Origin: Shimia sp. SK013
Lineage (GTDB): Bacteria; Pseudomonadota; Alphaproteobacteria; Rhodobacterales; Rhodobacteraceae
Reading direction: 5' to 3'
DNA: 64,000 bases
NCBI RefSeq assembly: GCF_001292625.1
Contig: NZ_LAJH01000012.1
Span: 248,001-312,000 of the forward strand
Part shown: positions 1 through 64,000 of the stretch, piece after piece
Numbering within the stretch: the stretch's first letter is position 1
Layout: the number at the start of each line of letters is the position of its first letter
Translations under genes and position numbers: made by a program
The notes under the pieces: generated by a model
The model's database searches: none
Seen by the model: the letters and a program-made list of their open reading frames with translations, nothing else
What the model was told of the DNA's origin: nothing

Positions 1-1
1 A

Positions 2-784
2 GTCAATTCGCTTGAAAAAACTTGGCGAATCCTCAATTCGAATGGCATTTCTACAGCTAATTTGCAAGCGCTTCCAGACGGTGAACTTTATCGAGTTTTT
101 GAAGGGGCTAGCAAATGCGACGAGCCCAACCTTCAATCAATGTGGGGTGGATTGCTTGCAAACGCCTTGCGCGGAAACACGTCCGAAGAAACGTCGCAAA
201 GAGTGTCATCTACACTGTCGACAATGTCTGGATTTGACGCTCGACTTCTCAAGCTAATTGTTGATGTGGATGAAAAGTTGTCGGATTTCAACGACGCTAG
301 GATTGCTAAACTCAACTCTTTTCGGGAAGGAGAGCTCGAACAAAAAGAAGAAGCAGGAAAAGTGGACGAATTTCGGCGCAGGCTTCACGATGATGAAATT
401 GAATTCAAAAATGAAGTAGCGGGGATAATCGCGGAACAAGGCATGGAAGATAGTACCTTTCGTGAACTAGCAAAGGCACAACTCATTGCTTTACATTTAA
501 TTCAGCCACTTGGTGGACAAAAAGCTAGTTCGATCTTCTTTAACAGACGTTATCCTGGACTATTTGTTTCTAACTCAAAACGTGACTTTGACAAGCAAGT
601 CCAGGCTGCATTTCAGGAGCTTCATAGGCAAAGCGAGCATTTTGAAGATTGGGCATCTGAAAGGCTTTTGTCGATGGATCGTGAGGTTTTTGTTTTCAGG
701 GAAGGCAAAGAAGCAAAGGTCAATTTCGAGCTGAGCGATTTCGGGAAAGTGTTTCTTTCGATAGTGGATCCAGAATTTTTCTAA
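2..784 (+). CDS. Abi-alpha/DUF4393-like protein, 5' end outside window
   Basis: An open frame enters from the left edge (first full codon at 2) and ends with TAA at 782-784, so this is the C-terminal part of a longer protein. A segment near the start of the visible part resembles the DUF4393 (Abi-alpha) pattern: acidic residues and Pro, then Leu-Gln-x-Met-Trp-x-x-Leu-Leu-Ala-Asn-Ala, then a Leu/Ser-rich helix. A charged, coiled-coil-like helix follows at roughly residues 85-140. The rest resembles nothing I recognise. The gene is visibly richer in A/T than every downstream gene, which suggests recent acquisition. Abi-alpha proteins are often annotated as phage-resistance factors, but function here is inference and the family call is by eye. 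Confidence 0.6.
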   Translation, partial: VNSLEKTWRILNSNGISTANLQALPDGELYRVFEGASKCDEPNLQSMWGGLLANALRGNTSEETSQRVSSTLSTMSGFDARLLKLIVDVDEKLSDFNDARIAKLNSFREGELEQKEEAGKVDEFRRRLHDDEIEFKNEVAGIIAEQGMEDSTFRELAKAQLIALHLIQPLGGQKASSIFFNRRYPGLFVSNSKRDFDKQVQAAFQELHRQSEHFEDWASERLLSMDREVFVFREGKEAKVNFELSDFGKVFLSIVDPEFF

Positions 785-911
785 GTTGGTTTCGTGTTTT
801 TGGAAAAGTGGGTGCTGGTGATATTCGGGCAAGGGCAGTGGTTGTGTTCCCATGAATTTTTTGGTGTCGTCAGCACTCAAGTTTTAGCATGTCAAAACAA
901 CGCCATGCCCC

Positions 912-961
912 CCGCCCGTTGGGGGCGGATCGGACGCGTAAGCCCGCTTTGCGGGCTTTGG
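912..961. repeat. Two-hairpin intergenic module, copy 1
   Basis: First hairpin is CCGCCC (912-917) with GGGCGG (923-928). A 12-nt linker reads ATCGGACGCGTA. The second hairpin is AGCCCGC (941-947), loop TTT, GCGGGCT (951-957), then TTGG. The order, the linker and the trailing TTTGG match copy 2 at 2919-2970 and partly copy 3 at 11946-12000. It may work as a terminator or be a REP-like dispersed element; the sequence does not decide between these. Confidence 0.6.
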
Positions 962-990
962 GGTGGCAGTGTTGAGGTGGGGAAATGAGA

Positions 991-1019
991 ACACCCGCGA
1001 CGGAGCGCGGGTGTTTTTG
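991..1019. terminator. Intrinsic terminator between convergent genes
   Basis: A perfect 9-bp stem, ACACCCGCG (991-999) with CGCGGGTGT (1006-1014), has a 6-nt loop and is followed by TTTTTG on the plus strand. It could stop plus-strand transcripts from the left-edge gene and may also limit read-out from ettA on the minus strand, about 120 nt past the ettA stop. Confidence 0.75.
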
Positions 1020-1133
1020 TTCTGTCAATCAGCGTTTGCGAGCCGCCTCACCGGGGGGCGTACGGGTTGTTGGCTGCGCCAAAACCCTGCCACGCACTCT
1101 TTGGAGCCAAACGGCAATCCCCAGAAGGTCAAC

Positions 1134-2789
1134 CTAGCGGCTGAACTTCTTGTGCTTGAGCCGCTTTGGCTCCAAGGCATCCGCCCCAAGCCTGCGTTTC
1201 TTGTCTTCCTCATAGTCCTCAAAGTTGCCTTCGAACCATTCCACGTGGGCATCGCCTTCGAAGGCGAGCATGTGGGTACAGATGCGGTCGAGGAAGAAAC
1301 GGTCGTGGGAGATGACCACGGCGCAGCCGGCGAAATCCACCAAGGCGTCTTCGAGCGCGCGGAGGGTTTCGACGTCGAGATCGTTGGTCGGCTCATCGAG
1401 CAGCAGCACGTTGCCGCCTTCTTTGAGCAAACGCGCCATGTGCACGCGGTTGCGTTCCCCGCCCGACAGCAGGTTCAATGGTTTCTGCTGGTCGCCGCCT
1501 TTGAAGTTAAACGAGGAGCAATAGGCGCGGGAGTTCACTTGGGCGTCGCCAAGTTCGATGATTTCCGCGCCGCCCGAGATGGCTTCCCAGACGGTGTCTT
1601 TGTCGTTCAGGTCGTCACGGGATTGGTCGACATAGCTGAGTTTAACAGTGTCGCCGTATTCCACAGAGCCCTCGTCAGGCTGTTCCTGACCGGTGAGCAT
1701 TTTAAACAGCGTCGATTTACCGGCGCCGTTGGGGCCGATCACGCCGACAATGCCGCCCGGGGGCAGGGAGAATTCGAGGTTCTCGATCAGTTGCTTGTCG
1801 CCATAGTGTTTGGACAGGCCCGCGACCTCGATCACTTTGGAGCCAAGACGCGGGCCGTTGGGGATGACGATCTGGGCGCGGCCGACCTTTTCACGCTCGG
1901 ACTGATTGGCCATCTCGTTATAGGCCGAAATACGGGCCTTGGATTTGGCTTGGCGAGCTTTTTGGCCCTGACGCATCCAGTCAAGTTCGCGTTGCAGCGT
2001 TTGTTGCTTGGATTTGTCTTCGCGGGCTTCCTGCTCCAGACGTTTGGCTTTTTGTTCCAGCCATGCGGAGTAGTTGCCTTCGTAGGGGATGCCCTTGCCG
2101 CGATCGAGTTCCAGAATCCAGCTGGTGATGTCGTCGAGGAAATAGCGATCGTGGGTGACGCAAAGGATCGTTCCTTTGTAGTCGATCAGGTGCTGTTGCA
2201 GCCATGCGATGGTTTCGGCGTCCAAGTGGTTGGTCGGTTCATCGAGCAGCAGCATTTCGGGGGCTTCGAGCAGCAGTTTGCACAGAGCGACACGGCGGGC
2301 TTCACCACCCGAGAGGTCGGCGATGCGGGCGTCATCAGGCGGGCAGCGCAGGGCCTCCATCGAGATGTCGACCTGGCTGTCGAGATCCCAGAGGTTCTGG
2401 GCGTCGATGTCGTCTTGTAGGGCGGCCATTTCCTCAGCGGTTTCGTCGCTGTAGTTCATCGCCAGTTCGTTGTAGCGATCCAGTATGGCCTTTTTGGCTG
2501 CGACGCCAAGCATCACGTTTTCGCGCACCGACAGGGTGTCGTCCAGTTTCGGCTCCTGTGGCAGATAGCCAACGCGCGCGCCTTCGGCGGCCCATGCCTC
2601 GCCGGTGAAGTCCTTATCCAGACCAGCCATGATCTTCATCAGGGTCGACTTACCGGCGCCGTTGACGCCGACGACACCGATTTTCACGCCGGGAAGGAAG
2701 GACAGGTGAATGTTTTCAAAGCATTTCTTGCCACCGGGGTAGGTCTTGGACACACCCTGCATGTGGTAGACGTATTGATAGGCTGCCAT
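1134..2789 (-). CDS. ettA: Energy-dependent translational throttle protein EttA (ABC-F ATPase)
   Basis: A 551-residue ABC-F protein, the usual EttA length, with two ATP-binding cassettes and no membrane segment. Cassette 1 has Walker A at 41-49, signature LSGGE at 159-163 and Walker B with DEPTNHL near 181-189. The charged linker at about 242-322 corresponds to the P-site tRNA interaction motif. Cassette 2 has Walker A at 352-360, LSGGE at 441-445 and Walker B with DEPTNDL near 463-471. EttA binds the ribosomal E site and gates entry into elongation according to the ADP/ATP ratio. It is monocistronic here, with convergent neighbours on its 3' side. Confidence 0.96.
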   Translation of the reverse strand: MAAYQYVYHMQGVSKTYPGGKKCFENIHLSFLPGVKIGVVGVNGAGKSTLMKIMAGLDKDFTGEAWAAEGARVGYLPQEPKLDDTLSVRENVMLGVAAKKAILDRYNELAMNYSDETAEEMAALQDDIDAQNLWDLDSQVDISMEALRCPPDDARIADLSGGEARRVALCKLLLEAPEMLLLDEPTNHLDAETIAWLQQHLIDYKGTILCVTHDRYFLDDITSWILELDRGKGIPYEGNYSAWLEQKAKRLEQEAREDKSKQQTLQRELDWMRQGQKARQAKSKARISAYNEMANQSEREKVGRAQIVIPNGPRLGSKVIEVAGLSKHYGDKQLIENLEFSLPPGGIVGVIGPNGAGKSTLFKMLTGQEQPDEGSVEYGDTVKLSYVDQSRDDLNDKDTVWEAISGGAEIIELGDAQVNSRAYCSSFNFKGGDQQKPLNLLSGGERNRVHMARLLKEGGNVLLLDEPTNDLDVETLRALEDALVDFAGCAVVISHDRFFLDRICTHMLAFEGDAHVEWFEGNFEDYEEDKKRRLGADALEPKRLKHKKFSR

Positions 2790-2918
2790 TGGGACGACTC
2801 CGTCATGGGGGAAACTCTAGGTTGGCAGAGGTGATAGCGGAGGGAGCAGGCGGGGGCAATGGAGGTTGGTGTTTACGGTTGCGCGGCGTGCGCGAACCGA
2901 GGGGTGGAAGCGAAGCGC

Positions 2919-2970
2919 CCGCCCCGTGGGGGCGGTTCGGGCGCTAGCCAAAGCATTGCTTTGGCTTTGG
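2919..2970. repeat. Two-hairpin intergenic module, copy 2
   Basis: CCGCCCC (2919-2925) pairs with GGGGCGG (2929-2935). The linker TTCGGGCGCT follows, then a perfect 9-bp stem AGCCAAAGC (2946-2954), loop ATT, GCTTTGGCT (2958-2966), then TTGG. The linker matches copy 1 as WTCGGRCGC. It lies 9 nt downstream of the stop of the MarR-GNAT gene on the opposite strand and may help end that transcript. Confidence 0.6.
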
Positions 2971-2978
2971 TGGCTGCT

Positions 2979-3854
2979 TCACACCGCCCGCTCAAAAAAC
3001 ACGTCCGGATAGGGGTCTTCGTTGAAACGCTCGATTGGGGTCCAGCCGCTGGTTTCATAAAGTTTGACCGCCTCGCCGAGCTTTGAGTTTGTGTCGAGCC
3101 GCAGTAGGGAAATGCCGAGATCACGTGCGGCAGCTTCGACCTGTTCCATCATGCGTTTTGCCAAACCCAGTCCACGCGCGGAGGGCGCGATCCAGAGGCG
3201 TTTGATTTCAGCGTAGCCTTTGTCGGTGCCTTTGAGGCCAACACAACCCAAAGGCAGGCCGTCTGACATCGCCAAAAGAAAGGTGCCGCGCGGCGGCATC
3301 ATGTCGGTGGCGTCGGGATCGGCAGACAGGTTCACGTCAAAGCCGACGTCGATGCGGCGGTCGAGTTCGGCGTAGTATTCATGCAAGCAATAGAGCGCGA
3401 TTTCAGAGCGTGGATCGACCGCCTCGAAGGTGATTTCGTCCTGCCCGAGTGCGCTGCCGATCAGGTCCATCGCATCCAGCAGGGCGTCGGCGCGGGGGTG
3501 GCGGGAGAGGATGGCGTTGGCCTGTGCATCGGAGAGCGCGTTGTAGGCGGTGTGTTCAGCGCGGCCTGTTTCGGTGAGGGAGGCGATGCGGCGGCGGCCG
3601 TCGTTGGGGTCTTGTTCCAGCAGCACCATGCCTTCGTCTACAAGGGATTTCAAAAACCGGCTGAGCAGGGTTTTGTCGAGGCCGAGATAGCTGCGGACTG
3701 TTTCCAGTTCGGCGCCATCAGGGCCAATGGCATGCAGCACGCGGGCAGGCCCAAGCGGTCGGCCACGACCGAGATAGCTTTGGTCAAGCACACCTGTTTC
3801 GCGCACAACGGCACGGTTGAAACGGCGGATGCGGGTGATGGGATTGATGGACAT
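2979..3854 (-). CDS. MarR-type regulator fused to GNAT acetyltransferase
   Basis: A 291-residue fusion. Residues about 1-125 form a MarR-like winged helix, with a recognition region around the Asp-Lys-Thr-Leu-Leu-Ser-Arg segment and a wing with Asp-Gly-Arg-Arg-Arg. Residues about 140-290 are a GNAT domain with the acetyl-CoA loop Ala-Arg-Gly-Leu-Gly-Leu-Ala. The architecture is known in proteobacteria as a bifunctional HTH regulator/N-acetyltransferase; substrate and regulon are unknown. It is divergent from nadD. The direct repeats upstream of its ATG could be its own operator. The start at 3854 fits the family's conserved N-terminus. Confidence 0.88.
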   Translation of the reverse strand: MSINPITRIRRFNRAVVRETGVLDQSYLGRGRPLGPARVLHAIGPDGAELETVRSYLGLDKTLLSRFLKSLVDEGMVLLEQDPNDGRRRIASLTETGRAEHTAYNALSDAQANAILSRHPRADALLDAMDLIGSALGQDEITFEAVDPRSEIALYCLHEYYAELDRRIDVGFDVNLSADPDATDMMPPRGTFLLAMSDGLPLGCVGLKGTDKGYAEIKRLWIAPSARGLGLAKRMMEQVEAAARDLGISLLRLDTNSKLGEAVKLYETSGWTPIERFNEDPYPDVFFERAV

Positions 3855-3866
3855 TGGTTTACCTCG

Positions 3867-3896
3867 GTCAACTTTAATTGTTTACATAAGTCAACT
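3867..3896. promoter_or_regulatory. Direct repeat, possible operator of the MarR-GNAT gene
   Basis: GTCAACT occurs at 3867-3873 and again at 3890-3896, 23 bp apart (about two helical turns), in the AT-rich gap between the divergent MarR-GNAT gene and nadD. On the minus strand the copies read AGTTGAC, so one may double as a -35 element. The pairing of a self-regulating MarR protein with this site is inference. Confidence 0.35.
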
Positions 3897-3961
3897 AATG
3901 TATGAGGTCAAGCAGGCAATTGCCGGTTGACAGGACCCGGGTGCAAGGCAAGAAACCCTTG

Positions 3962-4561
3962 ATGATGAACGGGTTGCCATATGCGCCACGGGGCCGTGTT
4001 ATTGGTCTGTTGGGGGGATCGTTTGATCCGCCGCACGCGGGGCATGTGCACATCACCCAAGAGGCTTTGAAGCGGTTTGGTCTGGACGAGGTCTGGTGGC
4101 TGGTGAGCCCCGGAAACCCGTTGAAGGATCATGGGCCAGCCGACCTCGGGCGCAGGATGGCGGCGGCGCGCGCGATCATGGATCATCCGCAGGTCAAAGT
4201 GAGCGATTTTGAAGCCCATGCTGGCACAAGGTACACGGCGCGCACAATCATGGCGCTGCAGGCGGCGTGCCCGCAGACGCGGTTTGTCTGGCTGATGGGC
4301 GCGGACAATCTGGCGCAGTTTCATTTGTGGAAAGACTGGCGTGAGATTGCATCGAGGGTGCCGATTGGCGTGTTGGCGCGGCCTGGTGACCGGATTGCAG
4401 GCCGGACCGGCAAGGCGGCGCGAGTGATGCGTCAAGCGCGGCTGCATCCAAGGGCGTCGCACCTGTTGGGGCGCAGCACGGCGCCGGCATGGTGTTTTGT
4501 GAACCTGCCAATGCATGACGCAAGTTCCAGCGAGATCCGCGCCAAGGGGCGATGGCGTTAG
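3962..4561 (+). CDS. nadD: Nicotinate-nucleotide adenylyltransferase NadD
   Basis: NadD converts nicotinate mononucleotide and ATP to deamido-NAD in NAD synthesis. From the chosen start the protein has 199 residues, with the nucleotidyltransferase signature [10 protein letters not shown] at 19-28 (HxGH active-site motif), a Trp-Lys-Asp-Trp segment in the middle and SSSEIR near the C-terminus, where the family usually has SSTxIR. The frame opens upstream at ATG 3902, but that extension runs into the MarR-GNAT promoter region and has no family resemblance. ATG 3962 or 3965 fits family length better. The stop overlaps the stop of the convergent transporter gene by 3 nt. Confidence 0.9.
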
Positions 4562-5412
4562 GCCGGTTTGCGACTGGCAAGCATCGCTGAGGCGAGGCCT
4601 GCTGCGATTATGAGCGCCAGACCCGCCCAAGTGAGCGCATCCGGCAAGTCCGCAAAAATCACCCAGCCGAGTGCCACGGCGCTGGCGAGTTGAAAGTAGA
4701 CGTACGGCGCGAGTTCGGACGCATTGGCGCGTGTGTAGGCATAGATCAGTAGTAAATTGCCAAGTGCGGAGAAGGAGGCGCTGACAAAGGTTAGCCCAGC
4801 GACCGATGCGGTCATGTCCGGCAAAACAGCAAGCCCGAAAGGCGTCAAAGCGATGGCGCCAAAAAACAGCTGCGTGAACAACAGGTCAGCAGGGCGGGCG
4901 GCCGTGGCCAGCCAGCGCGAGGCGGTTAGGAAAGCGCCGTAAAACAGACCGGCCATCAGCGCGAAACTGCGCCCTGATGACAGGAGCGGGCCGTCACCGC
5001 CGAGCGAAGGGCGTACCACCAGCAGCACACCGAAAAAGCCAAGCACCATGAGGACGGTGCGGACCCGGGTGACGGGTTCGCGCAAGAGCAGGGCGGAGAG
5101 TGCAAAGCTGAAGATCGGGCCGATGAAGAAGGCGGCAAAAACATCCGCCAGCGGCGCGCGGACCAATGCAAACTGGATCGAGGTGATGCCGCCCACCAGC
5201 AATAGCGCGCGCAACCAGATGCGCCAGTCCGCCAAGAGGCGAAACGTATCGGCGCGGACCAGCGGCAGGGCGAGTAAGGCGCCCAGAGCAAAGCGCGACC
5301 ATGCAACAAAGATCGGGCTGAGGCCGTGATCCTGTGTCATCAGTTTGCCGGCGGCGTCCCCGGCCGGGATTAGGGACATCGCCAGAAACATAAGGGCTGG
5401 AAGTTTCCACAT
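4558..5412 (-). CDS. DMT-family (EamA) drug/metabolite exporter
   Basis: About 284 residues with ten hydrophobic segments arranged as two EamA repeats, typical of the drug/metabolite transporter superfamily in the inner membrane. The substrate cannot be read from sequence. The frame could begin at GTG 5508, but the extra 32 residues are not membrane-like and would abut the divergent carboxypeptidase gene. ATG 5412 leaves a 96-bp divergent promoter region and starts right before the first membrane helix. Confidence 0.85.
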
Positions 5413-5508
5413 AGTGAAGGCCGTTACACGCCAGATGGCGGAAATGACAGGAAGAATTGCGGTTTGAGCGCTTGAAACCAAGGCGCGGGCGCGGGTAGGC
5501 TTGGCCAC

Positions 5509-6999
5509 ATGGGTAACGATGTTTCACGGCGTGTGTTTTTGGGTTTGGCGGCGGCCGGTTTGGCGACGCCTGGCTGGGCCAATCCGCCGTCCAGATCGTT
5601 GCGGCCGGTGCCGCGTCCGGACGGGCTTGGTGTGGTCAACATGCCGGGCATCGAACGTCTTTTGAAAGACGCAGGTGTCAGCGGCAAGGTAAGCGTTGCT
5701 GTGGCGCGGGTTGGCGATGCAGCGGTGCTGGAAAGTTATGGTGCCCAAAGTGCGCAGCCGCCCGCCAGCGTGGCGAAGGCGCTGACCGCGCTTTATGCGT
5801 TGCAGTATTTGGGGCCGACGCATCGATTTTTGACCAAAGTTGTGGCCACGGGACCGGTGAAGAACGGCGTGATACAGGGCGACCTTGTTCTGCGCGGTGG
5901 GGGCGATCCGACGTTGGACACCAACGCGTTGGCGGCTTTGGCCCGCAGTCTTAAGGCCGCGGGTATCATCGGGGTGACAGGTCGGTTTTTGGTTTGGGGC
6001 GGGGCGATGGCGCGCGTCGCGCGGATCGACAAGAAGCAGCCTGATCATGCCGGTTACAATCCGGCGGTTTCCGGTCTGTCGCTGAACTACAACCGCGTAC
6101 ATTTTGAATGGAAGCGCAGCGCCAATGGCTATGTGACGTCGATGGACGCGCGGTCAAACAAGTACCGACCTGATGTCACGGTAGCGAAGATGAAAATCTC
6201 CAATCGCGATGTGCCGGTTTACACCTATAAGGCTGTGGGCAAAGAGGATCACTGGACCGTGGCCCGCAGTGCTTTGGCCAATGGTGGGGCGCGGTGGCTG
6301 CCGGTGCGCCAGCCGGAGCTTTATGCGGGCGAAGTGTTTCGCACGATGGCGCGGTCGCATGGCATAACGCTAAAGGCGCCGAAAGTGACGCAGGGCGCGC
6401 CGTTTGGCTCCGTTGTAGCCCAACACCAGAGTCTGGATCTGCGCACGATTCTGAAAGGAATGCTGAAGTATTCCACCAACATCACGGCGGAAATGGTTGG
6501 CATGGCTGCGAGCCACGCGCGCGGGGCGCAGGTCACCAGTTTGAAATCGTCGGCACAAGCGATGAACCTGTGGGCCGAAGAAACGTTGGGTCTGCAAAGC
6601 GCCCGTCTGGTGGATCATTCGGGCCTTGGCGAGGCATCGCGAATACGGGCAGACGAATTTGCGTTGGTGTTGGCGCAGGCGTCGCAACAGAAGGTGCTGC
6701 AACCGATCCTGAAAGACATTGCGTTGCGGGGCGAAAACGGACGCGTCAACAAGGGCCATCCGCTGGAGGTTAAAGCCAAGACCGGCACGTTGCATTTTGT
6801 CAGCGCGCTGGCTGGGTATATCTCGGGGCCGGGCAATACCGAACTGGCGTTTGCGATTTTTGGCGCGGACGTCGGCGCACGCGAGCGATTGATCGGGCCA
6901 GATCGGGAACGGCCCAGAGGCGCGAGGACTTATAATAGCCGGTCCAAGAAATTGCAGCAAAAGCTGATTGAGCGCTGGGGCGCGGTGTATCGGGCGTGA
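5509..6999 (+). CDS. dacB: D-alanyl-D-alanine carboxypeptidase/endopeptidase, peptidase S13 (PBP4 type)
   Basis: A 496-residue class C low-molecular-mass penicillin-binding protein that trims or cleaves peptidoglycan cross-links in the periplasm. The N-terminus carries a twin-arginine signal (Ser-Arg-Arg-x-Phe-Leu at 6-11, then a hydrophobic stretch to about residue 25), so Tat export of the folded enzyme is likely; many PBP4 homologues use Sec instead. All three active-site motifs are present: SVAK at 87-90, STN at 322-324 and KTG at 424-426. The downstream P-loop gene begins 2 nt after the stop, so the two are probably cotranscribed. Confidence 0.93.
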   Translation: MGNDVSRRVFLGLAAAGLATPGWANPPSRSLRPVPRPDGLGVVNMPGIERLLKDAGVSGKVSVAVARVGDAAVLESYGAQSAQPPASVAKALTALYALQYLGPTHRFLTKVVATGPVKNGVIQGDLVLRGGGDPTLDTNALAALARSLKAAGIIGVTGRFLVWGGAMARVARIDKKQPDHAGYNPAVSGLSLNYNRVHFEWKRSANGYVTSMDARSNKYRPDVTVAKMKISNRDVPVYTYKAVGKEDHWTVARSALANGGARWLPVRQPELYAGEVFRTMARSHGITLKAPKVTQGAPFGSVVAQHQSLDLRTILKGMLKYSTNITAEMVGMAASHARGAQVTSLKSSAQAMNLWAEETLGLQSARLVDHSGLGEASRIRADEFALVLAQASQQKVLQPILKDIALRGENGRVNKGHPLEVKAKTGTLHFVSALAGYISGPGNTELAFAIFGADVGARERLIGPDRERPRGARTYNSRSKKLQQKLIERWGAVYRA

Positions 7000-7000
7000 G

Positions 7001-7495
7001 ATGATGAACCAAACCGCGACATTGCATGTGCTGTGCGGCAAGCCGGCGGCCGGAAAATCGACCTTGTGCGCGCAGCTGTCGCGTGCGGCGGGTGCGGTTG
7101 TGATTTCAGAGGACGCATGGTTGGCGACCCTTTTCGGGGATCAAATGAGTTCGATTGCCGATTTTGTCCGATGTTCGCAACGGGTGCGTGAAGTGGCCGG
7201 GCCACATGTGGTGGACTTGCTAAAGGCGGGCGTGACGGTGGTGTTGGATTTTCAGGCCAACACGCTGGAAAGCCGGGCATGGATGGCGGGGCTGGCCCGA
7301 CAAGCACAGGTGCAGGCGACAGTGCATCATCTGGATGTGCCCGACGAAGTTTGCAAAGCGCGGCTGCGGGAACGTAACGCCAAAGGCAGCCACCCGTTTT
7401 CAGTCAGTGAGGCGCAGTTTGATCAGTTGGCGCAGCATTTTGTGGCGCCAACAGACGAAGAAGGTCTTGAGGTGGTTGTGCATTCCGCCGTCTGA
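7001..7495 (+). CDS. Small P-loop ATPase/kinase, AAA_33/zeta-like
   Basis: A 164-residue cytoplasmic protein with Walker A GKPAAGKST at 13-21. A later Asp-Val-Pro-x-Glu-x-x-x-x-x-Arg-x-x-x-Arg lid segment is typical of small nucleotide or metabolite kinases and zeta-toxin-like folds. The substrate is unknown. It starts 1 nt after the carboxypeptidase stop (tandem ATG codons at 7001 and 7004), implying one transcript. Nothing toxin-like accompanies it, since no antitoxin gene lies next to it. Confidence 0.75.
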   Translation: MMNQTATLHVLCGKPAAGKSTLCAQLSRAAGAVVISEDAWLATLFGDQMSSIADFVRCSQRVREVAGPHVVDLLKAGVTVVLDFQANTLESRAWMAGLARQAQVQATVHHLDVPDEVCKARLRERNAKGSHPFSVSEAQFDQLAQHFVAPTDEEGLEVVVHSAV

Positions 7496-7526
7496 CGCGC
7501 AACGCGGCCCAACTGGCGCGCAAGAA

Positions 7527-7560
7527 AAAACGCGGCCCGCATATTGCAGGGCCGCGTTTT
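7527..7560. terminator. Bidirectional intrinsic terminator
   Basis: A perfect 12-bp inverted repeat, AAAACGCGGCCC (7527-7538) and GGGCCGCGTTTT (7549-7560), has a 10-nt loop and lies between the convergent P-loop kinase and cold-shock genes. A-tract and T-tract flank the GC stem on both sides, so it can terminate from either direction. Confidence 0.9.
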
Positions 7561-7600
7561 CATGTCTTTGTCAAAGCGTGCGCGACGCTCGCAGGTTGGC

Positions 7601-7807
7601 TTATGCCAGTGCGAGGTTTGTCGCGGATTCGCGGCCGTCACGGCCTGCTTCGATGTCAAAGGTCACTTTCTGGTTGTCTGCCAGGCCAGTCAGGCCGGAG
7701 CGCTCAACAGCAGAGATGTGTACAAACACGTCTTTGCTGCCGCCGTCTGGTGCGATGAAGCCGAAGCCTTTAGTTGTGTTGAACCATTTTACGGTGCCAG
7801 TAGCCAT
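7601..7807 (-). CDS. Cold-shock family nucleic-acid-binding protein
   Basis: A 68-residue single cold-shock domain. RNP1 is seen as Lys-Gly-Phe-Gly-Phe-Ile and RNP2 as Val-Phe-Val-His-Ile, both diagnostic for binding single-stranded RNA/DNA. The domain begins with the usual Gly-Thr-Val-Lys-Trp-Phe-Asn. Csp proteins melt RNA secondary structure. The 276-bp gap upstream, shared with the divergent histidine kinase gene, is long enough for the extended 5' UTR common in csp genes, but I cannot tell whether this copy is cold-induced. Confidence 0.95.
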   Translation of the reverse strand: MATGTVKWFNTTKGFGFIAPDGGSKDVFVHISAVERSGLTGLADNQKVTFDIEAGRDGRESATNLALA

Positions 7808-8083
7808 ATCCGTAGTCTCCTAAAAAAACCTGTCCGCATGATTGCGACAGCGTGGCGTGGTCGGTCTGGATCGAAGGACTGACCGCCGTATGACGGGAGA
7901 CAGTGGTCGAAAAAGAAAAACGTTAGCAAGCGTCACATAGGAGCTTAGGGGACCGATTGAAAGGGTTCAGAAATATTTTTTTGCGGCTCGTGTTCTTAAG
8001 CGCATGGCAAGAATTTGATAACGAGTTTGAGTTAAGCCGAAAATAACTACCGTTAATAACAGTCGACTTAGTCGGAGGCGCCC

Positions 8084-9706
8084 GTGACAAAACCCCTTGG
8101 TTTGGATCCCTTTGTCCTGATGGACGCACTGCAAATATCCGTTTTTGTTCTAAAAGTTTCGGATGACGGTTTGCCTCGGTATGTCAAAATCAACGATGTT
8201 GGTCTGGAGTGGACGGGTTTGACGCCTGAAAAGGTTGTTGGGAAAACCGCGCTGGAAATTTATGGCGGTGTTGCAGGAAAGAAGGCGCTGAACCAGCATT
8301 TGGAGGTGATCCAGGCCGCGCGACCGGTGTCTTATGAGGTGGTGATTCCCTTCGCGCAACGGCTGGGGCTGCTGCGGTCCACGCTGGTGCCCTATTTGGA
8401 CGACGCTGGGAAAGTGACGCATTTGATCGGGTCGTCCATGGACGTGACCTCGGAAAAAGAGCGCGATGCGGCTTTGGAGCTGACCAAGGTTGCCAAAGAA
8501 GAAGCGGAGGAGGCCAGCAAGGCCAAAGAACAGTTTCTGGCCAATGTGAGCCATGAAATCCGCACGCCAATGAATGGCATCATTGGGATGTGCGAACTCC
8601 TCCGCGAGACGCCGCTGGATCAGAACCAAGGGCTTTATGCGGATACGATTTACAATTCCGCAAATGCGCTGCTTGATATCATCAATGACGTGTTGGATTT
8701 CTCCAAAATTCAGGCGGAGAAATTGTCGCTACACGATGCCCCGTTTTCACTGCGTGCTCTGGTTGAGGAAATCTGCATGTTGTTGCGCATTGGAGCTGAA
8801 AGCAAAGGCGTCAGGTTGTTGTTTCACTATGATAGCGCGATGCCGGAAGAGTTTGTCGGGGACCAAGGCCGTTTGCGACAAATTTTGACGAACCTGATCG
8901 GCAATGCCGTCAAATTCACCGATCATGGCCAGATCGATGTGCGCGTGGACTATGGGGAACGTGGGCGGTACTTGCCGTTGAAAATCTCAGTCGCGGACAC
9001 GGGACACGGGATTGAGGTGGCGCATCAGGAAACTATTTACTCCGCGTTCGAGCAGGTAGAAAACCCCGGAGTGCATCGCGAAGACGGAACTGGGCTTGGA
9101 TTGGCGATCACTCGTGCTTTGGTTGAAAGAATGGGCGGTGACATCACGCTGCAAAGTACGCTTGGCAAAGGCACAACATTTTCTGTGCATTTGGATTTGT
9201 CGGAGCCGACAGCCGTGGGGGCAGCGATCCTAGAGACAGCCCAGCAGGTTGGAAGGTTTTCAGCGGGGACGCAAAAACCCGACACGGCGCCGCCTGATTT
9301 GTCCGGGATGACAGTCTTGGTCGCAGAAGACAATCTTACCAACCAGTTGGTCGTCAAAAAGATGCTGGGGCAAACGGGCGTAACCATACGCGTTGTCGAA
9401 AATGGACAGCAGGCCGTTGAGGCGTATAAGGCAGCCGCCTGCGATCTGGTTCTGATGGATTTGTCGATGCCGGTGATGGGCGGGCTAGAGGCGACCCAAT
9501 TGATCCGTCAGCATGAACAGGCGGCCGGATGGGCGCAGGGCAGGATCATTGCCCTTACCGCAAACGCGCAACCAAAGGACGTGCGGGATTGTTTGGCCGC
9601 CGGCATGGACGACTTTCTCAGCAAGCCGTTCCGCAAAGACGCCTTGTTTTCCATTCTGCAAGGAACCGCAGGTCCCGCAGCAGAGGCTGCGGGCACTGAC
9701 GGTTAA
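8084..9706 (+). CDS. Hybrid histidine kinase with PAS, HisKA, HATPase and receiver domains
   Basis: A 540-residue cytoplasmic sensor with no membrane helix. It has a PAS-like domain at about 15-125, a short coiled coil, and a HisKA domain with phospho-acceptor His157 in [10 protein letters not shown]. The HATPase domain runs about 260-372 (Asn274 N-box, DTGHGI and GTGLGL boxes). A C-terminal receiver at about 410-525 has acidic pair Glu415-Asp416, phospho-acceptor Asp459 and a Lys in the FLSKPF motif. The start is GTG 8084, with GGAGG about 6 nt upstream. No HPt or response-regulator partner is adjacent, so phosphotransfer must go elsewhere; the signal is unknown. Confidence 0.93.
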
Positions 9707-9734
9707 GCTTCACGCCAAGAACAGGATGCGGCGA

Positions 9735-10163
9735 TCACACCATGTGGCGGGCGCGCGCGCCGCGTTCGATGCCGGCCGCGTGCAGCCGGTCGATGTTCAG
9801 CTCGTAGCGGATTTCTTCGAGCAGGCGCAATTCCGGTTCGGCCAGTGAGCCGTCCGCAGCAGCCACATCGCAGGCCAGCGCATATGCTGTTTCGTAAAGC
9901 CGTTCGTCGAGGCCTTCGCGCACAAGCCCGAACAGCGCCATGAGACCGTCTTCTTGTTCAAAGAGGTCAAACACGATCTGGCTGATGGTCTGTAGGCGGT
10001 CGATGTCGTATTCGGCAAAGACCGGCAGGTTGTTCAGAGCCACCTGAATCTTTAGCAGTTCAGCGGTGCGGATGTTTTCATCTGAGGCCGATACGGCGAT
10101 CATCACAGCGACGAGGCTGTCTTGTGGCGATAAGGCGTGGGGCAAGTCTTGTGACACGGTCAT
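9735..10163 (-). CDS. TerB-family protein
   Basis: A 142-residue acidic, all-helical protein with the TerB layout: a first helix containing Val-Ala-Val-Met-Ile-Ala-Val-Ser-Ala-Ser-Asp, where the family usually has a DG..D metal-type loop, and a second such region, Ala-Ala-Ala-Asp-Gly-Ser-Leu-x-x-x-Glu, near residue 107. TerB domains bind divalent metal and occur in stress modules, but this stand-alone version is not next to other ter genes, so a role in tellurite resistance should not be assumed. It is convergent with the kinase gene. Confidence 0.8.
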   Translation of the reverse strand: MTVSQDLPHALSPQDSLVAVMIAVSASDENIRTAELLKIQVALNNLPVFAEYDIDRLQTISQIVFDLFEQEDGLMALFGLVREGLDERLYETAYALACDVAAADGSLAEPELRLLEEIRYELNIDRLHAAGIERGARARHMV

Positions 10164-10286
10164 TTCCTTTGCAAGGCTGTGTTGCAGTGCAGATTATTGA
10201 CTGCCAGTGTCAGGGGCAATAGGAAGCGTCGGATTGTCACGCGCATTCCGGCGTGTGGTAAGACTTCCTAAAATCGGAGAAAACCC

Positions 10287-11930
10287 ATGTCTGACCTGCG
10301 TGAAGCAGCCCTCGTATCGAAAGCCTGGCCCTTTGAAGAAGCGCGCCGGCTGCTCAAACGGTATGAAGGAAGCAAGGACAAGAAGGGATTCGTTCTGTTT
10401 GAGACCGGCTATGGCCCGTCAGGATTGCCGCATATCGGCACTTTCGGCGAAGTTTTGCGCACGACGATGATCCGCAAAGCCTTTGAGGCAATTTCCGATG
10501 TGCCCACGCGCTTGATCTGTTTTTCCGATGATCTGGACGGCATGCGCAAAGTGCCGGGCAACGTGCCAAATCCGCAAGCTCTGGAGCAACACCTGCAGCG
10601 ACCGCTGACCTCGGTGCCGGACCCGTTTGGCACGCACGACAGCTTTGGCGACCACAACAACGCGATGCTGCGTCGGTTCCTTGATACCTTTGGTTTTGAA
10701 TATGAGTTTTACTCGGCCAAGGAATTTTATGAGTCCGGACAGTTTGACGAGATTCTGAAACTGGCCGTGGAACGCTATGACGAGGTTATGGCGATCATGC
10801 TGAAGTCATTGCGCGAAGAGCGTGCGGCGACCTATTCCATCTTCCTGCCGCTGCATCCCGAAAGCGGTCGGGTCATGTACGTGCCGATGAAAAAGGTCTG
10901 TGCCGAGACCTATACGGTGACGTTTGATGACGATACGGGCAAAGAGTGGACCGTGCCGGTGACGGGCGGCAATGTGAAGTTGCAGTGGAAGCCGGATTTT
11001 GGCGCGCGCTGGGCCGCGCTGGGTGTCGACTTTGAAATGTACGGCAAGGAGCATGCCACCAACGAGAAAATCTATGATGCGATCTGTCGGGTTCTGGGCG
11101 GACGCGCTCCGAACCACTTTTCTTATGAGCTGTTCCTGGACGACAAAGGGCAGAAGATTTCCAAGTCATCCGGCAACGGCATCTCGATTGACGAATGGCT
11201 GACCTATGCCTCGACCGAGAGCCTGAGCTACTTTATGTATCTGAAGCCGAAAACGGCAAAGCGGATGCATTTTGATGTGATCCCGAAAGCAGTTGATGAA
11301 TATCATCAGCAGCTGCGTGCCTATCACACCCAAGACGCGAAAGCGCAATTGAACAACCCTGTTTGGCATATCCACGCGGGTGACGTGCCGGAATCCGATA
11401 TGGTCGTCAGCTTCTCGATGCTGCTCAATCTGGCGAGCGCGTCTTCGGCTGAGGACAAGGCGGCGATGTGGGGCTTTATCAACAAATATGCGCCTGATGC
11501 GACGGCTGAAACGCATCCCGGTATGGATGCGGCGGCGGGTTATGCGGTGCGCTATTTCAATGATTTTGTGAAGCCTGCGAAAGTGTATCGTGCGCCGACA
11601 GAGCCAGAGCGTGCCGCGCTGGAAGATTTGTGCAGCGCGCTGGGTTCGGCTGAGACCGCACTGGCGATGATTGCGGCCAAAAACGACCTTGTTGGCAACG
11701 ACGATCCGCTGCCCGAGCCGGATTTCAGCGACGAGGAGTTCTTGCAGTCAATCGTGTTCGCTGTTGGCAAAATCCACAACTTTGAGCCGCTGCGTGATTG
11801 GTTCAAAGCGATCTACGAGGTGCTGTTGGGCGCGAGCCAAGGGCCGCGTTTTGGTGGGTTCATCGCGCTTTATGGCGTGGAAGAAACCCGTCAGTTGATC
11901 AACAAAGCACTGGATGGTGATCTCGTCTAA
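10287..11930 (+). CDS. lysK: Lysyl-tRNA synthetase, class I
   Basis: A 547-residue class I enzyme that charges tRNA-Lys. The HIGH motif appears as Pro-His-Ile-Gly at 48-51 and the KMSKS motif as Lys-Ile-Ser-Lys-Ser at 290-294. This is the archaeal-type LysRS that replaces the usual class II enzyme in many alphaproteobacteria, so it supports the taxonomic guess and is not anomalous. The gene stands alone, with a two-hairpin element directly after its stop. ATG 10287 is preceded by a GGAG-like site. Confidence 0.95.
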
Positions 11931-11945
11931 GCGATGATCAAAGGG

Positions 11946-12000
11946 CTGCGCCTTGTGGCGCAGACACGTTTAGCAAGGGTCCGCTTTGGCGGGCCTTTGG
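11946..12000. terminator. Double hairpin after lysK, related to the two-hairpin module (copy 3)
   Basis: CTGCGCC (11946-11952) pairs with GGCGCAG (11957-11963). GGTCCGC (11978-11984) pairs with GCGGGCC (11989-11995), including one G-U pair, followed by TTTGG. The arrangement is two 7-bp stems, a 14-nt linker and a TTTGG tail, as in copies 1 and 2, although the linker sequence differs. It sits 16 nt past the lysK stop, the position expected of a terminator. Confidence 0.6.
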
Positions 12001-12078
12001 CCGTTTTGGCGTGTGCGTCAAGGGGGAGGATGATCTGAAACGAGTGGTGGTGCGTAGTCTTGGGTAGGAGGACGTGTG

Positions 12079-12498
12079 ATGAAACAGATGCTGCTGACGT
12101 TTTTGATTGTGATTGGCTTTGCCGTTGGGGCGGGCGCCGAGCAAAACGGTAAAGACGGGGTTGCGCCGCAGATTGAAGCGGTGATTGATCAGCAAATGCG
12201 GGCTTTTCAGAGCGATGATTATGTGGCGGCCTTTGGATATGCCGCAGACAACATCCGCCGGATGTTCGGCACGGCTGAAAACTTTGGCGAAATGGTCAAG
12301 CGGGGCTATCCGATGGTGCACCGCCCCGCAGAGGTGCGGTTTGGCGCGATGCGTCAGGATGGCGGAGCTGTGTGGCAGCGGGTTTTGGTGCGCGATGGTG
12401 CTGGGGCATTCTTCGCGTTGGACTATCTCATGGTGCCAACTGAGGCGGGATGGCGGATTGCGGCCGTGACTTTGGTAGGTGCGCCGGAAAGCGCCTGA
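12079..12498 (+). CDS. DUF4864 domain-containing exported protein
   Basis: A 139-residue protein with a cleavable signal peptide (hydrophobic core at about 3-18, Ala-rich cleavage region ending in Ala-Glu). An alpha+beta domain resembling SnoaL/NTF2-like DUF4864 follows: an Ile-x-x-Gln-x-x-Ala-Phe helix, then Gly-Tyr-x-x-Val, then strands. The function is unknown; a periplasmic location is likely. GTG 12076 lies directly before ATG 12079, and ATG is preferred with GGAGG upstream. A 9-bp hairpin follows the gene. Confidence 0.78.
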   Translation: MKQMLLTFLIVIGFAVGAGAEQNGKDGVAPQIEAVIDQQMRAFQSDDYVAAFGYAADNIRRMFGTAENFGEMVKRGYPMVHRPAEVRFGAMRQDGGAVWQRVLVRDGAGAFFALDYLMVPTEAGWRIAAVTLVGAPESA

Positions 12499-12524
12499 CG
12501 TTTCACAACATTTGAGCTTGCGGC

Positions 12525-12550
12525 AACGCGCGGTGGTCAAGCCGCGCGTT
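12525..12550. terminator. Hairpin downstream of the DUF4864 gene
   Basis: AACGCGCGG (12525-12533) pairs perfectly with CCGCGCGTT (12542-12550). It lacks a clear T-tract on either side, so it may be a weak terminator or an mRNA-stabilising 3' hairpin. Confidence 0.4.
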
Positions 12551-12652
12551 AAAGCCTTGCGCGCTATGCCCTTGGTGTCGCCTTGAATTCGGGCGCACGG
12601 GTTGTGGATATGGGACGTCTTGCATGGTGGTGCCGGGCGCGGAAAGGGCAAG

Positions 12653-14935
12653 ATGAACAAGGCGATTACCGACGGGCTGGTGTTGATGCCAACGGCTTTT
12701 GCGGGTGGGCTGGATGTGTGGTCCAGTGAGAATGGCACGCCGGGCTCTGACACATATGACGGGGCGAGCAACGCGGCCTTTGTGCCGGCGGACAGCGATT
12801 TTGGCGGGTGTCTTGAGCTTTTGAAAACCGAGAGCACTCAGAAACTGCGGTATATGGCGCAGACGCCGATTTTGCCGGGGTGTTATCTGCGCATCACCGC
12901 GCGGGTGAAAGCGATCAGCGGCAACCTTCCGAACGTGCGCATCGCCGGCTGGGCTGCGACGGCGGGGGGCGCACACGTCAACGGGCTAACTGAACTTGGC
13001 AACAGCGAGACCTTGCAGACCTACGGTTCTGTTGTGGAGCTGAGCGCGATCGTCGGCAGTGGCGCGCGCGGTGGTGTTGATATGATTTGGGGCACCACGC
13101 CGGCCTATGGTCATTTTGGTCTGGATCTGACCGGATCCAATGGCGGCGTTGTGCGGGTGGATGACATCAGGATCGAGGACATCACTGGCGAGTTTTACCG
13201 CGATATGATGAACTGGGTCGATGTGAAGGATTTTGGCGCCGTGGGCAACGGCAGCACGGATTGCGCCGCGGCCTTTGAAGCGGCGGATGCGGCGGCGGAC
13301 GGCAAGCGTGTGCTGGTGTCTGAAGGGGAGTTCTTTCTTGGCAGCAGTGTGACGTTTGAAAACCCTGTGGTGTTTGAAGGCACCGTTACGATGGGCACAG
13401 GGTCGATTTTTTCGCTGACCAAGAATTTTGATCTGCCGACTTATATCAACGCGTTTGGCAACGAGGAGTTGGCATTTAAGAAGGCGTTTCAGGCGATGCT
13501 GAACAACGCCGATCATGAGAGCCTTGATCTGGGCGGGCGGCGCATCACCATAACCGAGCCGATTGATTTGCAGGCAGCGGTGCCCAATCGGGGCAGCTAT
13601 GCGCAGCGGCGACATATTGCGAACGGGCAATTCTACGTCTCGGGCGACAGCGCTTGGGAGCCGGACGTTGTGACAAGTCAGGCGACCTATTCCACAAGCG
13701 AGGGGCGGCGTCTGCGCAATGTCAGCAACGCGGCAAATATTCAAGTTGGATCGCTGGTGTCGGGCAATGGTGTGGGGCGGGAGGTCTACGTTCGGGAGGT
13801 GAATGTGGCGACGCAGGAAGTCACGTTGAGTCAGCCGCTTTATGATGCGGCAGGCACGCAGAATTTCACCTTTACGCGGTTCAAATACATCTTTGACTTC
13901 AGCGGGTTTTCCAAGATCAGCGCTTTTTCCGTGTCTGACATCGAGTTTCAGTGCAATTCCAAGGCAAACGGGATTTTGTTGTCGCCGTCCGGTGTGGCGT
14001 TTCATGTGCGCGACTGTTTCTTCACAAGGCCGAAGCATCGCGGGATCTCGTCGCCCGGAGAAGGTTGTCAGGGGCTGTTGGTGGATCGCTGTCAATTCAT
14101 CACAAACGAGGGCGGTACGCGCTCACAGGACCGGATTAGCGTTGGCATCAATTGCAACGCCAATGATTTCAAATTGCGCAACAACCGTGCCAGCCAGTTC
14201 CGCCATTTCGCAGTGATTGGCGGAGAAAACGCCATGGTGACGGGCAACCACTTCTTTCAAGGCGATGACGAGCCAGATGGGGTGCGCACGGCGGGGATCG
14301 TGTTTGCGCAGGGGTTCACGTCGGCGACGTTTGACGGGAACTATGTCGATAACGCGTTTCTGGAATGGTCAAACGAATATGACAGCGAGCCGGATTTCAC
14401 CGGTGGGTTCTCGTTTGGGTCGCTGTCGATTACGGACAATGTTTTTCTGTCAGGGGATGTTGCGCCTTGGTTTGGCTATATCGTGATTAAACCGCATGGG
14501 ATCGGGCATTTTTTCACCGGCCTCAATGTGACGGGCAACAAGTTCCGGTCGATCAATGGCACCATTGATCGGGTGGATCGGGTGGACACGAGTTTTTCCG
14601 ATCTCGATATGAGCAAAGGCAAAAATGTCCTGTTCACCGGCAATACGTTCCACAATGTCGTGACCGCCGCGCACAATCCACTGAGGGTGCAGCATGACCA
14701 GAATTCACATCAGAGCACGTGGACGGTGCGCACCGAAGGCAAATTGCCGTTTGGCGGGCGTGCGCGTGGCGTGGACGGGTTGGTGGCCACGTCCAAGCTG
14801 AAGGATACGTCCAATGTCACGGCCTACGACATGCCCAATGTGAATTTGGAACAAGGCAGCGATGGCAGTGAAGTCGATCTGCGGTGGGCGGAGAGCTATG
14901 CCGGGAACATGACGGTGATTGTGCGCATGGACTAG
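12653..14935 (+). CDS. Right-handed parallel beta-helix protein, glycosyl hydrolase 28/pectate-lyase-3 related
   Basis: About 760 residues. The first ~190 form a beta-rich domain resembling a carbohydrate-binding jelly roll. Next comes the pectate-lyase-3 entry motif (Val-Lys-Asp-Phe-Gly-Ala-Val-Gly-Asn-Gly, then Asp near residue 204), and the rest is a long series of short strands with repeated Asn-Asn/Gly-Asn turns, as in beta-helix coils. No Sec or Tat signal is visible from this start, so export, if any, uses another route. I recall closely similar proteins in Roseobacter genomes annotated only as GH28-related. Substrate and catalytic residues cannot be assigned. The fold is also that of phage tailspikes, but no phage genes are nearby. 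Start ATG 12653 is preferred over GTG/ATG codons further upstream. Confidence 0.75.
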   Translation: MNKAITDGLVLMPTAFAGGLDVWSSENGTPGSDTYDGASNAAFVPADSDFGGCLELLKTESTQKLRYMAQTPILPGCYLRITARVKAISGNLPNVRIAGWAATAGGAHVNGLTELGNSETLQTYGSVVELSAIVGSGARGGVDMIWGTTPAYGHFGLDLTGSNGGVVRVDDIRIEDITGEFYRDMMNWVDVKDFGAVGNGSTDCAAAFEAADAAADGKRVLVSEGEFFLGSSVTFENPVVFEGTVTMGTGSIFSLTKNFDLPTYINAFGNEELAFKKAFQAMLNNADHESLDLGGRRITITEPIDLQAAVPNRGSYAQRRHIANGQFYVSGDSAWEPDVVTSQATYSTSEGRRLRNVSNAANIQVGSLVSGNGVGREVYVREVNVATQEVTLSQPLYDAAGTQNFTFTRFKYIFDFSGFSKISAFSVSDIEFQCNSKANGILLSPSGVAFHVRDCFFTRPKHRGISSPGEGCQGLLVDRCQFITNEGGTRSQDRISVGINCNANDFKLRNNRASQFRHFAVIGGENAMVTGNHFFQGDDEPDGVRTAGIVFAQGFTSATFDGNYVDNAFLEWSNEYDSEPDFTGGFSFGSLSITDNVFLSGDVAPWFGYIVIKPHGIGHFFTGLNVTGNKFRSINGTIDRVDRVDTSFSDLDMSKGKNVLFTGNTFHNVVTAAHNPLRVQHDQNSHQSTWTVRTEGKLPFGGRARGVDGLVATSKLKDTSNVTAYDMPNVNLEQGSDGSEVDLRWAESYAGNMTVIVRMD

Positions 14936-14938
14936 GCG

Positions 14939-15838
14939 TTAGGGGATTTGCCGCATTCTGGGGCGGGCTTCGCGCCAGACCAGAATGCCGGCAGCAGTAA
15001 GGATCATGGCGGCGCCGATCCAAGATATGGTGTCGGGCAGAACGGTGAAGACCAGAGCATCATAAAGCGCTGCAAACGCCAGTGTTGTGTAGAAAAACGG
15101 CGACACAAAGCTGGCGTCGGCCATGCGCATGGCGTTGACGAAACAGGTTTGGGCCGAGGCCATCAACGCGCCGATGCCCGCAAGCGCCGCCCATTGGGCG
15201 GCGTTTGGCGTTTGCCAGATGAAGGCCGCAGCAATGGTGGAAATCACAAGGCCGATGGCGTTGTTGACCAACAGGATTTGGAAGGGCTTTTCGCGGCCGG
15301 ACAGCAGTTTTATGAAAATCACTTCGGCACCCAGCGCACAGGCCGCGCCAAGCGCAAGTAGCGCGCCAAGTTCCAGTGCGCCGGACCCCGGGCGGGTCAG
15401 AACAATGGCGCCGCCAAACGCCAGCGCTGCAGATCCCCAACGCCATGGGCCGATGCGTTCTCCGAGAAACGGAATCGCCAGCAGCATGGCGACGACCGGG
15501 TTCAGGAAACTGATCGCTGTGGCATCTGACAGCGGGATAAAAGCGGCCGCAGCAAACATCAGGGTCACTCCGCCCCAGCCGAGCGAGGAGCGCCCGATGT
15601 GAAGCCGCCAGTTGGGGCGCGTGAACTGCGGCCGCAGGAGCGTTGCTGCGGTGGAGAAAATCAGAAACGCAAAGAGGAACCGTCCGTGGCTGATCTGCAA
15701 AGGGTGCAAAGGGGCACCAAGCGCGTCGGTGCCAAGCGCCTTGGCAAGCAGGGTCGTGCCGGCCGCAAAAGCGGATGCCGCCAGCGTCAAGGCGGCGGCG
15801 AGGGCGGGATTTGAGCGGGGTGGGGTTGGGGCGGTCAT
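14939..15838 (-). CDS. DMT-family (EamA) transporter
   Basis: A 299-residue inner-membrane protein with about ten hydrophobic helices in two EamA repeats, each ending with the typical Gly-x-x-Leu-Ile-Leu helix. The substrate is unknown. It is convergent with the beta-helix gene, with only 3 nt between the stop codons. This is one of three DMT genes in the window, none in an operon that would indicate a substrate. Confidence 0.86.
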   Translation of the reverse strand: MTAPTPPRSNPALAAALTLAASAFAAGTTLLAKALGTDALGAPLHPLQISHGRFLFAFLIFSTAATLLRPQFTRPNWRLHIGRSSLGWGGVTLMFAAAAFIPLSDATAISFLNPVVAMLLAIPFLGERIGPWRWGSAALAFGGAIVLTRPGSGALELGALLALGAACALGAEVIFIKLLSGREKPFQILLVNNAIGLVISTIAAAFIWQTPNAAQWAALAGIGALMASAQTCFVNAMRMADASFVSPFFYTTLAFAALYDALVFTVLPDTISWIGAAMILTAAGILVWREARPRMRQIP

Positions 15839-16165
15839 GGAGTGCTTATGAGCGGGGTGTTGCCGGAGGGCAAGCGTTGCGCCACACGTCTATAAGTGGC
15901 GGCGGTTTGTTCGCCCGAAACGGATGAATGCGGGGTCGGTTGCGCAAAGCGAAAGAAGGGGGTTCCCATTTGCCGCCTTTCAGTCTAGGCAATCGCCATG
16001 ATCAAACGACGAGATATCCTGTCTGAGCGACGCCGACGCCTTTGCGCGTAACCGGCCTTTGATCCCCTGTGTCTGAAAACGGCGCAAAACCTTCCATGAC
16101 TGTTGACGAAAACGCCTCTGCTCATCACTGATTGAGGCATAATTTTTTTGAAAAGGAAGATCGCG
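15839..16165. other. 327-bp divergent intergenic region
   Basis: The region lies between the divergent DMT transporter gene and argD. It holds no gene I can support. A TTGACG hexamer at 16103-16108 is a possible -35 element for argD, but no good -10 lies at the right spacing; CATAAT at 16138-16143 is too far away. No arginine operator can be named with confidence. Confidence 0.4.
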
Positions 16166-17347
16166 ATGATCCCCTCCGTTTTGCCAACCTATAATCGTGC
16201 TGACCTGACGTTTGAGTCGGGCGAAGGCAGCTGGATGATCGAGGCGGACGGGCGACGTTTTCTTGATCTTGGTGCCGGCATCGCGGTGAATGTGCTGGGC
16301 CACGCCAATCCAGTGCTGGTTGAGGCGCTGACGGCGCAGGCAAACAAACTGTGGCATGTGTCCAACCTTTACAACATCACGCAGCAGCAGGCCTTGGCCG
16401 ACAAGCTGGTGGGCGCCTCCTTTGCCGACACGGTGTTTTTCACCAATTCAGGAACAGAATGTTGTGAACTGGCGGTCAAGATGGCGCGCAAGTACTGGCA
16501 TGACAAAGGTCAGCCGAACCGCGTGGAAATTATCGGATTTCATGGCGCGTTTCATGGCCGTAGCTCGGCGGGTATTGCAGCTGCTGGTGGCGAGAAACTA
16601 ACCAAAGGCTTTGGGCCGCTGTTGCCAGGGTTTGCGCATGTGGACTGGGAAGATCTGAAGGCTTTGGAAGCCTCGATCACCGAGAACACGGCGGCAGTAA
16701 TTGTTGAACCGGTTCAAGGCGAAGGCGGCATTCGCCCGATGGAAGACGCGGACCTGAAGGCCTTGCGCGAGATCTGTGACGAGGCAGGCATTCTGCTGAT
16801 TATGGATGAGGTGCAATGCGGTGTGGGCCGGACCGGCAAGCTGTTTGCGCACGAATGGGCTGGCGTGACGCCCGACATCATGATGGTTGCCAAAGGCATC
16901 GGCGGGGGCTTTCCGCTTGGCGCAGTACTTGCGACCGAAGATGCGGCCAGCGGCATGGTTGCTGGCACGCATGGGTCGACCTATGGCGGCAACCCGTTGG
17001 CCTGCGCCGTAGGCGGCGCGGTGATGGATGTGGTCGCGGAAGACGCGTTTCTGGCGGAGGTCAACCGTAAGGCAGGTTTGCTGCGTCAAAAGCTGGAAGG
17101 GCTGGTGGCTGCGCATCCGGACGTGTTTGAAAGCGTGCGGGGTTCAGGCCTGATGCTGGGTCTGAAATGCGCCAAGCCTGCGTGTACAGATGTGGTGGCC
17201 GCGGGCTATGACAACGAGGTGATCACGGTGCCGGCGGCGGACAATGTGGTGCGACTTTTGCCGCCTTTGAACATCTCTGACGACGAAATCTCTGAGGCGG
17301 TTGACCGGCTCGAAAAGGCAGCGACGCAAGTCGCTTCGAAAGTGTAA
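16166..17347 (+). CDS. argD: Acetylornithine aminotransferase
   Basis: A 393-residue class III PLP aminotransferase that converts N-acetylglutamate semialdehyde to N-acetylornithine. Motifs: Asn-Ser-Gly-Thr-Glu phosphate-binding loop near 94-98, FHGAFHGR near 125-132, Asp-Glu-Val-Gln with the cofactor Asp near 214-217, and Schiff-base Lys243 in VAKGIGGG. Family members also take succinyldiaminopimelate or succinylornithine; the argF neighbour 12 nt downstream supports the arginine-pathway role. ATG 16166 has a GGAAG site upstream and is preferred over TTG 16148. Confidence 0.94.
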   Translation: MIPSVLPTYNRADLTFESGEGSWMIEADGRRFLDLGAGIAVNVLGHANPVLVEALTAQANKLWHVSNLYNITQQQALADKLVGASFADTVFFTNSGTECCELAVKMARKYWHDKGQPNRVEIIGFHGAFHGRSSAGIAAAGGEKLTKGFGPLLPGFAHVDWEDLKALEASITENTAAVIVEPVQGEGGIRPMEDADLKALREICDEAGILLIMDEVQCGVGRTGKLFAHEWAGVTPDIMMVAKGIGGGFPLGAVLATEDAASGMVAGTHGSTYGGNPLACAVGGAVMDVVAEDAFLAEVNRKAGLLRQKLEGLVAAHPDVFESVRGSGLMLGLKCAKPACTDVVAAGYDNEVITVPAADNVVRLLPPLNISDDEISEAVDRLEKAATQVASKV

Positions 17348-17359
17348 GGACTTGAGAAA

Positions 17360-18286
17360 ATGAAGCATTTTCTGGATATCAACAAAACCGACAAAGACGA
17401 TCTGCGCGGCATGATCGACAGTGCCAAGGCCATCAAAGATGCCCGCAGCGGTTTGCCCAAAGGTGCGCTGGACCAAGACCAGCCGTTGAAGGACCACATG
17501 GTCGCTTTGATCTTTGAGAAGCCGTCGACCCGGACGCGGGTAAGCTTTGACGTTGGCGTGCGCCAACTGGGTGGCGAGACAATGGTGTTGTCGGGCAGTG
17601 AGATGCAGTTGGGCCATGGCGAAACTGTTGCCGACACCGCCAAAGTGCTGAGCCGGTATGTCGACATGATCATGATCCGCACGTTTGAGGAAGCGACGCT
17701 GTTGGAGATGGCGGAATACGCCGATGTGCCGGTGATCAACGGGCTGACCAACCGCACGCACCCGTGTCAGATCATGGCGGATATTCTGACGTTTGAAGAG
17801 CACCGTGGGCCGATTGCAGGCAAGAAAGTTGTTTGGTCGGGTGACGGCAACAACGTGTTTGCCAGCTTTGCCCATGCGGCTGGCCAATTCGGGTTTGACC
17901 TGACGTTTACCGGTCCAGACACGTTGGACCCCGAGGCGGTGTTCATCGAGGAGGCGCGCAGCAAAGGTGTGTCTGTCGAGATTGAACGGGACCCGATCAA
18001 AGCCGTGCAAGGCGCAGACCTTGTGGTGACAGATACGTGGGTCAGCATGCATGATGCGCCGTCTGCACGCGAACGGCGGCACAACCAGCTGCGTCCGTTT
18101 CAGGTGAACGAAGAGCTGATGCAGCACGCCAACGCAGATGCGCTGTTCATGCATTGCTTGCCTGCGCATCGCAACGAGGAAGCCACAAACGCAATCATGG
18201 ACGGGCCGCATTCCGTGATCTTTGATGAGGCGGAAAACCGGCTTCATGCGCAGAAAGCGATCATGAAGTGGTGCGTGGGGAAGTAA
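17360..18286 (+). CDS. argF: Ornithine carbamoyltransferase
   Basis: A 308-residue enzyme that forms citrulline from ornithine and carbamoyl phosphate. The carbamoyl-phosphate loop STRTR is at 56-60, HPCQ is in the middle, and the C-terminal HCLPAHR motif carries the catalytic Cys. It starts 12 nt after the argD stop, so the pair forms an argDF operon ended by a strong hairpin at 18311-18341. Confidence 0.95.
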
Positions 18287-18310
18287 GCCCTAGTGACTGG
18301 AACGAAATGG

Positions 18311-18341
18311 CAGGCGCTGCGTGTGACGCGGCGCCTGTTTT
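18311..18341 (+). terminator. Intrinsic terminator of argDF
   Basis: CAGGCGC (18311-18317) pairs with GCGCCTG (18331-18337). The intervening GCGT and ACGC extend the stem to about 12 bp with a GTG loop and one wobble pair, followed by TTTTGT. It lies 25 nt after the argF stop. Confidence 0.85.
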
Positions 18342-18425
18342 GTATTCCGCTCTGCGATATGCCCCAAAATTGCCTCAAATCGTGCATAATTGTCATTGCA
18401 AGGGCATCTGGCTTTGGGGAGCGAT

Positions 18426-19457
18426 ATGACGGACGAAGAGCGGAAACAGTCGGGGCAACCGCGTATTGTGGTGGCGGGCGCGGGTAGTATTGGCTGTTTT
18501 GTAGGTGGCATGCTGGCGCGGGGCGTACAGGATGTGACGCTGTTGGTGCGGCCTTATATGGCCGAAGAGCTTTCAAAGCAGGGGGTTTCGCTGACAGATT
18601 TTGGCGGTCTGGATGAGGCGTTGTCGCCGGATGCAGTGACACTTGTGACCGGTTCGGCTGGCCTGTCTGAGGCGGATATCATTTTGGTGACGGTCAAGAG
18701 CGGTGCGACGGCGGCGATTGCTGAACAGATTGCCGAACACGCGCCCAAGGAGGCCGTGGTTGTCTCGCTGCAAAACGGCACGCAGAACGCGCAGGTCTTG
18801 CGCGACCGTCTGCAGGGCTGGGATGTGCGCGCGGGCATGGTGCCGTTCAACGTGGTCGCGATGGGGGGCGGAAGGTTTCACCGCGGCACCAGTGGTGACA
18901 TCCTGATTGAAAAAGGGGCGGGGCATGTGGCGCGCAAGCTGAGTGTAAACGGGCTTGATGTGCATGAGGTCAAACACATGGAGCCGGTGCAATGGGGAAA
19001 ACTGCTGATCAACCTCAACAATGCGCTCAATGCGTTGTCTGACCTGCCATTGCGTCATCAGATCATGGACATGCGTTGGCGGCGGCTAATGGCGGATCAG
19101 ATGAAAGAGGCGTTGGTGGTGCTGGACGCGGCGCGCATTGAGACCACAAACCCAGTCACGCAGGCGGTGCCAATGCGGTTGGTACCGCGGATATTGCGAT
19201 TGCCGACATGGGCGTTTCGCGGAGTGGCCAAGGCGATGCTGGCGATTGATCCCAATGCCCGCAGTTCGATGTGGGAAGATCTAAGCAAGGGGCGGCACAC
19301 CGAGGTCGACGAGTTGCAGGGGGTGATCGTGGCGCTGGCCCGTGAGAGCAACATTCCAGCGCCAATCAATGAGCGGGTCGTCAACCTTATACGGGCTGCC
19401 GAAGCGGCAGGTGCAGGCGCACCGGGACTGCGCCCGGATCAGGTTCGAGGTGACTGA
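18426..19457 (+). CDS. Ketopantoate reductase family protein (ApbA/PanE)
   Basis: A 343-residue NADPH-dependent reductase with the N-terminal Rossmann signature GAGSIG near 18-23, QNGTQN near 120-125, and a helical C-terminal domain containing a Lys-Leu-Leu-Ile-Asn-Leu-Asn-Asn segment with the expected catalytic Lys. Typical PanE makes pantoate for CoA. Family paralogues of this length are common, so the exact substrate is uncertain. ATG 18426 has GGGGAG just upstream; the frame extends to 18390 without family resemblance. Confidence 0.85.
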   Translation: MTDEERKQSGQPRIVVAGAGSIGCFVGGMLARGVQDVTLLVRPYMAEELSKQGVSLTDFGGLDEALSPDAVTLVTGSAGLSEADIILVTVKSGATAAIAEQIAEHAPKEAVVVSLQNGTQNAQVLRDRLQGWDVRAGMVPFNVVAMGGGRFHRGTSGDILIEKGAGHVARKLSVNGLDVHEVKHMEPVQWGKLLINLNNALNALSDLPLRHQIMDMRWRRLMADQMKEALVVLDAARIETTNPVTQAVPMRLVPRILRLPTWAFRGVAKAMLAIDPNARSSMWEDLSKGRHTEVDELQGVIVALARESNIPAPINERVVNLIRAAEAAGAGAPGLRPDQVRGD

Positions 19458-19473
19458 GCGGACAATATACGTG

Positions 19474-20961
19474 TCAGCCAATCAGTGAATTGAGTACCCA
19501 AAACACAAATGCAGACATCAGTGCAGCGGCCGGTACGGTGATCACCCAAGCCGCGACAATGGTCATGAAGTGGCTGCGGCGGACCAGCTTGCGGCGGCGG
19601 CGTTCTTCCGGAGCGAGGAGCGGAATATGTGGCAGCGGACGCGTTGCAGCCAACTTGCGGCGGCGGCGTTCGGTGTGCCATTCACGGTAAAACCCAACCC
19701 CGAAAATACCGCCCACGGCGATGTGGGTGGAGCTGACGGGCAGGCCCAGCCAAGAGGCGACAATCACCGTGATCGCGGCAGAGAGCGCCACGCAGTAGGC
19801 GCGCATCGGGTTCAATTTGGTGATCTGCTCGCCAACCATGCGGATCAGTTTCGGTCCAAAGAGGAACAGGCCGAAAGAGATACCAAGCGCGCCGATAATC
19901 ATAACCCAAGTGGGGATTGCCACCTTGGCAGCGATGTCGCCGAACTGCGAGGCATGCACGATGGCCGCCAACGGACCTACGGCGTTTGCCACGTCGTTGG
20001 CACCGTGTGCAAAGGAGAGAAGTGCTGCGGAGAAGACCAGCGGCAGGCCGAAGAGGACTTTGAGAGATTTGTTGCGGTTCTCAAGGCCTTCGGATTGGCG
20101 ACGGATCAGCGGGCGGGTGATGAAGTAAGTGGCAACACCAATTGCTGCACCGATCAGCAAAGCGGTTTGCAGGTCGATCTTGATGATGCGCTTGAGGCCT
20201 TTGAGCGCCAGATAGGCGGCGAAGGCAGCGGCCATAATGGCGACCAGAACCGGCACCCATTTGCGGGCGGCGGCGATTTTGTCGTCCTGATAAACGATCT
20301 TGGCTTTGATAAAGGCGAGGAAGGCGGCCGCGATGGCGCCGCCAAGAACCGGCGAAATCACCCAAGAGGCCGCAATTTTCCCCATTGTCGGCCAATCCAC
20401 AGCGCCAAAACCCGCTGCCGCAATGCCTGCGCCCATGACGCCGCCAACCACCGAGTGGGTGGTGGACACCGGCGCGCCGACCCATGTGGCAAGATTGACC
20501 CACAGCGCCGCTGAGATCAGCGCGGCCAACATGGCCCAGATAAACACCTGTGCACTTTCCATGCCTGAGGGATCGATGATGCCTTTGGAAATCGTCGACA
20601 CAACGTCGCCGCCTGCGAGCAAAGCTCCGGCGCTTTCGAAAATGGCTGCGATCAGGATCGCGCCGCCCATCGTCAAGGCATTGGCGCCCACCGCGGGGCC
20701 CATGTTGTTGGCCACATCGTTGGCACCGATGTTGATGGCCATATAGGCGCCAATTGCAGCTGCGGCGACAATCAACAGGTTGCTGGGGTGGTTGCCGAAG
20801 AAAAACCCTGCAACCAAGCCCGCGACCACGATAAACGCCAGCGCGACGCCAAGGCCCACCATTGGGCGGGACACATATTGAGTGCCAGCTTCCAGATGAG
20901 AGATACGGTGCAGATCGCGGTCCAGAGCGGACCATTGTTTACCGTGTTTAGGCGCAGCCAT
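19474..20961 (-). CDS. pit: Low-affinity inorganic phosphate transporter, PiT family
   Basis: A 495-residue membrane protein with about ten to twelve helices. Both PiT signature repeats are present: a first GANDVANNMGPAVG segment near residue 80 and a second HGANDVANAVGP near 325. It symports phosphate (often as a metal-phosphate) with protons or sodium. The N-terminal ~35 residues are hydrophilic and cytosolic. No PhoU-like partner is adjacent. It is convergent with the PanE-family gene (16-bp gap). Confidence 0.93.
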   Translation of the reverse strand: MAAPKHGKQWSALDRDLHRISHLEAGTQYVSRPMVGLGVALAFIVVAGLVAGFFFGNHPSNLLIVAAAAIGAYMAINIGANDVANNMGPAVGANALTMGGAILIAAIFESAGALLAGGDVVSTISKGIIDPSGMESAQVFIWAMLAALISAALWVNLATWVGAPVSTTHSVVGGVMGAGIAAAGFGAVDWPTMGKIAASWVISPVLGGAIAAAFLAFIKAKIVYQDDKIAAARKWVPVLVAIMAAAFAAYLALKGLKRIIKIDLQTALLIGAAIGVATYFITRPLIRRQSEGLENRNKSLKVLFGLPLVFSAALLSFAHGANDVANAVGPLAAIVHASQFGDIAAKVAIPTWVMIIGALGISFGLFLFGPKLIRMVGEQITKLNPMRAYCVALSAAITVIVASWLGLPVSSTHIAVGGIFGVGFYREWHTERRRRKLAATRPLPHIPLLAPEERRRRKLVRRSHFMTIVAAWVITVPAAALMSAFVFWVLNSLIG

Positions 20962-21082
20962 GATGGAATCCCTGAAATATTTGGCACAGGGCTAAAGACA
21001 TGCACCGCGCATTTCAACGGTGTAGTTACAAATCTGTCACAAAGGGAATGGTTTTAGCGCGACAAAGACGGCTTGCGGCGGA

Positions 21083-21541
21083 TTAGAAGTCTCGCAGCAA
21101 CGCTTGCAGTTCTGGTTCGTTCACCATCTCGGCGGCCTGCTCGAGCCGCACCCATTTGCGCGTCCGCTCGTCTGCTTCGGGAAAGGTGTCCTCAAGCTGA
21201 GTCACATGCGCCTCATAGACTTTGACTTCGACCGGGATCTCAAGGCCTGTGTCCAGACGCTTGTCATAGCCGTAGCTGCCCACAGGACTGGTGTTCATAT
21301 TGGCCTCACGTACGCCGGCCTCTTCCCAGGCTTCCTGCAGTGCGGAGCCGGGGGCGTCTTTGCCGTCAATTGGCCAGCCTTTGGGAAGGACCCAGCGGCC
21401 GGTGTCCCGTGAGGTGACAAGCAGCACCTCTTGAGCAGGACCGGGTTCACGCAGGCACAAAGCAGCAACCTGCAACCGCCGGGGGCGACGCAGCAGCGGA
21501 ACAAGCACGCTGTCAAAAGCTTTTCTAAGTGCGCTGGGCAT
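21083..21541 (-). CDS. Nudix hydrolase
   Basis: A 152-residue Nudix-fold protein resembling diphosphoinositol-polyphosphate/dinucleotide hydrolases. The Nudix box, starting at Gly after Pro-Lys, keeps the catalytic Glu of the EAWEEAGV half, but the first box Glu is Lys and the Arg of RE is Gln. The open frame extends to 21766 inside the upstream hrpB gene. ATG 21541 is chosen because the family begins there, giving a 104-bp gap from the hrpB stop. Confidence 0.85.
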   Translation of the reverse strand: MPSALRKAFDSVLVPLLRRPRRLQVAALCLREPGPAQEVLLVTSRDTGRWVLPKGWPIDGKDAPGSALQEAWEEAGVREANMNTSPVGSYGYDKRLDTGLEIPVEVKVYEAHVTQLEDTFPEADERTRKWVRLEQAAEMVNEPELQALLRDF

Positions 21542-21645
21542 AGTGAGGTCAGTCTGCTCGGTCTTGTTGTTCTGTTTTTGTAATCTTGATTGATTAAGAA
21601 TGTATATACGTACGATATGCGCTCGCGTCAAGGCGGGCAGGTTTT

Positions 21646-24090
21646 TCAAGGGTTTCGTCGTTTTGCGCGCAATGTCGGATCGGCCTGAGTTGGGTCTTCT
21701 GGCCAAGGGTGTTTGGGGTAGCGCCCACGCATGTCTTTGCGAACATCCGCATAAGAGCTCGCCCAAAATCCGGGGATGTCCATGGTGGTTTGGACGGGTT
21801 TCTGTCCTGGAGAGAGAAGTGTGACGCGCAACGGCGTGCGGCCCACCATTGGGTGGCTGGTTTGACCAAACATCTCTTGCAGGCGCAGGGTGATTTCCGG
21901 GGTCTCGCCGGAGTAGTCGATCGGGATTTTGCGGTTGAGCGGCGTGGTGAAGTGCGCAGGCGCGAGGCGGTCAACAAGCTGCATCTGCGGCCAATCAAGG
22001 CGGGTGCGAAGGGCTTCCAACAGGTCGAATTTCTTCCAATGATCCGAGGTTTTCACGCCAGACAGATGTGGCAATAGCCAGTCTTCAATCGAGGCCATCA
22101 ACCCTTTGGGCGTCATGTCCGGCAAGTCGTGACCCGCGGTGCGGATCAGCTCGACCCGCGCCACAAAACGGTGTGCGGCAGGCGCAAGCGTTATGCCAAG
22201 ATCGCGCACACCGTCCAACATGGCTGAGGCTATGGCGTCGTCCGGCGCGTCTTTCCAGATGCGGTCATCCAGCGCGATGGCGCCAAGGCGTTCTTGGCGT
22301 CGGGCAATGACCCGCCGTTCCCGTTTCGACCACGTGCAGGTATCAATCCATTGAATTTGTTCGATAAACAGGTCGCGAAGTTGGGATTCTGAAATTTGAA
22401 TAGCTTGGCGGATGCGGGCTTCGCGCGGGTTACCGTCAGTGTCGGTCACAACGATCAGGCGGGCATTTGCCATTGGATCGCCGTCGTCCAAGATGACACC
22501 TTTGCCGCCCGACAGCACGAACCGCGGCGTGTCGCCTTTGCGGCGAAGGCCGATGCGGTCAGGGTAGGCCAGTGCCGCCATTTCTTCCGGGGCGAGGCTG
22601 TCTGAGCGCAGGTCCCTTGTGGATTGGCGCAAGCGCTTGGCTTCGCTGCGGAGTGTAGCGAGAGTGGCGCGGTTGACGCTGAAGGGGCGGCGGTTGGTGA
22701 ACGTCTGCAGATCGTTTAGCGCCTCAAGCCGTAGGGCAAGGTCGACCGGCGCGCCCCGGCTGAGCGGATCGCGTGCGGCCAAAAGGGCAGCGACGGGCGC
22801 AGCCTGCGGGCCCGCGACGGCCATCATATGCGCGAGACGTGGATGCAGGGGCAAAGTGGCGAGGGTTTTGCCGTGCGTGGTTATGCGATTGTTGCTGTCT
22901 AGCGCGCCGAGCATCCGCAGGACGGTTTGCGCTTCGGCAAAACTTCCCGGGTTGGGAGGTGTCAGAAAGGCGAGGCCGTCGGGTGTCGCGCCCCATAGTG
23001 CCAACTCAAGCGCCAGACCCGTGAGGTCGGCGGCCTCGATCTCGGCGGGGGGGTAAGGCAGCAGGCCGCCTTCTTCTCCTTTGGTCCACAGGCGGTAGCA
23101 GATGCCTTCGGCGACACGACCGGCGCGACCTTGGCGTTGGGTGGCTTCGGCGCGGGTGACCCGCTCTGTTACTAGGCGCGACATTCCGGATCCGGGATCA
23201 AAGCGCGCGCGGCGGGCGCGACCAGCATCCACGACAACGCGTACGTCCTGAATGGTGAGAGAGGTTTCGGCGATCGACGTCGCCAGAACCACTTTGCGGC
23301 CTTTGTCGATGGGGCGGATTGCGGCCTGTTGGTCTTTGAACGGCATGGCGCCAAAAAGGGGATGCACGGTGCAACCCGGCGGCAAACGCAGGGCAGATTG
23401 GGTGCGGCGAATTTCGCCTTCGCCGGGAAGGAACACCAGAACGCCGCCATCGGTTTCGGCAATGGCCTGTTCAACCAGACGGGCGGTGGCCTCTTCCAAC
23501 CGCTCGGTTTTGGCCAGCGGGCGGCCGCGCCAGCGGGTTTCCACCGGAAAGGCGCGGCCCTGCGAGGTGATGACCGGCACGTTGCCCATCAGTTCGGCCA
23601 CCGGGTCGGCGTCAAGCGTCGCGGACATGGCGACAAGGATCAGGTCATCGCGCAGGGCGTCCGCGATCTCAAGGCACAGGGCGAGGCCAAGATCGGCGTT
23701 CAGGCTGCGTTCGTGGAATTCGTCAAAGATCACCGCGCCGATGCCAGAAAGCTCGGCGTCTGATTGGATCATTCGGGTGAGGATGCCCTCGGTCACAACC
23801 TCGATGCGGGTGGATTTGCCAATTTTTCTGTCGCCGCGCACGCGGTACCCGACGGTCTCGCCAGCCTTTTCGCCCAGCGTCTGGGCCATGCGCTCGGCCG
23901 CCGCGCGGGCCGCGAGGCGGCGTGGCTCCAACATAAGAATGCGGCCTTTGGTGAGGCCCGCTTCAAGCATCGCAAGCGGCACAACTGTGGTTTTGCCGGC
24001 GCCGGGAGGGGCTTGCAGCACGGCGCGATTGTGCGCCCGCAAAGCGGACAGCAGCGGGTCAAGCGCGTCGTGGATCGGCAAGGTGGTCAT
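21646..24090 (-). CDS. hrpB: ATP-dependent helicase HrpB
   Basis: An 814-residue DEAH-box RNA helicase-like protein. It has Walker A APPGAGKTT at 27-35, DEFHERS (DEAH-box variant) near 122, and QRQGRAGR motif VI near 320, followed by HA2/winged-helix and the HrpB-specific C-terminal domain. The length matches HrpB (about 800-830). Its physiological role is poorly defined. It is downstream of a DUF3108 gene (54-bp gap) on the same strand. Confidence 0.95.
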   Translation of the reverse strand: MTTLPIHDALDPLLSALRAHNRAVLQAPPGAGKTTVVPLAMLEAGLTKGRILMLEPRRLAARAAAERMAQTLGEKAGETVGYRVRGDRKIGKSTRIEVVTEGILTRMIQSDAELSGIGAVIFDEFHERSLNADLGLALCLEIADALRDDLILVAMSATLDADPVAELMGNVPVITSQGRAFPVETRWRGRPLAKTERLEEATARLVEQAIAETDGGVLVFLPGEGEIRRTQSALRLPPGCTVHPLFGAMPFKDQQAAIRPIDKGRKVVLATSIAETSLTIQDVRVVVDAGRARRARFDPGSGMSRLVTERVTRAEATQRQGRAGRVAEGICYRLWTKGEEGGLLPYPPAEIEAADLTGLALELALWGATPDGLAFLTPPNPGSFAEAQTVLRMLGALDSNNRITTHGKTLATLPLHPRLAHMMAVAGPQAAPVAALLAARDPLSRGAPVDLALRLEALNDLQTFTNRRPFSVNRATLATLRSEAKRLRQSTRDLRSDSLAPEEMAALAYPDRIGLRRKGDTPRFVLSGGKGVILDDGDPMANARLIVVTDTDGNPREARIRQAIQISESQLRDLFIEQIQWIDTCTWSKRERRVIARRQERLGAIALDDRIWKDAPDDAIASAMLDGVRDLGITLAPAAHRFVARVELIRTAGHDLPDMTPKGLMASIEDWLLPHLSGVKTSDHWKKFDLLEALRTRLDWPQMQLVDRLAPAHFTTPLNRKIPIDYSGETPEITLRLQEMFGQTSHPMVGRTPLRVTLLSPGQKPVQTTMDIPGFWASSYADVRKDMRGRYPKHPWPEDPTQADPTLRAKRRNP

Positions 24091-24144
24091 GCCTGCGTTA
24101 TCAGGCAGGACGTGGGCGGCGTCCAGTGGTGAGATCGGCCGGAA

Positions 24145-24894
24145 TCAGTCTTTGCGGAACAGTTTGGCCTTGCCGTGGCGCGATGTCAGGTGGATTTCGG
24201 AGGCCTGCCACATGTCTGCTACCCGCTCGTAGGTGATAGACAGGGGCGAGGTTTTGAGTTCTGCCAGCTCGTCGGCTGAATAGCCCCCGATGCGATCATA
24301 GGTGCCGGAACAGGTGACCTTGTTGGCGTCACCGTCGCGGTTTTTCAGGGTGATGCGAACAAGGCGTGTGCCGTCAAACTGGGTTTGGTCCAGCTGGCAC
24401 AGCGTGGCATCTGTTTGGTCGCGAAGCGTGAGCCACATCATTGTCATGGGGTCAATGGCATCCTGTTTTGCAGTGTCTGGGATCGGCGTTTCGGGATCTT
24501 GTGCGCCGGCGGTTTTGGTGGGCAGGCCGTTGGCAAAACGCAATTTGGTTTCCGACACGCGCCGACCGGTGTCGATTGACCCGTCATAGGCAGCGGGCAC
24601 CAAGCTGGCTTGGCGCACAGCGCCGTTGGCGGCAATTTCAAACCGGATGCGTTTCAAAATCCCCGCGAGCCCTGTGGTTTTGAATGCGCCGCGGCCTTTG
24701 TAGGTCGTCGAAGTTTGTGAGGTCGCCACCCGCAGTTCTCCGACTTTGAGGCCAAACGCGTGAACGGACCAAAGTTGGGACTCGTTGGCCGCGGCCGCGG
24801 TTGGCAGGATCAGGGGTGCGCAAAGAGCGACCCGTTGTCCCAAATGGCGCAAAAGTGGCCGGCGGGCTGGACAAGAGTGTTTTGGGCGGGGCAT
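24145..24894 (-). CDS. DUF3108 domain-containing periplasmic protein
   Basis: A 249-residue protein with a long basic N-terminus, a hydrophobic stretch at about 20-35 and an Ala-rich cleavage site, so it is probably exported. The mature part is beta-rich and follows the DUF3108 pattern (Phe-Gly-Leu-Lys-Val-Gly-Glu-Leu near the start; Tyr-x-Gly at the middle). The function is unknown. Only 31 bp separate its start from the divergent meaB start, so the promoters must overlap or the real start lies slightly downstream. Confidence 0.75.
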   Translation of the reverse strand: MPRPKHSCPARRPLLRHLGQRVALCAPLILPTAAAANESQLWSVHAFGLKVGELRVATSQTSTTYKGRGAFKTTGLAGILKRIRFEIAANGAVRQASLVPAAYDGSIDTGRRVSETKLRFANGLPTKTAGAQDPETPIPDTAKQDAIDPMTMMWLTLRDQTDATLCQLDQTQFDGTRLVRITLKNRDGDANKVTCSGTYDRIGGYSADELAELKTSPLSITYERVADMWQASEIHLTSRHGKAKLFRKD

Positions 24895-24925
24895 GAAAAG
24901 GGCCTAGATCATTACAGGTGACGGA

Positions 24926-25909
24926 ATGGATATCGCAGACTTGCGTGACAGGATATTGAACCAAGAGCGTCGGGCGCTTGCAAGGGCCATCACGTTGGTT
25001 GAAAGCGCACGCGAGGACCACCGGGCGCAGGCCGCGCAATTGCTGGACGGTCTGCGCGGAAGTGGCCGTCAGTCGTTGCGCATTGGGCTGTCGGGCACGC
25101 CGGGTGTGGGCAAATCCACGTTCATTGAGAGTTTTGGTATGATGTTGACCGCGCAGGGACTGCGGGTTGCGGTGCTGGCGGTGGATCCAAGTTCAGCCCG
25201 CTCAGGCGGGTCGATTTTGGGGGATAAGACGCGGATGGAGCGGCTGAGCCGCGACAAAAACGCTTTTATCCGGCCATCCCCCAGCCAGACCCATTTGGGC
25301 GGTGTCGCGCGGCGTACGAGAGAAGCGGTGGCGCTTTGTGAAGCGGCAGGATTTGACGTTGTGTTGATCGAAACGGTGGGTGTTGGGCAATCCGAAACTG
25401 TCGTGGCAGAGATGTCGGACCTATTCTTGTTGCTGTTGGCACCTGCGGGTGGCGACGAATTGCAGGGGGTGAAGCGCGGCATTATGGAGATGGCGGACCT
25501 GATCCTTGTGAACAAAGCCGACGGAGATCTGAAATCCGCAGCCATGCGCACCTGTGCCGACTATTCCGGCGCCCTGCGCCTGCTGCGAAAACGTCCGCAG
25601 GATCCCGAAGGGTTTCCCAAGGCGATGACGGTTTCGGCTTTGCAAGAAGACGGTCTTTCCAAGACGTGGGAAGAGCTGTGTTCGCTGACCGAGTGGCGCA
25701 AGGAGGCCGGACATTGGGCCACGCGGCGGGCCGATCAGGCGCAGTATTGGTTTCATGAAGAGTTGCGGCAAGCGTTGTTGGCGCAGCTGCAAACAAAAGA
25801 CGCGCAGGCCGTGATTGCCGAAATGGGCCGCAAGGTTGCTGCGGGGGACGTTGCGCCGTCCGTTGCGGCGGACCAAGCGCTCGCGGCTCTGGGGATTACT
25901 CAGAGCTGA
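24926..25909 (+). CDS. meaB: MeaB-type GTPase, chaperone of methylmalonyl-CoA mutase
   Basis: A 327-residue G3E-family P-loop GTPase. Walker A GTPGVGKST is at 57-65, the switch region has Asp-Pro-Ser-Ser near 95, VETVGVGQSE near 150, and NKADGD near 198 for guanine recognition. It protects and reloads adenosylcobalamin-dependent mutases, which act in the ethylmalonyl-CoA or propionate route of this group. No mutase gene is in the window. It is convergent with the Sua5 gene (10-bp gap). Confidence 0.93.
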   Translation: MDIADLRDRILNQERRALARAITLVESAREDHRAQAAQLLDGLRGSGRQSLRIGLSGTPGVGKSTFIESFGMMLTAQGLRVAVLAVDPSSARSGGSILGDKTRMERLSRDKNAFIRPSPSQTHLGGVARRTREAVALCEAAGFDVVLIETVGVGQSETVVAEMSDLFLLLLAPAGGDELQGVKRGIMEMADLILVNKADGDLKSAAMRTCADYSGALRLLRKRPQDPEGFPKAMTVSALQEDGLSKTWEELCSLTEWRKEAGHWATRRADQAQYWFHEELRQALLAQLQTKDAQAVIAEMGRKVAAGDVAPSVAADQALAALGITQS

Positions 25910-25919
25910 GACGAGGCGG

Positions 25920-26903
25920 TTACGCGCCGCGCGGGGCGGCGGCCCTGCGCAAACGGTCATTGATCGCGCGGCCCAGGCCATGTTCCGGCACAGGTGAGAC
26001 AGCGATCGGGGTGTCTCCCTCTTGATCGAGCCTATGCAGGTGGTGAAACAGATTGGCAGCGGCTTCGGTCAGGTCGCCGGACGGGCTTAGGTTCAGCGTG
26101 GCGCCGTCTACCTTACCAAACCCTAGCAAGCGTTCGGTTGTTTTGACCTTGATCGCGTTCAGTCGCACTGGCGCGCCGGGGGCATAGTGTGACGTCATCT
26201 GGCCTGGTGCGGTCAAAGCGTCGCCATCCTGATACAGCGCGAGTGATGCGCCAAGCGCGGCCTCAAGGGCTTCCAGTGGCAAACCGCCCGGACGCAATAG
26301 GCGTGGCGTGTCCGCGAGACCCAATATGGTGCTTTCGACCCCAACGTCGCAGGGGCCGCCATCAACCACGGCTTCGATGCGGTTCGACAAACCGGCAAGA
26401 ACATGGGCAGCCTCGGTTGGGCTGATACGGCCGGACGGATTGGCCGAAGGCGCGGCGACGGGACCATCAAACGCCTTGAGCAAAGCCCGCGCCACTGGGT
26501 GGGCAGGGATGCGGATCGCCAACGTGGGAAGATCAGCCGTCACAAGCGGGGAAAGTCCGGCGTCGGGCCGCAAGGGCAGCACCAGTGTTAGCGGTCCGGG
26601 CCAGAAGGCGCTGGCAATCCGATCGGCCGTGTCGTCCCAAACGACGTAGCGTTTGGCTGCCTCAACATCCGGCACATGCACAATCAAGGGATTGAAGCGG
26701 GGGCGGCCTTTGGCCTCAAATATGCGTGCCACAGCCAAATCGCTGCGCGCATCCGCGCCAAGCCCGTAAACGGTTTCGGTTGGAAACGCGACGAGCCCAC
26801 CTTGACCGAGAATGTCGGCTGCGCGGGTAAATCCGGTCGCATCAGGCGTGAGGGTTTCAGTTTCCAACGGGGCGGCTCCTGTGACGCTGCGTTCTTCTAT
26901 CAT
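25920..26903 (-). CDS. L-threonylcarbamoyladenylate synthase (Sua5/TsaC type)
   Basis: A 327-residue two-domain Sua5-type enzyme that makes threonylcarbamoyl-AMP for tRNA t6A37 modification. The N-terminal YrdC domain has PTETVYGLGADA and the KGRPRFNPL loop; a ~100-residue C-terminal Sua5 domain follows a linker near 220. The short TsaC form lacks that domain. It is divergent from the acyl-CoA dehydrogenase gene across 81 bp. The first ~18 residues may be optional, since the family often starts near the Thr-Leu-Thr-Pro segment. Confidence 0.93.
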   Translation of the reverse strand: MIEERSVTGAAPLETETLTPDATGFTRAADILGQGGLVAFPTETVYGLGADARSDLAVARIFEAKGRPRFNPLIVHVPDVEAAKRYVVWDDTADRIASAFWPGPLTLVLPLRPDAGLSPLVTADLPTLAIRIPAHPVARALLKAFDGPVAAPSANPSGRISPTEAAHVLAGLSNRIEAVVDGGPCDVGVESTILGLADTPRLLRPGGLPLEALEAALGASLALYQDGDALTAPGQMTSHYAPGAPVRLNAIKVKTTERLLGFGKVDGATLNLSPSGDLTEAAANLFHHLHRLDQEGDTPIAVSPVPEHGLGRAINDRLRRAAAPRGA

Positions 26904-26984
26904 AGGGCTCTTTCGCCCCTTACCGTAAAGCGAAATGCTGCATACAAGCCGCAGCAGTTAATGCCAAGCCTGCCGGAGAATGTT

Positions 26985-28706
26985 ATGCCGTTTCGCGCCC
27001 CTGTGACCGATTTTCAGTTCCTATTCGACCATGTCGTCGATTTTGCCAACGTGACTGCGACCGAGCGGTTTGCCGACGCGGATCGCGAAACCACCGAAGC
27101 CATCCTGCTGGAAGCCGGCAAAATGGTCGAAGAGGTGATGGCACCATTGAACCGCGCGGGCGACCTTGAAGGCGCCCGATTGGAGAATGGCAAAGTGCGC
27201 ACGTCGCCGGGTTTTGGCGAGGCCTACAAGCAGGTGGCAGACGGTGGCTGGATTTCAACAAGCGCGGATCCGGAATACGGCGGCATGGGCCTGCCGCATT
27301 CGATCACCACAGCTGTTAATGAGATGATGGCCTCGGGCTGTTTGGCATTGCAGCTGAACCCGTTGATGACGCAGGGCCAGATCGAAGCGCTGGAACATCA
27401 CGCCAGTGACGAGATCAAGGCGCTTTATCTGCCCAAACTGATCTCTGGTGAATGGTCCGGCACGATGAACCTGACCGAACCTGCCGCGGGATCGGATGTG
27501 GGTGCGTTGCAGTCCAAAGCGGTGCCAAATGGCGATGGCAGCTATGCTGTGACGGGTCAGAAAATCTATATCACGTGGGGCGACAACGACTTTACCGAAA
27601 ACGTCTGCCACCTTGTGTTGGCGCGTTTGCCTGATGGCGTTGCGGGCACCAAAGGCATCAGCCTCTTTATGGTGCCAAAGCTCATTCCGGATGAGAACGG
27701 CAAACCTGGCGTGGCGAACACTCTGGGCGTTGTGAGTCTTGAACATAAGCTGGGCCTGCACGGCAGCCCGACTGCTGTGATGCAGTTTGACGGCGCCAAG
27801 GGTTGGCTGGTTGGTGGGGAGCATGACGGCATGAAGTCGATGTTCACCATGATGAACAACGCCCGTCTGGGTGTTGGCGGTCAGGGTATCGGCGTCGCCG
27901 AAAGCGCCTATCAGTATGCGCTGGGCTATGCTTTGGAACGCAAACAGGGCCGCACGCCGGTTGAAGGCGGCACTGGCACCATTCTGGAGCACGCCGATGT
28001 GCGCCGCATGTTGGCAGGTATGAAAGCCGACATCTTTGCCGCGCGCGCCATCGAGATGTCTTGTGCTGTGGCAATCGACATGAACACGGCAACCGGTGAC
28101 AAAGATTGGAAAGCCCGCGCGGCATTCCTGACGCCGATTGCGAAATCCTTTGGTACCGAAGTCGGCATGGATGTCGCCCAGCAGGGCGTGCAAGTTCATG
28201 GCGGCATGGGCTTTATCGAAGAAACAGGCGCGGCGCAGTTCTTGCGGGATGTGCGGGTGACGGCGATTTACGAAGGCACCAACGGCATTCAGGCGATGGA
28301 CCTTGTGGGGCGCAAGTTGATGGATGGCGGCGACGCGGCCTATGCGTTGTTGGATGAGATCGAAGATTGTGCAGAGAAGGTGCGCGAGAGCATGTCTGAT
28401 CTTGCCGAGCCGCTGTGGCAGGCGACCGAGACGTTGCGCGAGGCCACCGAATGGATGGTTGCGCAGACCGATATGAATGAGCGTTTCGCCGGATCGGTGC
28501 CGTTCCTGATGGGGTTTGCCCGCGTGTTGGGCGGGTATTTCCACCTGAAAGCGGCCATTGCCGAGGGTGGCGAAGGCGCGCGCAGCAAGCTGGCAGCGTT
28601 TTATATCAAGCGGTTGTTGCCTGAGCACTCTGGTCTTCTTGAGCACGCGATGCAGGGTGCAGCCGGTATTTATGCGCTGAGCGCGGAAGAATTGGGAGCC
28701 GCTTAA
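26985..28706 (+). CDS. Acyl-CoA dehydrogenase, large DmdC/FadE5-like subgroup
   Basis: A 573-residue flavoprotein longer than classic ACADs because of an extra C-terminal helical domain. The FAD/substrate-domain motif Leu-Thr-Glu-Pro-Ala-Ala-Gly-Ser-Asp lies near 155-165 and the active-site segment IYEGTNGIQA near 425-435. The subgroup includes methylmercaptopropionyl-CoA dehydrogenase DmdC and general fatty-acyl enzymes; the substrate is undecided here. ATG 26985 has GGAG about 7 nt upstream. The open frame extends upstream to 26676 but overlaps the divergent Sua5 gene. Its stop overlaps the next start by 1 nt. Confidence 0.9.
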   Translation: MPFRAPVTDFQFLFDHVVDFANVTATERFADADRETTEAILLEAGKMVEEVMAPLNRAGDLEGARLENGKVRTSPGFGEAYKQVADGGWISTSADPEYGGMGLPHSITTAVNEMMASGCLALQLNPLMTQGQIEALEHHASDEIKALYLPKLISGEWSGTMNLTEPAAGSDVGALQSKAVPNGDGSYAVTGQKIYITWGDNDFTENVCHLVLARLPDGVAGTKGISLFMVPKLIPDENGKPGVANTLGVVSLEHKLGLHGSPTAVMQFDGAKGWLVGGEHDGMKSMFTMMNNARLGVGGQGIGVAESAYQYALGYALERKQGRTPVEGGTGTILEHADVRRMLAGMKADIFAARAIEMSCAVAIDMNTATGDKDWKARAAFLTPIAKSFGTEVGMDVAQQGVQVHGGMGFIEETGAAQFLRDVRVTAIYEGTNGIQAMDLVGRKLMDGGDAAYALLDEIEDCAEKVRESMSDLAEPLWQATETLREATEWMVAQTDMNERFAGSVPFLMGFARVLGGYFHLKAAIAEGGEGARSKLAAFYIKRLLPEHSGLLEHAMQGAAGIYALSAEELGAA

Positions 28707-29752
28707 TGAGCGACACAAAGGCTGCAGCTATTCGGTATCCTTGGGAAACCCCACCTGAGGTTGGAGAGGCCATAGAGGTGGCCGAGGGGGTTTTGTGGAT
28801 GCGGTTGCCACTGCCGATGGCGTTGGATCATGTGAACGTCTACGCCCTGGACGAAGGCGATCACTGGACGATCATCGACACCGGATTTGACACCAAAAAA
28901 AGTCGCGCCATTTGGGGCGACCTTTTGGCCGGTCCGCTGGGCGGCAAACCCGTTGGCCGTGTGATCGTGACCCATCACCACCCGGATCACGTGGGCCTTG
29001 CAGGCTGGTTTCAGACCGAACATGGCGCGAGCCTTTGGACCACGCGCACGTCGTGGCTTTTTGCGCGGATGCTGCAACTCGACGAGCAGGCGGTTCCGCG
29101 TCAGGAAACTCTGGATTTTTATCGCAGTTGCGGCATGGACGAGGCGATCTATCAGCAGCGGGCCAGCGAACGGCCGTTCAATTTCGCCGACGTTGTGGCG
29201 CCAATGCCGTTGGGGTTCAAACGCATCAAGCAAGGTGACGTGATCGAGATTGGCGGGCGCGTCTGGGACGTACACGTCGGCAACGGCCACGCGCCGGAAC
29301 ACGCAACGTTCTGGAGTCGTGACGACAATCTGGTGCTGTCAGGCGATCAAATCCTGTCATCGATCAGTTCCAACATCGGTGTCTATGCCACCGAGCCAGA
29401 AGCTGATCCGGTGGCGGATTGGTTGGAGTCTTGCGAGCGGTTGTCCTTGTTGGTGCGTGAGGATCAATTGTTCCTTGGCGGCCATAAGTTGCCGTTTACC
29501 GGCGCGCCACTTCGGATGCGGCAGTTGATCGACAATCATCATGGTGCACTCAGGCGGTTGCGTGACCATCTGGACACGCCGATGACGGCGGCCGAATGTT
29601 TCATTCCGTTGTTTAAACGGAACATCGAAGGCGGGGCATATGGGCTGGCCTTGGTAGAGGCTCTTGCGCACCTGAACCATCTTTATCATGTTGGGACTGC
29701 ACGGCGCACGGTTCGGGATGACGGCGCGTATTTGTGGCAACGCATCGACTGA
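28706..29752 (+). CDS. MBL-fold metallo-hydrolase
   Basis: A 348-residue protein with the metal-binding motif HxHxDH at His90, His92, Asp94 and His95, later Gly-His (GNGHAPEH) near 193-198, and Asp in LSGDQ near 214. The fold is the glyoxalase II/lactonase-like group; a long C-terminal extension ends in a winged-helix-like segment. Such genes next to acyl-CoA dehydrogenases are sometimes thioesterases. The 1-nt TAATG overlap with the dehydrogenase gene argues for translational coupling and a shared pathway. The substrate is unproven. Confidence 0.88.
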   Translation: MSDTKAAAIRYPWETPPEVGEAIEVAEGVLWMRLPLPMALDHVNVYALDEGDHWTIIDTGFDTKKSRAIWGDLLAGPLGGKPVGRVIVTHHHPDHVGLAGWFQTEHGASLWTTRTSWLFARMLQLDEQAVPRQETLDFYRSCGMDEAIYQQRASERPFNFADVVAPMPLGFKRIKQGDVIEIGGRVWDVHVGNGHAPEHATFWSRDDNLVLSGDQILSSISSNIGVYATEPEADPVADWLESCERLSLLVREDQLFLGGHKLPFTGAPLRMRQLIDNHHGALRRLRDHLDTPMTAAECFIPLFKRNIEGGAYGLALVEALAHLNHLYHVGTARRTVRDDGAYLWQRID

Positions 29753-29765
29753 AAAGGTCACCAAA

Positions 29766-30215
29766 ATGAGCACTGAGATCAATACCACCGCTGAAGCCGT
29801 CGAGGCGTCGGCCCTGCCGCGCAGCCATGAAGTGCATTCTGATCCTGACGCCACCCCTGTAGAAGTGCCTGACGGCGTTGCCAAAAAACCCGTTGCTGAG
29901 AAAAGCCCGGCCGAATGGGCCTATGAGCGACTGATTATGTACATCCAGAATTTCGAGAAACAGCTGGACGGCGACCACGAAGTGGCAATGGGGTTCACTG
30001 GCGGTGATGCGGGTGTGATGCGCATCGAAGGCATGGGGTTCTTTGATCCCGATATTGTGACGTTTTACGGTAGCGACAGCAACGGTATCAAAACCCAGTT
30101 GGTGCAACACGTGAGCCAGCTAAACGTGTTGTTGCGGGCTTTGCCAAAGCCAGCAGAGCAGTCCGAAGCTGCACGTATTGGATTTCGGCTGGCGGACGAT
30201 CTTGAGAGATCGTGA
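29766..30215 (+). CDS. DUF6173-like protein
   Basis: A 149-residue acidic soluble protein. The first ~55 residues are low-complexity and Ala/Pro/Glu-rich. The compact remainder begins with Pro-Ala-Glu-Trp-Ala-Tyr-Glu-Arg-Leu and matches my recollection of DUF6173. The function is unknown. It starts 13 nt after the MBL-hydrolase stop, so it likely belongs to the dehydrogenase-hydrolase operon. ATG 29766 fits spacing better than the upstream start at 29688 inside the hydrolase gene. Confidence 0.65.
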   Translation: MSTEINTTAEAVEASALPRSHEVHSDPDATPVEVPDGVAKKPVAEKSPAEWAYERLIMYIQNFEKQLDGDHEVAMGFTGGDAGVMRIEGMGFFDPDIVTFYGSDSNGIKTQLVQHVSQLNVLLRALPKPAEQSEAARIGFRLADDLERS

Positions 30216-30352
30216 CACCTGTGCGTCAATGTCGTGGTGACAGGGCTGCATGAATCGGGTATCCAGCCGAAAATGAATGTGATCAGGTTTCTGATCAGAG
30301 GGAAAGAACGCTTGGGCCTGTCCTAAGCCAGCGAACTAGAGGGAACGCGACA

Positions 30353-30487
30353 ATGGCGGAACATGAACACGGCACGATGGACACCAAGGTTCAGGAAAAG
30401 ACCTTTGATGGCTTTGTAAAATGGTCGATCGGCGTTGCAGCGGCTTCGATTGGTATCCTGATCTTTATGGCGCTGTTCACCAGCTAA
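30353..30487 (+). CDS. Cytochrome c oxidase subunit IV, bacterial aa3 type
   Basis: A 44-codon gene below common ORF cut-offs. The peptide begins Met-Ala-Glu-His-Glu-His-Gly, has a basic/acidic amphipathic segment (Thr-Phe-Asp-Gly-Phe-Val-Lys-Trp) and ends with one transmembrane helix of about 18 residues. This is the standard layout of the tiny bacterial aa3-oxidase subunit IV, which packs against the core oxidase in the inner membrane. A GAGGGA site lies about 8 nt upstream. The core oxidase genes are not in this window, which is common for this subunit. Confidence 0.9.
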   Translation: MAEHEHGTMDTKVQEKTFDGFVKWSIGVAAASIGILIFMALFTS

Positions 30488-30504
30488 TTGCGGGATTTAG
30501 CGTC

Positions 30505-31152
30505 ATGAAATCGGTGTTGCGTTTGTGTGCCGTGATTGCGGCTGTTGTGTCTTTGTCGGCTTGCACGGTGCGCAATCCGGTTAAGGAAAACTCTCCTGAT
30601 ACAGAGGTTCTGGCCGCGCGTTATGTGCATGACGGGCCAGCCCGATTGACGCTTTATACCATGCGGTCCAACCGCAACGGGTCTGGCGCTCACACGTCGC
30701 TGATGATCAACGGATCGGAGCGGATTGCGTTTGATCCGGCCGGCTCTTTCCGAAAAGAAGGTGCGATTGTCGCCAAGAACGACGTGGTATACGGCATGAC
30801 CCCTTGGTTGGTGGATCAATACACCCGGTTCCACGCGCGCGAGACCTATCACGTTGTGGTGCAGTCTCTGGACGTAAGCCCGCAGGTCGCCGAAATGGCA
30901 CTGCGCAAGGCGCAATCTTTGGGGCCGATTCTGGAATCGCAATGTGCGCAGTCGACGTCGCAGATTTTGCGGGGATTGCCGGGATTTGAAGACGCGCCAT
31001 CGACGCTGTTCCCGGTCAAGCTTGAAGAATATTTCGCCGCAAAAGGCGCGACCTATGAGCGTCTGTTCGAATATGACGAGGATGACAAATCCAAGGTTCT
31101 CGCAGCTTTTACGCCGCAGTACGAAGACGAACCTACGAAGCCGACGAATTAA
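30505..31152 (+). CDS. Lipoprotein with possible permuted papain-like fold
   Basis: A 215-residue protein with a lipobox Leu-Ser-Ala-Cys at 17-20, so it is lipid-anchored in the envelope. His63 in Gly-Ala-His-Thr-Ser-Leu, an Asp at 77 and Cys147 in Ser-Gln-Cys-Ala-Gln-Ser are ordered as in circularly permuted NlpC/P60-type cysteine peptidases (His first, Cys later). That assignment is by motif order only. It lies 17 nt after the oxidase subunit IV gene and may share its transcript. Confidence 0.65.
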   Translation: MKSVLRLCAVIAAVVSLSACTVRNPVKENSPDTEVLAARYVHDGPARLTLYTMRSNRNGSGAHTSLMINGSERIAFDPAGSFRKEGAIVAKNDVVYGMTPWLVDQYTRFHARETYHVVVQSLDVSPQVAEMALRKAQSLGPILESQCAQSTSQILRGLPGFEDAPSTLFPVKLEEYFAAKGATYERLFEYDEDDKSKVLAAFTPQYEDEPTKPTN

Positions 31153-31169
31153 TCGCCGGCCTTTTTTCG

Positions 31170-31496
31170 TCAGCCCAGCAGAAACAATCCCAAATAGAGC
31201 GTGGCGGCGCCGCTGAAAATTGCGGCAAGCACGTTTTTGGTGAAATATCCGACGCCAAGCGTGACCAGCGCAGCAGCCATGCGCGCGGGATCGGGCTGAC
31301 CGTTGGTCGCTGCGGGCCAAAGGACAAGTGGCGCCACAAGGCCGGGCAGCACGGCGACCGCAGTATAGCGTAGATGGCGCAACACCCAAGGCGGCATCTC
31401 GCGGTCGCCAACCAGCCCCAGAAACAAGAAGCGCAGGCCGAAGCTGCCAATCCCCATCGCGATGATGATGATCCAGAGGTCGGATTTATCAATCAT
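31170..31496 (-). CDS. azlD: AzlD-family branched-chain amino-acid export subunit
   Basis: A 108-residue membrane protein with four predicted helices. It forms a two-component exporter with AzlC for branched-chain and related amino acids. Its start overlaps the azlC stop by 4 nt (ATGA), a standard coupling for this pair. It is convergent with the lipoprotein gene. Confidence 0.88.
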   Translation of the reverse strand: MIDKSDLWIIIIAMGIGSFGLRFLFLGLVGDREMPPWVLRHLRYTAVAVLPGLVAPLVLWPAATNGQPDPARMAAALVTLGVGYFTKNVLAAIFSGAATLYLGLFLLG

Positions 31497-32218
31497 GATG
31501 CGTCCTCGCTGCCAGACTTGCGTTCTTGCCAGAGTTCGACTTGTGCGCCCGTCATCATGCCAACAACGCCCGCCACGATCAGGCCGAGGTTCCACGGCAG
31601 AAACGCAAACAGAATGGCGCAGGTCACAGACACAAAGGCGGCGGCCACATGCGCGCCGGTGCGCAGCATGGGGCCGATCATAGCGATGAAAGTGATCGGC
31701 ACCGCAAAATCAAGCGCAAGTTCGGGCGGGATCGATTGACCCACCATCGCACCAATAAGGGACCAGAGATACCAGTTGGGCAACACCGGAGTGATAACGC
31801 CAAAGAAGTAGGAGGTTTTCTGCGCTAGCGTCATGTCGGGGTTCTTTTCATACTCCAACGTGCTGAGGGCGTAACTTTGATCAACCAGCGTGTAAGCCGC
31901 AAAGGCGCGCCGCCAAAACGGCAAGGCACCAAGGTGAGGCGTGAGCGAGGCAGAGTACATTGCCATGCGCAAGTTCACAGCGAGGGCCGAGGCAATCACA
32001 ACGACGGTTGGCGCGTTGTCGTTCATTAGCTGAAGCGCGGTGAATTGCGCGGCACCCGCGATGACCACCGCCGAAAAGGTCATGGTTTCAAAGACGGTCA
32101 GCCCTGCTTCGGTTGCGACAACACCAAACAGCAGCGCAAATGGCGCAACCACGAGGATAAACGGCAAACCGTCTTTGACGCCGCGCAGATAGGTGGATCG
32201 GTCATAATAGGAGGGCAT
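31493..32218 (-). CDS. azlC: AzlC-family branched-chain amino-acid export permease
   Basis: A 241-residue inner-membrane protein with five to eight helices and the AzlC pattern (Gly-x-x-x-Gly-Leu-Pro near the N-terminus, Gly-Ala-Ala-Gln-Phe-Thr, Asn-Leu-Arg-x-x-x-Tyr-Ser). It is the large subunit partner of AzlD. TTG 32230 is an alternative start; ATG 32218 is preferred. It is divergent from fdhD across about 140 bp. Confidence 0.88.
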   Translation of the reverse strand: MPSYYDRSTYLRGVKDGLPFILVVAPFALLFGVVATEAGLTVFETMTFSAVVIAGAAQFTALQLMNDNAPTVVVIASALAVNLRMAMYSASLTPHLGALPFWRRAFAAYTLVDQSYALSTLEYEKNPDMTLAQKTSYFFGVITPVLPNWYLWSLIGAMVGQSIPPELALDFAVPITFIAMIGPMLRTGAHVAAAFVSVTCAILFAFLPWNLGLIVAGVVGMMTGAQVELWQERKSGSEDAS

Positions 32219-32361
32219 CGGGACTCGCAACAGGGGTAAGAAAACACTCAGACTGCAAAGGCGTAGCGCGGTATAAAGGGGGATGCAATGAACGATGATT
32301 CATCTGTGGTCACTTTGACAAAACCGCATTAGGTTTCGGTGAGCTGGAGGAGCCTATTTCA

Positions 32362-33246
32362 TTGAGCGACCAAGAATTATTGCAAGACTATATTATCGCG
32401 CCAGATCCCGGTGCCGCGCGGTTGACGCGGGTCGTGACAGGTCGCGATCAAGAGGGCCGTGAGACCACAATTTCAGTGGTCGAGGAGCGCCCGCTGACGA
32501 TCTATCTGAACAGTCAGGAGATCGTCACCGCGATGACAATTGGCGACTATCCCGAATTTCTGGCGCTGGGGTTTTTGCTCAATCAGGGCATGGTCGCGCC
32601 TGATGATGAGGTGACGGGCGTTCAATATGACGAGGAACTTGAGGTGGTCGTGGTGCGCACCGCGACCGAAACCAACCACGAGGAAAAGCTTGCCAAGAAA
32701 ACCCGCACCAGCGGTTGCGCGGTCGGCACGGTGTTTGGCGACATGATGGAGGGGCTGGCGGGCGTTGTGTTGCCGCCGACGCAGACGCGCACATCGGACC
32801 TTTATGCGCTGGCACACAAGATCAACCGCACGCCGTCGCTTTATCTCGAAGCCGGTGCCATCCATGGCACGGTGCTGTGCCAAGGCGCGCGACCGCTGGT
32901 CTATATGGAAGACGTCGGGCGGCACAACGCTGTCGATAAAATCGCGGGCTGGATGTTTCAGGAAAGCGTGCGGGCGGACGACAAGGTGCTGTACACGACG
33001 GGGCGTCTGACCAGTGAGATGGTCATCAAGACTGCGATGATGGGCATTCCGGTGCTGGTGTCGCGCTCTGGATTTACGGCATGGGGCGTGGAAATCGCAC
33101 AGCAGGTCGGCCTGACGCTGATAGGCCGGATGCGCGGGCAGCGGTTTGTTTGTTTGAGCGGCGAGGACCGGCTGCTGCGGGATGTTGACCCGAAGAGCGT
33201 CGGCGATGAAGACAAAAAACACCGGCGCAAAGGGGCGGGGACGTGA
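32362..33246 (+). CDS. fdhD: Formate dehydrogenase accessory sulfurtransferase FdhD
   Basis: A 294-residue enzyme that transfers sulfur from IscS to the molybdenum cofactor of formate dehydrogenase. The conserved active loop Thr-Ser-Gly-Cys-Ala-Val-Gly has Cys119; the second Cys of the E. coli CxxC is Gly122. The later EDVGRHNAVDK block is intact. The likely start is TTG 32362, with GGAGGAG about 9 nt upstream; no in-frame ATG lies before residue 58. It is the first gene of a molybdenum-cofactor operon, overlapping the next gene by 4 nt. Confidence 0.92.
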   Translation: MSDQELLQDYIIAPDPGAARLTRVVTGRDQEGRETTISVVEERPLTIYLNSQEIVTAMTIGDYPEFLALGFLLNQGMVAPDDEVTGVQYDEELEVVVVRTATETNHEEKLAKKTRTSGCAVGTVFGDMMEGLAGVVLPPTQTRTSDLYALAHKINRTPSLYLEAGAIHGTVLCQGARPLVYMEDVGRHNAVDKIAGWMFQESVRADDKVLYTTGRLTSEMVIKTAMMGIPVLVSRSGFTAWGVEIAQQVGLTLIGRMRGQRFVCLSGEDRLLRDVDPKSVGDEDKKHRRKGAGT

Positions 33247-33785
33247 CGTTTGAATTTGAGCAGAATGGGCCGGTGGATGCTAAGGTAATGGCGCGGGCGA
33301 TAAAGGGTTGCCCTAAGAAGCACGGCAGTCTCCGATCAAGAATCGTGAGTTTTGCGCTGGGATCATTCCTTGCAGCAGTCTTGGGTGTAGGTGGTATCGC
33401 GATTGCGATTGGTGTCGCTTTCAAGGTCGGTTATGGGCAAATTGCACGTGACATGCCTGTCGTTTTTGGCGGCTTTTTCTTGGCGCTCCTATTATGGAAA
33501 TTGGCGTTTGCGTATAATTTTCGTGTTCACGTCGGTGCCATATTGAAGTCGCCGATCTATTCTGGAAACACACGGTGTTCCTTCGGCAAAGAGGGTTTGT
33601 CGATGGCAACCGACAACGCCAAATGGGAGGTTAAATGGCCCGCTGTGACCAGTTTCAAGGCTACAGCGGACGGCTTTTTCTTCTACTCGGGCGCTTATGT
33701 TTATGTCCTGCCTTCAACAGCCTTTGGCAATGCGGATCGGGATACCTTTGTCGGCGCCATCAATGAGTGGAGAGCTGCCGCATGA
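33243..33785 (+). CDS. YcxB-like membrane protein in the Mo-cofactor operon
   Basis: A 180-residue protein with two transmembrane helices at about 35-60 and 70-90, then a beta-rich C-terminal part resembling the YcxB-like domain (Trp-x-x-Val-x-x-Phe, then Tyr-Val-Leu-Pro-x-x-Ala-Phe). GTG 33243 overlaps the fdhD stop and its own stop overlaps mobA, both by 4 nt, so it is translationally coupled on both sides. I know of no role for YcxB-like proteins in cofactor synthesis. Confidence 0.6.
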   Translation: MTFEFEQNGPVDAKVMARAIKGCPKKHGSLRSRIVSFALGSFLAAVLGVGGIAIAIGVAFKVGYGQIARDMPVVFGGFFLALLLWKLAFAYNFRVHVGAILKSPIYSGNTRCSFGKEGLSMATDNAKWEVKWPAVTSFKATADGFFFYSGAYVYVLPSTAFGNADRDTFVGAINEWRAAA

Positions 33786-34426
33786 AACAACCTCTCGGCG
33801 TGATACTTGCGGGCGGACAGGCCACGCGTTTGGGCGGAGGCGACAAGGGGCGCTTGATGCTCGGCGATCGCTCGATCTTGTCGCATGTGATTGAGCGGCT
33901 GGAGCCGCAAGTGGCGGGGCTGGCGCTTAATGCCAATGGCGATGCCACGCGATTTGACGATCTGGGTTTGCCGGTGATCGCAGATGATCTGGACGGGTTT
34001 GCGGGACCGCTTGCTGGTGTGCTGGCGGGTCTGGATTGGGCGGCGGAACAGGGCGGAGAAACCATCGTAACAGCTGCGGCGGACACACCGTTTTTTCCTT
34101 GTGATCTTGTGCCGCGTCTATTGATGGCAACAGACGGTATGGAGCATCGTCTGGCGTTGGCGGCGACGCCGCGTGGCGAAGGTGAGGCAACCAAATCCAT
34201 GTCCCGATCCGGCCTGATCCGGCACCCGACTTTTGGCCTCTGGCCGGTGGCATTGCGTCATGACTTGCGGGCGGCGCTTGACGGAGGCTTGCGCAAAGTG
34301 GTGCTGTGGACCGACCCGCATGACGGGCGATTGGCGGAGTTTCCTACCAGCCTTGGGAACCCGTTTTTTAATGTGAATACTGCCGAAGACCTCTCGGAGG
34401 CACGGCGCATGGTGGGGGCAGTATGA
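33782..34426 (+). CDS. mobA: Molybdenum cofactor guanylyltransferase
   Basis: A 214-residue nucleotidyltransferase that attaches GMP to Mo-molybdopterin, forming MGD. The N-terminal LAGGQATRLGGGDKG loop is the GTP-binding signature (LAGGxxxRMGGxDK) and Ala-Ala-Asp-Thr-Pro-Phe carries the metal-binding Asp. Start ATG 33782 overlaps the preceding stop, and its own stop overlaps mobB by 4 nt. Confidence 0.93.
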   Translation: MKQPLGVILAGGQATRLGGGDKGRLMLGDRSILSHVIERLEPQVAGLALNANGDATRFDDLGLPVIADDLDGFAGPLAGVLAGLDWAAEQGGETIVTAAADTPFFPCDLVPRLLMATDGMEHRLALAATPRGEGEATKSMSRSGLIRHPTFGLWPVALRHDLRAALDGGLRKVVLWTDPHDGRLAEFPTSLGNPFFNVNTAEDLSEARRMVGAV

Positions 34427-34944
34427 CTCAGAGAATTTACGGCGTGGTGGGCTGGAAGAACGCCGGCAAGACAGGGTTGATGGAGCGACTTGTGTCTGAG
34501 ATCACGGGTCGCGGATTTTCGGTTTCGACAGTGAAACATGCGCATCATACCTTTGACGTGGATCAGCCGGGCAAGGACAGCCACCGTCACCGCACAGCAG
34601 GCGCGCGCGAAGTTCTTTTGGCGTCAGGCGCACGCTGGGCATTGATGCACGAGCTTGCCAAAGAGGAGGAGCCGCCGCTGGAGTTGTTGCTGTCAAAACT
34701 GGCGCCGGTCGATTTGGTGCTGGTCGAAGGCTATAAGCGCGATGCGCACCCCAAAGTGGAGGCGTTTCGGGCTGAGACCGGCAACCCTTTGATTGCACCA
34801 GATGATCCAACCATTTGTGCCATCGCAGCGGATGCGCCGGTCGCGAGTGACCGAGTGGTGTTTGATTTGAATGACACATCGGTGATTGCCGATTTTGTGC
34901 TTTCAGAGGTGGGTTTGCCGCAGACCAAAGGTGAGGCCAGCTGA
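34423..34944 (+). CDS. mobB: Molybdopterin-guanine dinucleotide biosynthesis protein B
   Basis: A 173-residue P-loop GTPase-like protein with Walker A GWKNAGKTGL near 9-18, a Lys-His-Ala-His-His block near 43-47 and LVEGYK near 103-108. MobB assists MobA-dependent MGD formation but is not essential in E. coli. It is coupled to mobA by a 4-nt overlap, and moeA starts 1 nt after its stop. Confidence 0.93.
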   Translation: MTQRIYGVVGWKNAGKTGLMERLVSEITGRGFSVSTVKHAHHTFDVDQPGKDSHRHRTAGAREVLLASGARWALMHELAKEEEPPLELLLSKLAPVDLVLVEGYKRDAHPKVEAFRAETGNPLIAPDDPTICAIAADAPVASDRVVFDLNDTSVIADFVLSEVGLPQTKGEAS

Positions 34945-34945
34945 G

Positions 34946-36211
34946 ATGAACGACCCGCTTATGCCACCGCCGTTGACGGACGATTGTTTTGCGCTGCCTG
35001 CGGGCACCCATTGGACGCCGGTGGCTGAGGCGCATGCCATGCTAGAAGATCGTTTGGCTGTGGTGGTCGGGACAAAGACTGTTGCACTGGACGCCGCTTT
35101 GGATCGGGTGCTGGCGCAGGATGTCATCGCCCGACGGGCCAATCCGCCGGAAGCCAACTCTGCGGTGGATGGGTACGGGGTGCGCCATGCGGGCACGAAG
35201 GATGGACCGCAGACGATGGCGTTGATGACTGGGCGTTCGGCGGCAGGGGCGCCGTTTGAAGGCGTGCTGGCCGCTGGTCAGGCCGTGCGTATCCTGACGG
35301 GGGCGACAATACCGGAGGGCGTGGACACGGTGATCTTGCAAGAAGGCGTGACAACCGATGGTGCGCAGGTCGCGTTTCATGGTCCTCTCAAAAAGGGCGC
35401 TAACCTGCGGCAGGCTGGAGAAGATGTGGAAGCGGGCGATGTGATTTTGACCGAAGGGCGGCGGGTGACACCTGCGGATATGGCGCTGGCGGCAGCCACT
35501 GGGGTGTCGGACTTGCAGGTGCGAAACCGTCTTCGGGTCGCGGTGCTTTCCACGGGTGACGAGTTGGCCCAGCCGGGAGAGGACGCGCGGGCGGGCCAGA
35601 TTTATGATGCCAATCGGCCGATGTTACTGGCGATGATAAACCGGTTTGGCTTTGAGGCAGTAGATGCCGGGCGGGCGCCGGATGATCGGGCAGAGCTGAA
35701 ACGCATGATGGATCGTGCTGCGGAGACGTCGGACTTGATCCTCACGTCGGGCGGGGCCTCTGCTGGAGATGAAGACCATTTGTCGGCGCTGCTCAATGAA
35801 AGTGGTGCCATGACGTTGTGGCGACTTGCGATCAAACCGGGACGGCCGCTTGCGTTAGGGATGTGGCGCGGAAAACCGGTGTTTGGTCTGCCGGGCAATC
35901 CGGTGGCTGCTATGGTGTGCACCTTGATTTTTGCGCGACCGGCGATGGGGGCTTTGGCTGGTGAGGGCTGGCGTTTGCCGGAACCGATGATGGTGCCGGC
36001 CAATTTCACCAAAAGCAAAAAGCCGGGACGACGCGAGTACCTGCGCGCGCGTTTGCGCGATGGCAAAGCGGAGGCATTTGCGTCTGAAGGATCAGGCAGG
36101 ATTAGCGGTCTGAGCTGGGCCGAGGGTCTGGTCGCGCTGCCGGATGACGCTTGTGAAATAGCCCCCGGTACAGATGTCGCATTTTACAGCTACGCTGCAT
36201 TCGGGCTCTGA
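34946..36211 (+). CDS. moeA: Molybdopterin molybdenumtransferase
   Basis: A 421-residue MoeA, inserting molybdate into adenylylated molybdopterin. The four-domain order is intact: an N-terminal Pro-x-x-Asn-Ser-Ala-Val-Asp-Gly-Tyr segment, then Ile-Leu-Thr-Gly-Ala, then the MoCF-type domain with Ser-Thr-Gly-Asp-Glu-Leu and Leu-Thr-Ser-Gly-Gly-Ala-Ser, ending in a domain IV beta-barrel. It is the last gene of the fdhD-mobAB-moeA operon. No clear terminator follows in the 49-bp gap to the convergent cytochrome gene. Confidence 0.94.
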   Translation: MNDPLMPPPLTDDCFALPAGTHWTPVAEAHAMLEDRLAVVVGTKTVALDAALDRVLAQDVIARRANPPEANSAVDGYGVRHAGTKDGPQTMALMTGRSAAGAPFEGVLAAGQAVRILTGATIPEGVDTVILQEGVTTDGAQVAFHGPLKKGANLRQAGEDVEAGDVILTEGRRVTPADMALAAATGVSDLQVRNRLRVAVLSTGDELAQPGEDARAGQIYDANRPMLLAMINRFGFEAVDAGRAPDDRAELKRMMDRAAETSDLILTSGGASAGDEDHLSALLNESGAMTLWRLAIKPGRPLALGMWRGKPVFGLPGNPVAAMVCTLIFARPAMGALAGEGWRLPEPMMVPANFTKSKKPGRREYLRARLRDGKAEAFASEGSGRISGLSWAEGLVALPDDACEIAPGTDVAFYSYAAFGL

Positions 36212-36260
36212 GCTGCTTCTTATTCGCCTAAATACTCCGGACGCGACCTGCCGGAACCGC

Positions 36261-38219
36261 TTAAAATTCTGCTGCCAGCGACAACAGACTTATATCATTG
36301 GGGTTGGACTTTAACGCTTGCTGCATGAGCTCTTGCGCAGCTTCCAGCCCTTGTGCCTGTGCCACCATCCGAATGAGGCTGTGCCAGGCTTGCGGTGTCT
36401 GTGGGTTGATGCGCACAGCTTCGCTCAAGGCGGAAATTGCCGCCGGAACGTTGCCCGCGACCATCGAAAATCCGCCGACTTGCAAGTGAGCTTCTGCGAA
36501 ATCCATCTGGTTGCGCAGGACGCCGCCAAGTTCCGCGTAGGCTTTGCCAACCTGCGCGCGAAGCCCTTCTGACATCCGCCCTGGTTGCTGGCTGAGTATT
36601 GCGCGCGCCGCGGCAATCCGTACCGCGCGCGTGTCATCGTTCAATCCGCGGATCAAATAAGGCTCCGAGATTACAGACGCGCGTTGGCGCAACGCCGAAA
36701 GCGCGGCGACGCGTACTTGGGGATCAGCGTCATTCATAAACGCACCCAGGTCGGAGACTTCGAGGCTAATGGCCCCATCGCGCAGGAGCCACAACGCGGT
36801 CGCACGCACGATGTCCGGCTGATCCAAGTCCTGAGCCAGCCCAAGTAAAAGCGGCGCGGCCGAGGTCGGACTCCGTCGCCCTTTGGCAAGAACCTCGCCA
36901 TAGTGCGGCTGTTGCCATTGTCCGTCAGGGAACCATTCTTGGATTTTATCGGCGGCCCATGTGGCAGCTTGATCCGTGTGGCAGGTTGTGCACGCGTTGG
37001 GTGCACCCAGCACGTCACTCAAATCTGGGCGGGGCACGCGAAAGCTGTGATCGCGCCGGGCGTCGATACCCATATAGACCTTGTCGGTCATGTGGCAGTT
37101 CACGCACATTGCTGCGTCACTGTTTTGCGAATGGCGGGTATGGGCCTCGGTGTCGTAATCGGCCAAGGGCAAGCTTGGGAAATCCGGATTGCCCGCTTCG
37201 GAATGGCATTGCGTGCACACAGCATTGCCATCCGCAACCGTGTCGGCCGCGTGGGGCGTATGGCAATTGGCGCAGGTTACGCCCTTTTGGTGCATCTTGG
37301 ATTGTAAGAACGAGCCATAGACATAGACCTCGTCCAATATCTGCCCGTCCGCGTGATAGAGCTCGGGACGCAACATAGCGAGGTTGTAGCTATCTGCAAA
37401 AGCCACTCCGGGCACAGGATTGCCGTCGCCAAAAGCCTCGCGTCGGGCGTGACATCCGGCGCATTGCGCCATTTGGCCTTCTGGATTGGACAGAACCTCG
37501 GCAAATCCCCAAAATTCCGGTCCGCTGACAGTTGGGTCTGCGGTTGTTTTGTTTGCAATTGCCACATGTGCCGATCCCGGGCCATGGCAAGCTTCGCATC
37601 CTACACCAATCTCGACCTGTCTTGAGGCATAGCTTCGGTTGCGGAAGTCGTAGTTTTTCTCAAATCCGGTGGCGTGGCACTCTGCGCAACGTGCATTCCA
37701 GTTCTTATAGGCACCGGACCAGTGAAACGCGTCCACAGGTGGCAAATCCTGATCCGGATAAAGGTGGTACCAGCGCCGCTGCTCCACATCCCAGACGATA
37801 TCAAAGCTCTGTAAAAAGCCGTCGCCTGTTTCAAGGATCAGATGCTCCAGCGGATGCACACCACCAACAGAGTGCACCTTGTAAACGGTTGTGGTGGCAT
37901 CGCTCTCTTGAACTGTGACGGTCAATCCGTCGGTGTCTTTTGTAAACTTTGCCTGCAGGCCGTTCGCGGAAAACATTTCGCCCTCAAAGGCGCCCACCAA
38001 AGTGTCCGGGCCCGCAAGCCGCCAGGCCTTTGCGTGATGGGAGCCTTGCCATGCGGCGTAGGCCTGTGTGTGGCAGTCAGCGCAGGCTTGGGACCCGATA
38101 TAGTCTGCTGTCCCATCCCCGCCCTGCTGCGCAATTGCGGGCACACTTGCCGACAAAAAGACGCCAAAGACCAAGGTAAAGATCCGGAGGGAAATGCTGT
38201 CACGTGGCCAGAAATTCAT
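36261..38219 (-). CDS. Octaheme c-type cytochrome with HEAT/TPR C-terminus
   Basis: A 652-residue periplasmic protein. A Sec signal is visible at about 13-30 (cleavage after Ala-Ile-Ala). Eight CxxCH heme-binding motifs begin at residues 46, 178, 208, 253, 316, 335, 372 and 410. Residues about 425-540 look like HEAT-type helical repeats, and about 560-652 like TPRs. The heme part resembles the cytochrome c554/multiheme superfamily, so it is probably an electron-transfer protein, or a catalytic one with protein-binding repeats. The preferred start is ATG 38219. It lies 157 bp downstream of batD on the same strand and ends the unusual sulfatase/MoxR block. Confidence 0.85.
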   Translation of the reverse strand: MNFWPRDSISLRIFTLVFGVFLSASVPAIAQQGGDGTADYIGSQACADCHTQAYAAWQGSHHAKAWRLAGPDTLVGAFEGEMFSANGLQAKFTKDTDGLTVTVQESDATTTVYKVHSVGGVHPLEHLILETGDGFLQSFDIVWDVEQRRWYHLYPDQDLPPVDAFHWSGAYKNWNARCAECHATGFEKNYDFRNRSYASRQVEIGVGCEACHGPGSAHVAIANKTTADPTVSGPEFWGFAEVLSNPEGQMAQCAGCHARREAFGDGNPVPGVAFADSYNLAMLRPELYHADGQILDEVYVYGSFLQSKMHQKGVTCANCHTPHAADTVADGNAVCTQCHSEAGNPDFPSLPLADYDTEAHTRHSQNSDAAMCVNCHMTDKVYMGIDARRDHSFRVPRPDLSDVLGAPNACTTCHTDQAATWAADKIQEWFPDGQWQQPHYGEVLAKGRRSPTSAAPLLLGLAQDLDQPDIVRATALWLLRDGAISLEVSDLGAFMNDADPQVRVAALSALRQRASVISEPYLIRGLNDDTRAVRIAAARAILSQQPGRMSEGLRAQVGKAYAELGGVLRNQMDFAEAHLQVGGFSMVAGNVPAAISALSEAVRINPQTPQAWHSLIRMVAQAQGLEAAQELMQQALKSNPNDISLLSLAAEF

Positions 38220-38376
38220 AAGGGCCCTTTCGGCCGGCACGCAGTGGTTTTTGGCAAAGCCAGTGCCTTAGCGCCGGAGATAAAATCAGTCACTCGCCGA
38301 CTATGCGACAGTATGGGAGGGACGCAAAGTCTGCATATCCACACAAGGCGAAAAATCTTTTAGCCATTGCATCTGG

Positions 38377-39627
38377 CTAGGTCGGATTAAGAGGCGGCAA
38401 AATGTTGGGATTGGACCGCGCCAATCTACTTTTACGGTCCACTTTGAACGCGTCGGAAAGCGCATCCCATGCCTCGGTTCCGTCTGGTTCTTTCCCATAA
38501 AAACCTTTCCCAACCGCCGCCAACGCGGTTTGCAAGCCAGACCCAGATTGACCGGGACAGCGGGCCTCCCAAAGAGGCAAGGCGCGGTAAACTTGTGAAA
38601 GATCATGGGCGCGGATCGCATCGGTCACCAATGAACTTGCATAAGCTTCGCTGTTGAACCAGCGGGCGCGACGCCGTTGCAATGCCGCAGTCACAGGCGG
38701 AACCACATACCGCTGAGACAGGCGCAGCGTTGCCGCCAAAATCGCCAGTATTGTGGCAACAACGACGATTTGACGTCGGCTGATCACGGGCTCTCTTGGT
38801 GCTGCGGGCGCATCAATCTCGACGGTTGCGCCATTCAATTGTGCCGTTTCGACTTTGTTGGTCTTGGTGTTGAACCACTGCACCGAGATTGCAGGGAGTT
38901 CCAGAGTGCCGCCAAATTGCGCGACATAGCTGGTGGTCTCAAGCCTCATGCCGGAAAGCACCCCGCGATCCTCACTTTCAGACACCGCAGCCTCTTTGGG
39001 GTAGGCCCGCGCCGCGTCAGTCTCGATTGGCGCAATCAGGGGTGGCAGGAAAAGCGCGGAACTACCTGTGATCTTGGCGGTGACGGTGCGTGTCAGGGCG
39101 TCACCTTCACCGAGCACCCCATCGTTTCCCTCAAGTTCTTGCGTCAGCGTGAGCCCCTGCGCCACGATCAGCGGATCCAATTGTTCTGCGCCGGGCGGGA
39201 CCGTTGCCTCAAAGACGATTGGCCCCAAAGGCACATCAATTGAAATCGGCGCGCGAGTTTCGGGGTCGGCATAGGTCACCCCCACTGATTTTTGCGTCAG
39301 GGAAAACCTGCCCGGTACCATCGGGTACAAGCGATAGGCACGGCTGACACCCGACCACGTTTCGCCCTCGATGGTTTCGCTTACCGGATTGCTGGCACGG
39401 CTCGGCAGTCGCACAATCAGGTTGGGAGTTTCCATCGACGGGAACTGGGGCGGTTGCGGGAGCCATGTGGGCACCAAAACCGTTACTCTCAAGACAATTG
39501 GCTGGCCAACAACCGGCGGTTCTTCAGGCAATGCTGCGCGCACGATCACCGGCGGTTGAGAAATTTCCTGTGCGCGGATTTCACCGCCGATCCCGAGCAT
39601 CAATAAGGCCAGCAGCACACGGATCAT
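38377..39627 (-). CDS. batD: BatD-like protein
   Basis: A 416-residue protein with a signal peptide (hydrophobic core 2-12, then Arg-Ala-Gln), a long beta-sandwich periplasmic part with the BatD/oxygen-tolerance pattern, one transmembrane helix at about 290-310 and a cytoplasmic tail. It is the usual third member of the Bat set. The start overlaps the preceding VWA-TPR gene by 4 nt (ATGA). Its contribution is unknown even in Bacteroides, where Bat proteins affect aerotolerance. Confidence 0.8.
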   Translation of the reverse strand: MIRVLLALLMLGIGGEIRAQEISQPPVIVRAALPEEPPVVGQPIVLRVTVLVPTWLPQPPQFPSMETPNLIVRLPSRASNPVSETIEGETWSGVSRAYRLYPMVPGRFSLTQKSVGVTYADPETRAPISIDVPLGPIVFEATVPPGAEQLDPLIVAQGLTLTQELEGNDGVLGEGDALTRTVTAKITGSSALFLPPLIAPIETDAARAYPKEAAVSESEDRGVLSGMRLETTSYVAQFGGTLELPAISVQWFNTKTNKVETAQLNGATVEIDAPAAPREPVISRRQIVVVATILAILAATLRLSQRYVVPPVTAALQRRRARWFNSEAYASSLVTDAIRAHDLSQVYRALPLWEARCPGQSGSGLQTALAAVGKGFYGKEPDGTEAWDALSDAFKVDRKSRLARSNPNILPPLNPT

Positions 39628-41168
39628 GGCTGATCCCTCGTGGCATTTTCCTGCACAAATCGGGCGCGCAGAAAGTCTCCCATATCTGTGTCCACAGAGC
39701 GCATCCACTGCTCGGCGGTTTGCATCGGCGGGGGTGTGTCTTCTTGCTCGGAAAAATCGGTGTCTGTCTCGGCGCCACGGTTGGCTTCATTGTCGAACAC
39801 AACATCGTCCGCGCCGACGCCTGTTTCCTCTCCGGTGTCCCCTGCTTCGCGCGCGGACTCGACATACTCCAGAACTGCGCGGCTGACTTGCAGGTTCCAT
39901 TCGGCCTCAGCGTAGTCTGGACGCAATGTCAAAGCCCTCTCATAGGCCGCAATCGCGGGCCGGTATTGGCGGTTTCGCATGCGTGCCAAACCCTCGGCAA
40001 ACGCGGCCTCCGGCGTGTCGATCCGCGCATAAAGGTCGGCAGCCTCCTCGTAGTCGCCCGATTTGAGCAGCGCATAGCCACGCCACATCGGGTGTTGAAA
40101 CCGCTTTGCCGCGTCGGAATAATTTTTGTCGCGCATGGCGATCATGCCGCGCTGATCCGGCGTGAAAAACCAATCAAGCACGTCTGCCCGCGCAGACGAG
40201 GGTGCGACGGTCCCACCCAACAGAAGGGCAACGACTGCCCAGCGCATCGTCCATCCGCGCCGGAACCAAATCAGCAACAGCGGCATCGCCAACCAGCCCA
40301 AGACCCATCCCCGGTCTTCCCATTCCAGACGCTCGTCTTCCAAAAGCGCAGCCCGGTACGCCGAGGCTGTGGCTCGCTCTATGGCTTTGATATCGGAGTC
40401 ATCCGCGCTCAGGGGCACAACTGTGGCGCCGGGGATTTGCGCAAGCGCGCCAGTCGCAGCGCCTTTGGGCGCTGCCACCAAAAAAATCACCGGCGCATCT
40501 CCGGTTTGCGCATCCGCTGTAAAGGCTGCGGCATCGTTTGCGTCCAGCGCATCCAAGACAAACAGGATCGCGCCGGGCGTCTGGCTGCTCTGCAAAGCAG
40601 TTTTCGCCAGTTTGAGCGCGTCAGTCGCGTTCTCCCCCGGCGTTGGCATGACCGCAGGCGACAAAGCCTCTAACATAACCCGAAAAACATTCGGATCTTC
40701 GGTCAGAGGCGCAACCTGATGTGCGGTTCCACCATAGGCAATCAACCCAGTGCGCGCGCCTGCGCGGGCTTCAACAAGGTCGAGAATTTTGAATTTTGCG
40801 CGTTCCAGGCGGTTAGGTGGCAGGTCCGGTGCCTCCATCGATCGGCTCACTTCCAGCACAACAACCATAGGTGCGGTCTTGGCCAGCAACGGATTTGGCA
40901 CACGGGTCCACGACGGTCCCGCCGCAGCCAGGCTAAGCAGGATCAGGCAGATAGCAACGCCGTCAATCGGCACAAAACGCCGGTCCTTACCAGCGCCAAC
41001 GGTGAGCGCACGCGCAAGATGCGGCGCCATACCCCGCGTGGGTTGATCTGGTTTCACCAATTGATGCCGAATGGCCCACCAGAGCAGCCCGATTGGCAGC
41101 AGCAGGCCCAAAAACGCAGGGCGCAGGAACCGAAAGGCGCTGACGGCATCCCAAAACACATCCATCAT
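39624..41168 (-). CDS. BatB-type VWA protein with TPR (BatB/C-like)
   Basis: A 514-residue membrane protein: an N-terminal helix pair, a VWA domain at about 95-275, a membrane segment near 290-320, then TPRs at about 345-440 and an acidic tail. It resembles BatB fused to BatC, an arrangement known in several phyla. The MIDAS signature, usually DxSxS, reads Glu106-Val-Ser-Arg-Ser, so metal binding may be altered. Its start overlaps the batA stop by 4 nt and its end overlaps batD by 4 nt. Confidence 0.83.
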   Translation of the reverse strand: MMDVFWDAVSAFRFLRPAFLGLLLPIGLLWWAIRHQLVKPDQPTRGMAPHLARALTVGAGKDRRFVPIDGVAICLILLSLAAAGPSWTRVPNPLLAKTAPMVVVLEVSRSMEAPDLPPNRLERAKFKILDLVEARAGARTGLIAYGGTAHQVAPLTEDPNVFRVMLEALSPAVMPTPGENATDALKLAKTALQSSQTPGAILFVLDALDANDAAAFTADAQTGDAPVIFLVAAPKGAATGALAQIPGATVVPLSADDSDIKAIERATASAYRAALLEDERLEWEDRGWVLGWLAMPLLLIWFRRGWTMRWAVVALLLGGTVAPSSARADVLDWFFTPDQRGMIAMRDKNYSDAAKRFQHPMWRGYALLKSGDYEEAADLYARIDTPEAAFAEGLARMRNRQYRPAIAAYERALTLRPDYAEAEWNLQVSRAVLEYVESAREAGDTGEETGVGADDVVFDNEANRGAETDTDFSEQEDTPPPMQTAEQWMRSVDTDMGDFLRARFVQENATRDQP

Positions 41169-42151
41169 GCTTTGGCCCTCCGCAAATCTGTCAGGTGTAA
41201 ACCCAGCAGCGTCACCATGGCCAAAATAGCCGCGCAGCCAAACGCGATCCATGCCAGTGGGCGTTTGGGCTGAAAGCTGAGGGTTTCCGTCATCCGGGGA
41301 TTGAGACGGTCGATCTCGTCATAGATATCCTGCAGACCATCGCGGCCAGAGGCAAAGTAAAACGCGCCGCCGGTGCGACGCGCAATGTCTTCCAAAGCTT
41401 GCAAATCAACCTTGTCATCGCCACTGCCTGATGGATCACCAACTCCGACTGTGAAGATTTTTACGCCTCTGTCGGCGGCAATTTCAGCCGCGTTCACAGG
41501 CGACATGCGGCTTGAGGTATCCGCGCCGTCAGACAACAAAACCATCAGTCTCTGGTCCACCTCAGAGGTTTCAAAAGTGCGGATTGCGAGGCCAATTGCA
41601 TCGCCAATTGCCGTGTGAGGGCCCGCCATGCCAACCGTGGTCGCGTCAAGCAAATCGCGCACCACCGCAAGGTCTTCGGTAAAGGGGGTTTGTACAAACG
41701 CGCGGGTCCCAAACACAACGAGTGCCACTCTGTCGCCTGCGCGGGCTTCAATGAATTCGCCAACGACATCTTTGACGACCGCAAGGCGTTGTTGCGGTTC
41801 CCCATTGGTGTCTTTCATATCGCGCGCATCCATCGATCCGGAGATATCAACCGCGATCACAAGATCCCGTGCGGCTTTTTCAATTGTGGACAACTGACCC
41901 AGCTGCTCGGGTCGTGCCAATCCCAGCACAAGCAGCATCCAGACAAGCGTTGCAGCGACAATTTGCACGCGCTTGCGCGCCAGGATCGATGCCCCCGCCT
42001 TGGCTTGTACGCCCGCCGCCTTGGTCAGCTGCCGGAAAAACGGGATGCGGATCGCTTTGCTTTGTTCCCGATGCGGTGGCGCGAATTTCCAGATTAGCCA
42101 GGGCAATGGCAAAAGCAAAATCGCCCAGGGAAACGCCAGCGTGTAGGTCAT
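41165..42151 (-). CDS. batA: BatA-type VWA membrane protein
   Basis: A 328-residue protein with a TM helix near 8-22, a second near 62-78, a VWA domain at about 95-280 with canonical MIDAS Asp102-Ile-Ser-Gly-Ser plus downstream Thr and LSDGAD, and a C-terminal TM helix. VWA proteins of this set are clients or partners of the MoxR ATPase. ATGA overlaps join it to DUF4381 upstream and to the VWA-TPR gene downstream. Confidence 0.87.
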   Translation of the reverse strand: MTYTLAFPWAILLLPLPWLIWKFAPPHREQSKAIRIPFFRQLTKAAGVQAKAGASILARKRVQIVAATLVWMLLVLGLARPEQLGQLSTIEKAARDLVIAVDISGSMDARDMKDTNGEPQQRLAVVKDVVGEFIEARAGDRVALVVFGTRAFVQTPFTEDLAVVRDLLDATTVGMAGPHTAIGDAIGLAIRTFETSEVDQRLMVLLSDGADTSSRMSPVNAAEIAADRGVKIFTVGVGDPSGSGDDKVDLQALEDIARRTGGAFYFASGRDGLQDIYDEIDRLNPRMTETLSFQPKRPLAWIAFGCAAILAMVTLLGLHLTDLRRAKA

Positions 42152-42630
42152 TGCATCGACCCTGCCGTATGCGTCTTCAGCCATACGCGGCATTGCGCCT
42201 TCAGTTCGGGATTTTCGCGTGAGTTTTGGTGATAGGGGCCGGCGACAAGCGCCTCCGCCGCCAGGCCCGAAAAGGGTGCGTCAGGACAGTTTGAATTTAA
42301 AAACTGCACCCAGTCCTGCCCGACCAAAGAGGCAACTTTCCGACGAGGGAACGCCACCAAAGCCGCGCGGCGTATTATTCTTGCCATTGTGGCAGGGTCT
42401 GCTGCAACCGAGTGTAATTCGGCGAGCGCTTCGCGGCGATAAGCAGTAGCCCGCCGACGTCGGACCAACACCACACACCCCCAGGAACATGCCATCACGG
42501 TCGCGATGGCCAGCCAGATCCACCCTTGGGTTTCCGGCATCATTGAAATCGGCTCGGGTTCAGGTACCGGCTTGAGCAGGTTGAGCAGGTCGACAAGCCC
42601 AAGCCCGTCGGTGTCAGGAGCATCCGCCAT
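42148..42630 (-). CDS. DUF4381 domain-containing protein
   Basis: A 160-residue protein with a short N-terminus (Leu-Val-Asp-Leu-Leu-Asn-Leu-Leu), one TM helix at about 35-55, a basic stretch, then a helical cytoplasmic domain. DUF4381 occurs almost only in MoxR-DUF58-VWA loci, between DUF58 and BatA, as here. ATG 42630 overlaps the DUF58 stop by 1 nt (TGATG). The molecular role is unknown. Confidence 0.78.
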   Translation of the reverse strand: MADAPDTDGLGLVDLLNLLKPVPEPEPISMMPETQGWIWLAIATVMACSWGCVVLVRRRRATAYRREALAELHSVAADPATMARIIRRAALVAFPRRKVASLVGQDWVQFLNSNCPDAPFSGLAAEALVAGPYHQNSRENPELKAQCRVWLKTHTAGSMQ

Positions 42631-43574
42631 CAGCGCGCGCCACCTTTGAGGCCCAACAGTTCCCGCAATTGCGGCACCGTGTCGCGTGATGTGGTCAACG
42701 GCAGCACCGGAATGCGGTATTTTCCAGCCCACCCAATCGATCTGGCGACGCGCCCTCGCGTAAACGACCCAATACGCTCGGCGCGGTCACCCTCTTGAAG
42801 GTTCAGATCCGCCTGCAATTGTCCGTCCGAAACCACAATTCGAAGGTCGTCGGGCAATCGGCTCTCTGTGGGGTCCGTGACTGGAAACAGCATCACATCG
42901 TTGTGCGCCGCCATACGACGCACCAGATTTTCTGTTTTCTCGTCGGCTTCGGAAAAATCAGAGAAAATCAGGATAAGATTGCCAGTGGTCGCAATGCGCG
43001 CAGCCGCTTCGAGCGGTTGATTGAGTGGCATGGACTGGGTCACAATCCGGTCCGCTCGCAGCGCGCAATTGGCATCCCCAATAGCTGACACAAACCGGTT
43101 CAACGCTTTTTCAGAGGCTTTGGGGCGCAATTCCGCGACGACCTCGTCGGAAAACACGATGCCTCCGACCCTATCGCCTTGCGCCCGGATCCGGAATGCA
43201 GCCAAGGTTGCAGCCTCTGCTGCGGTTACCGATTTCATGTTGTGCTGGCTGCCATAGAACATGCTCATGCGCTGATCGACCAGCAACAAGGTCGGCCGGT
43301 CCCGTTCTTCGGTATAAACCCGCACATATGGGGTGCCTGTGCGCGCCGTGACTTTCCAGTCAATTGTGCGTGTGTCATCCCCGATTTGGTAATTGCGCAG
43401 CTCTTCGAAATTCAGGCCCCGTCCGCGCAGTCGCGATGAGTGCCGCCCGTTCAATAAAGACCGGACCGGTTGGCGTGGCAACAGCGACAAAGCCCGCGCT
43501 GGACCCGAAAGACGACGCAGGTGGGCGTGATCGGCGTGTATCCTGGGGTCCAAATCTTGCGTTTTCTCAGCCAT
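42630..43574 (-). CDS. DUF58 domain-containing protein
   Basis: A 314-residue soluble protein. The DUF58 signature is clear: Arg-Gly-x-Gly-Leu-Asn-Phe-Glu-Glu-Leu-Arg-x-Tyr, then Asp-Asp-x-Arg-x-Ile-Asp-Trp, then a VWA-like core with Asp-Phe-Ser. It is a conserved partner of MoxR ATPases. ATG 43574 is preferred over the upstream start at 43610, which would run into moxR. It starts 10 nt past the moxR stop. Confidence 0.88.
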   Translation of the reverse strand: MAEKTQDLDPRIHADHAHLRRLSGPARALSLLPRQPVRSLLNGRHSSRLRGRGLNFEELRNYQIGDDTRTIDWKVTARTGTPYVRVYTEERDRPTLLLVDQRMSMFYGSQHNMKSVTAAEAATLAAFRIRAQGDRVGGIVFSDEVVAELRPKASEKALNRFVSAIGDANCALRADRIVTQSMPLNQPLEAAARIATTGNLILIFSDFSEADEKTENLVRRMAAHNDVMLFPVTDPTESRLPDDLRIVVSDGQLQADLNLQEGDRAERIGSFTRGRVARSIGWAGKYRIPVLPLTTSRDTVPQLRELLGLKGGAR

Positions 43575-43584
43575 GCGGACCGCC

Positions 43585-44562
43585 TCAGGGCAACGCGACT
43601 TGCGCCGCAATTTCGTCGATTACCTGATCGACAGTCACGCCATCACCTTGCGCTTCGAACGACAACGCTATCCGATGCCGGAACACATCATGCAAGATCG
43701 CGCGCACATCTACCGGATCGACGTAGTCCCGGCTTTGCAGCCATGCATGCGCGCGGGAGCATTTGTCCAAGGCCAGAGACGCCCGCGGACTGGCGCCAAC
43801 TTCAATCCACCGGGCAAGATCATCCGACAGCGCAGCCGGTGTTCGCGTCGCCTGCACGAGATCGGCGATGTAGCGATCCATTGCGTCAGACACGTGAATT
43901 TTCCCGATCTCGACCCGCGCAGCAAACACCGTGTCCTGCGCAATTGGTTCGGCCCGCTCCGCTCCGACGGTGCGGTGCGCCTTTTGCTCTTCGCTCCGGA
44001 CCAGCCGGATCACGTTCACCTCTTCCTCAACAGACGGATAAAGCACTTGAACGTGCATCAAGAAGCGGTCCATCTGTGCCTCGGGCAAGGGATACGTCCC
44101 TTCTTGCTCGATCGGGTTTTGTGTGGCCATCACGGTAAAAAGTGGCGGCATTTTATGGGTGGTACCGGCAACTGTGACCTGTCGCTCTTCCATCGCCTCA
44201 AGAAGGGCGGCTTGTACTTTGGCAGGCGCGCGGTTGATCTCATCTGCCAGCACTACGTTTGCAAAAATGGGGCCCGCCTCAAAGCGGAACTCGGCGCCCT
44301 CGGACGTTTGGTGATACACCTCTGTTCCGGTCACATCCGCAGGCAACATGTCGGGCGTAAACTGGATGCGGGAAAACTCGGCCTCAAGATTGTTGGACAA
44401 GGCTTTGACCGCCCGTGTTTTGGCAAGCCCCGGCAAACCTTCAATCAGCAGGTTGCCATTCGCCAGCAAACCAATGATCAACCGCTCGATCACATCGCGT
44501 TGGCCAATAATGCTTTCGCCCATGCGCGTGCGCAATGTCGCGATCTGCTCGAGTGGGGACAT
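43585..44562 (-). CDS. MoxR-family AAA+ ATPase
   Basis: A 325-residue AAA+ ATPase with Walker A Gly-Leu-Pro-Gly-Leu-Ala-Lys-Thr at 42-49, Walker B VVLADEIN at 103-110, sensor 1 in ATQNPIEQEGTYPLPEAQMDRF, and a C-terminal lid domain with Gly-Ala-Ser-Pro-Arg. MoxR proteins act with VWA partners as chaperones in enzyme maturation or envelope stress. It begins the MoxR-DUF58-DUF4381-BatA-BatB-BatD run and lies 26 nt downstream of the phosphatase gene. Confidence 0.93.
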   Translation of the reverse strand: MSPLEQIATLRTRMGESIIGQRDVIERLIIGLLANGNLLIEGLPGLAKTRAVKALSNNLEAEFSRIQFTPDMLPADVTGTEVYHQTSEGAEFRFEAGPIFANVVLADEINRAPAKVQAALLEAMEERQVTVAGTTHKMPPLFTVMATQNPIEQEGTYPLPEAQMDRFLMHVQVLYPSVEEEVNVIRLVRSEEQKAHRTVGAERAEPIAQDTVFAARVEIGKIHVSDAMDRYIADLVQATRTPAALSDDLARWIEVGASPRASLALDKCSRAHAWLQSRDYVDPVDVRAILHDVFRHRIALSFEAQGDGVTVDQVIDEIAAQVALP

Positions 44563-44588
44563 GCGGGTACTCCTGCTGTTGTGCGGAT

Positions 44589-46280
44589 TTAGGGAAAGAC
44601 TTCGGCCAGTGGCGCGCCAAATGCACCCGACGGCATTTTTGTGCCAAGATAGGTGGCAATAGTGGCTGCCACGTCCACAGTTTCCACCCGCCGCGCGACA
44701 CGGGCGGGCGAGATGCCAGGGCCTGCCACAATGATCGGTACATGTGTGTCATACGACCATGGTGACCCGTGCGCGCTTGCCACAGTCAGACCGTCAAAAT
44801 CGGCAATGAACCAGTGGGGCTCAAAGACAATATAGATGTCGCCGGACCTCTCCGCATGAAAGTTCGCGCGCACAGCCTGCGAGATAACATCGTTGTTCAA
44901 TTTGGAGTCGCGCAACCGCCAACTCGGAATGGCCCGTGCGACCCCTGGCAACAGCGCCAGCTCTTTGGCCAATTCGTCGGCCACGGTGTCAAGCTCAAGC
45001 CCCTGTTTGTTGATTTCCTTGCGATCCAGATAAACGTAGGGGTTCGAAAAATTCCGCACCAGCCCACCGGTGCTGCCTAGTTTGACTCGCAACCGCACGG
45101 TGCCGGGCTGCATGTCGGTGCGGTCAAAATCAAAGGTATCAGCCATTATGCCGTGTTCGGCCAGATAAGCGGGATGATCCGGCGCGCCGTGATCAGCGGA
45201 CAGCACGACGAGCGTGTGTTCCAACCCCACAGAGGCGTCCACATGGTCTAGAAAATCCGCCAAGGTGTCGTCCAGCCTGCGAATGTTGTCTTCGGCCTCA
45301 AGCGAGGAGGGACCAAAAATGTGGCCGACGTAATCGGTGGAGCTGAAACTGACCGACAGGTAGTCGGTGACGTCATCTTGCCCGATGCTTTCCGCATTTA
45401 TCAGCGTCTTGGCGAAATCGCCGGTTAGGGAATCCCCTGCGGGGCTGAGTGTTAGGAGTGTGGTGAAATATTTGCCGTCAGCAGGTCCGAAGTCGTGCGG
45501 GAAAACGCGACCATAGCCGGGGAAATCCGTCTCCCACGGTTGATCGTCCCGCTCACCAAACAGATAGGAATCGCGCGCGTCGCGCAGTGTCCACCACGTG
45601 TTTGCAAAGGCGCCGACTTTGCCGCTGTCGTTCCAATCCTTCACCCACTGGGGATAGTCGTCGCGGTAAAACGTCGAGGTGACAAACCGACCTTCGGCTT
45701 TGGAAAACCAATAGGCCTGTCCGCTGTGGCCCGCCATCGCGATGGCGCCGCGATCTTTGACGGAAACGCCAAAAACCTTGGCCTTGGGGCCATAAAACAT
45801 CTGAATTTCGTCTGCGATCGTGCTGACCAGAATATTGCCGGGAGAACGCCCGTCAGTGGTCGCCGCGCGTTGCGTCGGGTCAATCTCGCTGCCCGCGTCG
45901 ATGCCGGCCGCCCCCACCAGAGGATAATCGGGGTCCTGAACGTTGTAAAACTGACTGCCGGTTTCGCGGTCATACCAAAGGTTGGCAACCATACCATGCA
46001 TCGCCGGATCGGCGCCGGTTGAAAGCGTGGTGTGACCCACGATGGTCTCGTTGTTGGCGTGGCGATGGTGGGCGTTCACGTAGGTCACGCCAGAGGCACG
46101 CAGACGGTTGAAACCACCGTCGCCCAATTCGGAGCCGTAGCGTTCGATCAGGTCACCGCGAAGTTGGTCCACCGTGATCTGTAAAACAAGTTTGGGGGGC
46201 GTCTGCTGTGCAAATGAGGGCTGAGGCAAAAACAATCCAGCACAGATGAAAGTGGTCAAAAGCAATTTTGACATAACCAT
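44589..46280 (-). CDS. PafA-like alkaline phosphatase/phosphodiesterase family protein
   Basis: A 563-residue periplasmic protein with a Sec signal (hydrophobic core at about 5-18, then Ser-Phe-Ala-Gln). The alkaline-phosphatase superfamily core is seen: metal Asp38, nucleophile Thr79 in Asn-Glu-Thr-Ile-Val-Gly-His, a Ser-Thr-Asp-Tyr-Val-Gly-His metal block, and Ser-Ala-Asp-His-Gly. This layout matches PafA-type calcium/zinc phosphomonoesterases more than ordinary PhoA. Phosphodiester substrates are possible. ATG 46280 has AGGA 9 nt upstream. It follows a terminator hairpin after the sulfatase gene. Confidence 0.83.
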   Translation of the reverse strand: MVMSKLLLTTFICAGLFLPQPSFAQQTPPKLVLQITVDQLRGDLIERYGSELGDGGFNRLRASGVTYVNAHHRHANNETIVGHTTLSTGADPAMHGMVANLWYDRETGSQFYNVQDPDYPLVGAAGIDAGSEIDPTQRAATTDGRSPGNILVSTIADEIQMFYGPKAKVFGVSVKDRGAIAMAGHSGQAYWFSKAEGRFVTSTFYRDDYPQWVKDWNDSGKVGAFANTWWTLRDARDSYLFGERDDQPWETDFPGYGRVFPHDFGPADGKYFTTLLTLSPAGDSLTGDFAKTLINAESIGQDDVTDYLSVSFSSTDYVGHIFGPSSLEAEDNIRRLDDTLADFLDHVDASVGLEHTLVVLSADHGAPDHPAYLAEHGIMADTFDFDRTDMQPGTVRLRVKLGSTGGLVRNFSNPYVYLDRKEINKQGLELDTVADELAKELALLPGVARAIPSWRLRDSKLNNDVISQAVRANFHAERSGDIYIVFEPHWFIADFDGLTVASAHGSPWSYDTHVPIIVAGPGISPARVARRVETVDVAATIATYLGTKMPSGAFGAPLAEVFP

Positions 46281-46301
46281 TACAAAAGGTCCTGTTAACA
46301 T

Positions 46302-46331
46302 AAAAAATGCGGCCCCAAGTTGGGGCCGCAT
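46302..46331 (-). terminator. Intrinsic terminator between sulfatase and phosphatase genes
   Basis: Read on the minus strand, ATGCGGCCCC and GGGGCCGCAT form a perfect 10-bp stem with a 5-nt loop (arms at 46322-46331 and 46307-46316), followed by a run of six T. It lies 13 nt past the sulfatase stop and only about 22 nt before the phosphatase start, so it probably separates or attenuates the two genes. Confidence 0.85.
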
Positions 46332-46344
46332 CTAGGAGATTGGA

Positions 46345-47934
46345 TCAGTCGCCAACCGCTTGGGTCATTTGATCCATGACCTGTTCAAGCGTGAAGCTCG
46401 CCGCCTTTTGGCGCGGTGGGAATTCCTGGAACGTTGCCAGGAATTGCGCCACATATTGCTGCGCGGGAACCATCAGGAACACCCTGTCGATCAACCAATC
46501 GTAGTAGGTATTGGAGGTGCGATAAGCGCGCTCATAAGGGTCGCGACGAAGGTGGAAAATCAGTGGAACACGCAGTTCGGTCCAAGGTTCAGCCCAAGCA
46601 CGCAACGTGGTGTATTGGCGCTGCTCAAGGAAGATCATCTTCCAGTCCTGATAGCGAAGGGCAGTCAGATCACCGTCATCCGAGAAATAGAATATCTCGT
46701 CACGCGGGCCTGCGTCTTCCCCACCGGTCAAATGTGGAAGGAAGTTGTAGCCATCCAAATGGACTTTGTATTCGCGCCCAATCGCTTGAACACCGCCTTC
46801 TTTCAGCTGCGCCTTTATGTCTGGGTTACCTGCAGCAGCAAGATACGTCGGCAGCCAATCCATGTGGTGCATGATTTCATTGGAAACCGCGCCTGCTTCG
46901 ATTTTGCCGGGCCAACGCACCATTGATGGCACGCGCCAGCCGCCTTCCCAGTTGGTGTTCTTTTCACCAAAGAACGGTGTCGCCGCCGCGTCAGGCCAGG
47001 TGTTGTAATGCGGTCCGTTGTCAGTGGAGTAGTGCACGATTGTATTGTCAGCGATGCCAAGTTCATCCAGCAAATCGAGAAGCTGTCCGACATGCATGTC
47101 GTGTTCGATCATGCCGGCCGTATACTCATCCACTTTCTTGCCGACAATTTCATTGGCTTTCGCGCGCATTTCGTCTTTCACGTGGGTGCGAAAGTGCATA
47201 CGCGTTCCGCTCCACCAGACATAAAACGGCTTGCCCTGCTCATTGGCGCGTTTGATGAAATCAATGGTCGCGGCGACGGTTTCTTCGTCAACGGTTTCCA
47301 TGCGTTTCTTGGTCAGCGGGCCGGTGTCTTCGATGGAGCCATCAGCAGATGATTTGATCACGCCTCGCGGACCAAATGCTTCGCGGAACGTCCGGCCATC
47401 CGCAAGAACAGCATCGCCGGGATAATCTTCATTCTCGGGCTCTTCCTCGGCATTCAGGTGATAGAGGTTGCCGAAAAATTCGTCAAAACCGTGATTTGTC
47501 GGCAAATGCGAATCCTGATCGCCCAAATGGTTCTTGCCAAACTGAGCGGTCATATACCCTTCTGCTTTCAGAAGGCCGGCAATGGTCGGATCTTCTTCTT
47601 GCATACCTAGATCCGCGCCGGGCAGACCCACCTTGGACAAGCCGGTTCGAAACACAGACTGGCCCATGATGTAGGAGGACCGGCCGGCGGTGCACGATTG
47701 TTCACCATAATAATCGGTGAAAATCATACCCTCGTTGGCAACTCGGTCGATATTAGGCGTGCGGTAACCCATCATACCCATCGTGTAGGCAGAAATGTTG
47801 GATCTACCGACGTCATCTCCCCATATGACAAGTATGTTCGGACTGTCTTGCGCCGATAGGCTGGTAGCTGCTGACGTCAGAGCTGCAGTTGCCACTGCCA
47901 GCCCCCTCAGCGCCATGGAAGTGGAAAAAGCCAT
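46345..47934 (-). CDS. Type I arylsulfatase family protein, periplasmic
   Basis: A 529-residue formylglycine-dependent sulfatase. It has a signal peptide at about 1-28 (ending Ser-Ala-Gln), metal-binding Asp40-Asp41, and the modification motif Cys-Thr-Ala-Gly-Arg at 81-85, with Ala where most sulfatases have Pro. Later motifs include Gly-Lys-Asn-His and Ser-Thr-Asp-Asn-Gly. The substrate is not predictable; marine polysaccharide sulfates or other organosulfates are options. Active enzyme needs a formylglycine-generating enzyme, which is not in this window. ATG 47934 has GAGGAG upstream and is preferred over GTG 47964. Confidence 0.9.
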   Translation of the reverse strand: MAFSTSMALRGLAVATAALTSAATSLSAQDSPNILVIWGDDVGRSNISAYTMGMMGYRTPNIDRVANEGMIFTDYYGEQSCTAGRSSYIMGQSVFRTGLSKVGLPGADLGMQEEDPTIAGLLKAEGYMTAQFGKNHLGDQDSHLPTNHGFDEFFGNLYHLNAEEEPENEDYPGDAVLADGRTFREAFGPRGVIKSSADGSIEDTGPLTKKRMETVDEETVAATIDFIKRANEQGKPFYVWWSGTRMHFRTHVKDEMRAKANEIVGKKVDEYTAGMIEHDMHVGQLLDLLDELGIADNTIVHYSTDNGPHYNTWPDAAATPFFGEKNTNWEGGWRVPSMVRWPGKIEAGAVSNEIMHHMDWLPTYLAAAGNPDIKAQLKEGGVQAIGREYKVHLDGYNFLPHLTGGEDAGPRDEIFYFSDDGDLTALRYQDWKMIFLEQRQYTTLRAWAEPWTELRVPLIFHLRRDPYERAYRTSNTYYDWLIDRVFLMVPAQQYVAQFLATFQEFPPRQKAASFTLEQVMDQMTQAVGD

Positions 47935-48010
47935 CTTCTCTATCTCCTCGTTGAAAATGCCCACGAATAAAAGGCCACAGAAAACGTGTGGTGTGCCAAA
48001 TGGACTTAAT

Positions 48011-48052
48011 GGTTACGTATCCCAAGAGTAACCCGATCAATAATAGAGTCAA
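48011..48052 (-). promoter_or_regulatory. Possible sulfatase promoter overlapped by an inverted repeat
   Basis: On the minus strand TTGACT (complement of 48047-48052) and TACTCT (complement of 48025-48030) are 16 bp apart, a plausible though weak sigma-70 pair. The perfect inverted repeat GGTTAC (48011-48016)/GTAACC (48028-48033) covers the -10 area, as expected of a repressor site. It lies about 77 bp upstream of the sulfatase ATG. The match is by eye only. Confidence 0.35.
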
Positions 48053-48329
48053 ATAAGATTTGGGACTCGGTAGCTTGGTTGTCCTGTCACAAATTCTTTG
48101 CACAAGGGAAGGCGTGCAATAGGGAATTTGCCTTATTTCATAGGAGCATGACGTGTATAAGCGTTTGTTTTTGTGTGGGACTAGGGCGTCGAATCTGTGA
48201 TGCAGCCCCTCAAACCAAGAGGAACCGCTTCTGTCCAGACAACGACCCCGATGTAACCTGCGTCTTAGATGATCTATGATCATGATTGGGCGAATTACCA
48301 CGCCTGTTAAGTGATCCGCCGTGGTGCAA

Positions 48330-48350
48330 AAAAAAGGCCCCGAAATGGCC
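48330..48350 (-). terminator. Weak terminator-like hairpin with long T run
   Basis: On the minus strand a short GGCC/GGCC stem is followed by eight T residues, about 110 nt past the stop of the two-TM coiled-coil gene. The T run is strong but the stem is only 4 bp. Confidence 0.35.
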
Positions 48351-48455
48351 GATTTCACAGTTTACAGGTGGCTTGAGTCATCCGCTATCGGCACGCCTCA
48401 GCAGAGAGTTTTAAGTGTGAAATTCCCCAGTGAAGCGCGCGCCACATCTAGATGG

Positions 48456-49502
48456 TCAGTCAAAAATCCCCGCCACGCGGCCCAACAACATGAACGCATG
48501 TGCGGTGCGTGTGTCCGCAAGAGCGGCGATTTCGGCATCGGTTGCGGTCTCTTCAAACTCGACAAAACTCGTGTCAAACCGGCGCAGAAAGTGGTGCGCG
48601 GCATCGCGAAAGATCGGATCTTGCTTCATTCGGCCAGCAGCAAGTGCCAGAGAAGAGCGGTCCCGCACCCCGCCCAGCGCGGCAATCGCACGGCCACGTT
48701 CACCTGCGGCGAAATGGCGCCAAATTTCAGGGCGTGCAAGGTCGGGGCGCAAGTCGTCCATATAGATGCCATCTTGACTGAGCAGTGTCAGAATATCCTG
48801 GCTGGCTTGGATGAGATGCGCGGCCTTGCGGTCTTTTAGTGCCAGTCGCAAGGCCGCAAACCCCTGGGCGTCGTCTGGGTTTTCTGGGAAATTCAGGGCG
48901 GTGATGAAGTCGGCACGCGACAGGGGAGGGCCAAGCTCTTCGGCGGGGGTGCCTAGCTCCAACAGTCCCTGATTTGCAATCTGGTCCGAAACTGCGGCTT
49001 CGGCGGGCTTTCGGATGCCGCCTTCACGTTCGCGGCTGGTTGAAAATGTGGCTAGCGTGGTTTCTGTTTTGCGGGTGGCGGCCGCAATTTCATCCAGTTT
49101 TTGCGTTACGGAATTCTCTGAGTTCATCTGGACCTGTGCGCCCTGAGATTGAGCCACATAGGTGCGCCGCATCCCGTCAATCGCAGCCTGAAGTCGCGCG
49201 CTTTCCTCGCGTACGACCCGCGCCGAACGTGCGGCCGTGGCGGCGACCCAAATCATTGCAACCGGCATAAAAATCGCCAGCAACGTCATAATGAACCGCA
49301 GGTTGTCGACTTCTCCAAAGGCGTCCGTATCCAGGACCAGAAAGAACACAACAGCCCCAGCAAGCCAAACAAAGCTCAAGGCAAACGCAATCACCTCGAC
49401 ACCGCTGACGGTAGGAACTTGCGGCCTGTCATAGATGCCCAGAGGGGTCGATTTACTGTCGTTTTCGTCTTTGATCTTTTGCTGACGGTCTGACTGGCTC
49501 AT
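48456..49502 (-). CDS. Two-TM membrane protein with coiled coil, unknown function
   Basis: A 348-residue protein: a hydrophilic N-terminus, two TM helices at about 38-58 and 68-88, a predicted coiled coil at about 90-160, then a soluble helical domain to the end. I recognise no known domain. It is coupled to greA (4-nt ATGA overlap, greA upstream), so it is coexpressed with the transcription factor. This pairing appears conserved in Roseobacters as far as I recall, but I cannot verify that here. Confidence 0.75.
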   Translation of the reverse strand: MSQSDRQQKIKDENDSKSTPLGIYDRPQVPTVSGVEVIAFALSFVWLAGAVVFFLVLDTDAFGEVDNLRFIMTLLAIFMPVAMIWVAATAARSARVVREESARLQAAIDGMRRTYVAQSQGAQVQMNSENSVTQKLDEIAAATRKTETTLATFSTSREREGGIRKPAEAAVSDQIANQGLLELGTPAEELGPPLSRADFITALNFPENPDDAQGFAALRLALKDRKAAHLIQASQDILTLLSQDGIYMDDLRPDLARPEIWRHFAAGERGRAIAALGGVRDRSSLALAAGRMKQDPIFRDAAHHFLRRFDTSFVEFEETATDAEIAALADTRTAHAFMLLGRVAGIFD

Positions 49503-49969
49503 TTGTAGGTGATGCTCAGAACTTCGTAGCTTTTCACGCCGCCCGGGGTGCGTACCTCGACACTGTCGCCTTCGTCTTTGCCAATGAGAGATCGGGCGAT
49601 GGGAGATTTGATGTTGAGCAGACCTTTTTCAACATTGGCTTCGTGTTCACCAACAATTTGCCAGGTCTTTTCTTCGTCTGTGTCTTCATCCACGAGCGTA
49701 ACGGTCGCGCCAAATTTGATCGCTCCGGAAAAGGCCGTGGGGTTAATGACCTCGGCAAGGCCAATCACGGCCTCCAATTCTTTGACCCGACCTTCGATAA
49801 AACCCTGCTTTTCGCGGGCAGAATGATACTCTGCGTTTTCTTTGAGGTCGCCAAGTTCGCGTGCCGTGGCAATCGCCTCGATGATCGCAGGGCGTTCCAC
49901 GGATTTGAGTTGCTTCAACTCCGCTTCGAGCGCCGTGTAGCCGGCGCGGGTCATTGGTAGTTTTTCCAT
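49499..49969 (-). CDS. greA: Transcription elongation factor GreA
   Basis: A 156-residue factor that rescues backtracked RNA polymerase by stimulating transcript cleavage. The N-terminal coiled coil carries the acidic tip (Glu-Leu-Gly-Asp-Leu-Lys-Glu-Asn-Ala-Glu-Tyr) and the C-terminal FKBP-like domain follows. ATG 49969 starts at the family N-terminus (Met-Glu-Lys-x-Pro-Met-Thr). The leader upstream contains two hairpins (50036-50075). The gene downstream overlaps it by 4 nt. Confidence 0.96.
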   Translation of the reverse strand: MEKLPMTRAGYTALEAELKQLKSVERPAIIEAIATARELGDLKENAEYHSAREKQGFIEGRVKELEAVIGLAEVINPTAFSGAIKFGATVTLVDEDTDEEKTWQIVGEHEANVEKGLLNIKSPIARSLIGKDEGDSVEVRTPGGVKSYEVLSITYK

Positions 49970-50035
49970 GGGGCGGTCCCGTTGGTCGTTGGCCCCTGAA
50001 TATGCAAACAAAGGCAGGTCAGTCTTAAAACACGT

Positions 50036-50075
50036 GGGGCAACTTGCCCCAAGGCGCTCTTGAAATGCAAGAGCG
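50036..50075 (-). promoter_or_regulatory. Tandem hairpins in the greA leader
   Basis: On the minus strand CGCTCTTG pairs with CAAGAGCG (arms 50055-50062 and 50068-50075, 8 bp). A compact GGGGCA/TGCCCC hairpin (50036-50050) follows and is trailed by ACGTGTTTT. They lie 67-106 nt upstream of the greA ATG, where a leader-derived small RNA or attenuator would sit, as described for greA in E. coli. Sequence similarity to that case is not claimed. Confidence 0.4.
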
Positions 50076-50223
50076 GAGCGCATTGCAAGCACAATTATGC
50101 TGTGTCGCAGCAAAACATGTCGTTTTAGCGCGAAATGTCGTGGGGTTCCGATTGACGGAAACGTTAAACTCAGGCTAGCAGATGCGAAAGAATATTACGC
50201 CAGCGATCCGGGAAGGGAAGCCA

Positions 50224-51879
50224 ATGTCGGAAATCGAACGCGAAGCCATGGAATATGATGTTGTCATCGTCGGTGCGGGTCCTGCGGGCCTGTCAGCCGC
50301 GATACGACTGAAACAGTTGGATGCCGACCTTGATGTTGTGGTTCTGGAAAAGGGCTCCGAAGTGGGCGCGCACATCTTGTCTGGTGCCGTGCTTGACCCC
50401 TGTGGTCTGGACGCTCTGATCCCTGATTGGAAAGAAAAAGGCGCACCGCTGAACACACCGGTCACTGAAGACCATTTTTATCTGCTTGGTGAAGCGGGCG
50501 AAATTCGCGTGCCCAACTTTCCGATGCCGCCACTGATGAACAACCACGGCAACTATATCGTGTCGATGGGCAACGTTTGTCGCTGGATGGCGGAGCAGGC
50601 TGAAGAACTGGGCGTGGAAATTTTCCCCGGCATGGCGTGTTCTGAGTTGGTCTATGGCGACAACGGCGAAGTCAAAGGCGTGGTGGCCGGTGTCTTTGGT
50701 CTGGAAGAAGACGGCACCTATGGCCCCAACACCGAGCCAGGTATGGAGCTGCATGGTAAATATGTGTTCCTGTCCGAAGGTGTGCGCGGTTCGCTCTCAA
50801 AAGAAGTGATCGAGAAGTTCGACCTGCAAGCTGACAAAGAGCCACAGAAATACGGCGTCGGCATGAAAGAGATCTGGGAGATCGACCCAGCCAAACACAA
50901 AGAGGGCTCTGTTACCCACACCATGGGGTGGCCTTTGAATTCCAACGCGGGTGGCGGGTCGTTTGTCTACCATCTTGAAAACAATCAGGTCTACGTCGGT
51001 TTTGTGGTTCACCTGAACTACAAGAACCCGCACATGTTCCCTTACATGGAATTCCAGCGCTTCAAGCATCACCCGATGATTGCGGAACTGCTGGAAGGCG
51101 GCAAACGTGTGGCCTATGGCGCGCGCGCGATCACCGAAGGCGGCTATCAGTCTATGCCGAAACTAGTGGCACCGGGCGTGGCGTTGCTGGGGTGTTCTGC
51201 AGGCATGGTCAACGTGCCGCGTATCAAAGGCAACCACAATGCGATGTTGTCGGGCAAAGCAGCTGCCGAAGCGGCCTTTGATGCGATTAAGGCGGAGCGG
51301 TCCGGTGATGAGCTGAACAGCTATGAGGACGATGTGCGCGGTGGCGCGATTGGCAAAGACCTCAAGAAAGTGCGCAACGTTAAGCCGATGTGGTCCAAGT
51401 GGGGCTTGATGCCGTCGCTGGTTCTGGGTGGCTTTGACATGTGGTTCCAGACGATCTTTGGTGGGTTCTCGCTGTTTGGCACATTGGGCCATGGCAAAAA
51501 CGATGCGGAAGCAACCGAAGAAGCTTCCAAGCACAAGCCGATTGATTATCCCAAGCCCGATGGCAAGCTGAGTTTTGACCGTTTGACCAACGTGAGCTTT
51601 TCGATGACCAATCATGAGGAAAGCCAGCCTTGTCACTTGAAGCTTGCTGATCCTGCGGTGCCGACTGCGGTCAACCTGGCGAAGTTTGATGAGCCAGCGC
51701 AGCGCTATTGCCCTGCGGGTGTTTATGAGATTGTGCAGGAAGAAGGCAGTGATCCGCGGTTTGTGGTCAACTTCCAGAACTGCGTGCACTGTAAGACTTG
51801 TGACATCAAAGATCCGAGCCAGAACATCACCTGGACCACGCCACAAGGTGGTGACGGACCCAATTACCCAAATATGTGA
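50224..51879 (+). CDS. Electron transfer flavoprotein-ubiquinone oxidoreductase
   Basis: A 551-residue ETF-QO that passes electrons from ETF, reduced by acyl-CoA dehydrogenases, into the quinone pool at the inner membrane. It has FAD-binding GAGPAG near 18-23, a long substrate domain, and a C-terminal 4Fe-4S ferredoxin-like domain with CxxCxxC near residues 529-535 plus an earlier Cys (Cys-Pro-Ala-Gly). The length fits the family. ATG 50224 is preceded by GGGAAGGGAAG. It is monocistronic, with a bidirectional terminator after the stop. It links functionally to the acyl-CoA dehydrogenase at 27-28.7 kb. Confidence 0.96.
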   Translation: MSEIEREAMEYDVVIVGAGPAGLSAAIRLKQLDADLDVVVLEKGSEVGAHILSGAVLDPCGLDALIPDWKEKGAPLNTPVTEDHFYLLGEAGEIRVPNFPMPPLMNNHGNYIVSMGNVCRWMAEQAEELGVEIFPGMACSELVYGDNGEVKGVVAGVFGLEEDGTYGPNTEPGMELHGKYVFLSEGVRGSLSKEVIEKFDLQADKEPQKYGVGMKEIWEIDPAKHKEGSVTHTMGWPLNSNAGGGSFVYHLENNQVYVGFVVHLNYKNPHMFPYMEFQRFKHHPMIAELLEGGKRVAYGARAITEGGYQSMPKLVAPGVALLGCSAGMVNVPRIKGNHNAMLSGKAAAEAAFDAIKAERSGDELNSYEDDVRGGAIGKDLKKVRNVKPMWSKWGLMPSLVLGGFDMWFQTIFGGFSLFGTLGHGKNDAEATEEASKHKPIDYPKPDGKLSFDRLTNVSFSMTNHEESQPCHLKLADPAVPTAVNLAKFDEPAQRYCPAGVYEIVQEEGSDPRFVVNFQNCVHCKTCDIKDPSQNITWTTPQGGDGPNYPNM

Positions 51880-51951
51880 CGGGTCCAGTCGTTAGAAAGC
51901 GGCATTCAGGCACCGGTAATAGAACTTCGCGGACATTGGCGCGGACATCAA

Positions 51952-51987
51952 AAAAGCTCCGAGTGGGATATCCTGCTCGGAGCTTTT
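51952..51987. terminator. Bidirectional intrinsic terminator after ETF-QO
   Basis: AAAAGCTCCGAG (51952-51963) and CTCGGAGCTTTT (51976-51987) form a perfect 12-bp stem with a 12-nt loop. T-tracts at both ends allow termination in either direction. It lies 72 nt past the ETF-QO stop. Confidence 0.85.
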
Positions 51988-52196
51988 GGTTTGAACAAGA
52001 CCGGTGCAGATGTGTTTTTGAACACATTTTTGCGGTGGTCGAGGGCGGCAAAACCTCAATGTCAGCGCCACTGTGCGAGTGAGGTACACACAATGATCAC
52101 TTCTTGGACATCAATCCGCTCAAAGGCGCTGTGCCCCATTGCTAGTCTGTTGGGCGCGGACTACCTTTCTTTGGTGATCTGAACAGGGAGTTGCCC

Positions 52197-53909
52197 GTGG
52201 CCCATCGATTTTTCCGCTCTGTTGCCGTTTCGGCGTTGCTGGCTGCGTTTGCCGTGCCGGTAAGTGCTGATGGAGGAGCGGGGTCCTACCTTGCGGCCCG
52301 ACAGGCAAGTTATGGCAGCGATTATGCGAGTTCCGCGCGCTACTATGCTCAGGCCTTGACCAAGGACCCATCCAATCCTGCGTTGCTGGAGAATACAGTT
52401 CTGGCGTTTCTTGCACTGGGGCAGATGGACCGTGCGATGCCCGTGGCGCGCAAGTTGGACGCGGAAGGGTTCAAAAGCCAGATCGCCGAAATGGTGATCA
52501 CGTCCAGTATGGTTCTGGATGGTCAGTATTCCGAACTTCTGGCGCGCATGGAAACCCGGGGCGTTGGGCCGTTGGTGGACGGGCTGATGAAAGCCTGGGC
52601 GCATATCGGACGCGGGTCTATGTCCGAGGCGGTGGCGGCTTTTGACTCAGTGGCCACTGAACCCATGCTCGGTGGATTTTCAGCCTACCATAAGGCGCTG
52701 GCAATGGCGTCGGTTGGTGACTTTGAAGGCGCGCAGCTGATTTTTGACAACAGCGCGGAAAACGGTCTGCAACACACCCGTCGCGGCGTTATGGCTGAGG
52801 TGGAAGTGCTAAGCCAGCTTGATCGCAATGAGGATGCACTGGCATTGCTTGAAGATGTGTTCGGCGGTGATCTGGATCCGGAACTGCGCCAAATGCAAGC
52901 GGACTTGCGGGACGGAAAGCAGTTTGCGTTCAGCCATATTCGCAGTGCGCAAGATGGCATTGCCGAAGTGTACTACACAATTGGCAGCGCGCTACAGGTC
53001 GAGGCCAATGCAGATTACACTCTGCTGTACACTCGGATCGCAGAATTTCTGCGATCAGATCACATCGAGGCCCTCCTTTTGAGCGCCGAGTTGCTGGAGC
53101 AGTTGGGGCAGTTCGAATTGGCGTCTCAGGCTTATCGTCGTGTTCCTGCGGATCATCCGTCTTTTCACGCAGCCGAGATGGGCCGTGCAGAAGCACTGCG
53201 AGAGTCGGGGAAAGTTGACGCTGCGATTGAAGTTCTGGAGCAACTGGCGCGCAGCCAAGGGACACTGCCCTACGTACATTCCGCGCTGGGTGACTTGCAT
53301 AGGCAAGAGCGGGATTTTGAACGCGCGGTTGCAGCATATGACACCGCAATCGAGATTTTTGACACACTAGACCAACAACAGTGGTTCCTGTTTTATGCCC
53401 GCGGGATTTCCCATGAACGGCTGGAGAATTGGGAACAGTCGGAGGCCGATTTCCGCACGGCACTTGAGCTAAATCCCGAGCAGCCGCAGGTTCTGAACTA
53501 CCTTGGCTACTCTCTTGTGGAAAAGCAGATCAAGCTGGATGAAGCGCTGGACATGATCGAACGCGCAGTCGCTGCGCGGCCTGACAGCGGCTACATCGTC
53601 GATAGCCTCGGCTGGGTTTTGTTCCGCTTGGGACGGTATGACGAAGCGGTCATTCAAATGGAACGCGCCGCAGAATTGATGCCGGTTGATCCTGTTGTGA
53701 ATGACCATTTGGGTGACAGCTTTTGGGCTGTGGGCCGAAAGCTTGAGGCGCAGTTTCAGTGGCGTCGCGCACTGAGCTTTGTGGATGAGGAAACTGCCGA
53801 AGAGGCCAAACCTGACCGCATCCGGCGCAAGCTCGAGGTCGGGCTGGACCAAGTTCTTGAAGAAGAAGGCGCTGCGCCTTTGAATGTGGAAAATGGCTCG
53901 GACGGTTAA
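52197..53909 (+). CDS. Exported TPR-repeat protein
   Basis: About 570 residues: a signal peptide at about 1-25 (cleavage after Val-Ser-Ala), then tetratricopeptide helices through nearly the whole length, clearest at about 325-500 (repeats ending Leu-x-Leu-x-Pro). Proteins of this type usually act as periplasmic or outer-membrane assembly scaffolds. GTG 52197 with AGGGAG 7 nt upstream is preferred over TTG 52191, which abuts the SD. It overlaps ispE at its 3' end; no functional link to isoprenoid synthesis is obvious. Confidence 0.85.
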   Translation: MAHRFFRSVAVSALLAAFAVPVSADGGAGSYLAARQASYGSDYASSARYYAQALTKDPSNPALLENTVLAFLALGQMDRAMPVARKLDAEGFKSQIAEMVITSSMVLDGQYSELLARMETRGVGPLVDGLMKAWAHIGRGSMSEAVAAFDSVATEPMLGGFSAYHKALAMASVGDFEGAQLIFDNSAENGLQHTRRGVMAEVEVLSQLDRNEDALALLEDVFGGDLDPELRQMQADLRDGKQFAFSHIRSAQDGIAEVYYTIGSALQVEANADYTLLYTRIAEFLRSDHIEALLLSAELLEQLGQFELASQAYRRVPADHPSFHAAEMGRAEALRESGKVDAAIEVLEQLARSQGTLPYVHSALGDLHRQERDFERAVAAYDTAIEIFDTLDQQQWFLFYARGISHERLENWEQSEADFRTALELNPEQPQVLNYLGYSLVEKQIKLDEALDMIERAVAARPDSGYIVDSLGWVLFRLGRYDEAVIQMERAAELMPVDPVVNDHLGDSFWAVGRKLEAQFQWRRALSFVDEETAEEAKPDRIRRKLEVGLDQVLEEEGAAPLNVENGSDG

Positions 53910-54744
53910 GGCATTCGCGCCTGCCAAGGTCAATCTGACTCTGCATGTGACGGGACAGCGGGCTGATGGGTATCATCTGCTCGATTCCTTGGTGATGTTT
54001 GCGGATGCGGGCGACGAGATCACGGTCGAAGCGGCGGATGAAACCACACTCACGGTTTTGGGCCCGATGGCTGCGGGAGTTCCGACAGATAAACGTAATT
54101 TGGTGGTTCAAGCCGCTAATCTTCTTGGGGTAACCGCGAAGATCACGCTTGAGAAGTATCTGCCTGCTGCTGCGGGGATTGGCGGCGGGTCATCTGACGC
54201 GGCTGCTGCGCTGAGAGCATTGAGTACGCTTTACAACATTCCACTCCCAACAGCGGACGAGGCGCTGAGGCTTGGTGCCGATGTGCCGGTTTGTCTTGCA
54301 CCTGATTGGACGCGAATGGCGGGCATCGGAGACCAAATCATTCGGTTAGGAACAGGGGTCAATTGGCCGATGATCTTAATCAACCCACGTGTGGACGTAC
54401 CGACGCCCAAAGTATTCAAAGCACTCTCGAATAAGAAAAACCCTCCTATGGATGAGGGTTTTCCTGATTGTCTCCAAGACGATCTGGCACTGTCTTGGCT
54501 TGTGGCTCAGCGCAATGATCTTGAAGCGCCAGCAATCGCTGTCGAGCCTGTGATCGGCACATGCCTAGAGGAGCTTCGCGTGAGTCCGGGGTGCTTGCTG
54601 TCGCGTATGTCCGGGTCGGGCGCGACGTGTTTTGGCATCTATAAGAATGACGAATTCCGCGATCAGGCTTTGGCGCAGTTGCGCCAAGCATTCCCGAAAT
54701 GGTGGATTGTCCCAACCGAAGATTGCGGCGTGAAGTGCCGCTAA
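53893..54744 (+). CDS. ispE: 4-diphosphocytidyl-2-C-methyl-D-erythritol kinase
   Basis: A 283-residue GHMP kinase of the MEP isoprenoid pathway. Motifs: substrate Lys in Ala-Pro-Ala-Lys-Val-Asn-Leu-Thr-Leu near the N-terminus, the ATP loop PAAAGIGGGSSDAAAA near 94-110, and the C-terminal Ser-Gly-Ser-Gly-Ala-Thr block. The start at ATG 53893 (alternative 53884) lies inside the TPR gene, overlapping by 17 nt, which implies coupling. A terminator-like hairpin sits within the coding region at 54437-54462. Confidence 0.93.
   Translation: MARTVKAFAPAKVNLTLHVTGQRADGYHLLDSLVMFADAGDEITVEAADETTLTVLGPMAAGVPTDKRNLVVQAANLLGVTAKITLEKYLPAAAGIGGGSSDAAAALRALSTLYNIPLPTADEALRLGADVPVCLAPDWTRMAGIGDQIIRLGTGVNWPMILINPRVDVPTPKVFKALSNKKNPPMDEGFPDCLQDDLALSWLVAQRNDLEAPAIAVEPVIGTCLEELRVSPGCLLSRMSGSGATCFGIYKNDEFRDQALAQLRQAFPKWWIVPTEDCGVKCR
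54437..54462. other. Terminator-like hairpin inside ispE
   Basis: AAAACCCTC (54437-54445) and GAGGGTTTT (54454-54462) are perfect inverted repeats with an 8-nt loop, giving A-tract/GC stem/T-tract on both strands, just like the intergenic terminators in this window. It encodes an ordinary Lys-Asn-Pro-Pro segment. The stem is short (5 GC-containing pairs), so strength is uncertain. Confidence 0.5.
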
Positions 54745-54757
54745 GCCGCGAGCGCGA

Positions 54758-55759
54758 TCAATTCAGGCGCGCGACCACATAGTCGGCAATGTCGCCGAGT
54801 AGATCCCGGATTTCATGTGTGGGCAGTTTTGCTATGGCGGACTTGGCTTTGTCGGCCCATGCAAGCGCATCCTGTTTAGTGGCTGATAGTGTGTCGTACT
54901 TGTCCATCAATGCCAATGCGTGCTCAAGATCGCCGTCTTCCTGGCGTCCCTTTTCGATGGTACGCACCCAAAAGGCCCGCTCTTCATGGGTGGCCTGCGC
55001 CACTGCTTTTATCACTGGCAGGGTCAGTTTACGCTCACGGAAATCGTCTCCGACATTTTTGCCGGTCTGAGCGCTATCTCCCTGATAATCCAGCAAATCG
55101 TCGGCAATCTGAAACGCGATTCCAAGTGCGTCGCCATAGTCAAAAAGTGCCTTCACATCGGCTGTGTTGGCTTCGGCGATCACGCCGCCGACTTCGGTTG
55201 CCGCCGAAAACAGCGCGGCTGTTTTGCCGCGCACAACCTGAAGATAAACACTCTCATCTGTACGCAGATCGGTTGCTGCCGTCAGTTGTAAGACCTCGCC
55301 TTCGGCAATTGTCGCAGACGCGTTGGAAAGGATGCGCAGCACGTCGATGTTATTGGTTTCCGTCATCAACTGAAAGCTGCGTGAAAACAAATAGTCACCA
55401 ACCAGAACCGAACTTTTGTTGTCCCACAACAAGTTAGCGGTGGGGCGCCCTCGGCGTTTGTCGCTTTCGTCCACCACGTCATCATGCAGCAGAGTTGCCG
55501 TATGAATAAACTCAACCGTGGCCGCAAGATGCACATGGTATGGGCCGTCGTAGCCACAAAGCCGCGCGGCCGCCAGTGTCAGCATGGGACGCAAACGTTT
55601 GCCGCCGGCTCCGACAAGGTGGGCCGTAACCTCTGGAATGCGCGGTGCGTGTTCAGAGGCCATGCGGGCCTCAATCAACGTATTCACGGCGTCCATATCG
55701 TCTGCCAACAGCCCGGCGAGGGCCTCGTGAGGTTTGCTTGTGGCGATATCCAGACCCAT
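54758..55759 (-). CDS. Long-chain polyprenyl diphosphate synthase (quinone side chain)
   Basis: A 333-residue trans-prenyltransferase. The first Asp-rich motif is Asp93-Asp94-x-x-Asp97, the second Asp220-Asp221-x-x-Asp224. The residues upstream of the first motif are small, as in enzymes making C40-C50 chains for ubiquinone (IspB/DdsA type). ATG 55759 has AGGAA about 9 nt upstream and is preferred over GTG 55765. It is convergent with ispE, so two isoprenoid-pathway genes lie side by side. Confidence 0.92.
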   Translation of the reverse strand: MGLDIATSKPHEALAGLLADDMDAVNTLIEARMASEHAPRIPEVTAHLVGAGGKRLRPMLTLAAARLCGYDGPYHVHLAATVEFIHTATLLHDDVVDESDKRRGRPTANLLWDNKSSVLVGDYLFSRSFQLMTETNNIDVLRILSNASATIAEGEVLQLTAATDLRTDESVYLQVVRGKTAALFSAATEVGGVIAEANTADVKALFDYGDALGIAFQIADDLLDYQGDSAQTGKNVGDDFRERKLTLPVIKAVAQATHEERAFWVRTIEKGRQEDGDLEHALALMDKYDTLSATKQDALAWADKAKSAIAKLPTHEIRDLLGDIADYVVARLN

Positions 55760-55830
55760 ACGCACTTTTCCTGGCTCAACTTCTTGTGGCTAGGGTCGAC
55801 AAAACGTCTTCCCTGCACTTACATCCTCTT

Positions 55831-56052
55831 ATGAAAGAACTTCTGCGTAGCAACGACCCGACGATCATCGCTTTTGCCTCGGCTCTTCTCCGAGGAGAGG
55901 GTATAGACTGCTTTGAAATGGACGTAAATATGAGCGTGCTAGAAGGCAGCATTGGTATTTTGCCAAGGCGTCTGATGGTGCGTGCGGTGGAATTGCAAGA
56001 CGCCGAAGTCGTAATGAGCGACAACGGGATTGCCTTGGGGCGGGGCTTGTGA
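55831..56052 (+). CDS. DUF2007 domain-containing small protein
   Basis: A 73-residue protein matching the DUF2007/putative signal-transducing family: Met-Lys-Glu-Leu-Leu-Arg-Ser-Asn-Asp, then Leu-Leu-x-Gly-Glu-Gly-Ile, then an Arg-Arg-Leu-Met-Val segment. The function is unknown. The stop overlaps the methyltransferase GTG start by 4 nt, so the pair is coupled; this arrangement is common in alphaproteobacteria. ATG 55831 is the family start, and the frame upstream lies in the polyprenyl synthase gene. Confidence 0.85.
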   Translation: MKELLRSNDPTIIAFASALLRGEGIDCFEMDVNMSVLEGSIGILPRRLMVRAVELQDAEVVMSDNGIALGRGL

Positions 56053-56819
56053 CGAAAACGGTCACAGAAAATGCATTTCTCGGCGGGCAGCTGTCGATTA
56101 TTCAGCCGGAGAAGGGCTATCGGGCTGGTGTTGATCCGGTTCTGCTCGCGGCATCGCTACCTGCCAAATCCGGGCAATCGGTTCTGGAACTTGGGTGCGG
56201 TGTTGGCACTGCGTCGTTCTGTTTGGCTGCACGGGTGCCTGGGCTGAAGCTGTCAGCCATCGAAATACAGCCTGATTACGCAGAATTGGCACGTAAGAAT
56301 GCGACCCGTAACGGCATTGAGATTGATGTTTTTGAGGGTGACCTGCAGGTTTTGCCAGAGCCGTTGCGCCAAATTCAATTTGATCACGTGATCGCCAATC
56401 CGCCCTATTTTGATCGCGCGGCTAGCACGGCGGCTGTCGACTCGGGTCGCGAAGTGGCGATGGGAGAAGCAACGCCGCTGGCCCATTGGGTCATGACCGC
56501 CGCCCGCCGCCTTAGGCAGGGGGGATATGCAAGTTTCATTCACCGCACCGAGCGTTTGCCAGACCTTCTTTCTGCGATGTCGGGACGGCTGGGGTCTATT
56601 CAGGTGTTGCCGCTGCAGGCTCGCGAGGGCCGGGAGCCTGGACTTGTTTTGGTGCGTGGCCGGAAGGGAGGACGGGCGGATTTTAGGCTTCATGCGCCTG
56701 TTTTGATGCATCTAGGCGCTCGGCACGAGGCGGATGGTGATAGTTATACGCCGCAGATTCGCGCTGTTTTGCGGGACGGTGCGCCGTTGCCGTTCGAAAC
56801 CTCGGCCAAAACCGCCTGA
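56049..56819 (+). CDS. TrmN6-like tRNA/rRNA N6-adenine methyltransferase
   Basis: A 256-residue class I methyltransferase. Glu47-Leu-Gly-Cys-Gly-Val-Gly is the SAM-binding loop and Asn117-Pro-Pro-Tyr120 is the catalytic motif of N6-adenine methylases. TrmN6 methylates A37 of tRNA-Val in E. coli; the same group also includes rRNA methylases, so the target is uncertain. The GTG start overlaps the DUF2007 stop. Confidence 0.88.
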   Translation: MTKTVTENAFLGGQLSIIQPEKGYRAGVDPVLLAASLPAKSGQSVLELGCGVGTASFCLAARVPGLKLSAIEIQPDYAELARKNATRNGIEIDVFEGDLQVLPEPLRQIQFDHVIANPPYFDRAASTAAVDSGREVAMGEATPLAHWVMTAARRLRQGGYASFIHRTERLPDLLSAMSGRLGSIQVLPLQAREGREPGLVLVRGRKGGRADFRLHAPVLMHLGARHEADGDSYTPQIRAVLRDGAPLPFETSAKTA

Positions 56820-57048
56820 TTTTATTAGGTCGGCGGCAAGGCAAATCAGGGTCTGAGACACGCGAGGGAATTCCAAAACGATTCCAGAGAGGTGCGGGTG
56901 TCACGGGGATGAAACGGAATTGCGACAGATCGCACGGTTGGCGGCAATAAAGCGCCGTTGTTGCAAAAGCGGCGCAAGTCGCGCGTGACAGGCTGAGAAA
57001 TCTGTGCTGCAATCATCAAACGGTTTTTTGTTTGATAGGAGAGACACC

Positions 57049-57213
57049 ATGAGCGTAAGCGCGCACCTGGAAGAGCTGAAACGCAAGCACGAAACGCTTT
57101 CTGAGCAAGTCGAAGCAGAGCAGCGTTCGCCTGGGTCCAGTGATCATGAGATCGCTGAAATGAAAAAGCAAAAGCTGAAACTCAAAGAAGAGATTAACCG
57201 ACTTTCTGTTTAA
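57049..57213 (+). CDS. DUF465/YdcH-type small protein
   Basis: A 54-residue, highly charged, helical protein matching the YdcH/DUF465 family (Leu-x-x-Leu-Lys-x-Lys-His, then Leu-Lys-x-Lys-Glu-x-Ile). The function is unknown and the protein is likely cytosolic. The start is ATG 57049, with a TAGGAGAG site 7 nt upstream. It is convergent with the DMT gene (20-bp gap). Confidence 0.9.
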   Translation: MSVSAHLEELKRKHETLSEQVEAEQRSPGSSDHEIAEMKKQKLKLKEEINRLSV

Positions 57214-57233
57214 ACCAGTCGCCGCGCTCGGAC

Positions 57234-58103
57234 TTAACGATCAGTTTTCATACTGGCGAGCGCGGCACACACGGCCCCTGCGGTGATCAGCAGCGCGGCA
57301 AGCGCCAACTTCCAGCTGGGGGTGGCGATACCGGCAGCCACTAGCGCAAGTGTTGACAAAAGCGGCGCCGAGTAGGACGCGGTCCCCAAAAGCTGAATGT
57401 CACCGCGCTTTACGCCTATATCCCAAACATAGAAGGCCAGCCCCACAGGCCCAAGGCCAAGGGCGATTGTCGAGGCCCAGCCTAGCTTTCCCGCGGGCCA
57501 AACAGTGTCTTCCACCGCAAAGTGCAATCCCGCAGACAGCACAGCAGAGGCCAAGCAAAAGACGATGACTGACGCTGTTGGAACGTTGCCAAAGCGGCGG
57601 GAGCCGACGGAATAGGTCGACCACATAAGGGCGCAAGCAGCGGCCAGAATATAGCCCTTCGTATGAGCAGGGTCGAAACCCGTACTGCCGCCCAAGATGA
57701 TCAAGGCAGCCCCTGACAGACCCAAACATGCGCCGATGAGATGGCCTCTACGCAAGCGTTCGCCGGGCAAAAGTCCGGAAAACAAAACGATCAACAATGG
57801 CCAGAGGTAAGCAATCAATCCCGCCTCCGCAGCAGGGGCATTGCGCAGGGCGCTGAAGTACAGCGCGTGGTAGCCGAAGAGGCCGATGGTGCCAAAGGCA
57901 TAGACATGCCAGGGCACGCGGCGCAATGCAGACAAATTGCCTGTGATTAGGCCCCATATGACACCAAGCCCGCCACCGATGGCGAAACAGAGGGCATTTA
58001 AAAGAAGGGGCGGTGTTGGCGCGCTGCCAACTGTAAACAGAGCCAGAAGGGCCCATAGCAAAATCGCAATCAATCCCACGTATGTGGCACGGGCACGTGT
58101 CAT
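57234..58103 (-). CDS. DMT-family (EamA) transporter, YddG-like
   Basis: A 289-residue inner-membrane protein with ten hydrophobic segments in two EamA halves. The overall pattern is closest to aromatic-amino-acid exporters such as YddG, but this is a loose match. ATG 58103 overlaps the stop of the LysR gene by 4 nt; the longer frame from 58232 reads into that gene. Coupling to the regulator suggests the LysR protein controls it. Confidence 0.83.
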   Translation of the reverse strand: MTRARATYVGLIAILLWALLALFTVGSAPTPPLLLNALCFAIGGGLGVIWGLITGNLSALRRVPWHVYAFGTIGLFGYHALYFSALRNAPAAEAGLIAYLWPLLIVLFSGLLPGERLRRGHLIGACLGLSGAALIILGGSTGFDPAHTKGYILAAACALMWSTYSVGSRRFGNVPTASVIVFCLASAVLSAGLHFAVEDTVWPAGKLGWASTIALGLGPVGLAFYVWDIGVKRGDIQLLGTASYSAPLLSTLALVAAGIATPSWKLALAALLITAGAVCAALASMKTDR

Positions 58104-59050
58104 GAAGGGGGGATGTCCTCGATAGGGGTCAGGGTCAGCGCCTCGGTGATGTACGCGGTTTTTTCGATTTCTTCCAGAATCCAGTGTCGGAAGGCGGCAA
58201 TGTGCGGACGATTTTTCGCGCCGTTTTGGCAAAGAAACCGGAAACGGGCTTGTAAATTGATCGCTTGCTTAAAAGGCGCAACAAGTCGGCCTTCGTGAAT
58301 GTCTTTGACCACCAATGCACGGCGTCCCAGCGCGACACCTGCGCCTGCAAGAGCCGCGTCGATAGAGTGGTCGGCACCGGAGAAGCGCGGACCGTGGGAT
58401 GTGTCCAGCGCCACGCCCATCATCCGAGCCCAAGCCGACCAATCAGCGCGTGGCTTGAGAAAGTTTATGGAATCGTCATGGATCAGAGTGGCATGTGCGA
58501 GCGATTGAGGTGTGGTGTGGATCTTGGCGAGCTCCGGCGTCATTACCGGGATCACCCATTCCCGTGCGAGTGGATAGGTCCACAGCCCTGCGGCGTCCTT
58601 TTCAAGGCCAAAGCGGATGGCCACATCGACTTCGTCTCGGGCAAAGTCAACGTTGCGTAGGGTTGCCGAAAAGCGCAGGTCAATTTCCGGGTGTGCACGG
58701 GCAAATTCGAAAAATCGCGGGGCAAGCCACTTCGCTGTAAAGCCCGGCCCTGCTGTAACCATGAGTGTGGCGTCGTCCATCAAGCGCTGGACAGTGCGCC
58801 AAGCCACATTGAGGGATTGAAAGCCGTCTTGCACGCCGGGCGCCAAAGCAGTGCCTGCCTCCGTCAAAGAGACTGCCCGATTAAGTCGATGAAACAAAGG
58901 TGCCCCCAAATGCTCTTCGAGTGACTTGATTTGGTACGAAAGTGCGGCCGGAGTGACGAACAGTTCCTCTGCCGCCTTGGCAAAAGACATGTGGCGGGCG
59001 GCGGCCTCGAAGGCGCGCAGGGCGGTGAGTGGCGGGAGACGGTCAGACAT
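58100..59050 (-). CDS. LysR-type transcriptional regulator, GcvA-like subgroup
   Basis: A 316-residue LTTR with an N-terminal winged helix at about 5-65 (Leu-Arg-Ala-Phe-Glu-Ala-Ala-Ala-Arg, Phe-Val-Thr-Pro-Ala-Ala-Leu-Ser) and a C-terminal inducer-binding domain. GcvA-group regulators usually respond to amino acids. It is coupled to the downstream exporter gene and divergent from the small ORF at 59183 (132-bp gap), a typical LysR target arrangement. The frame to 59347 extends antisense to that small gene and is not the start. Confidence 0.92.
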   Translation of the reverse strand: MSDRLPPLTALRAFEAAARHMSFAKAAEELFVTPAALSYQIKSLEEHLGAPLFHRLNRAVSLTEAGTALAPGVQDGFQSLNVAWRTVQRLMDDATLMVTAGPGFTAKWLAPRFFEFARAHPEIDLRFSATLRNVDFARDEVDVAIRFGLEKDAAGLWTYPLAREWVIPVMTPELAKIHTTPQSLAHATLIHDDSINFLKPRADWSAWARMMGVALDTSHGPRFSGADHSIDAALAGAGVALGRRALVVKDIHEGRLVAPFKQAINLQARFRFLCQNGAKNRPHIAAFRHWILEEIEKTAYITEALTLTPIEDIPPS

Positions 59051-59182
59051 GCGTTCAGTTAAATACAGCTTAACTGAAGATGTCAAAACTCTCGTTTGTA
59101 GGTTTGTATCTTGGGCGACATATTGGGTGCAGTTAAAGAACACTGAGAACCGACAATCATTTAGAGCCCAAGGAGGCGCATC

Positions 59183-59335
59183 ATGATCGAAACAGCCGCA
59201 AACGCCCGCATCGCTCAAGCCATGCAAGACGCCCACGCCGAGCGCAGTCGCGCCTTTGTTGGCATGTTCAAATGGTTGTTCGGTAAGTCCGAAACACCGC
59301 TGGTCGATTTTGGCCTTACGGTGCCGTCCCGCTGA
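59183..59335 (+). CDS. Small 50-residue protein, unknown function
   Basis: A 50-codon ORF with a strong AGGAGG site 6 nt upstream of ATG 59183 and a strong terminator 30 nt after its stop, which argue that it is a real gene. The peptide is Ala-rich and amphipathic: Met-Ile-Glu-Thr-Ala-Ala-Asn-Ala-Arg-Ile-Ala at the start, an aromatic Phe-Lys-Trp-Leu-Phe segment near 29-33, and a polar tail. I recall similar Rhodobacterales small proteins, but no function. It is a plausible LysR target. Confidence 0.7.
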   Translation: MIETAANARIAQAMQDAHAERSRAFVGMFKWLFGKSETPLVDFGLTVPSR

Positions 59336-59360
59336 GCAGGTTTGCACTTACGGGACTATA

Positions 59361-59390
59361 AAAAAGGGCCGGTCGCGAGACCGGCCCTTG
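59361..59390. terminator. Bidirectional intrinsic terminator
   Basis: AAGGGCCGGTC (59364-59374) pairs with GACCGGCCCTT (59379-59389) around a GCGA loop; the stem is a perfect 11 bp. On the minus strand a T run follows (complement of 59360-59365), so it is strongest for phbB transcripts. On the plus strand only TTGTTGT follows. Confidence 0.88.
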
Positions 59391-59413
59391 TTGTATTGTC
59401 GTGGTTTTAGACG

Positions 59414-60136
59414 TCAGACGAAAAACTGGCCGCCGTTTGCGGAAATGGTCGAACCGTTGATAAAGCCCGAGTCGTCGGAGGCGAGGAAAGTCACGCAGCG
59501 CGCGATTTCTTCAGGTTCACCCAATCGGCCGGTCGGAATTTGGCCAATAATGGACTCGCGCACTTTTTCCGGCACAGCCATGACCATTTCGGTAGCGATA
59601 TAGCCTGGGCAGATGGCGTTTGCGGTGATGCCCGCGCGGGCGCCTTCTTGGGCCAAAGATTTGACGATTCCCAAATCGCCAGCCTTTGTGGCGGCATAGT
59701 TGGTTTGAGCAAACTGCCCTTTTTGCCCGTTGATCGAGGAAATCACGATAATGCGGCCAAACTTACGCTCGCGCATACCTGGCCAGATCGGGTGCACGGT
59801 GTTGAAAACACCGGTCAGGTTCGTGTCGATAACTTCGTGCCACTGCTCGGGCGTCATCTTGTGGAACGGAGCATCGCGTGTGATGCCAGCGTTGGCGACA
59901 ACCACGTCAATCGGGCCGAGGTCCGCTTCGACTTGTGCGAGACCGGCTTTGGACGCTTCATAGTCAGCGACGTTCCATTTGTAGGTTTTGATACCGGTGG
60001 CTTCGGTAAAGGCCGCAGCCTTTTCGTCGTTGCCGGCATAGGTTGCAGCAACGTCATAGCCTTCGGCTTTGAGTGCTTTGGAAATGGCTTCACCGATACC
60101 GCGGCTGCCGCCGGTGACAAGTGCTACTCTGGCCAT
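59414..60136 (-). CDS. phbB: Acetoacetyl-CoA reductase
   Basis: A 240-residue SDR that reduces acetoacetyl-CoA to (R)-3-hydroxybutyryl-CoA with NADPH in PHB synthesis. The cofactor motif is Gly9-Gly-Ser-Arg-Gly-Ile-Gly; the catalytic triad is Ser134, Tyr147 and Lys151. The C-terminal Ile-Asn-Gly-Ser-Thr-Ile-Ser-Ala-Asn-Gly-Gly-Gln fits PhbB. It is downstream of the thiolase gene, with a terminator and about 190 bp between them, so expression may be independent. Confidence 0.94.
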   Translation of the reverse strand: MARVALVTGGSRGIGEAISKALKAEGYDVAATYAGNDEKAAAFTEATGIKTYKWNVADYEASKAGLAQVEADLGPIDVVVANAGITRDAPFHKMTPEQWHEVIDTNLTGVFNTVHPIWPGMRERKFGRIIVISSINGQKGQFAQTNYAATKAGDLGIVKSLAQEGARAGITANAICPGYIATEMVMAVPEKVRESIIGQIPTGRLGEPEEIARCVTFLASDDSGFINGSTISANGGQFFV

Positions 60137-60195
60137 GTGTGGTCCTCCAATAAGTCCAGTGGTCTGGTAATTCTGTTACGGTCTATAAACATAAT

Positions 60196-60212
60196 ACGCA
60201 ACATAATTGCGT
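60196..60212. promoter_or_regulatory. Palindrome upstream of phbB, possible PhaR-type operator
   Basis: ACGCAA (60196-60201) and TTGCGT (60207-60212) form a perfect palindrome with a 5-bp spacer, about 60 bp upstream of the phbB start. PhaR-type repressors of PHB genes prefer TGC-rich palindromes. The specific assignment is inference. Confidence 0.35.
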
Positions 60213-60274
60213 GATGAATTGCCGCGCTGCAGATATTTTTTTGCTGCCTGTGCGAAAAACCCCCTCCAAAACAA

Positions 60275-60304
60275 CAAAGGGGCGCCGAGATGGGCGCCCC
60301 TTTG
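60275..60304 (-). terminator. Intrinsic terminator after phaA
   Basis: CAAAGGGGCGCC (60275-60286) and GGCGCCCCTTTG (60293-60304) form a perfect 12-bp stem. On the minus strand it is followed by TTGTTTT, 24 nt past the thiolase stop. It would end thiolase transcripts before phbB. Confidence 0.75.
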
Positions 60305-60327
60305 CAGAATCATTTGCGGGCGCCGAA

Positions 60328-61503
60328 TTATGGACGCTCAAGGCACATGGCCACACCCATGCCGCCGCCAATGCAAAGCGTAGCCAGGCCTTTTTTGGCG
60401 TCGCGCCGCTGCATTTCGAACAGCAATGTGTTCAGGATACGGGCACCGGATGCGCCGATAGGGTGACCGATCGCAATCGCGCCGCCGTTCACATTCACAA
60501 CCGCCGGATCCCAGCCCATGTCCTTGTTCACAGCACAAGCCTGTGCGGCAAAAGCTTCGTTGGCTTCGACAAGATCCAGATCTTCAGCCTTCCAGCCGGC
60601 CTTCTCAAGAGCCTTGCGGGACGCATAGATAGGGCCAACGCCCATGATCGACGGGTCCAGACCCGCGGTGGCGTAAGATGCGATACGAGCAAGCGGCTCG
60701 ATGCCGCGCTTTTCGGCGTCGTCTGCCGACATCAGGAGCGCGCCAGCTGCACCGTCATTCAAACCAGAGGCATTCGCGGCGGTGACAGAGCCGTCCTTGG
60801 CAAAGGCGGGACGCAGTTTCTGCATCGCAGCCATTGTGGCGCCGTGACGGATGTATTCGTCCTTGTCCACGATGATGTCACCCTTGCGGGTTTTCACAGT
60901 GAAGGGGATCACTTCGTCGTCAAATTTCCCAGCCTTTTGAGCGGCTTCCGCTTTGTTTTGCGAGGCAACAGCAAATTCATCCTGCTGTTCACGGCTGATC
61001 TGCCATTTCTCGGCGACGTTCTCGGCGGTTTGACCCATGTGGTATCCGTTGAACGCATCCCATAGGCCATCTCGAATCATCGAGTCGATGTATTTGACGT
61101 CACCCATCTTGGTGCCGGCACGCAGATGCGCGACATGGGGGGAAAGCGACATGTTTTCCTGACCGCCAGCGGCAACGATGCTGGCGTCGCCCAGCTGAAT
61201 GTGTTGCGCCGCAAGGGCAACGGCGCGCAAACCGGATCCGCACACCTGGTTGATGCCCCATGCGGCACTTTCCTGAGGAAGACCTGCATTGATATGGGCC
61301 TGACGGGCCGGGTTTTGGCCCTGACCGGCGCTGAGCACCTGACCGAGAATGGTTTCAGAGACATCAGATTTGTCGATACCCGCGCGGGCCACGAGAGCCT
61401 CAAGCACTGCGGTTCCCAAATCGTGGGCGGGGGTGTTTGCGAAAGAACCGCTGAAGCTGCCCACGGCGGTGCGGGCTGCGGACGCGATCACAACATTGGT
61501 CAT
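60328..61503 (-). CDS. phaA: Acetyl-CoA C-acetyltransferase (beta-ketothiolase)
   Basis: A 391-residue biosynthetic-type thiolase. The nucleophile is Cys88 in NQVCGSG, the active-site His347 is in GHPIG, and the acid/base is Cys377 in CIGGG. It condenses two acetyl-CoA for PHB or cleaves acetoacetyl-CoA. ATG 61503 matches the family start, with an AGGACTAC site upstream. The frame further upstream has no family resemblance. It is paired with phbB. Confidence 0.94.
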
Positions 61504-61654
61504 ATGGTAGTCCTCCACTTGGTGATGGCGTAGCATTGGCAAAATGCTCCGATCCATCAAGGTGCCAAAACACCTTTCCGCGACGTCAATAGCGCATCTG
61601 CCGCACTGCGGCAATGGACAGCTTGTCTCAGCGAGACGTTGTGGAGTTGCCTGG

Positions 61655-62500
61655 TCAGGCGGCGTCGGTTTTTCGGCCCGATTTCAGCCATGGTGGCGAA
61701 ATAGTGGGGGCGCCAAACGCAAAGCCCTGCAAACAATCAAAACCTAGTTCGTGCATGGTTACGGCGTCTGTCGGGCTTTCGATGCGGCTGCCAACCGAGA
61801 TCATATCAAAGCGTTGGGCAATTGCGGCCACGGCACCTGCGAGGACTTGATTGGCGGAATCATTGGCGATGTTGTAGCTGAAGGTGCCGTCGAGTTTAAC
61901 GATATCAAAGTCGAAATCGCGAAATACCCGCAGTGAAGACAACCCAGCGCCGAAGTCATCAAGACCAAAGGAAATGCCTTTGATTTGTAGATCTTCCATA
62001 AAACCGCGCACGATTTCAGGCACTTGCACCACGGACTTTTCGGAGATCTCAAGGATCAACCGTTCCGGAACTGTCCCCATTTGCGACAGCCCCTTCTGCA
62101 GGGTCTGCATCCACGGCGCATAGCCAATTGAGCGTGCTGACATGTTGATTGAAAGGCGCAGGTTGGGTTGGGATGCGAGAGTTTTCAGACCAAGTTCCAG
62201 CGCGAGGCAGTCCAGCTGTCGACCAAGTTCGTTGTCTTCAACGGCGCCCATGAAATCTTTGGCTGGAATGATGCGTCCGGTTTCATCCAACACCCGCAAA
62301 AGGCCTTCAAAATAGGCCGCGTGATTGGTTCGACTTGATTGAACAACGGGTTGAAAAGCGAGCATGACTTGCTTGTGACGGATCGCTTCACGCACCATGT
62401 CCAAAGTGGACGAATCGCGCTTATCGACGGCGTAGGCGAGCGGGTCGCGCTGCTCACGCGTCAATTTCGCTTTTTGGTTTTTCTTTTTGGGGCGATCCAT
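61655..62500 (-). CDS. EAL-domain protein, partly degenerate
   Basis: A 281-residue soluble protein that is almost entirely an EAL domain after a basic N-terminus. Catalytic residues seen: Glu65 (EGLLR), Asn119, Glu151, Asp181-Asp182 (DDFGAG), Lys202 and Gln258. The later Ala-Glu-Gly-Val-Glu motif reads Gly-Ser-Arg-Ile-Glu at 237-241, losing a conserved Glu, so c-di-GMP hydrolysis is doubtful while ligand binding may persist. No GGDEF or sensor domain is attached. Confidence 0.85.
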
Positions 62501-62624
62501 TACGAGTCCTGCGCTGAACCAACGGTTCTGAGCAAGATACAGGTTTAGTGGTGAAATCTTCTTTAACGTTCAGCCGCGTGTTTTTCGGCGCAAGCGGATA
62601 AACGCTTACGCAAAACAGCGAGGG

Positions 62625-62792
62625 TTATTGATCCGGCCGCTGTTCGCGACGCTCATCCCGAACCGGGATCAAAACGGCACGCTCATCAAGCTGCGGCCCA
62701 GCGATCAAAGACGTTAAGCTCGCTTCCAGCCCCGACACTGCGTTTTGAACGCGGATCATCACCTTGCGGATCATTTGTGTGGTAGCGGACAT
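62625..62792 (-). CDS. Small 55-residue protein, unknown function
   Basis: A 55-residue helical peptide with a strong AGGAGG site 8 nt upstream of ATG 62792. The sequence starts Met-Ser-Ala-Thr-Thr-Gln-Met-Ile-Arg and ends in an Arg/Asp/Glu-rich tail. I recognise no domain. The strong SD and a location in a gap between genes support it. A longer start at 62852 is possible but less likely. Confidence 0.6.
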   Translation of the reverse strand: MSATTQMIRKVMIRVQNAVSGLEASLTSLIAGPQLDERAVLIPVRDERREQRPDQ

Positions 62793-62896
62793 TGCGGCGC
62801 CTCCTGTCTTGGGTTTGCAAGTCGAATGTATGCCTTGCCTTAGAGATGTCAAGAAAGCTCCGCCTTTTATCGCCGCATCCGTCGAAGGCGCGGCCC

Positions 62897-63826
62897 TTAG
62901 GAAAAGCCTGCGGAGCCCTTGTCTTCGGGGTGTCGCCGCAGATGGGCTTGTTTGAGCTCGTCTGATGATTTTCGGCTGCCGTCGTGGCTCCAGCCAGGTG
63001 GGGCAAAAGCATACATCAGACGTTCGCGGACCGTGAGGCCCCGTTGGGTCATGTCACGGTAAATGCCAACCCATTCGTGAAATGCGATGCGCAGGGGATT
63101 GAATGTGCCAAGGTTGTGCACAAGGCCGTAGTCGACCTTATCATCGTCCTGTTCAGGTACGAAAGTGCCAAACAATTTGTCCCAAATAATGAGCACGCCG
63201 GCATAGTTGCAATCCAGGTACCGCGGGTTGCGCCCATGGTGAGCGCGGTGATGGCTGGGAGTGTTCATAATCGCTTCTACCCAGCGGGGCAGCCTGTTGA
63301 TGGCCTCTGTGTGGATCCAGAATTGGTAGATCAAGTTGAGGCCGCCGCAAAACAGCACCATCGCCGGATGGAAGCCCACCAAAATCAACGGCGCGCGTAC
63401 CACCATCATAAATGTGAAGGTGCCGGTCCACGTTTGGCGCAGAGCGGTAGTCAGGTTGTAGTGCTGCGAGCTGTGGTGGTTGACGTGGCTAGCCCACACC
63501 CAGCGAATGCGGTGACCGAAGCGGTGCACCCAATAATACCGCAGGTCGTCCAAGACAAAGCAGATAAGCACAATCCACCAGCTGGTACCCAAATCAAGTG
63601 GCGTGATCTCCCACAGCACCATGAAAAACCCCCAGGCAATAAACCCTAGCAGGATACCGGATGTCACATTGCCCGCGCCCATAATCAGGGATGTCACCGC
63701 GTCACGGGTTTCGTAACGCCCGCCGCGTCCCTTGGTCGCGATCCAGACAAGTTCAACCAGGATGGCGATGATGAAAAACGGCACAGCAAGTTGAACCACA
63801 TCGGGATAGGTCAAGTGATCGGTCAT
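62897..63826 (-). CDS. Sterol desaturase/fatty-acid hydroxylase family protein
   Basis: A 309-residue membrane protein with four to five hydrophobic segments and the di-iron histidine motifs HRFGH, HVNHHSSQH and HHRAHH. Family members hydroxylate or desaturate sterol, carotenoid or fatty-acid substrates; the substrate is not evident here. ATG 63826 overlaps the stop of the upstream partial gene by 4 nt. Confidence 0.92.
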   Translation of the reverse strand: MTDHLTYPDVVQLAVPFFIIAILVELVWIATKGRGGRYETRDAVTSLIMGAGNVTSGILLGFIAWGFFMVLWEITPLDLGTSWWIVLICFVLDDLRYYWVHRFGHRIRWVWASHVNHHSSQHYNLTTALRQTWTGTFTFMMVVRAPLILVGFHPAMVLFCGGLNLIYQFWIHTEAINRLPRWVEAIMNTPSHHRAHHGRNPRYLDCNYAGVLIIWDKLFGTFVPEQDDDKVDYGLVHNLGTFNPLRIAFHEWVGIYRDMTQRGLTVRERLMYAFAPPGWSHDGSRKSSDELKQAHLRRHPEDKGSAGFS

Positions 63827-63999
63827 TGGGCCTCCAGTGCCTTCATCCAGATGTCTAGATCGGTCTCCTTCAAGCGCACCTTAAGCGCCGAAGACCCAAA
63901 ATCCGGAAAGTCGAATCGCAATCCGTTTTGGGTTTTTTGAGGCGGCGTGTCGCCAAGAAGGCGGGCAACGGTGTCGCCGCCGAAGCTCCAGACAATGCC
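63823..63999 (-). CDS. Unknown ORF, 5' end outside window, coupled to the desaturase
   Basis: An open frame runs from the right edge to a TGA that overlaps the desaturase start (ATGA). The visible 58 residues contain Trp-Ser-Phe-Gly-Gly-Asp-Thr-Val near the edge and end Met-Lys-Ala-Leu-Glu-Ala-Gln. I recognise no family. The coupling makes it a likely functional partner of the desaturase. Confidence 0.6.
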   Translation of the reverse strand, partial: GIVWSFGGDTVARLLGDTPPQKTQNGLRFDFPDFGSSALKVRLKETDLDIWMKALEAQ

Positions 64000-64000
64000 G

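What the first reader, a model, noticed from the sequence alone, without database searches (positions are those of the whole stretch)
36261..47934. Nine-gene block linking a sulfatase, a PafA-like phosphatase, a full MoxR-Bat set and an octaheme cytochrome
Seen: nine same-strand genes. ATGA/TGATG overlaps run from DUF58 through batD. The sulfatase and phosphatase lie upstream and the octaheme cytochrome lies 157 bp downstream of batD. Known: MoxR-DUF58-VWA loci are linked to enzyme maturation or aerotolerance. Inference: here the chaperone set may mature or insert one of the periplasmic hydrolases or the cytochrome, forming an organo-sulfate/phosphate scavenging and electron-transfer unit. I know of no described system with this composition.
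Basis: partly seen in the sequence, partly recalled or inferred. Interest (0 to 1): 0.75.

Follow-up and report, generated by a model that had tools for sequence, protein, structure and literature searches.

The report
Cytochrome that may activate sulfatases
A marine bacterium pairs a sulfate-removing enzyme with an unusual eight-heme protein that, in related genomes, sits where the known sulfatase-activating enzymes otherwise sit, so it may be a long-sought third way of switching sulfatases on.

Summary
The nine genes are real and lie where reported, with two corrections: a strong intrinsic terminator follows the sulfatase, so a single nine-gene transcript is unlikely, and the phosphatase probably starts inside its longest ORF. 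The constant pair is the sulfatase (SULF, CTAGR nucleophile) and the octaheme-HEAT-TPR cytochrome (CYT): among 195 genomes of the order SULF occurs in 32, CYT in 31, both in 31. The one SULF genome without CYT has a true formylglycine-generating enzyme (FGE) beside SULF. Among 398 phylum genomes, 15 of 19 SULF genomes lacking CYT have FGE (11) or the radical-SAM maturase anSME (4) beside SULF, against 1 of 27 with CYT. None of 200 scanned loci holds two of the three. MoxR-Bat and a secreted phosphatase accompany SULF with any of them. In the loci read, SULF beside CYT or FGE is Cys-type, beside anSME Ser-type; on the SULF tree the FGE label needs 8 changes. Best explanation: CYT is a periplasmic, heme-based sulfatase maturase, a candidate for an unidentified third formylglycine system; MoxR-Bat is accessory. 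Biochemistry is untested, and some genomes do not fit neatly (CYT without a detected sulfatase; Cys-type sulfatases in genomes lacking any known maturase).

The parts
46345..47934 (-). SULF: exported S1-type sulfatase, nucleophile motif SCTAGR (Cys to be turned into formylglycine)
   Evidence: PF00884 165 bits; best solved chain 7aj0 arylsulfatase E 3e-53; motif and signal-like N-terminus read from the translation
46305..46333 (-). intrinsic terminator after SULF
44589..46280 (-). PHOS: secreted PafA-like phosphatase
   Evidence: NCBIfam PafA 458.6 bits, below cut-off; PDB 5tj3 E 9e-90 with aligned Thr, N and K-D-R residues (their catalytic roles are recalled)
43585..44562 (-). MoxR AAA+ ATPase
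   Evidence: PF07726 212.8 bits
42630..43574 (-). DUF58 protein
   Evidence: PF01882 137 bits
42148..42630 (-). DUF4381 protein
   Evidence: PF14316 105 bits
41165..42151 (-). BatA-like VWA protein
   Evidence: PF00092; NCBIfam BatA_Lepto E 2e-43, below cut-off
39624..41168 (-). BatB/BatC-like VWA + TPR protein
   Evidence: PF13519 and TPR
38377..39627 (-). BatD-like protein
   Evidence: PF13584 20.2 bits, just under its cut-off; position at the end of the MoxR-Bat run
36261..38219 (-). CYT: exported octaheme c-type cytochrome with C-terminal HEAT and TPR repeats; proposed sulfatase maturase
   Evidence: 8 CXXCH; PF13435, HEAT and TPR matches; co-occurrence and slot exchange

Best explanation
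The cytochrome (CYT) is a periplasmic sulfatase maturase. The sulfatase is exported with its active-site cysteine unmodified. CYT, whose TPR/HEAT tail could hold the client, oxidises this cysteine in CTAGR (or CxPxR) motifs to formylglycine, and its heme chain takes the electrons. It thus does outside the cytoplasm what FGE (O2, copper) and anSME (radical SAM) do inside. MoxR-Bat is an accessory machine of the sulfatase module (perhaps folding or metal loading) and is not essential for it. The phosphatase is a second secreted hydrolase of the same module. Shown: gene identities, co-occurrence, slot exchange, the constant Cys. Inferred: that CYT acts on the sulfatase, the chemistry, the place, the role of MoxR-Bat.
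For: (1) Order sample: SULF 32, CYT 31, both 31 of 195 genomes (Fisher 3e-35, not corrected for kinship). (2) The one exception, G048, has a true FGE beside SULF, and its SULF starts MADKPNIL, with no signal peptide. (3) Phylum sample: of 19 SULF genomes without CYT, 11 have FGE and 4 anSME beside SULF; of 27 with CYT, 1 (G336) has (p 1e-7, not corrected for kinship). Five FGE and three anSME loci keep SULF with MoxR-Bat. (4) Of 200 scanned loci, 84 have SULF+CYT (77 with different SULF C-termini), 11 SULF+FGE, 4 SULF+anSME, none two of the three. MoxR-Bat and HAD show no such exclusion. (5) Nucleophile: Cys in 81 of 81 SULF in CYT loci and 11 of 11 in FGE loci, Ser in 4 of 4 in anSME loci. 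(6) Careful SULF tree: the FGE label needs 8 changes, all forced by well-supported branches. (7) Of the 31 order CYT genomes, anSME is over its cut-off in 0 and FGE over 200 bits in 10; 11 have no PF03781 match at E 0.001. In four of these 11 (G112, G127, G155, G194) I read 19 further sulfatase ORFs: all Cys-type, 18 with a signal-like N-terminus. G451, of another class, has no PF03781 match either and 12 flagged Cys-type sulfatase ORFs. (8) CYT lies beside other Cys-type sulfatase families too, e.g. in Methylosinus trichosporium OB3b, where the two genes overlap by 4 bp.
Against: No biochemistry. G577 has CYT but no sulfatase match to P0003; 8 of 35 phylum CYT genomes lack strong SULF. Four SULF genomes (G520, G540, G578, G316) show none of the three maturases beside SULF and could not be searched whole. 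G336 has CYT yet FGE beside its interrupted SULF. Own genome: two more Cys-type enzymes (CAPSR, CGGSR) without visible signal peptide, and no FGE or anSME, so another route exists or they work unmodified; L072 of G155 is a third such case. G109 and G136 have exported Cys-type sulfatases with no strong CYT, no anSME match and no FGE over 200 bits. anSME was not searched genome-wide in the 32 phylum CYT genomes. The tool scored at most 3 candidates per genome (6 or 7), so a CYT could have been missed in a genome counted as lacking it. Many CYT loci have no SULF within the fetched stretch (68 of 200; 35 of 65 named loci). Labels on the SULF tree are hardly clustered (FGE 8 changes against 9.3 in shuffles), which fits frequent exchange but also noisy labels.
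Confidence: 0.6

Rival explanations
1. CYT is needed for sulfatase activation but does not make formylglycine itself: it is the electron acceptor or a helper of a still unknown periplasmic maturase, or it keeps the active-site cysteine in the right redox state.
For: Same exclusion pattern. All eight CXXCH motifs plus six further His are invariant in 40 sequences, which would also suit plain electron transfer.
Against: No other gene was found constantly with the pair in the neighbour clusters; in L024 and L025 CYT and SULF stand as a divergent pair without MoxR-Bat or HAD in the stretch.
Confidence: 0.2
2. First-reader type: MoxR-Bat is the maturase (for instance it loads Ca2+ into the sulfatase, as proposed for Mxa proteins and methanol dehydrogenase; recalled), and CYT and phosphatase belong to an organosulfate/phosphate scavenging and respiration unit.
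For: MoxR-Bat is found near SULF with every maturase type; all 20 BatB genomes of the order have SULF and CYT.
Against: 11 of 31 order genomes keep SULF+CYT without strong BatB; a scavenging or respiration role does not explain why CYT is replaced by FGE or anSME in the same cluster.
Confidence: 0.12
3. Coincidence of lifestyle: large marine genomes collect sulfatases and multiheme cytochromes; SULF and CYT travel together in gene clusters without direct dependence, and FGE or anSME is simply kept where present.
For: The sampled genomes are related; sulfatase-CYT clusters occur on plasmids; 10 of 31 CYT genomes of the order also have an FGE over 200 bits.
Against: SULF with Bat and CYT are kept together even when CYT lies elsewhere (G103, G114, G175, G229). 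Exclusion at the same place, with 8 label changes on the SULF tree, is not expected.
Confidence: 0.08

Closest known systems
FGE / SUMF1 (formylglycine-generating enzyme, PF03781)
   Same: Stands beside the same sulfatase family, five times in the same MoxR-Bat cluster, with the same Cys-type motif
   Different: CYT has no PF03781 match; FGE is a copper oxidase of the cytoplasm or ER (recalled), CYT an exported multiheme cytochrome
anSME (anaerobic sulfatase maturase, TIGR03942)
   Same: Stands beside SULF in the same cluster (L219, L222, L226) and beside SULF in L224
   Different: Radical SAM protein; in the four loci read with Ser-type sulfatases only; CYT has no radical-SAM match
Third sulfatase maturation system postulated in E. 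coli (Benjdia et al. 2007; seen only as cited in PMC6189696 and PMC8379841, passages)
   Same: Would serve organisms that modify sulfatases without a known maturase
   Different: Inferred from E. coli mutants and unidentified; no search for CYT in E. coli was made here, and if CYT is exported it acts in another compartment than cytoplasmic substrates
Bat (aerotolerance) operon with MoxR
   Same: MoxR-DUF58-DUF4381-BatA-BatB-BatD order
   Different: Here beside a sulfatase, a phosphatase and a maturase; the function of Bat was unknown in PMC3557215 (passages)
Cytochrome c554 / octaheme cytochromes (PF13435 and kin)
   Same: CXXCH-rich c-type cytochrome
   Different: HEAT+TPR tail; matches to known families and solved chains cover short stretches

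Membership tests
FGE (PF03781) | PF03781 domain in CYT | tested here: not met
   No PF03781 among the 11 Pfam families matched by CYT
anSME (TIGR03942) | radical SAM/SPASM domains in CYT | tested here: not met
   No such match among the Pfam/NCBIfam hits of CYT
sulfatase maturase (functional class) | converts Cys or Ser of the sulfatase motif to formylglycine | not testable with these tools
   needs mass spectrometry
sulfatase maturase (functional class) | genomic pairing with S1 sulfatases, alternating with FGE/anSME | tested here: met
   exceptions told in the report
S1 formylglycine sulfatase | PF00884 above cut-off and Cys in C-x-(P/A)-x-R | tested here: met
multiheme c-type cytochrome (c554-like) | several CXXCH motifs, PF13435 above cut-off, export signal | tested here: met
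   8 CXXCH; PF13435 49.5 against 20.8 bits; signal judged by eye only
PafA alkaline phosphatase | NCBIfam equivalog score of 650 | tested here: not met
   458.6 bits; active-site residues aligned with 5tj3: may work like PafA, not filed as PafA
MoxR-Bat operon | MoxR, DUF58, VWA BatA, VWA/TPR BatB, BatD in a row | tested here: met
   BatD is under its cut-off and rests on position

The most novel reading that the evidence does not exclude
The octaheme-HEAT-TPR cytochrome is itself a heme-dependent formylglycine-generating enzyme working in the periplasm: a third class of sulfatase maturase, able to use respiratory electron acceptors in place of O2 or SAM, and widespread in the phylum (35 of 398 sampled genomes; plasmid matches also in Pseudoalteromonas and Vibrio).
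Probability: 0.5. Interest if true: 0.95.

Novelty: categorically new. Interest (0 to 1): 0.85.

Why it matters
Formylglycine is thought to be essential for S1 sulfatases. PMC8379841 (passages) names FGE and anSME as the two main identified makers and says that a third, still unidentified one is suspected; PMC6189696 (passages) calls the E. coli machinery elusive. Bacteria with many Cys-type, mostly exported sulfatases and neither FGE nor anSME have no explained maturation; this gives a concrete candidate gene with natural controls (the same sulfatase family with FGE, anSME or CYT). If right, it adds a heme-based protein modification acting after export, explains part of marine sulfated-compound turnover, and could give a new way to make active sulfatases and aldehyde-tagged proteins.

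Tried and rejected
Operon of nine genes: thought unlikely because of the terminator after the sulfatase. MoxR-Bat as core partner: rejected because strong BatB is absent in 11 of 31 SULF+CYT genomes. Idea that the conserved slot beside SULF in the window's genus held FGE: the gene there (c7, c4) is a secreted HAD phosphatase; FGE is absent from the own genome. FGE absence alone as proof: not accepted, because the own genome has two further Cys-type enzymes without FGE. Clean split 'FGE means cytoplasmic, CYT means exported': only a tendency; several FGE-linked SULF have Tat-like or Sec-like N-termini, judged by eye and hydrophobicity only. Structure: the AlphaFold model of CYT has mean pLDDT 65.8 with much of the heme part under 50; the 50 best Foldseek matches are almost all TPR, HEAT-like or other repeat proteins at weak E-values, so no conclusion on the active site. 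SULF/CYT mirror-tree correlation r 0.56 over 76 loci: weak, not used. One search used three queries in a wrong frame (PHOS, DUF58, BatB); repeated correctly. One search printed nothing (pattern too strict), redone. Literature: 10 searches of open-licence PMC papers; I saw listings and, for four papers (PMC6189696, PMC8379841, PMC3557215, PMC5066984), passages. No listed title or abstract links a multiheme cytochrome to sulfatase maturation; subscription journals and preprints are not held.
Full report
What is there. The window lies in a 4.05 Mb, 28-contig genome. A genome of the same genus has a contig whose length (262,066) equals that of a named Shimia sagamensis contig, so the genus is probably Shimia in the wide sense (inference). 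The nine minus-strand genes are confirmed. The sulfatase carries SCTAGR; the phosphatase is PafA-like, with Thr, N and K-D-R residues aligned to PafA (roles recalled), but under the NCBIfam cut-off; the cytochrome has 8 CXXCH motifs followed by HEAT and TPR repeats. A strong terminator follows the sulfatase.

Conservation in the order. In 195 genomes of the order (a drawn sample, 87 genera), CYT at E below 1e-60 occurs in 31, BatB at that level in 20, SULF at E below 1e-100 in 32. All 31 CYT genomes have SULF; all 20 BatB genomes have both, although in G103, G114, G175 and G229 CYT lies away from BatB. So SULF and CYT are the constant pair and MoxR-Bat is optional. Twelve further genomes with weaker CYT matches were not counted: five match in the heme half (the two read, L257 and L260, have 7 CXXCH motifs), seven only in the TPR part; one of the latter is G048.

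The clue. The only SULF genome without CYT, G048, has a PF03781 protein directly beside SULF. It is a true FGE: the human enzyme's chain 1y1e matches at E 9e-71, with the two cysteines of GGSYLCAPNYC aligned. Its SULF begins MADKPNILVLWGDD and has no signal peptide. PF03781 (E up to 0.001) is missing from the own genome and in all from 11 of the 31 CYT genomes, and present above 200 bits in 10 of 31. anSME reaches its cut-off in 2 of 195 genomes, neither with CYT. In four of the 11 genomes (G112, G127, G155, G194) I read 19 further sulfatase ORFs: all have a Cys-type motif and 18 a signal-like N-terminus by eye.

The test in the phylum. In 398 genomes of the phylum, CYT (profile of 15 sequences, E below 1e-20) occurs in 35, SULF (E below 1e-100) in 46, both in 27; the tool scored at most 3 candidates per genome in these two calls. 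I fetched the SULF surroundings of all 19 SULF genomes without CYT (18, G048) and of at least one SULF in each of the 27 with CYT (and the window). Without CYT: 11 FGE, 4 anSME, 4 with none of the three (G520, G540, G578, G316). The four anSMEs score 483-513 bits against a cut-off of 349. With CYT: one genome, G336, has FGE beside an interrupted SULF; in the other 26 neither was found in the stretches read (some stretches are short contigs), nor in the own genome as a whole. Fisher p is 1e-7, without correction for kinship. Of the 32 CYT genomes outside the order, 31 have some PF03781 match but only 3 (G336, G332, G543) one above 200 bits; weaker ones may be other members of that domain family, and 5 lie between 179 and 200 bits.

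Same slot, different enzyme. In L209, L220, L221, L223 and L225 FGE, and in L219, L222 and L226 anSME, lies in a cluster that otherwise has SULF and MoxR-Bat, and in all but L223 also the secreted HAD phosphatase. Over 200 fetched loci, chosen mostly by CYT or SULF matches and partly overlapping, 84 have SULF with CYT (77 with different SULF C-termini), 11 with FGE, 4 with anSME, 33 with none, 68 have CYT without SULF in the stretch, and none has two of the three. MoxR-Bat and HAD do not show this exclusion: Bat is near 51 of 84, 5 of 11 and 3 of 4, HAD near 46 of 84, 6 of 11 and 3 of 4. The nucleophile is Cys in all 81 readable SULF of CYT loci and all 11 of FGE loci, Ser in all 4 of anSME loci; in loci with none, 34 Cys and one unreadable fragment. 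On a careful tree of 52 SULF rows (reduced at 80% identity among CYT rows; four long or odd rows left out) the FGE label needs 8 changes, all forced by well-supported branches, against 9.3 in shuffles; the three anSME rows form one clade (quick tree with all 56 rows: 11 changes among the three labels).

Beyond this sulfatase family. G451, of another class of the phylum, has 18 sulfatase matches and no PF03781 match; the 12 sulfatase ORFs flagged in the stretches read are all Cys-type with signal-like N-termini by eye, and no radical-SAM-like ORF was flagged by a simple motif scan of those stretches. G573 is similar, with only a 36-bit PF03781 fragment. CYT also sits beside other Cys-type sulfatases: in Methylosinus trichosporium OB3b an arylsulfatase overlaps CYT by 4 bp and an aryl-sulfate sulfotransferase is near; in Rhodobacteraceae SC52 the order is arylsulfatase, HAD hydrolase, CYT; on Sinorhizobium meliloti pSymA a CTPGR sulfatase frame ends about 1.1 kb upstream of the CYT frame. 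One of the five plasmid loci read, Qingshengfaniella, has no sulfatase near CYT.

How it may work. In 40 CYTs from the window's class and other classes all eight CXXCH motifs are invariant, with six further invariant His (62, 218, 323, 360, 363, 391 of the window CYT) and, between the hemes, invariant D291, G292, E297, Q306 and M309 (first alignment). Fewer invariant distal His than hemes leaves room for one or two hemes without two His ligands, which could be catalytic (inference). The TPR/HEAT tail is the most confident part of the model and is of a kind that often binds proteins (recalled). I therefore propose that CYT binds the exported sulfatase and oxidises its cysteine by two electrons; the thioaldehyde hydrolyses to formylglycine, as in the anSME scheme (recalled). 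Membership: CYT is neither an FGE nor an anSME (both tested, not met); the claim is that it works like them.

What speaks against it is listed under the best explanation; most important are G577 (CYT without a detected sulfatase), the four SULF genomes without any adjacent maturase, and the own genome's two further Cys-type enzymes that seem cytoplasmic and have no known maturase either. The Ensifer choline sulfatase made in E. coli was unmodified yet active (PMC6189696, passages), so some such enzymes may not need formylglycine.

Verdict. Observation confirmed with two corrections; interpretation partly supported; the stronger finding is the exchange of a cytochrome with FGE and anSME.

Noticed in passing
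L257 7150-9108 (-), L260 6883-8835 (-): Distant CYT relatives of about 650 aa with 7 CXXCH motifs; no sulfatase-motif ORF was flagged beside them.
   Followed up: partly
L009-L015 and L017-L019, beside CYT: In 10 loci of the window's genus a Mrp/Mnh-type Na+/H+ antiporter operon follows CYT (clusters c9-c12); not found beside CYT in the window.
   Followed up: no
L009 2893-3894 (+) and 26 other loci: Secreted HAD-type phosphatase often taking the place of the PafA-like phosphatase; matches solved chain 4ovy at E 2e-95, named only a haloacid dehalogenase domain hydrolase.
   Followed up: partly
L002 1477-3024 (+), L003 1405-3141 (+) (own genome): Two further Cys-type sulfatase-superfamily enzymes (CAPSR, CGGSR) without visible signal peptide in a genome with no FGE or anSME match.
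   Followed up: partly
L087, L098, L088: A small exported sulfatase family (435-469 aa frames, CxPTR) in G109, G136, G172 without strong CYT; G109 has no FGE or anSME match either, so its maturation is unexplained.
   Followed up: no
L208, L209, L212, L213, L214: SULF copies from genomes counted as lacking CYT (three beside FGE, two with no maturase found nearby) with twin-arginine-like N-termini, as if folded before export.
   Followed up: no
window 33767-36211 (+): Molybdenum cofactor genes (MobA-like, MobB, MoeA) converge on the 3' end of CYT.
   Followed up: no
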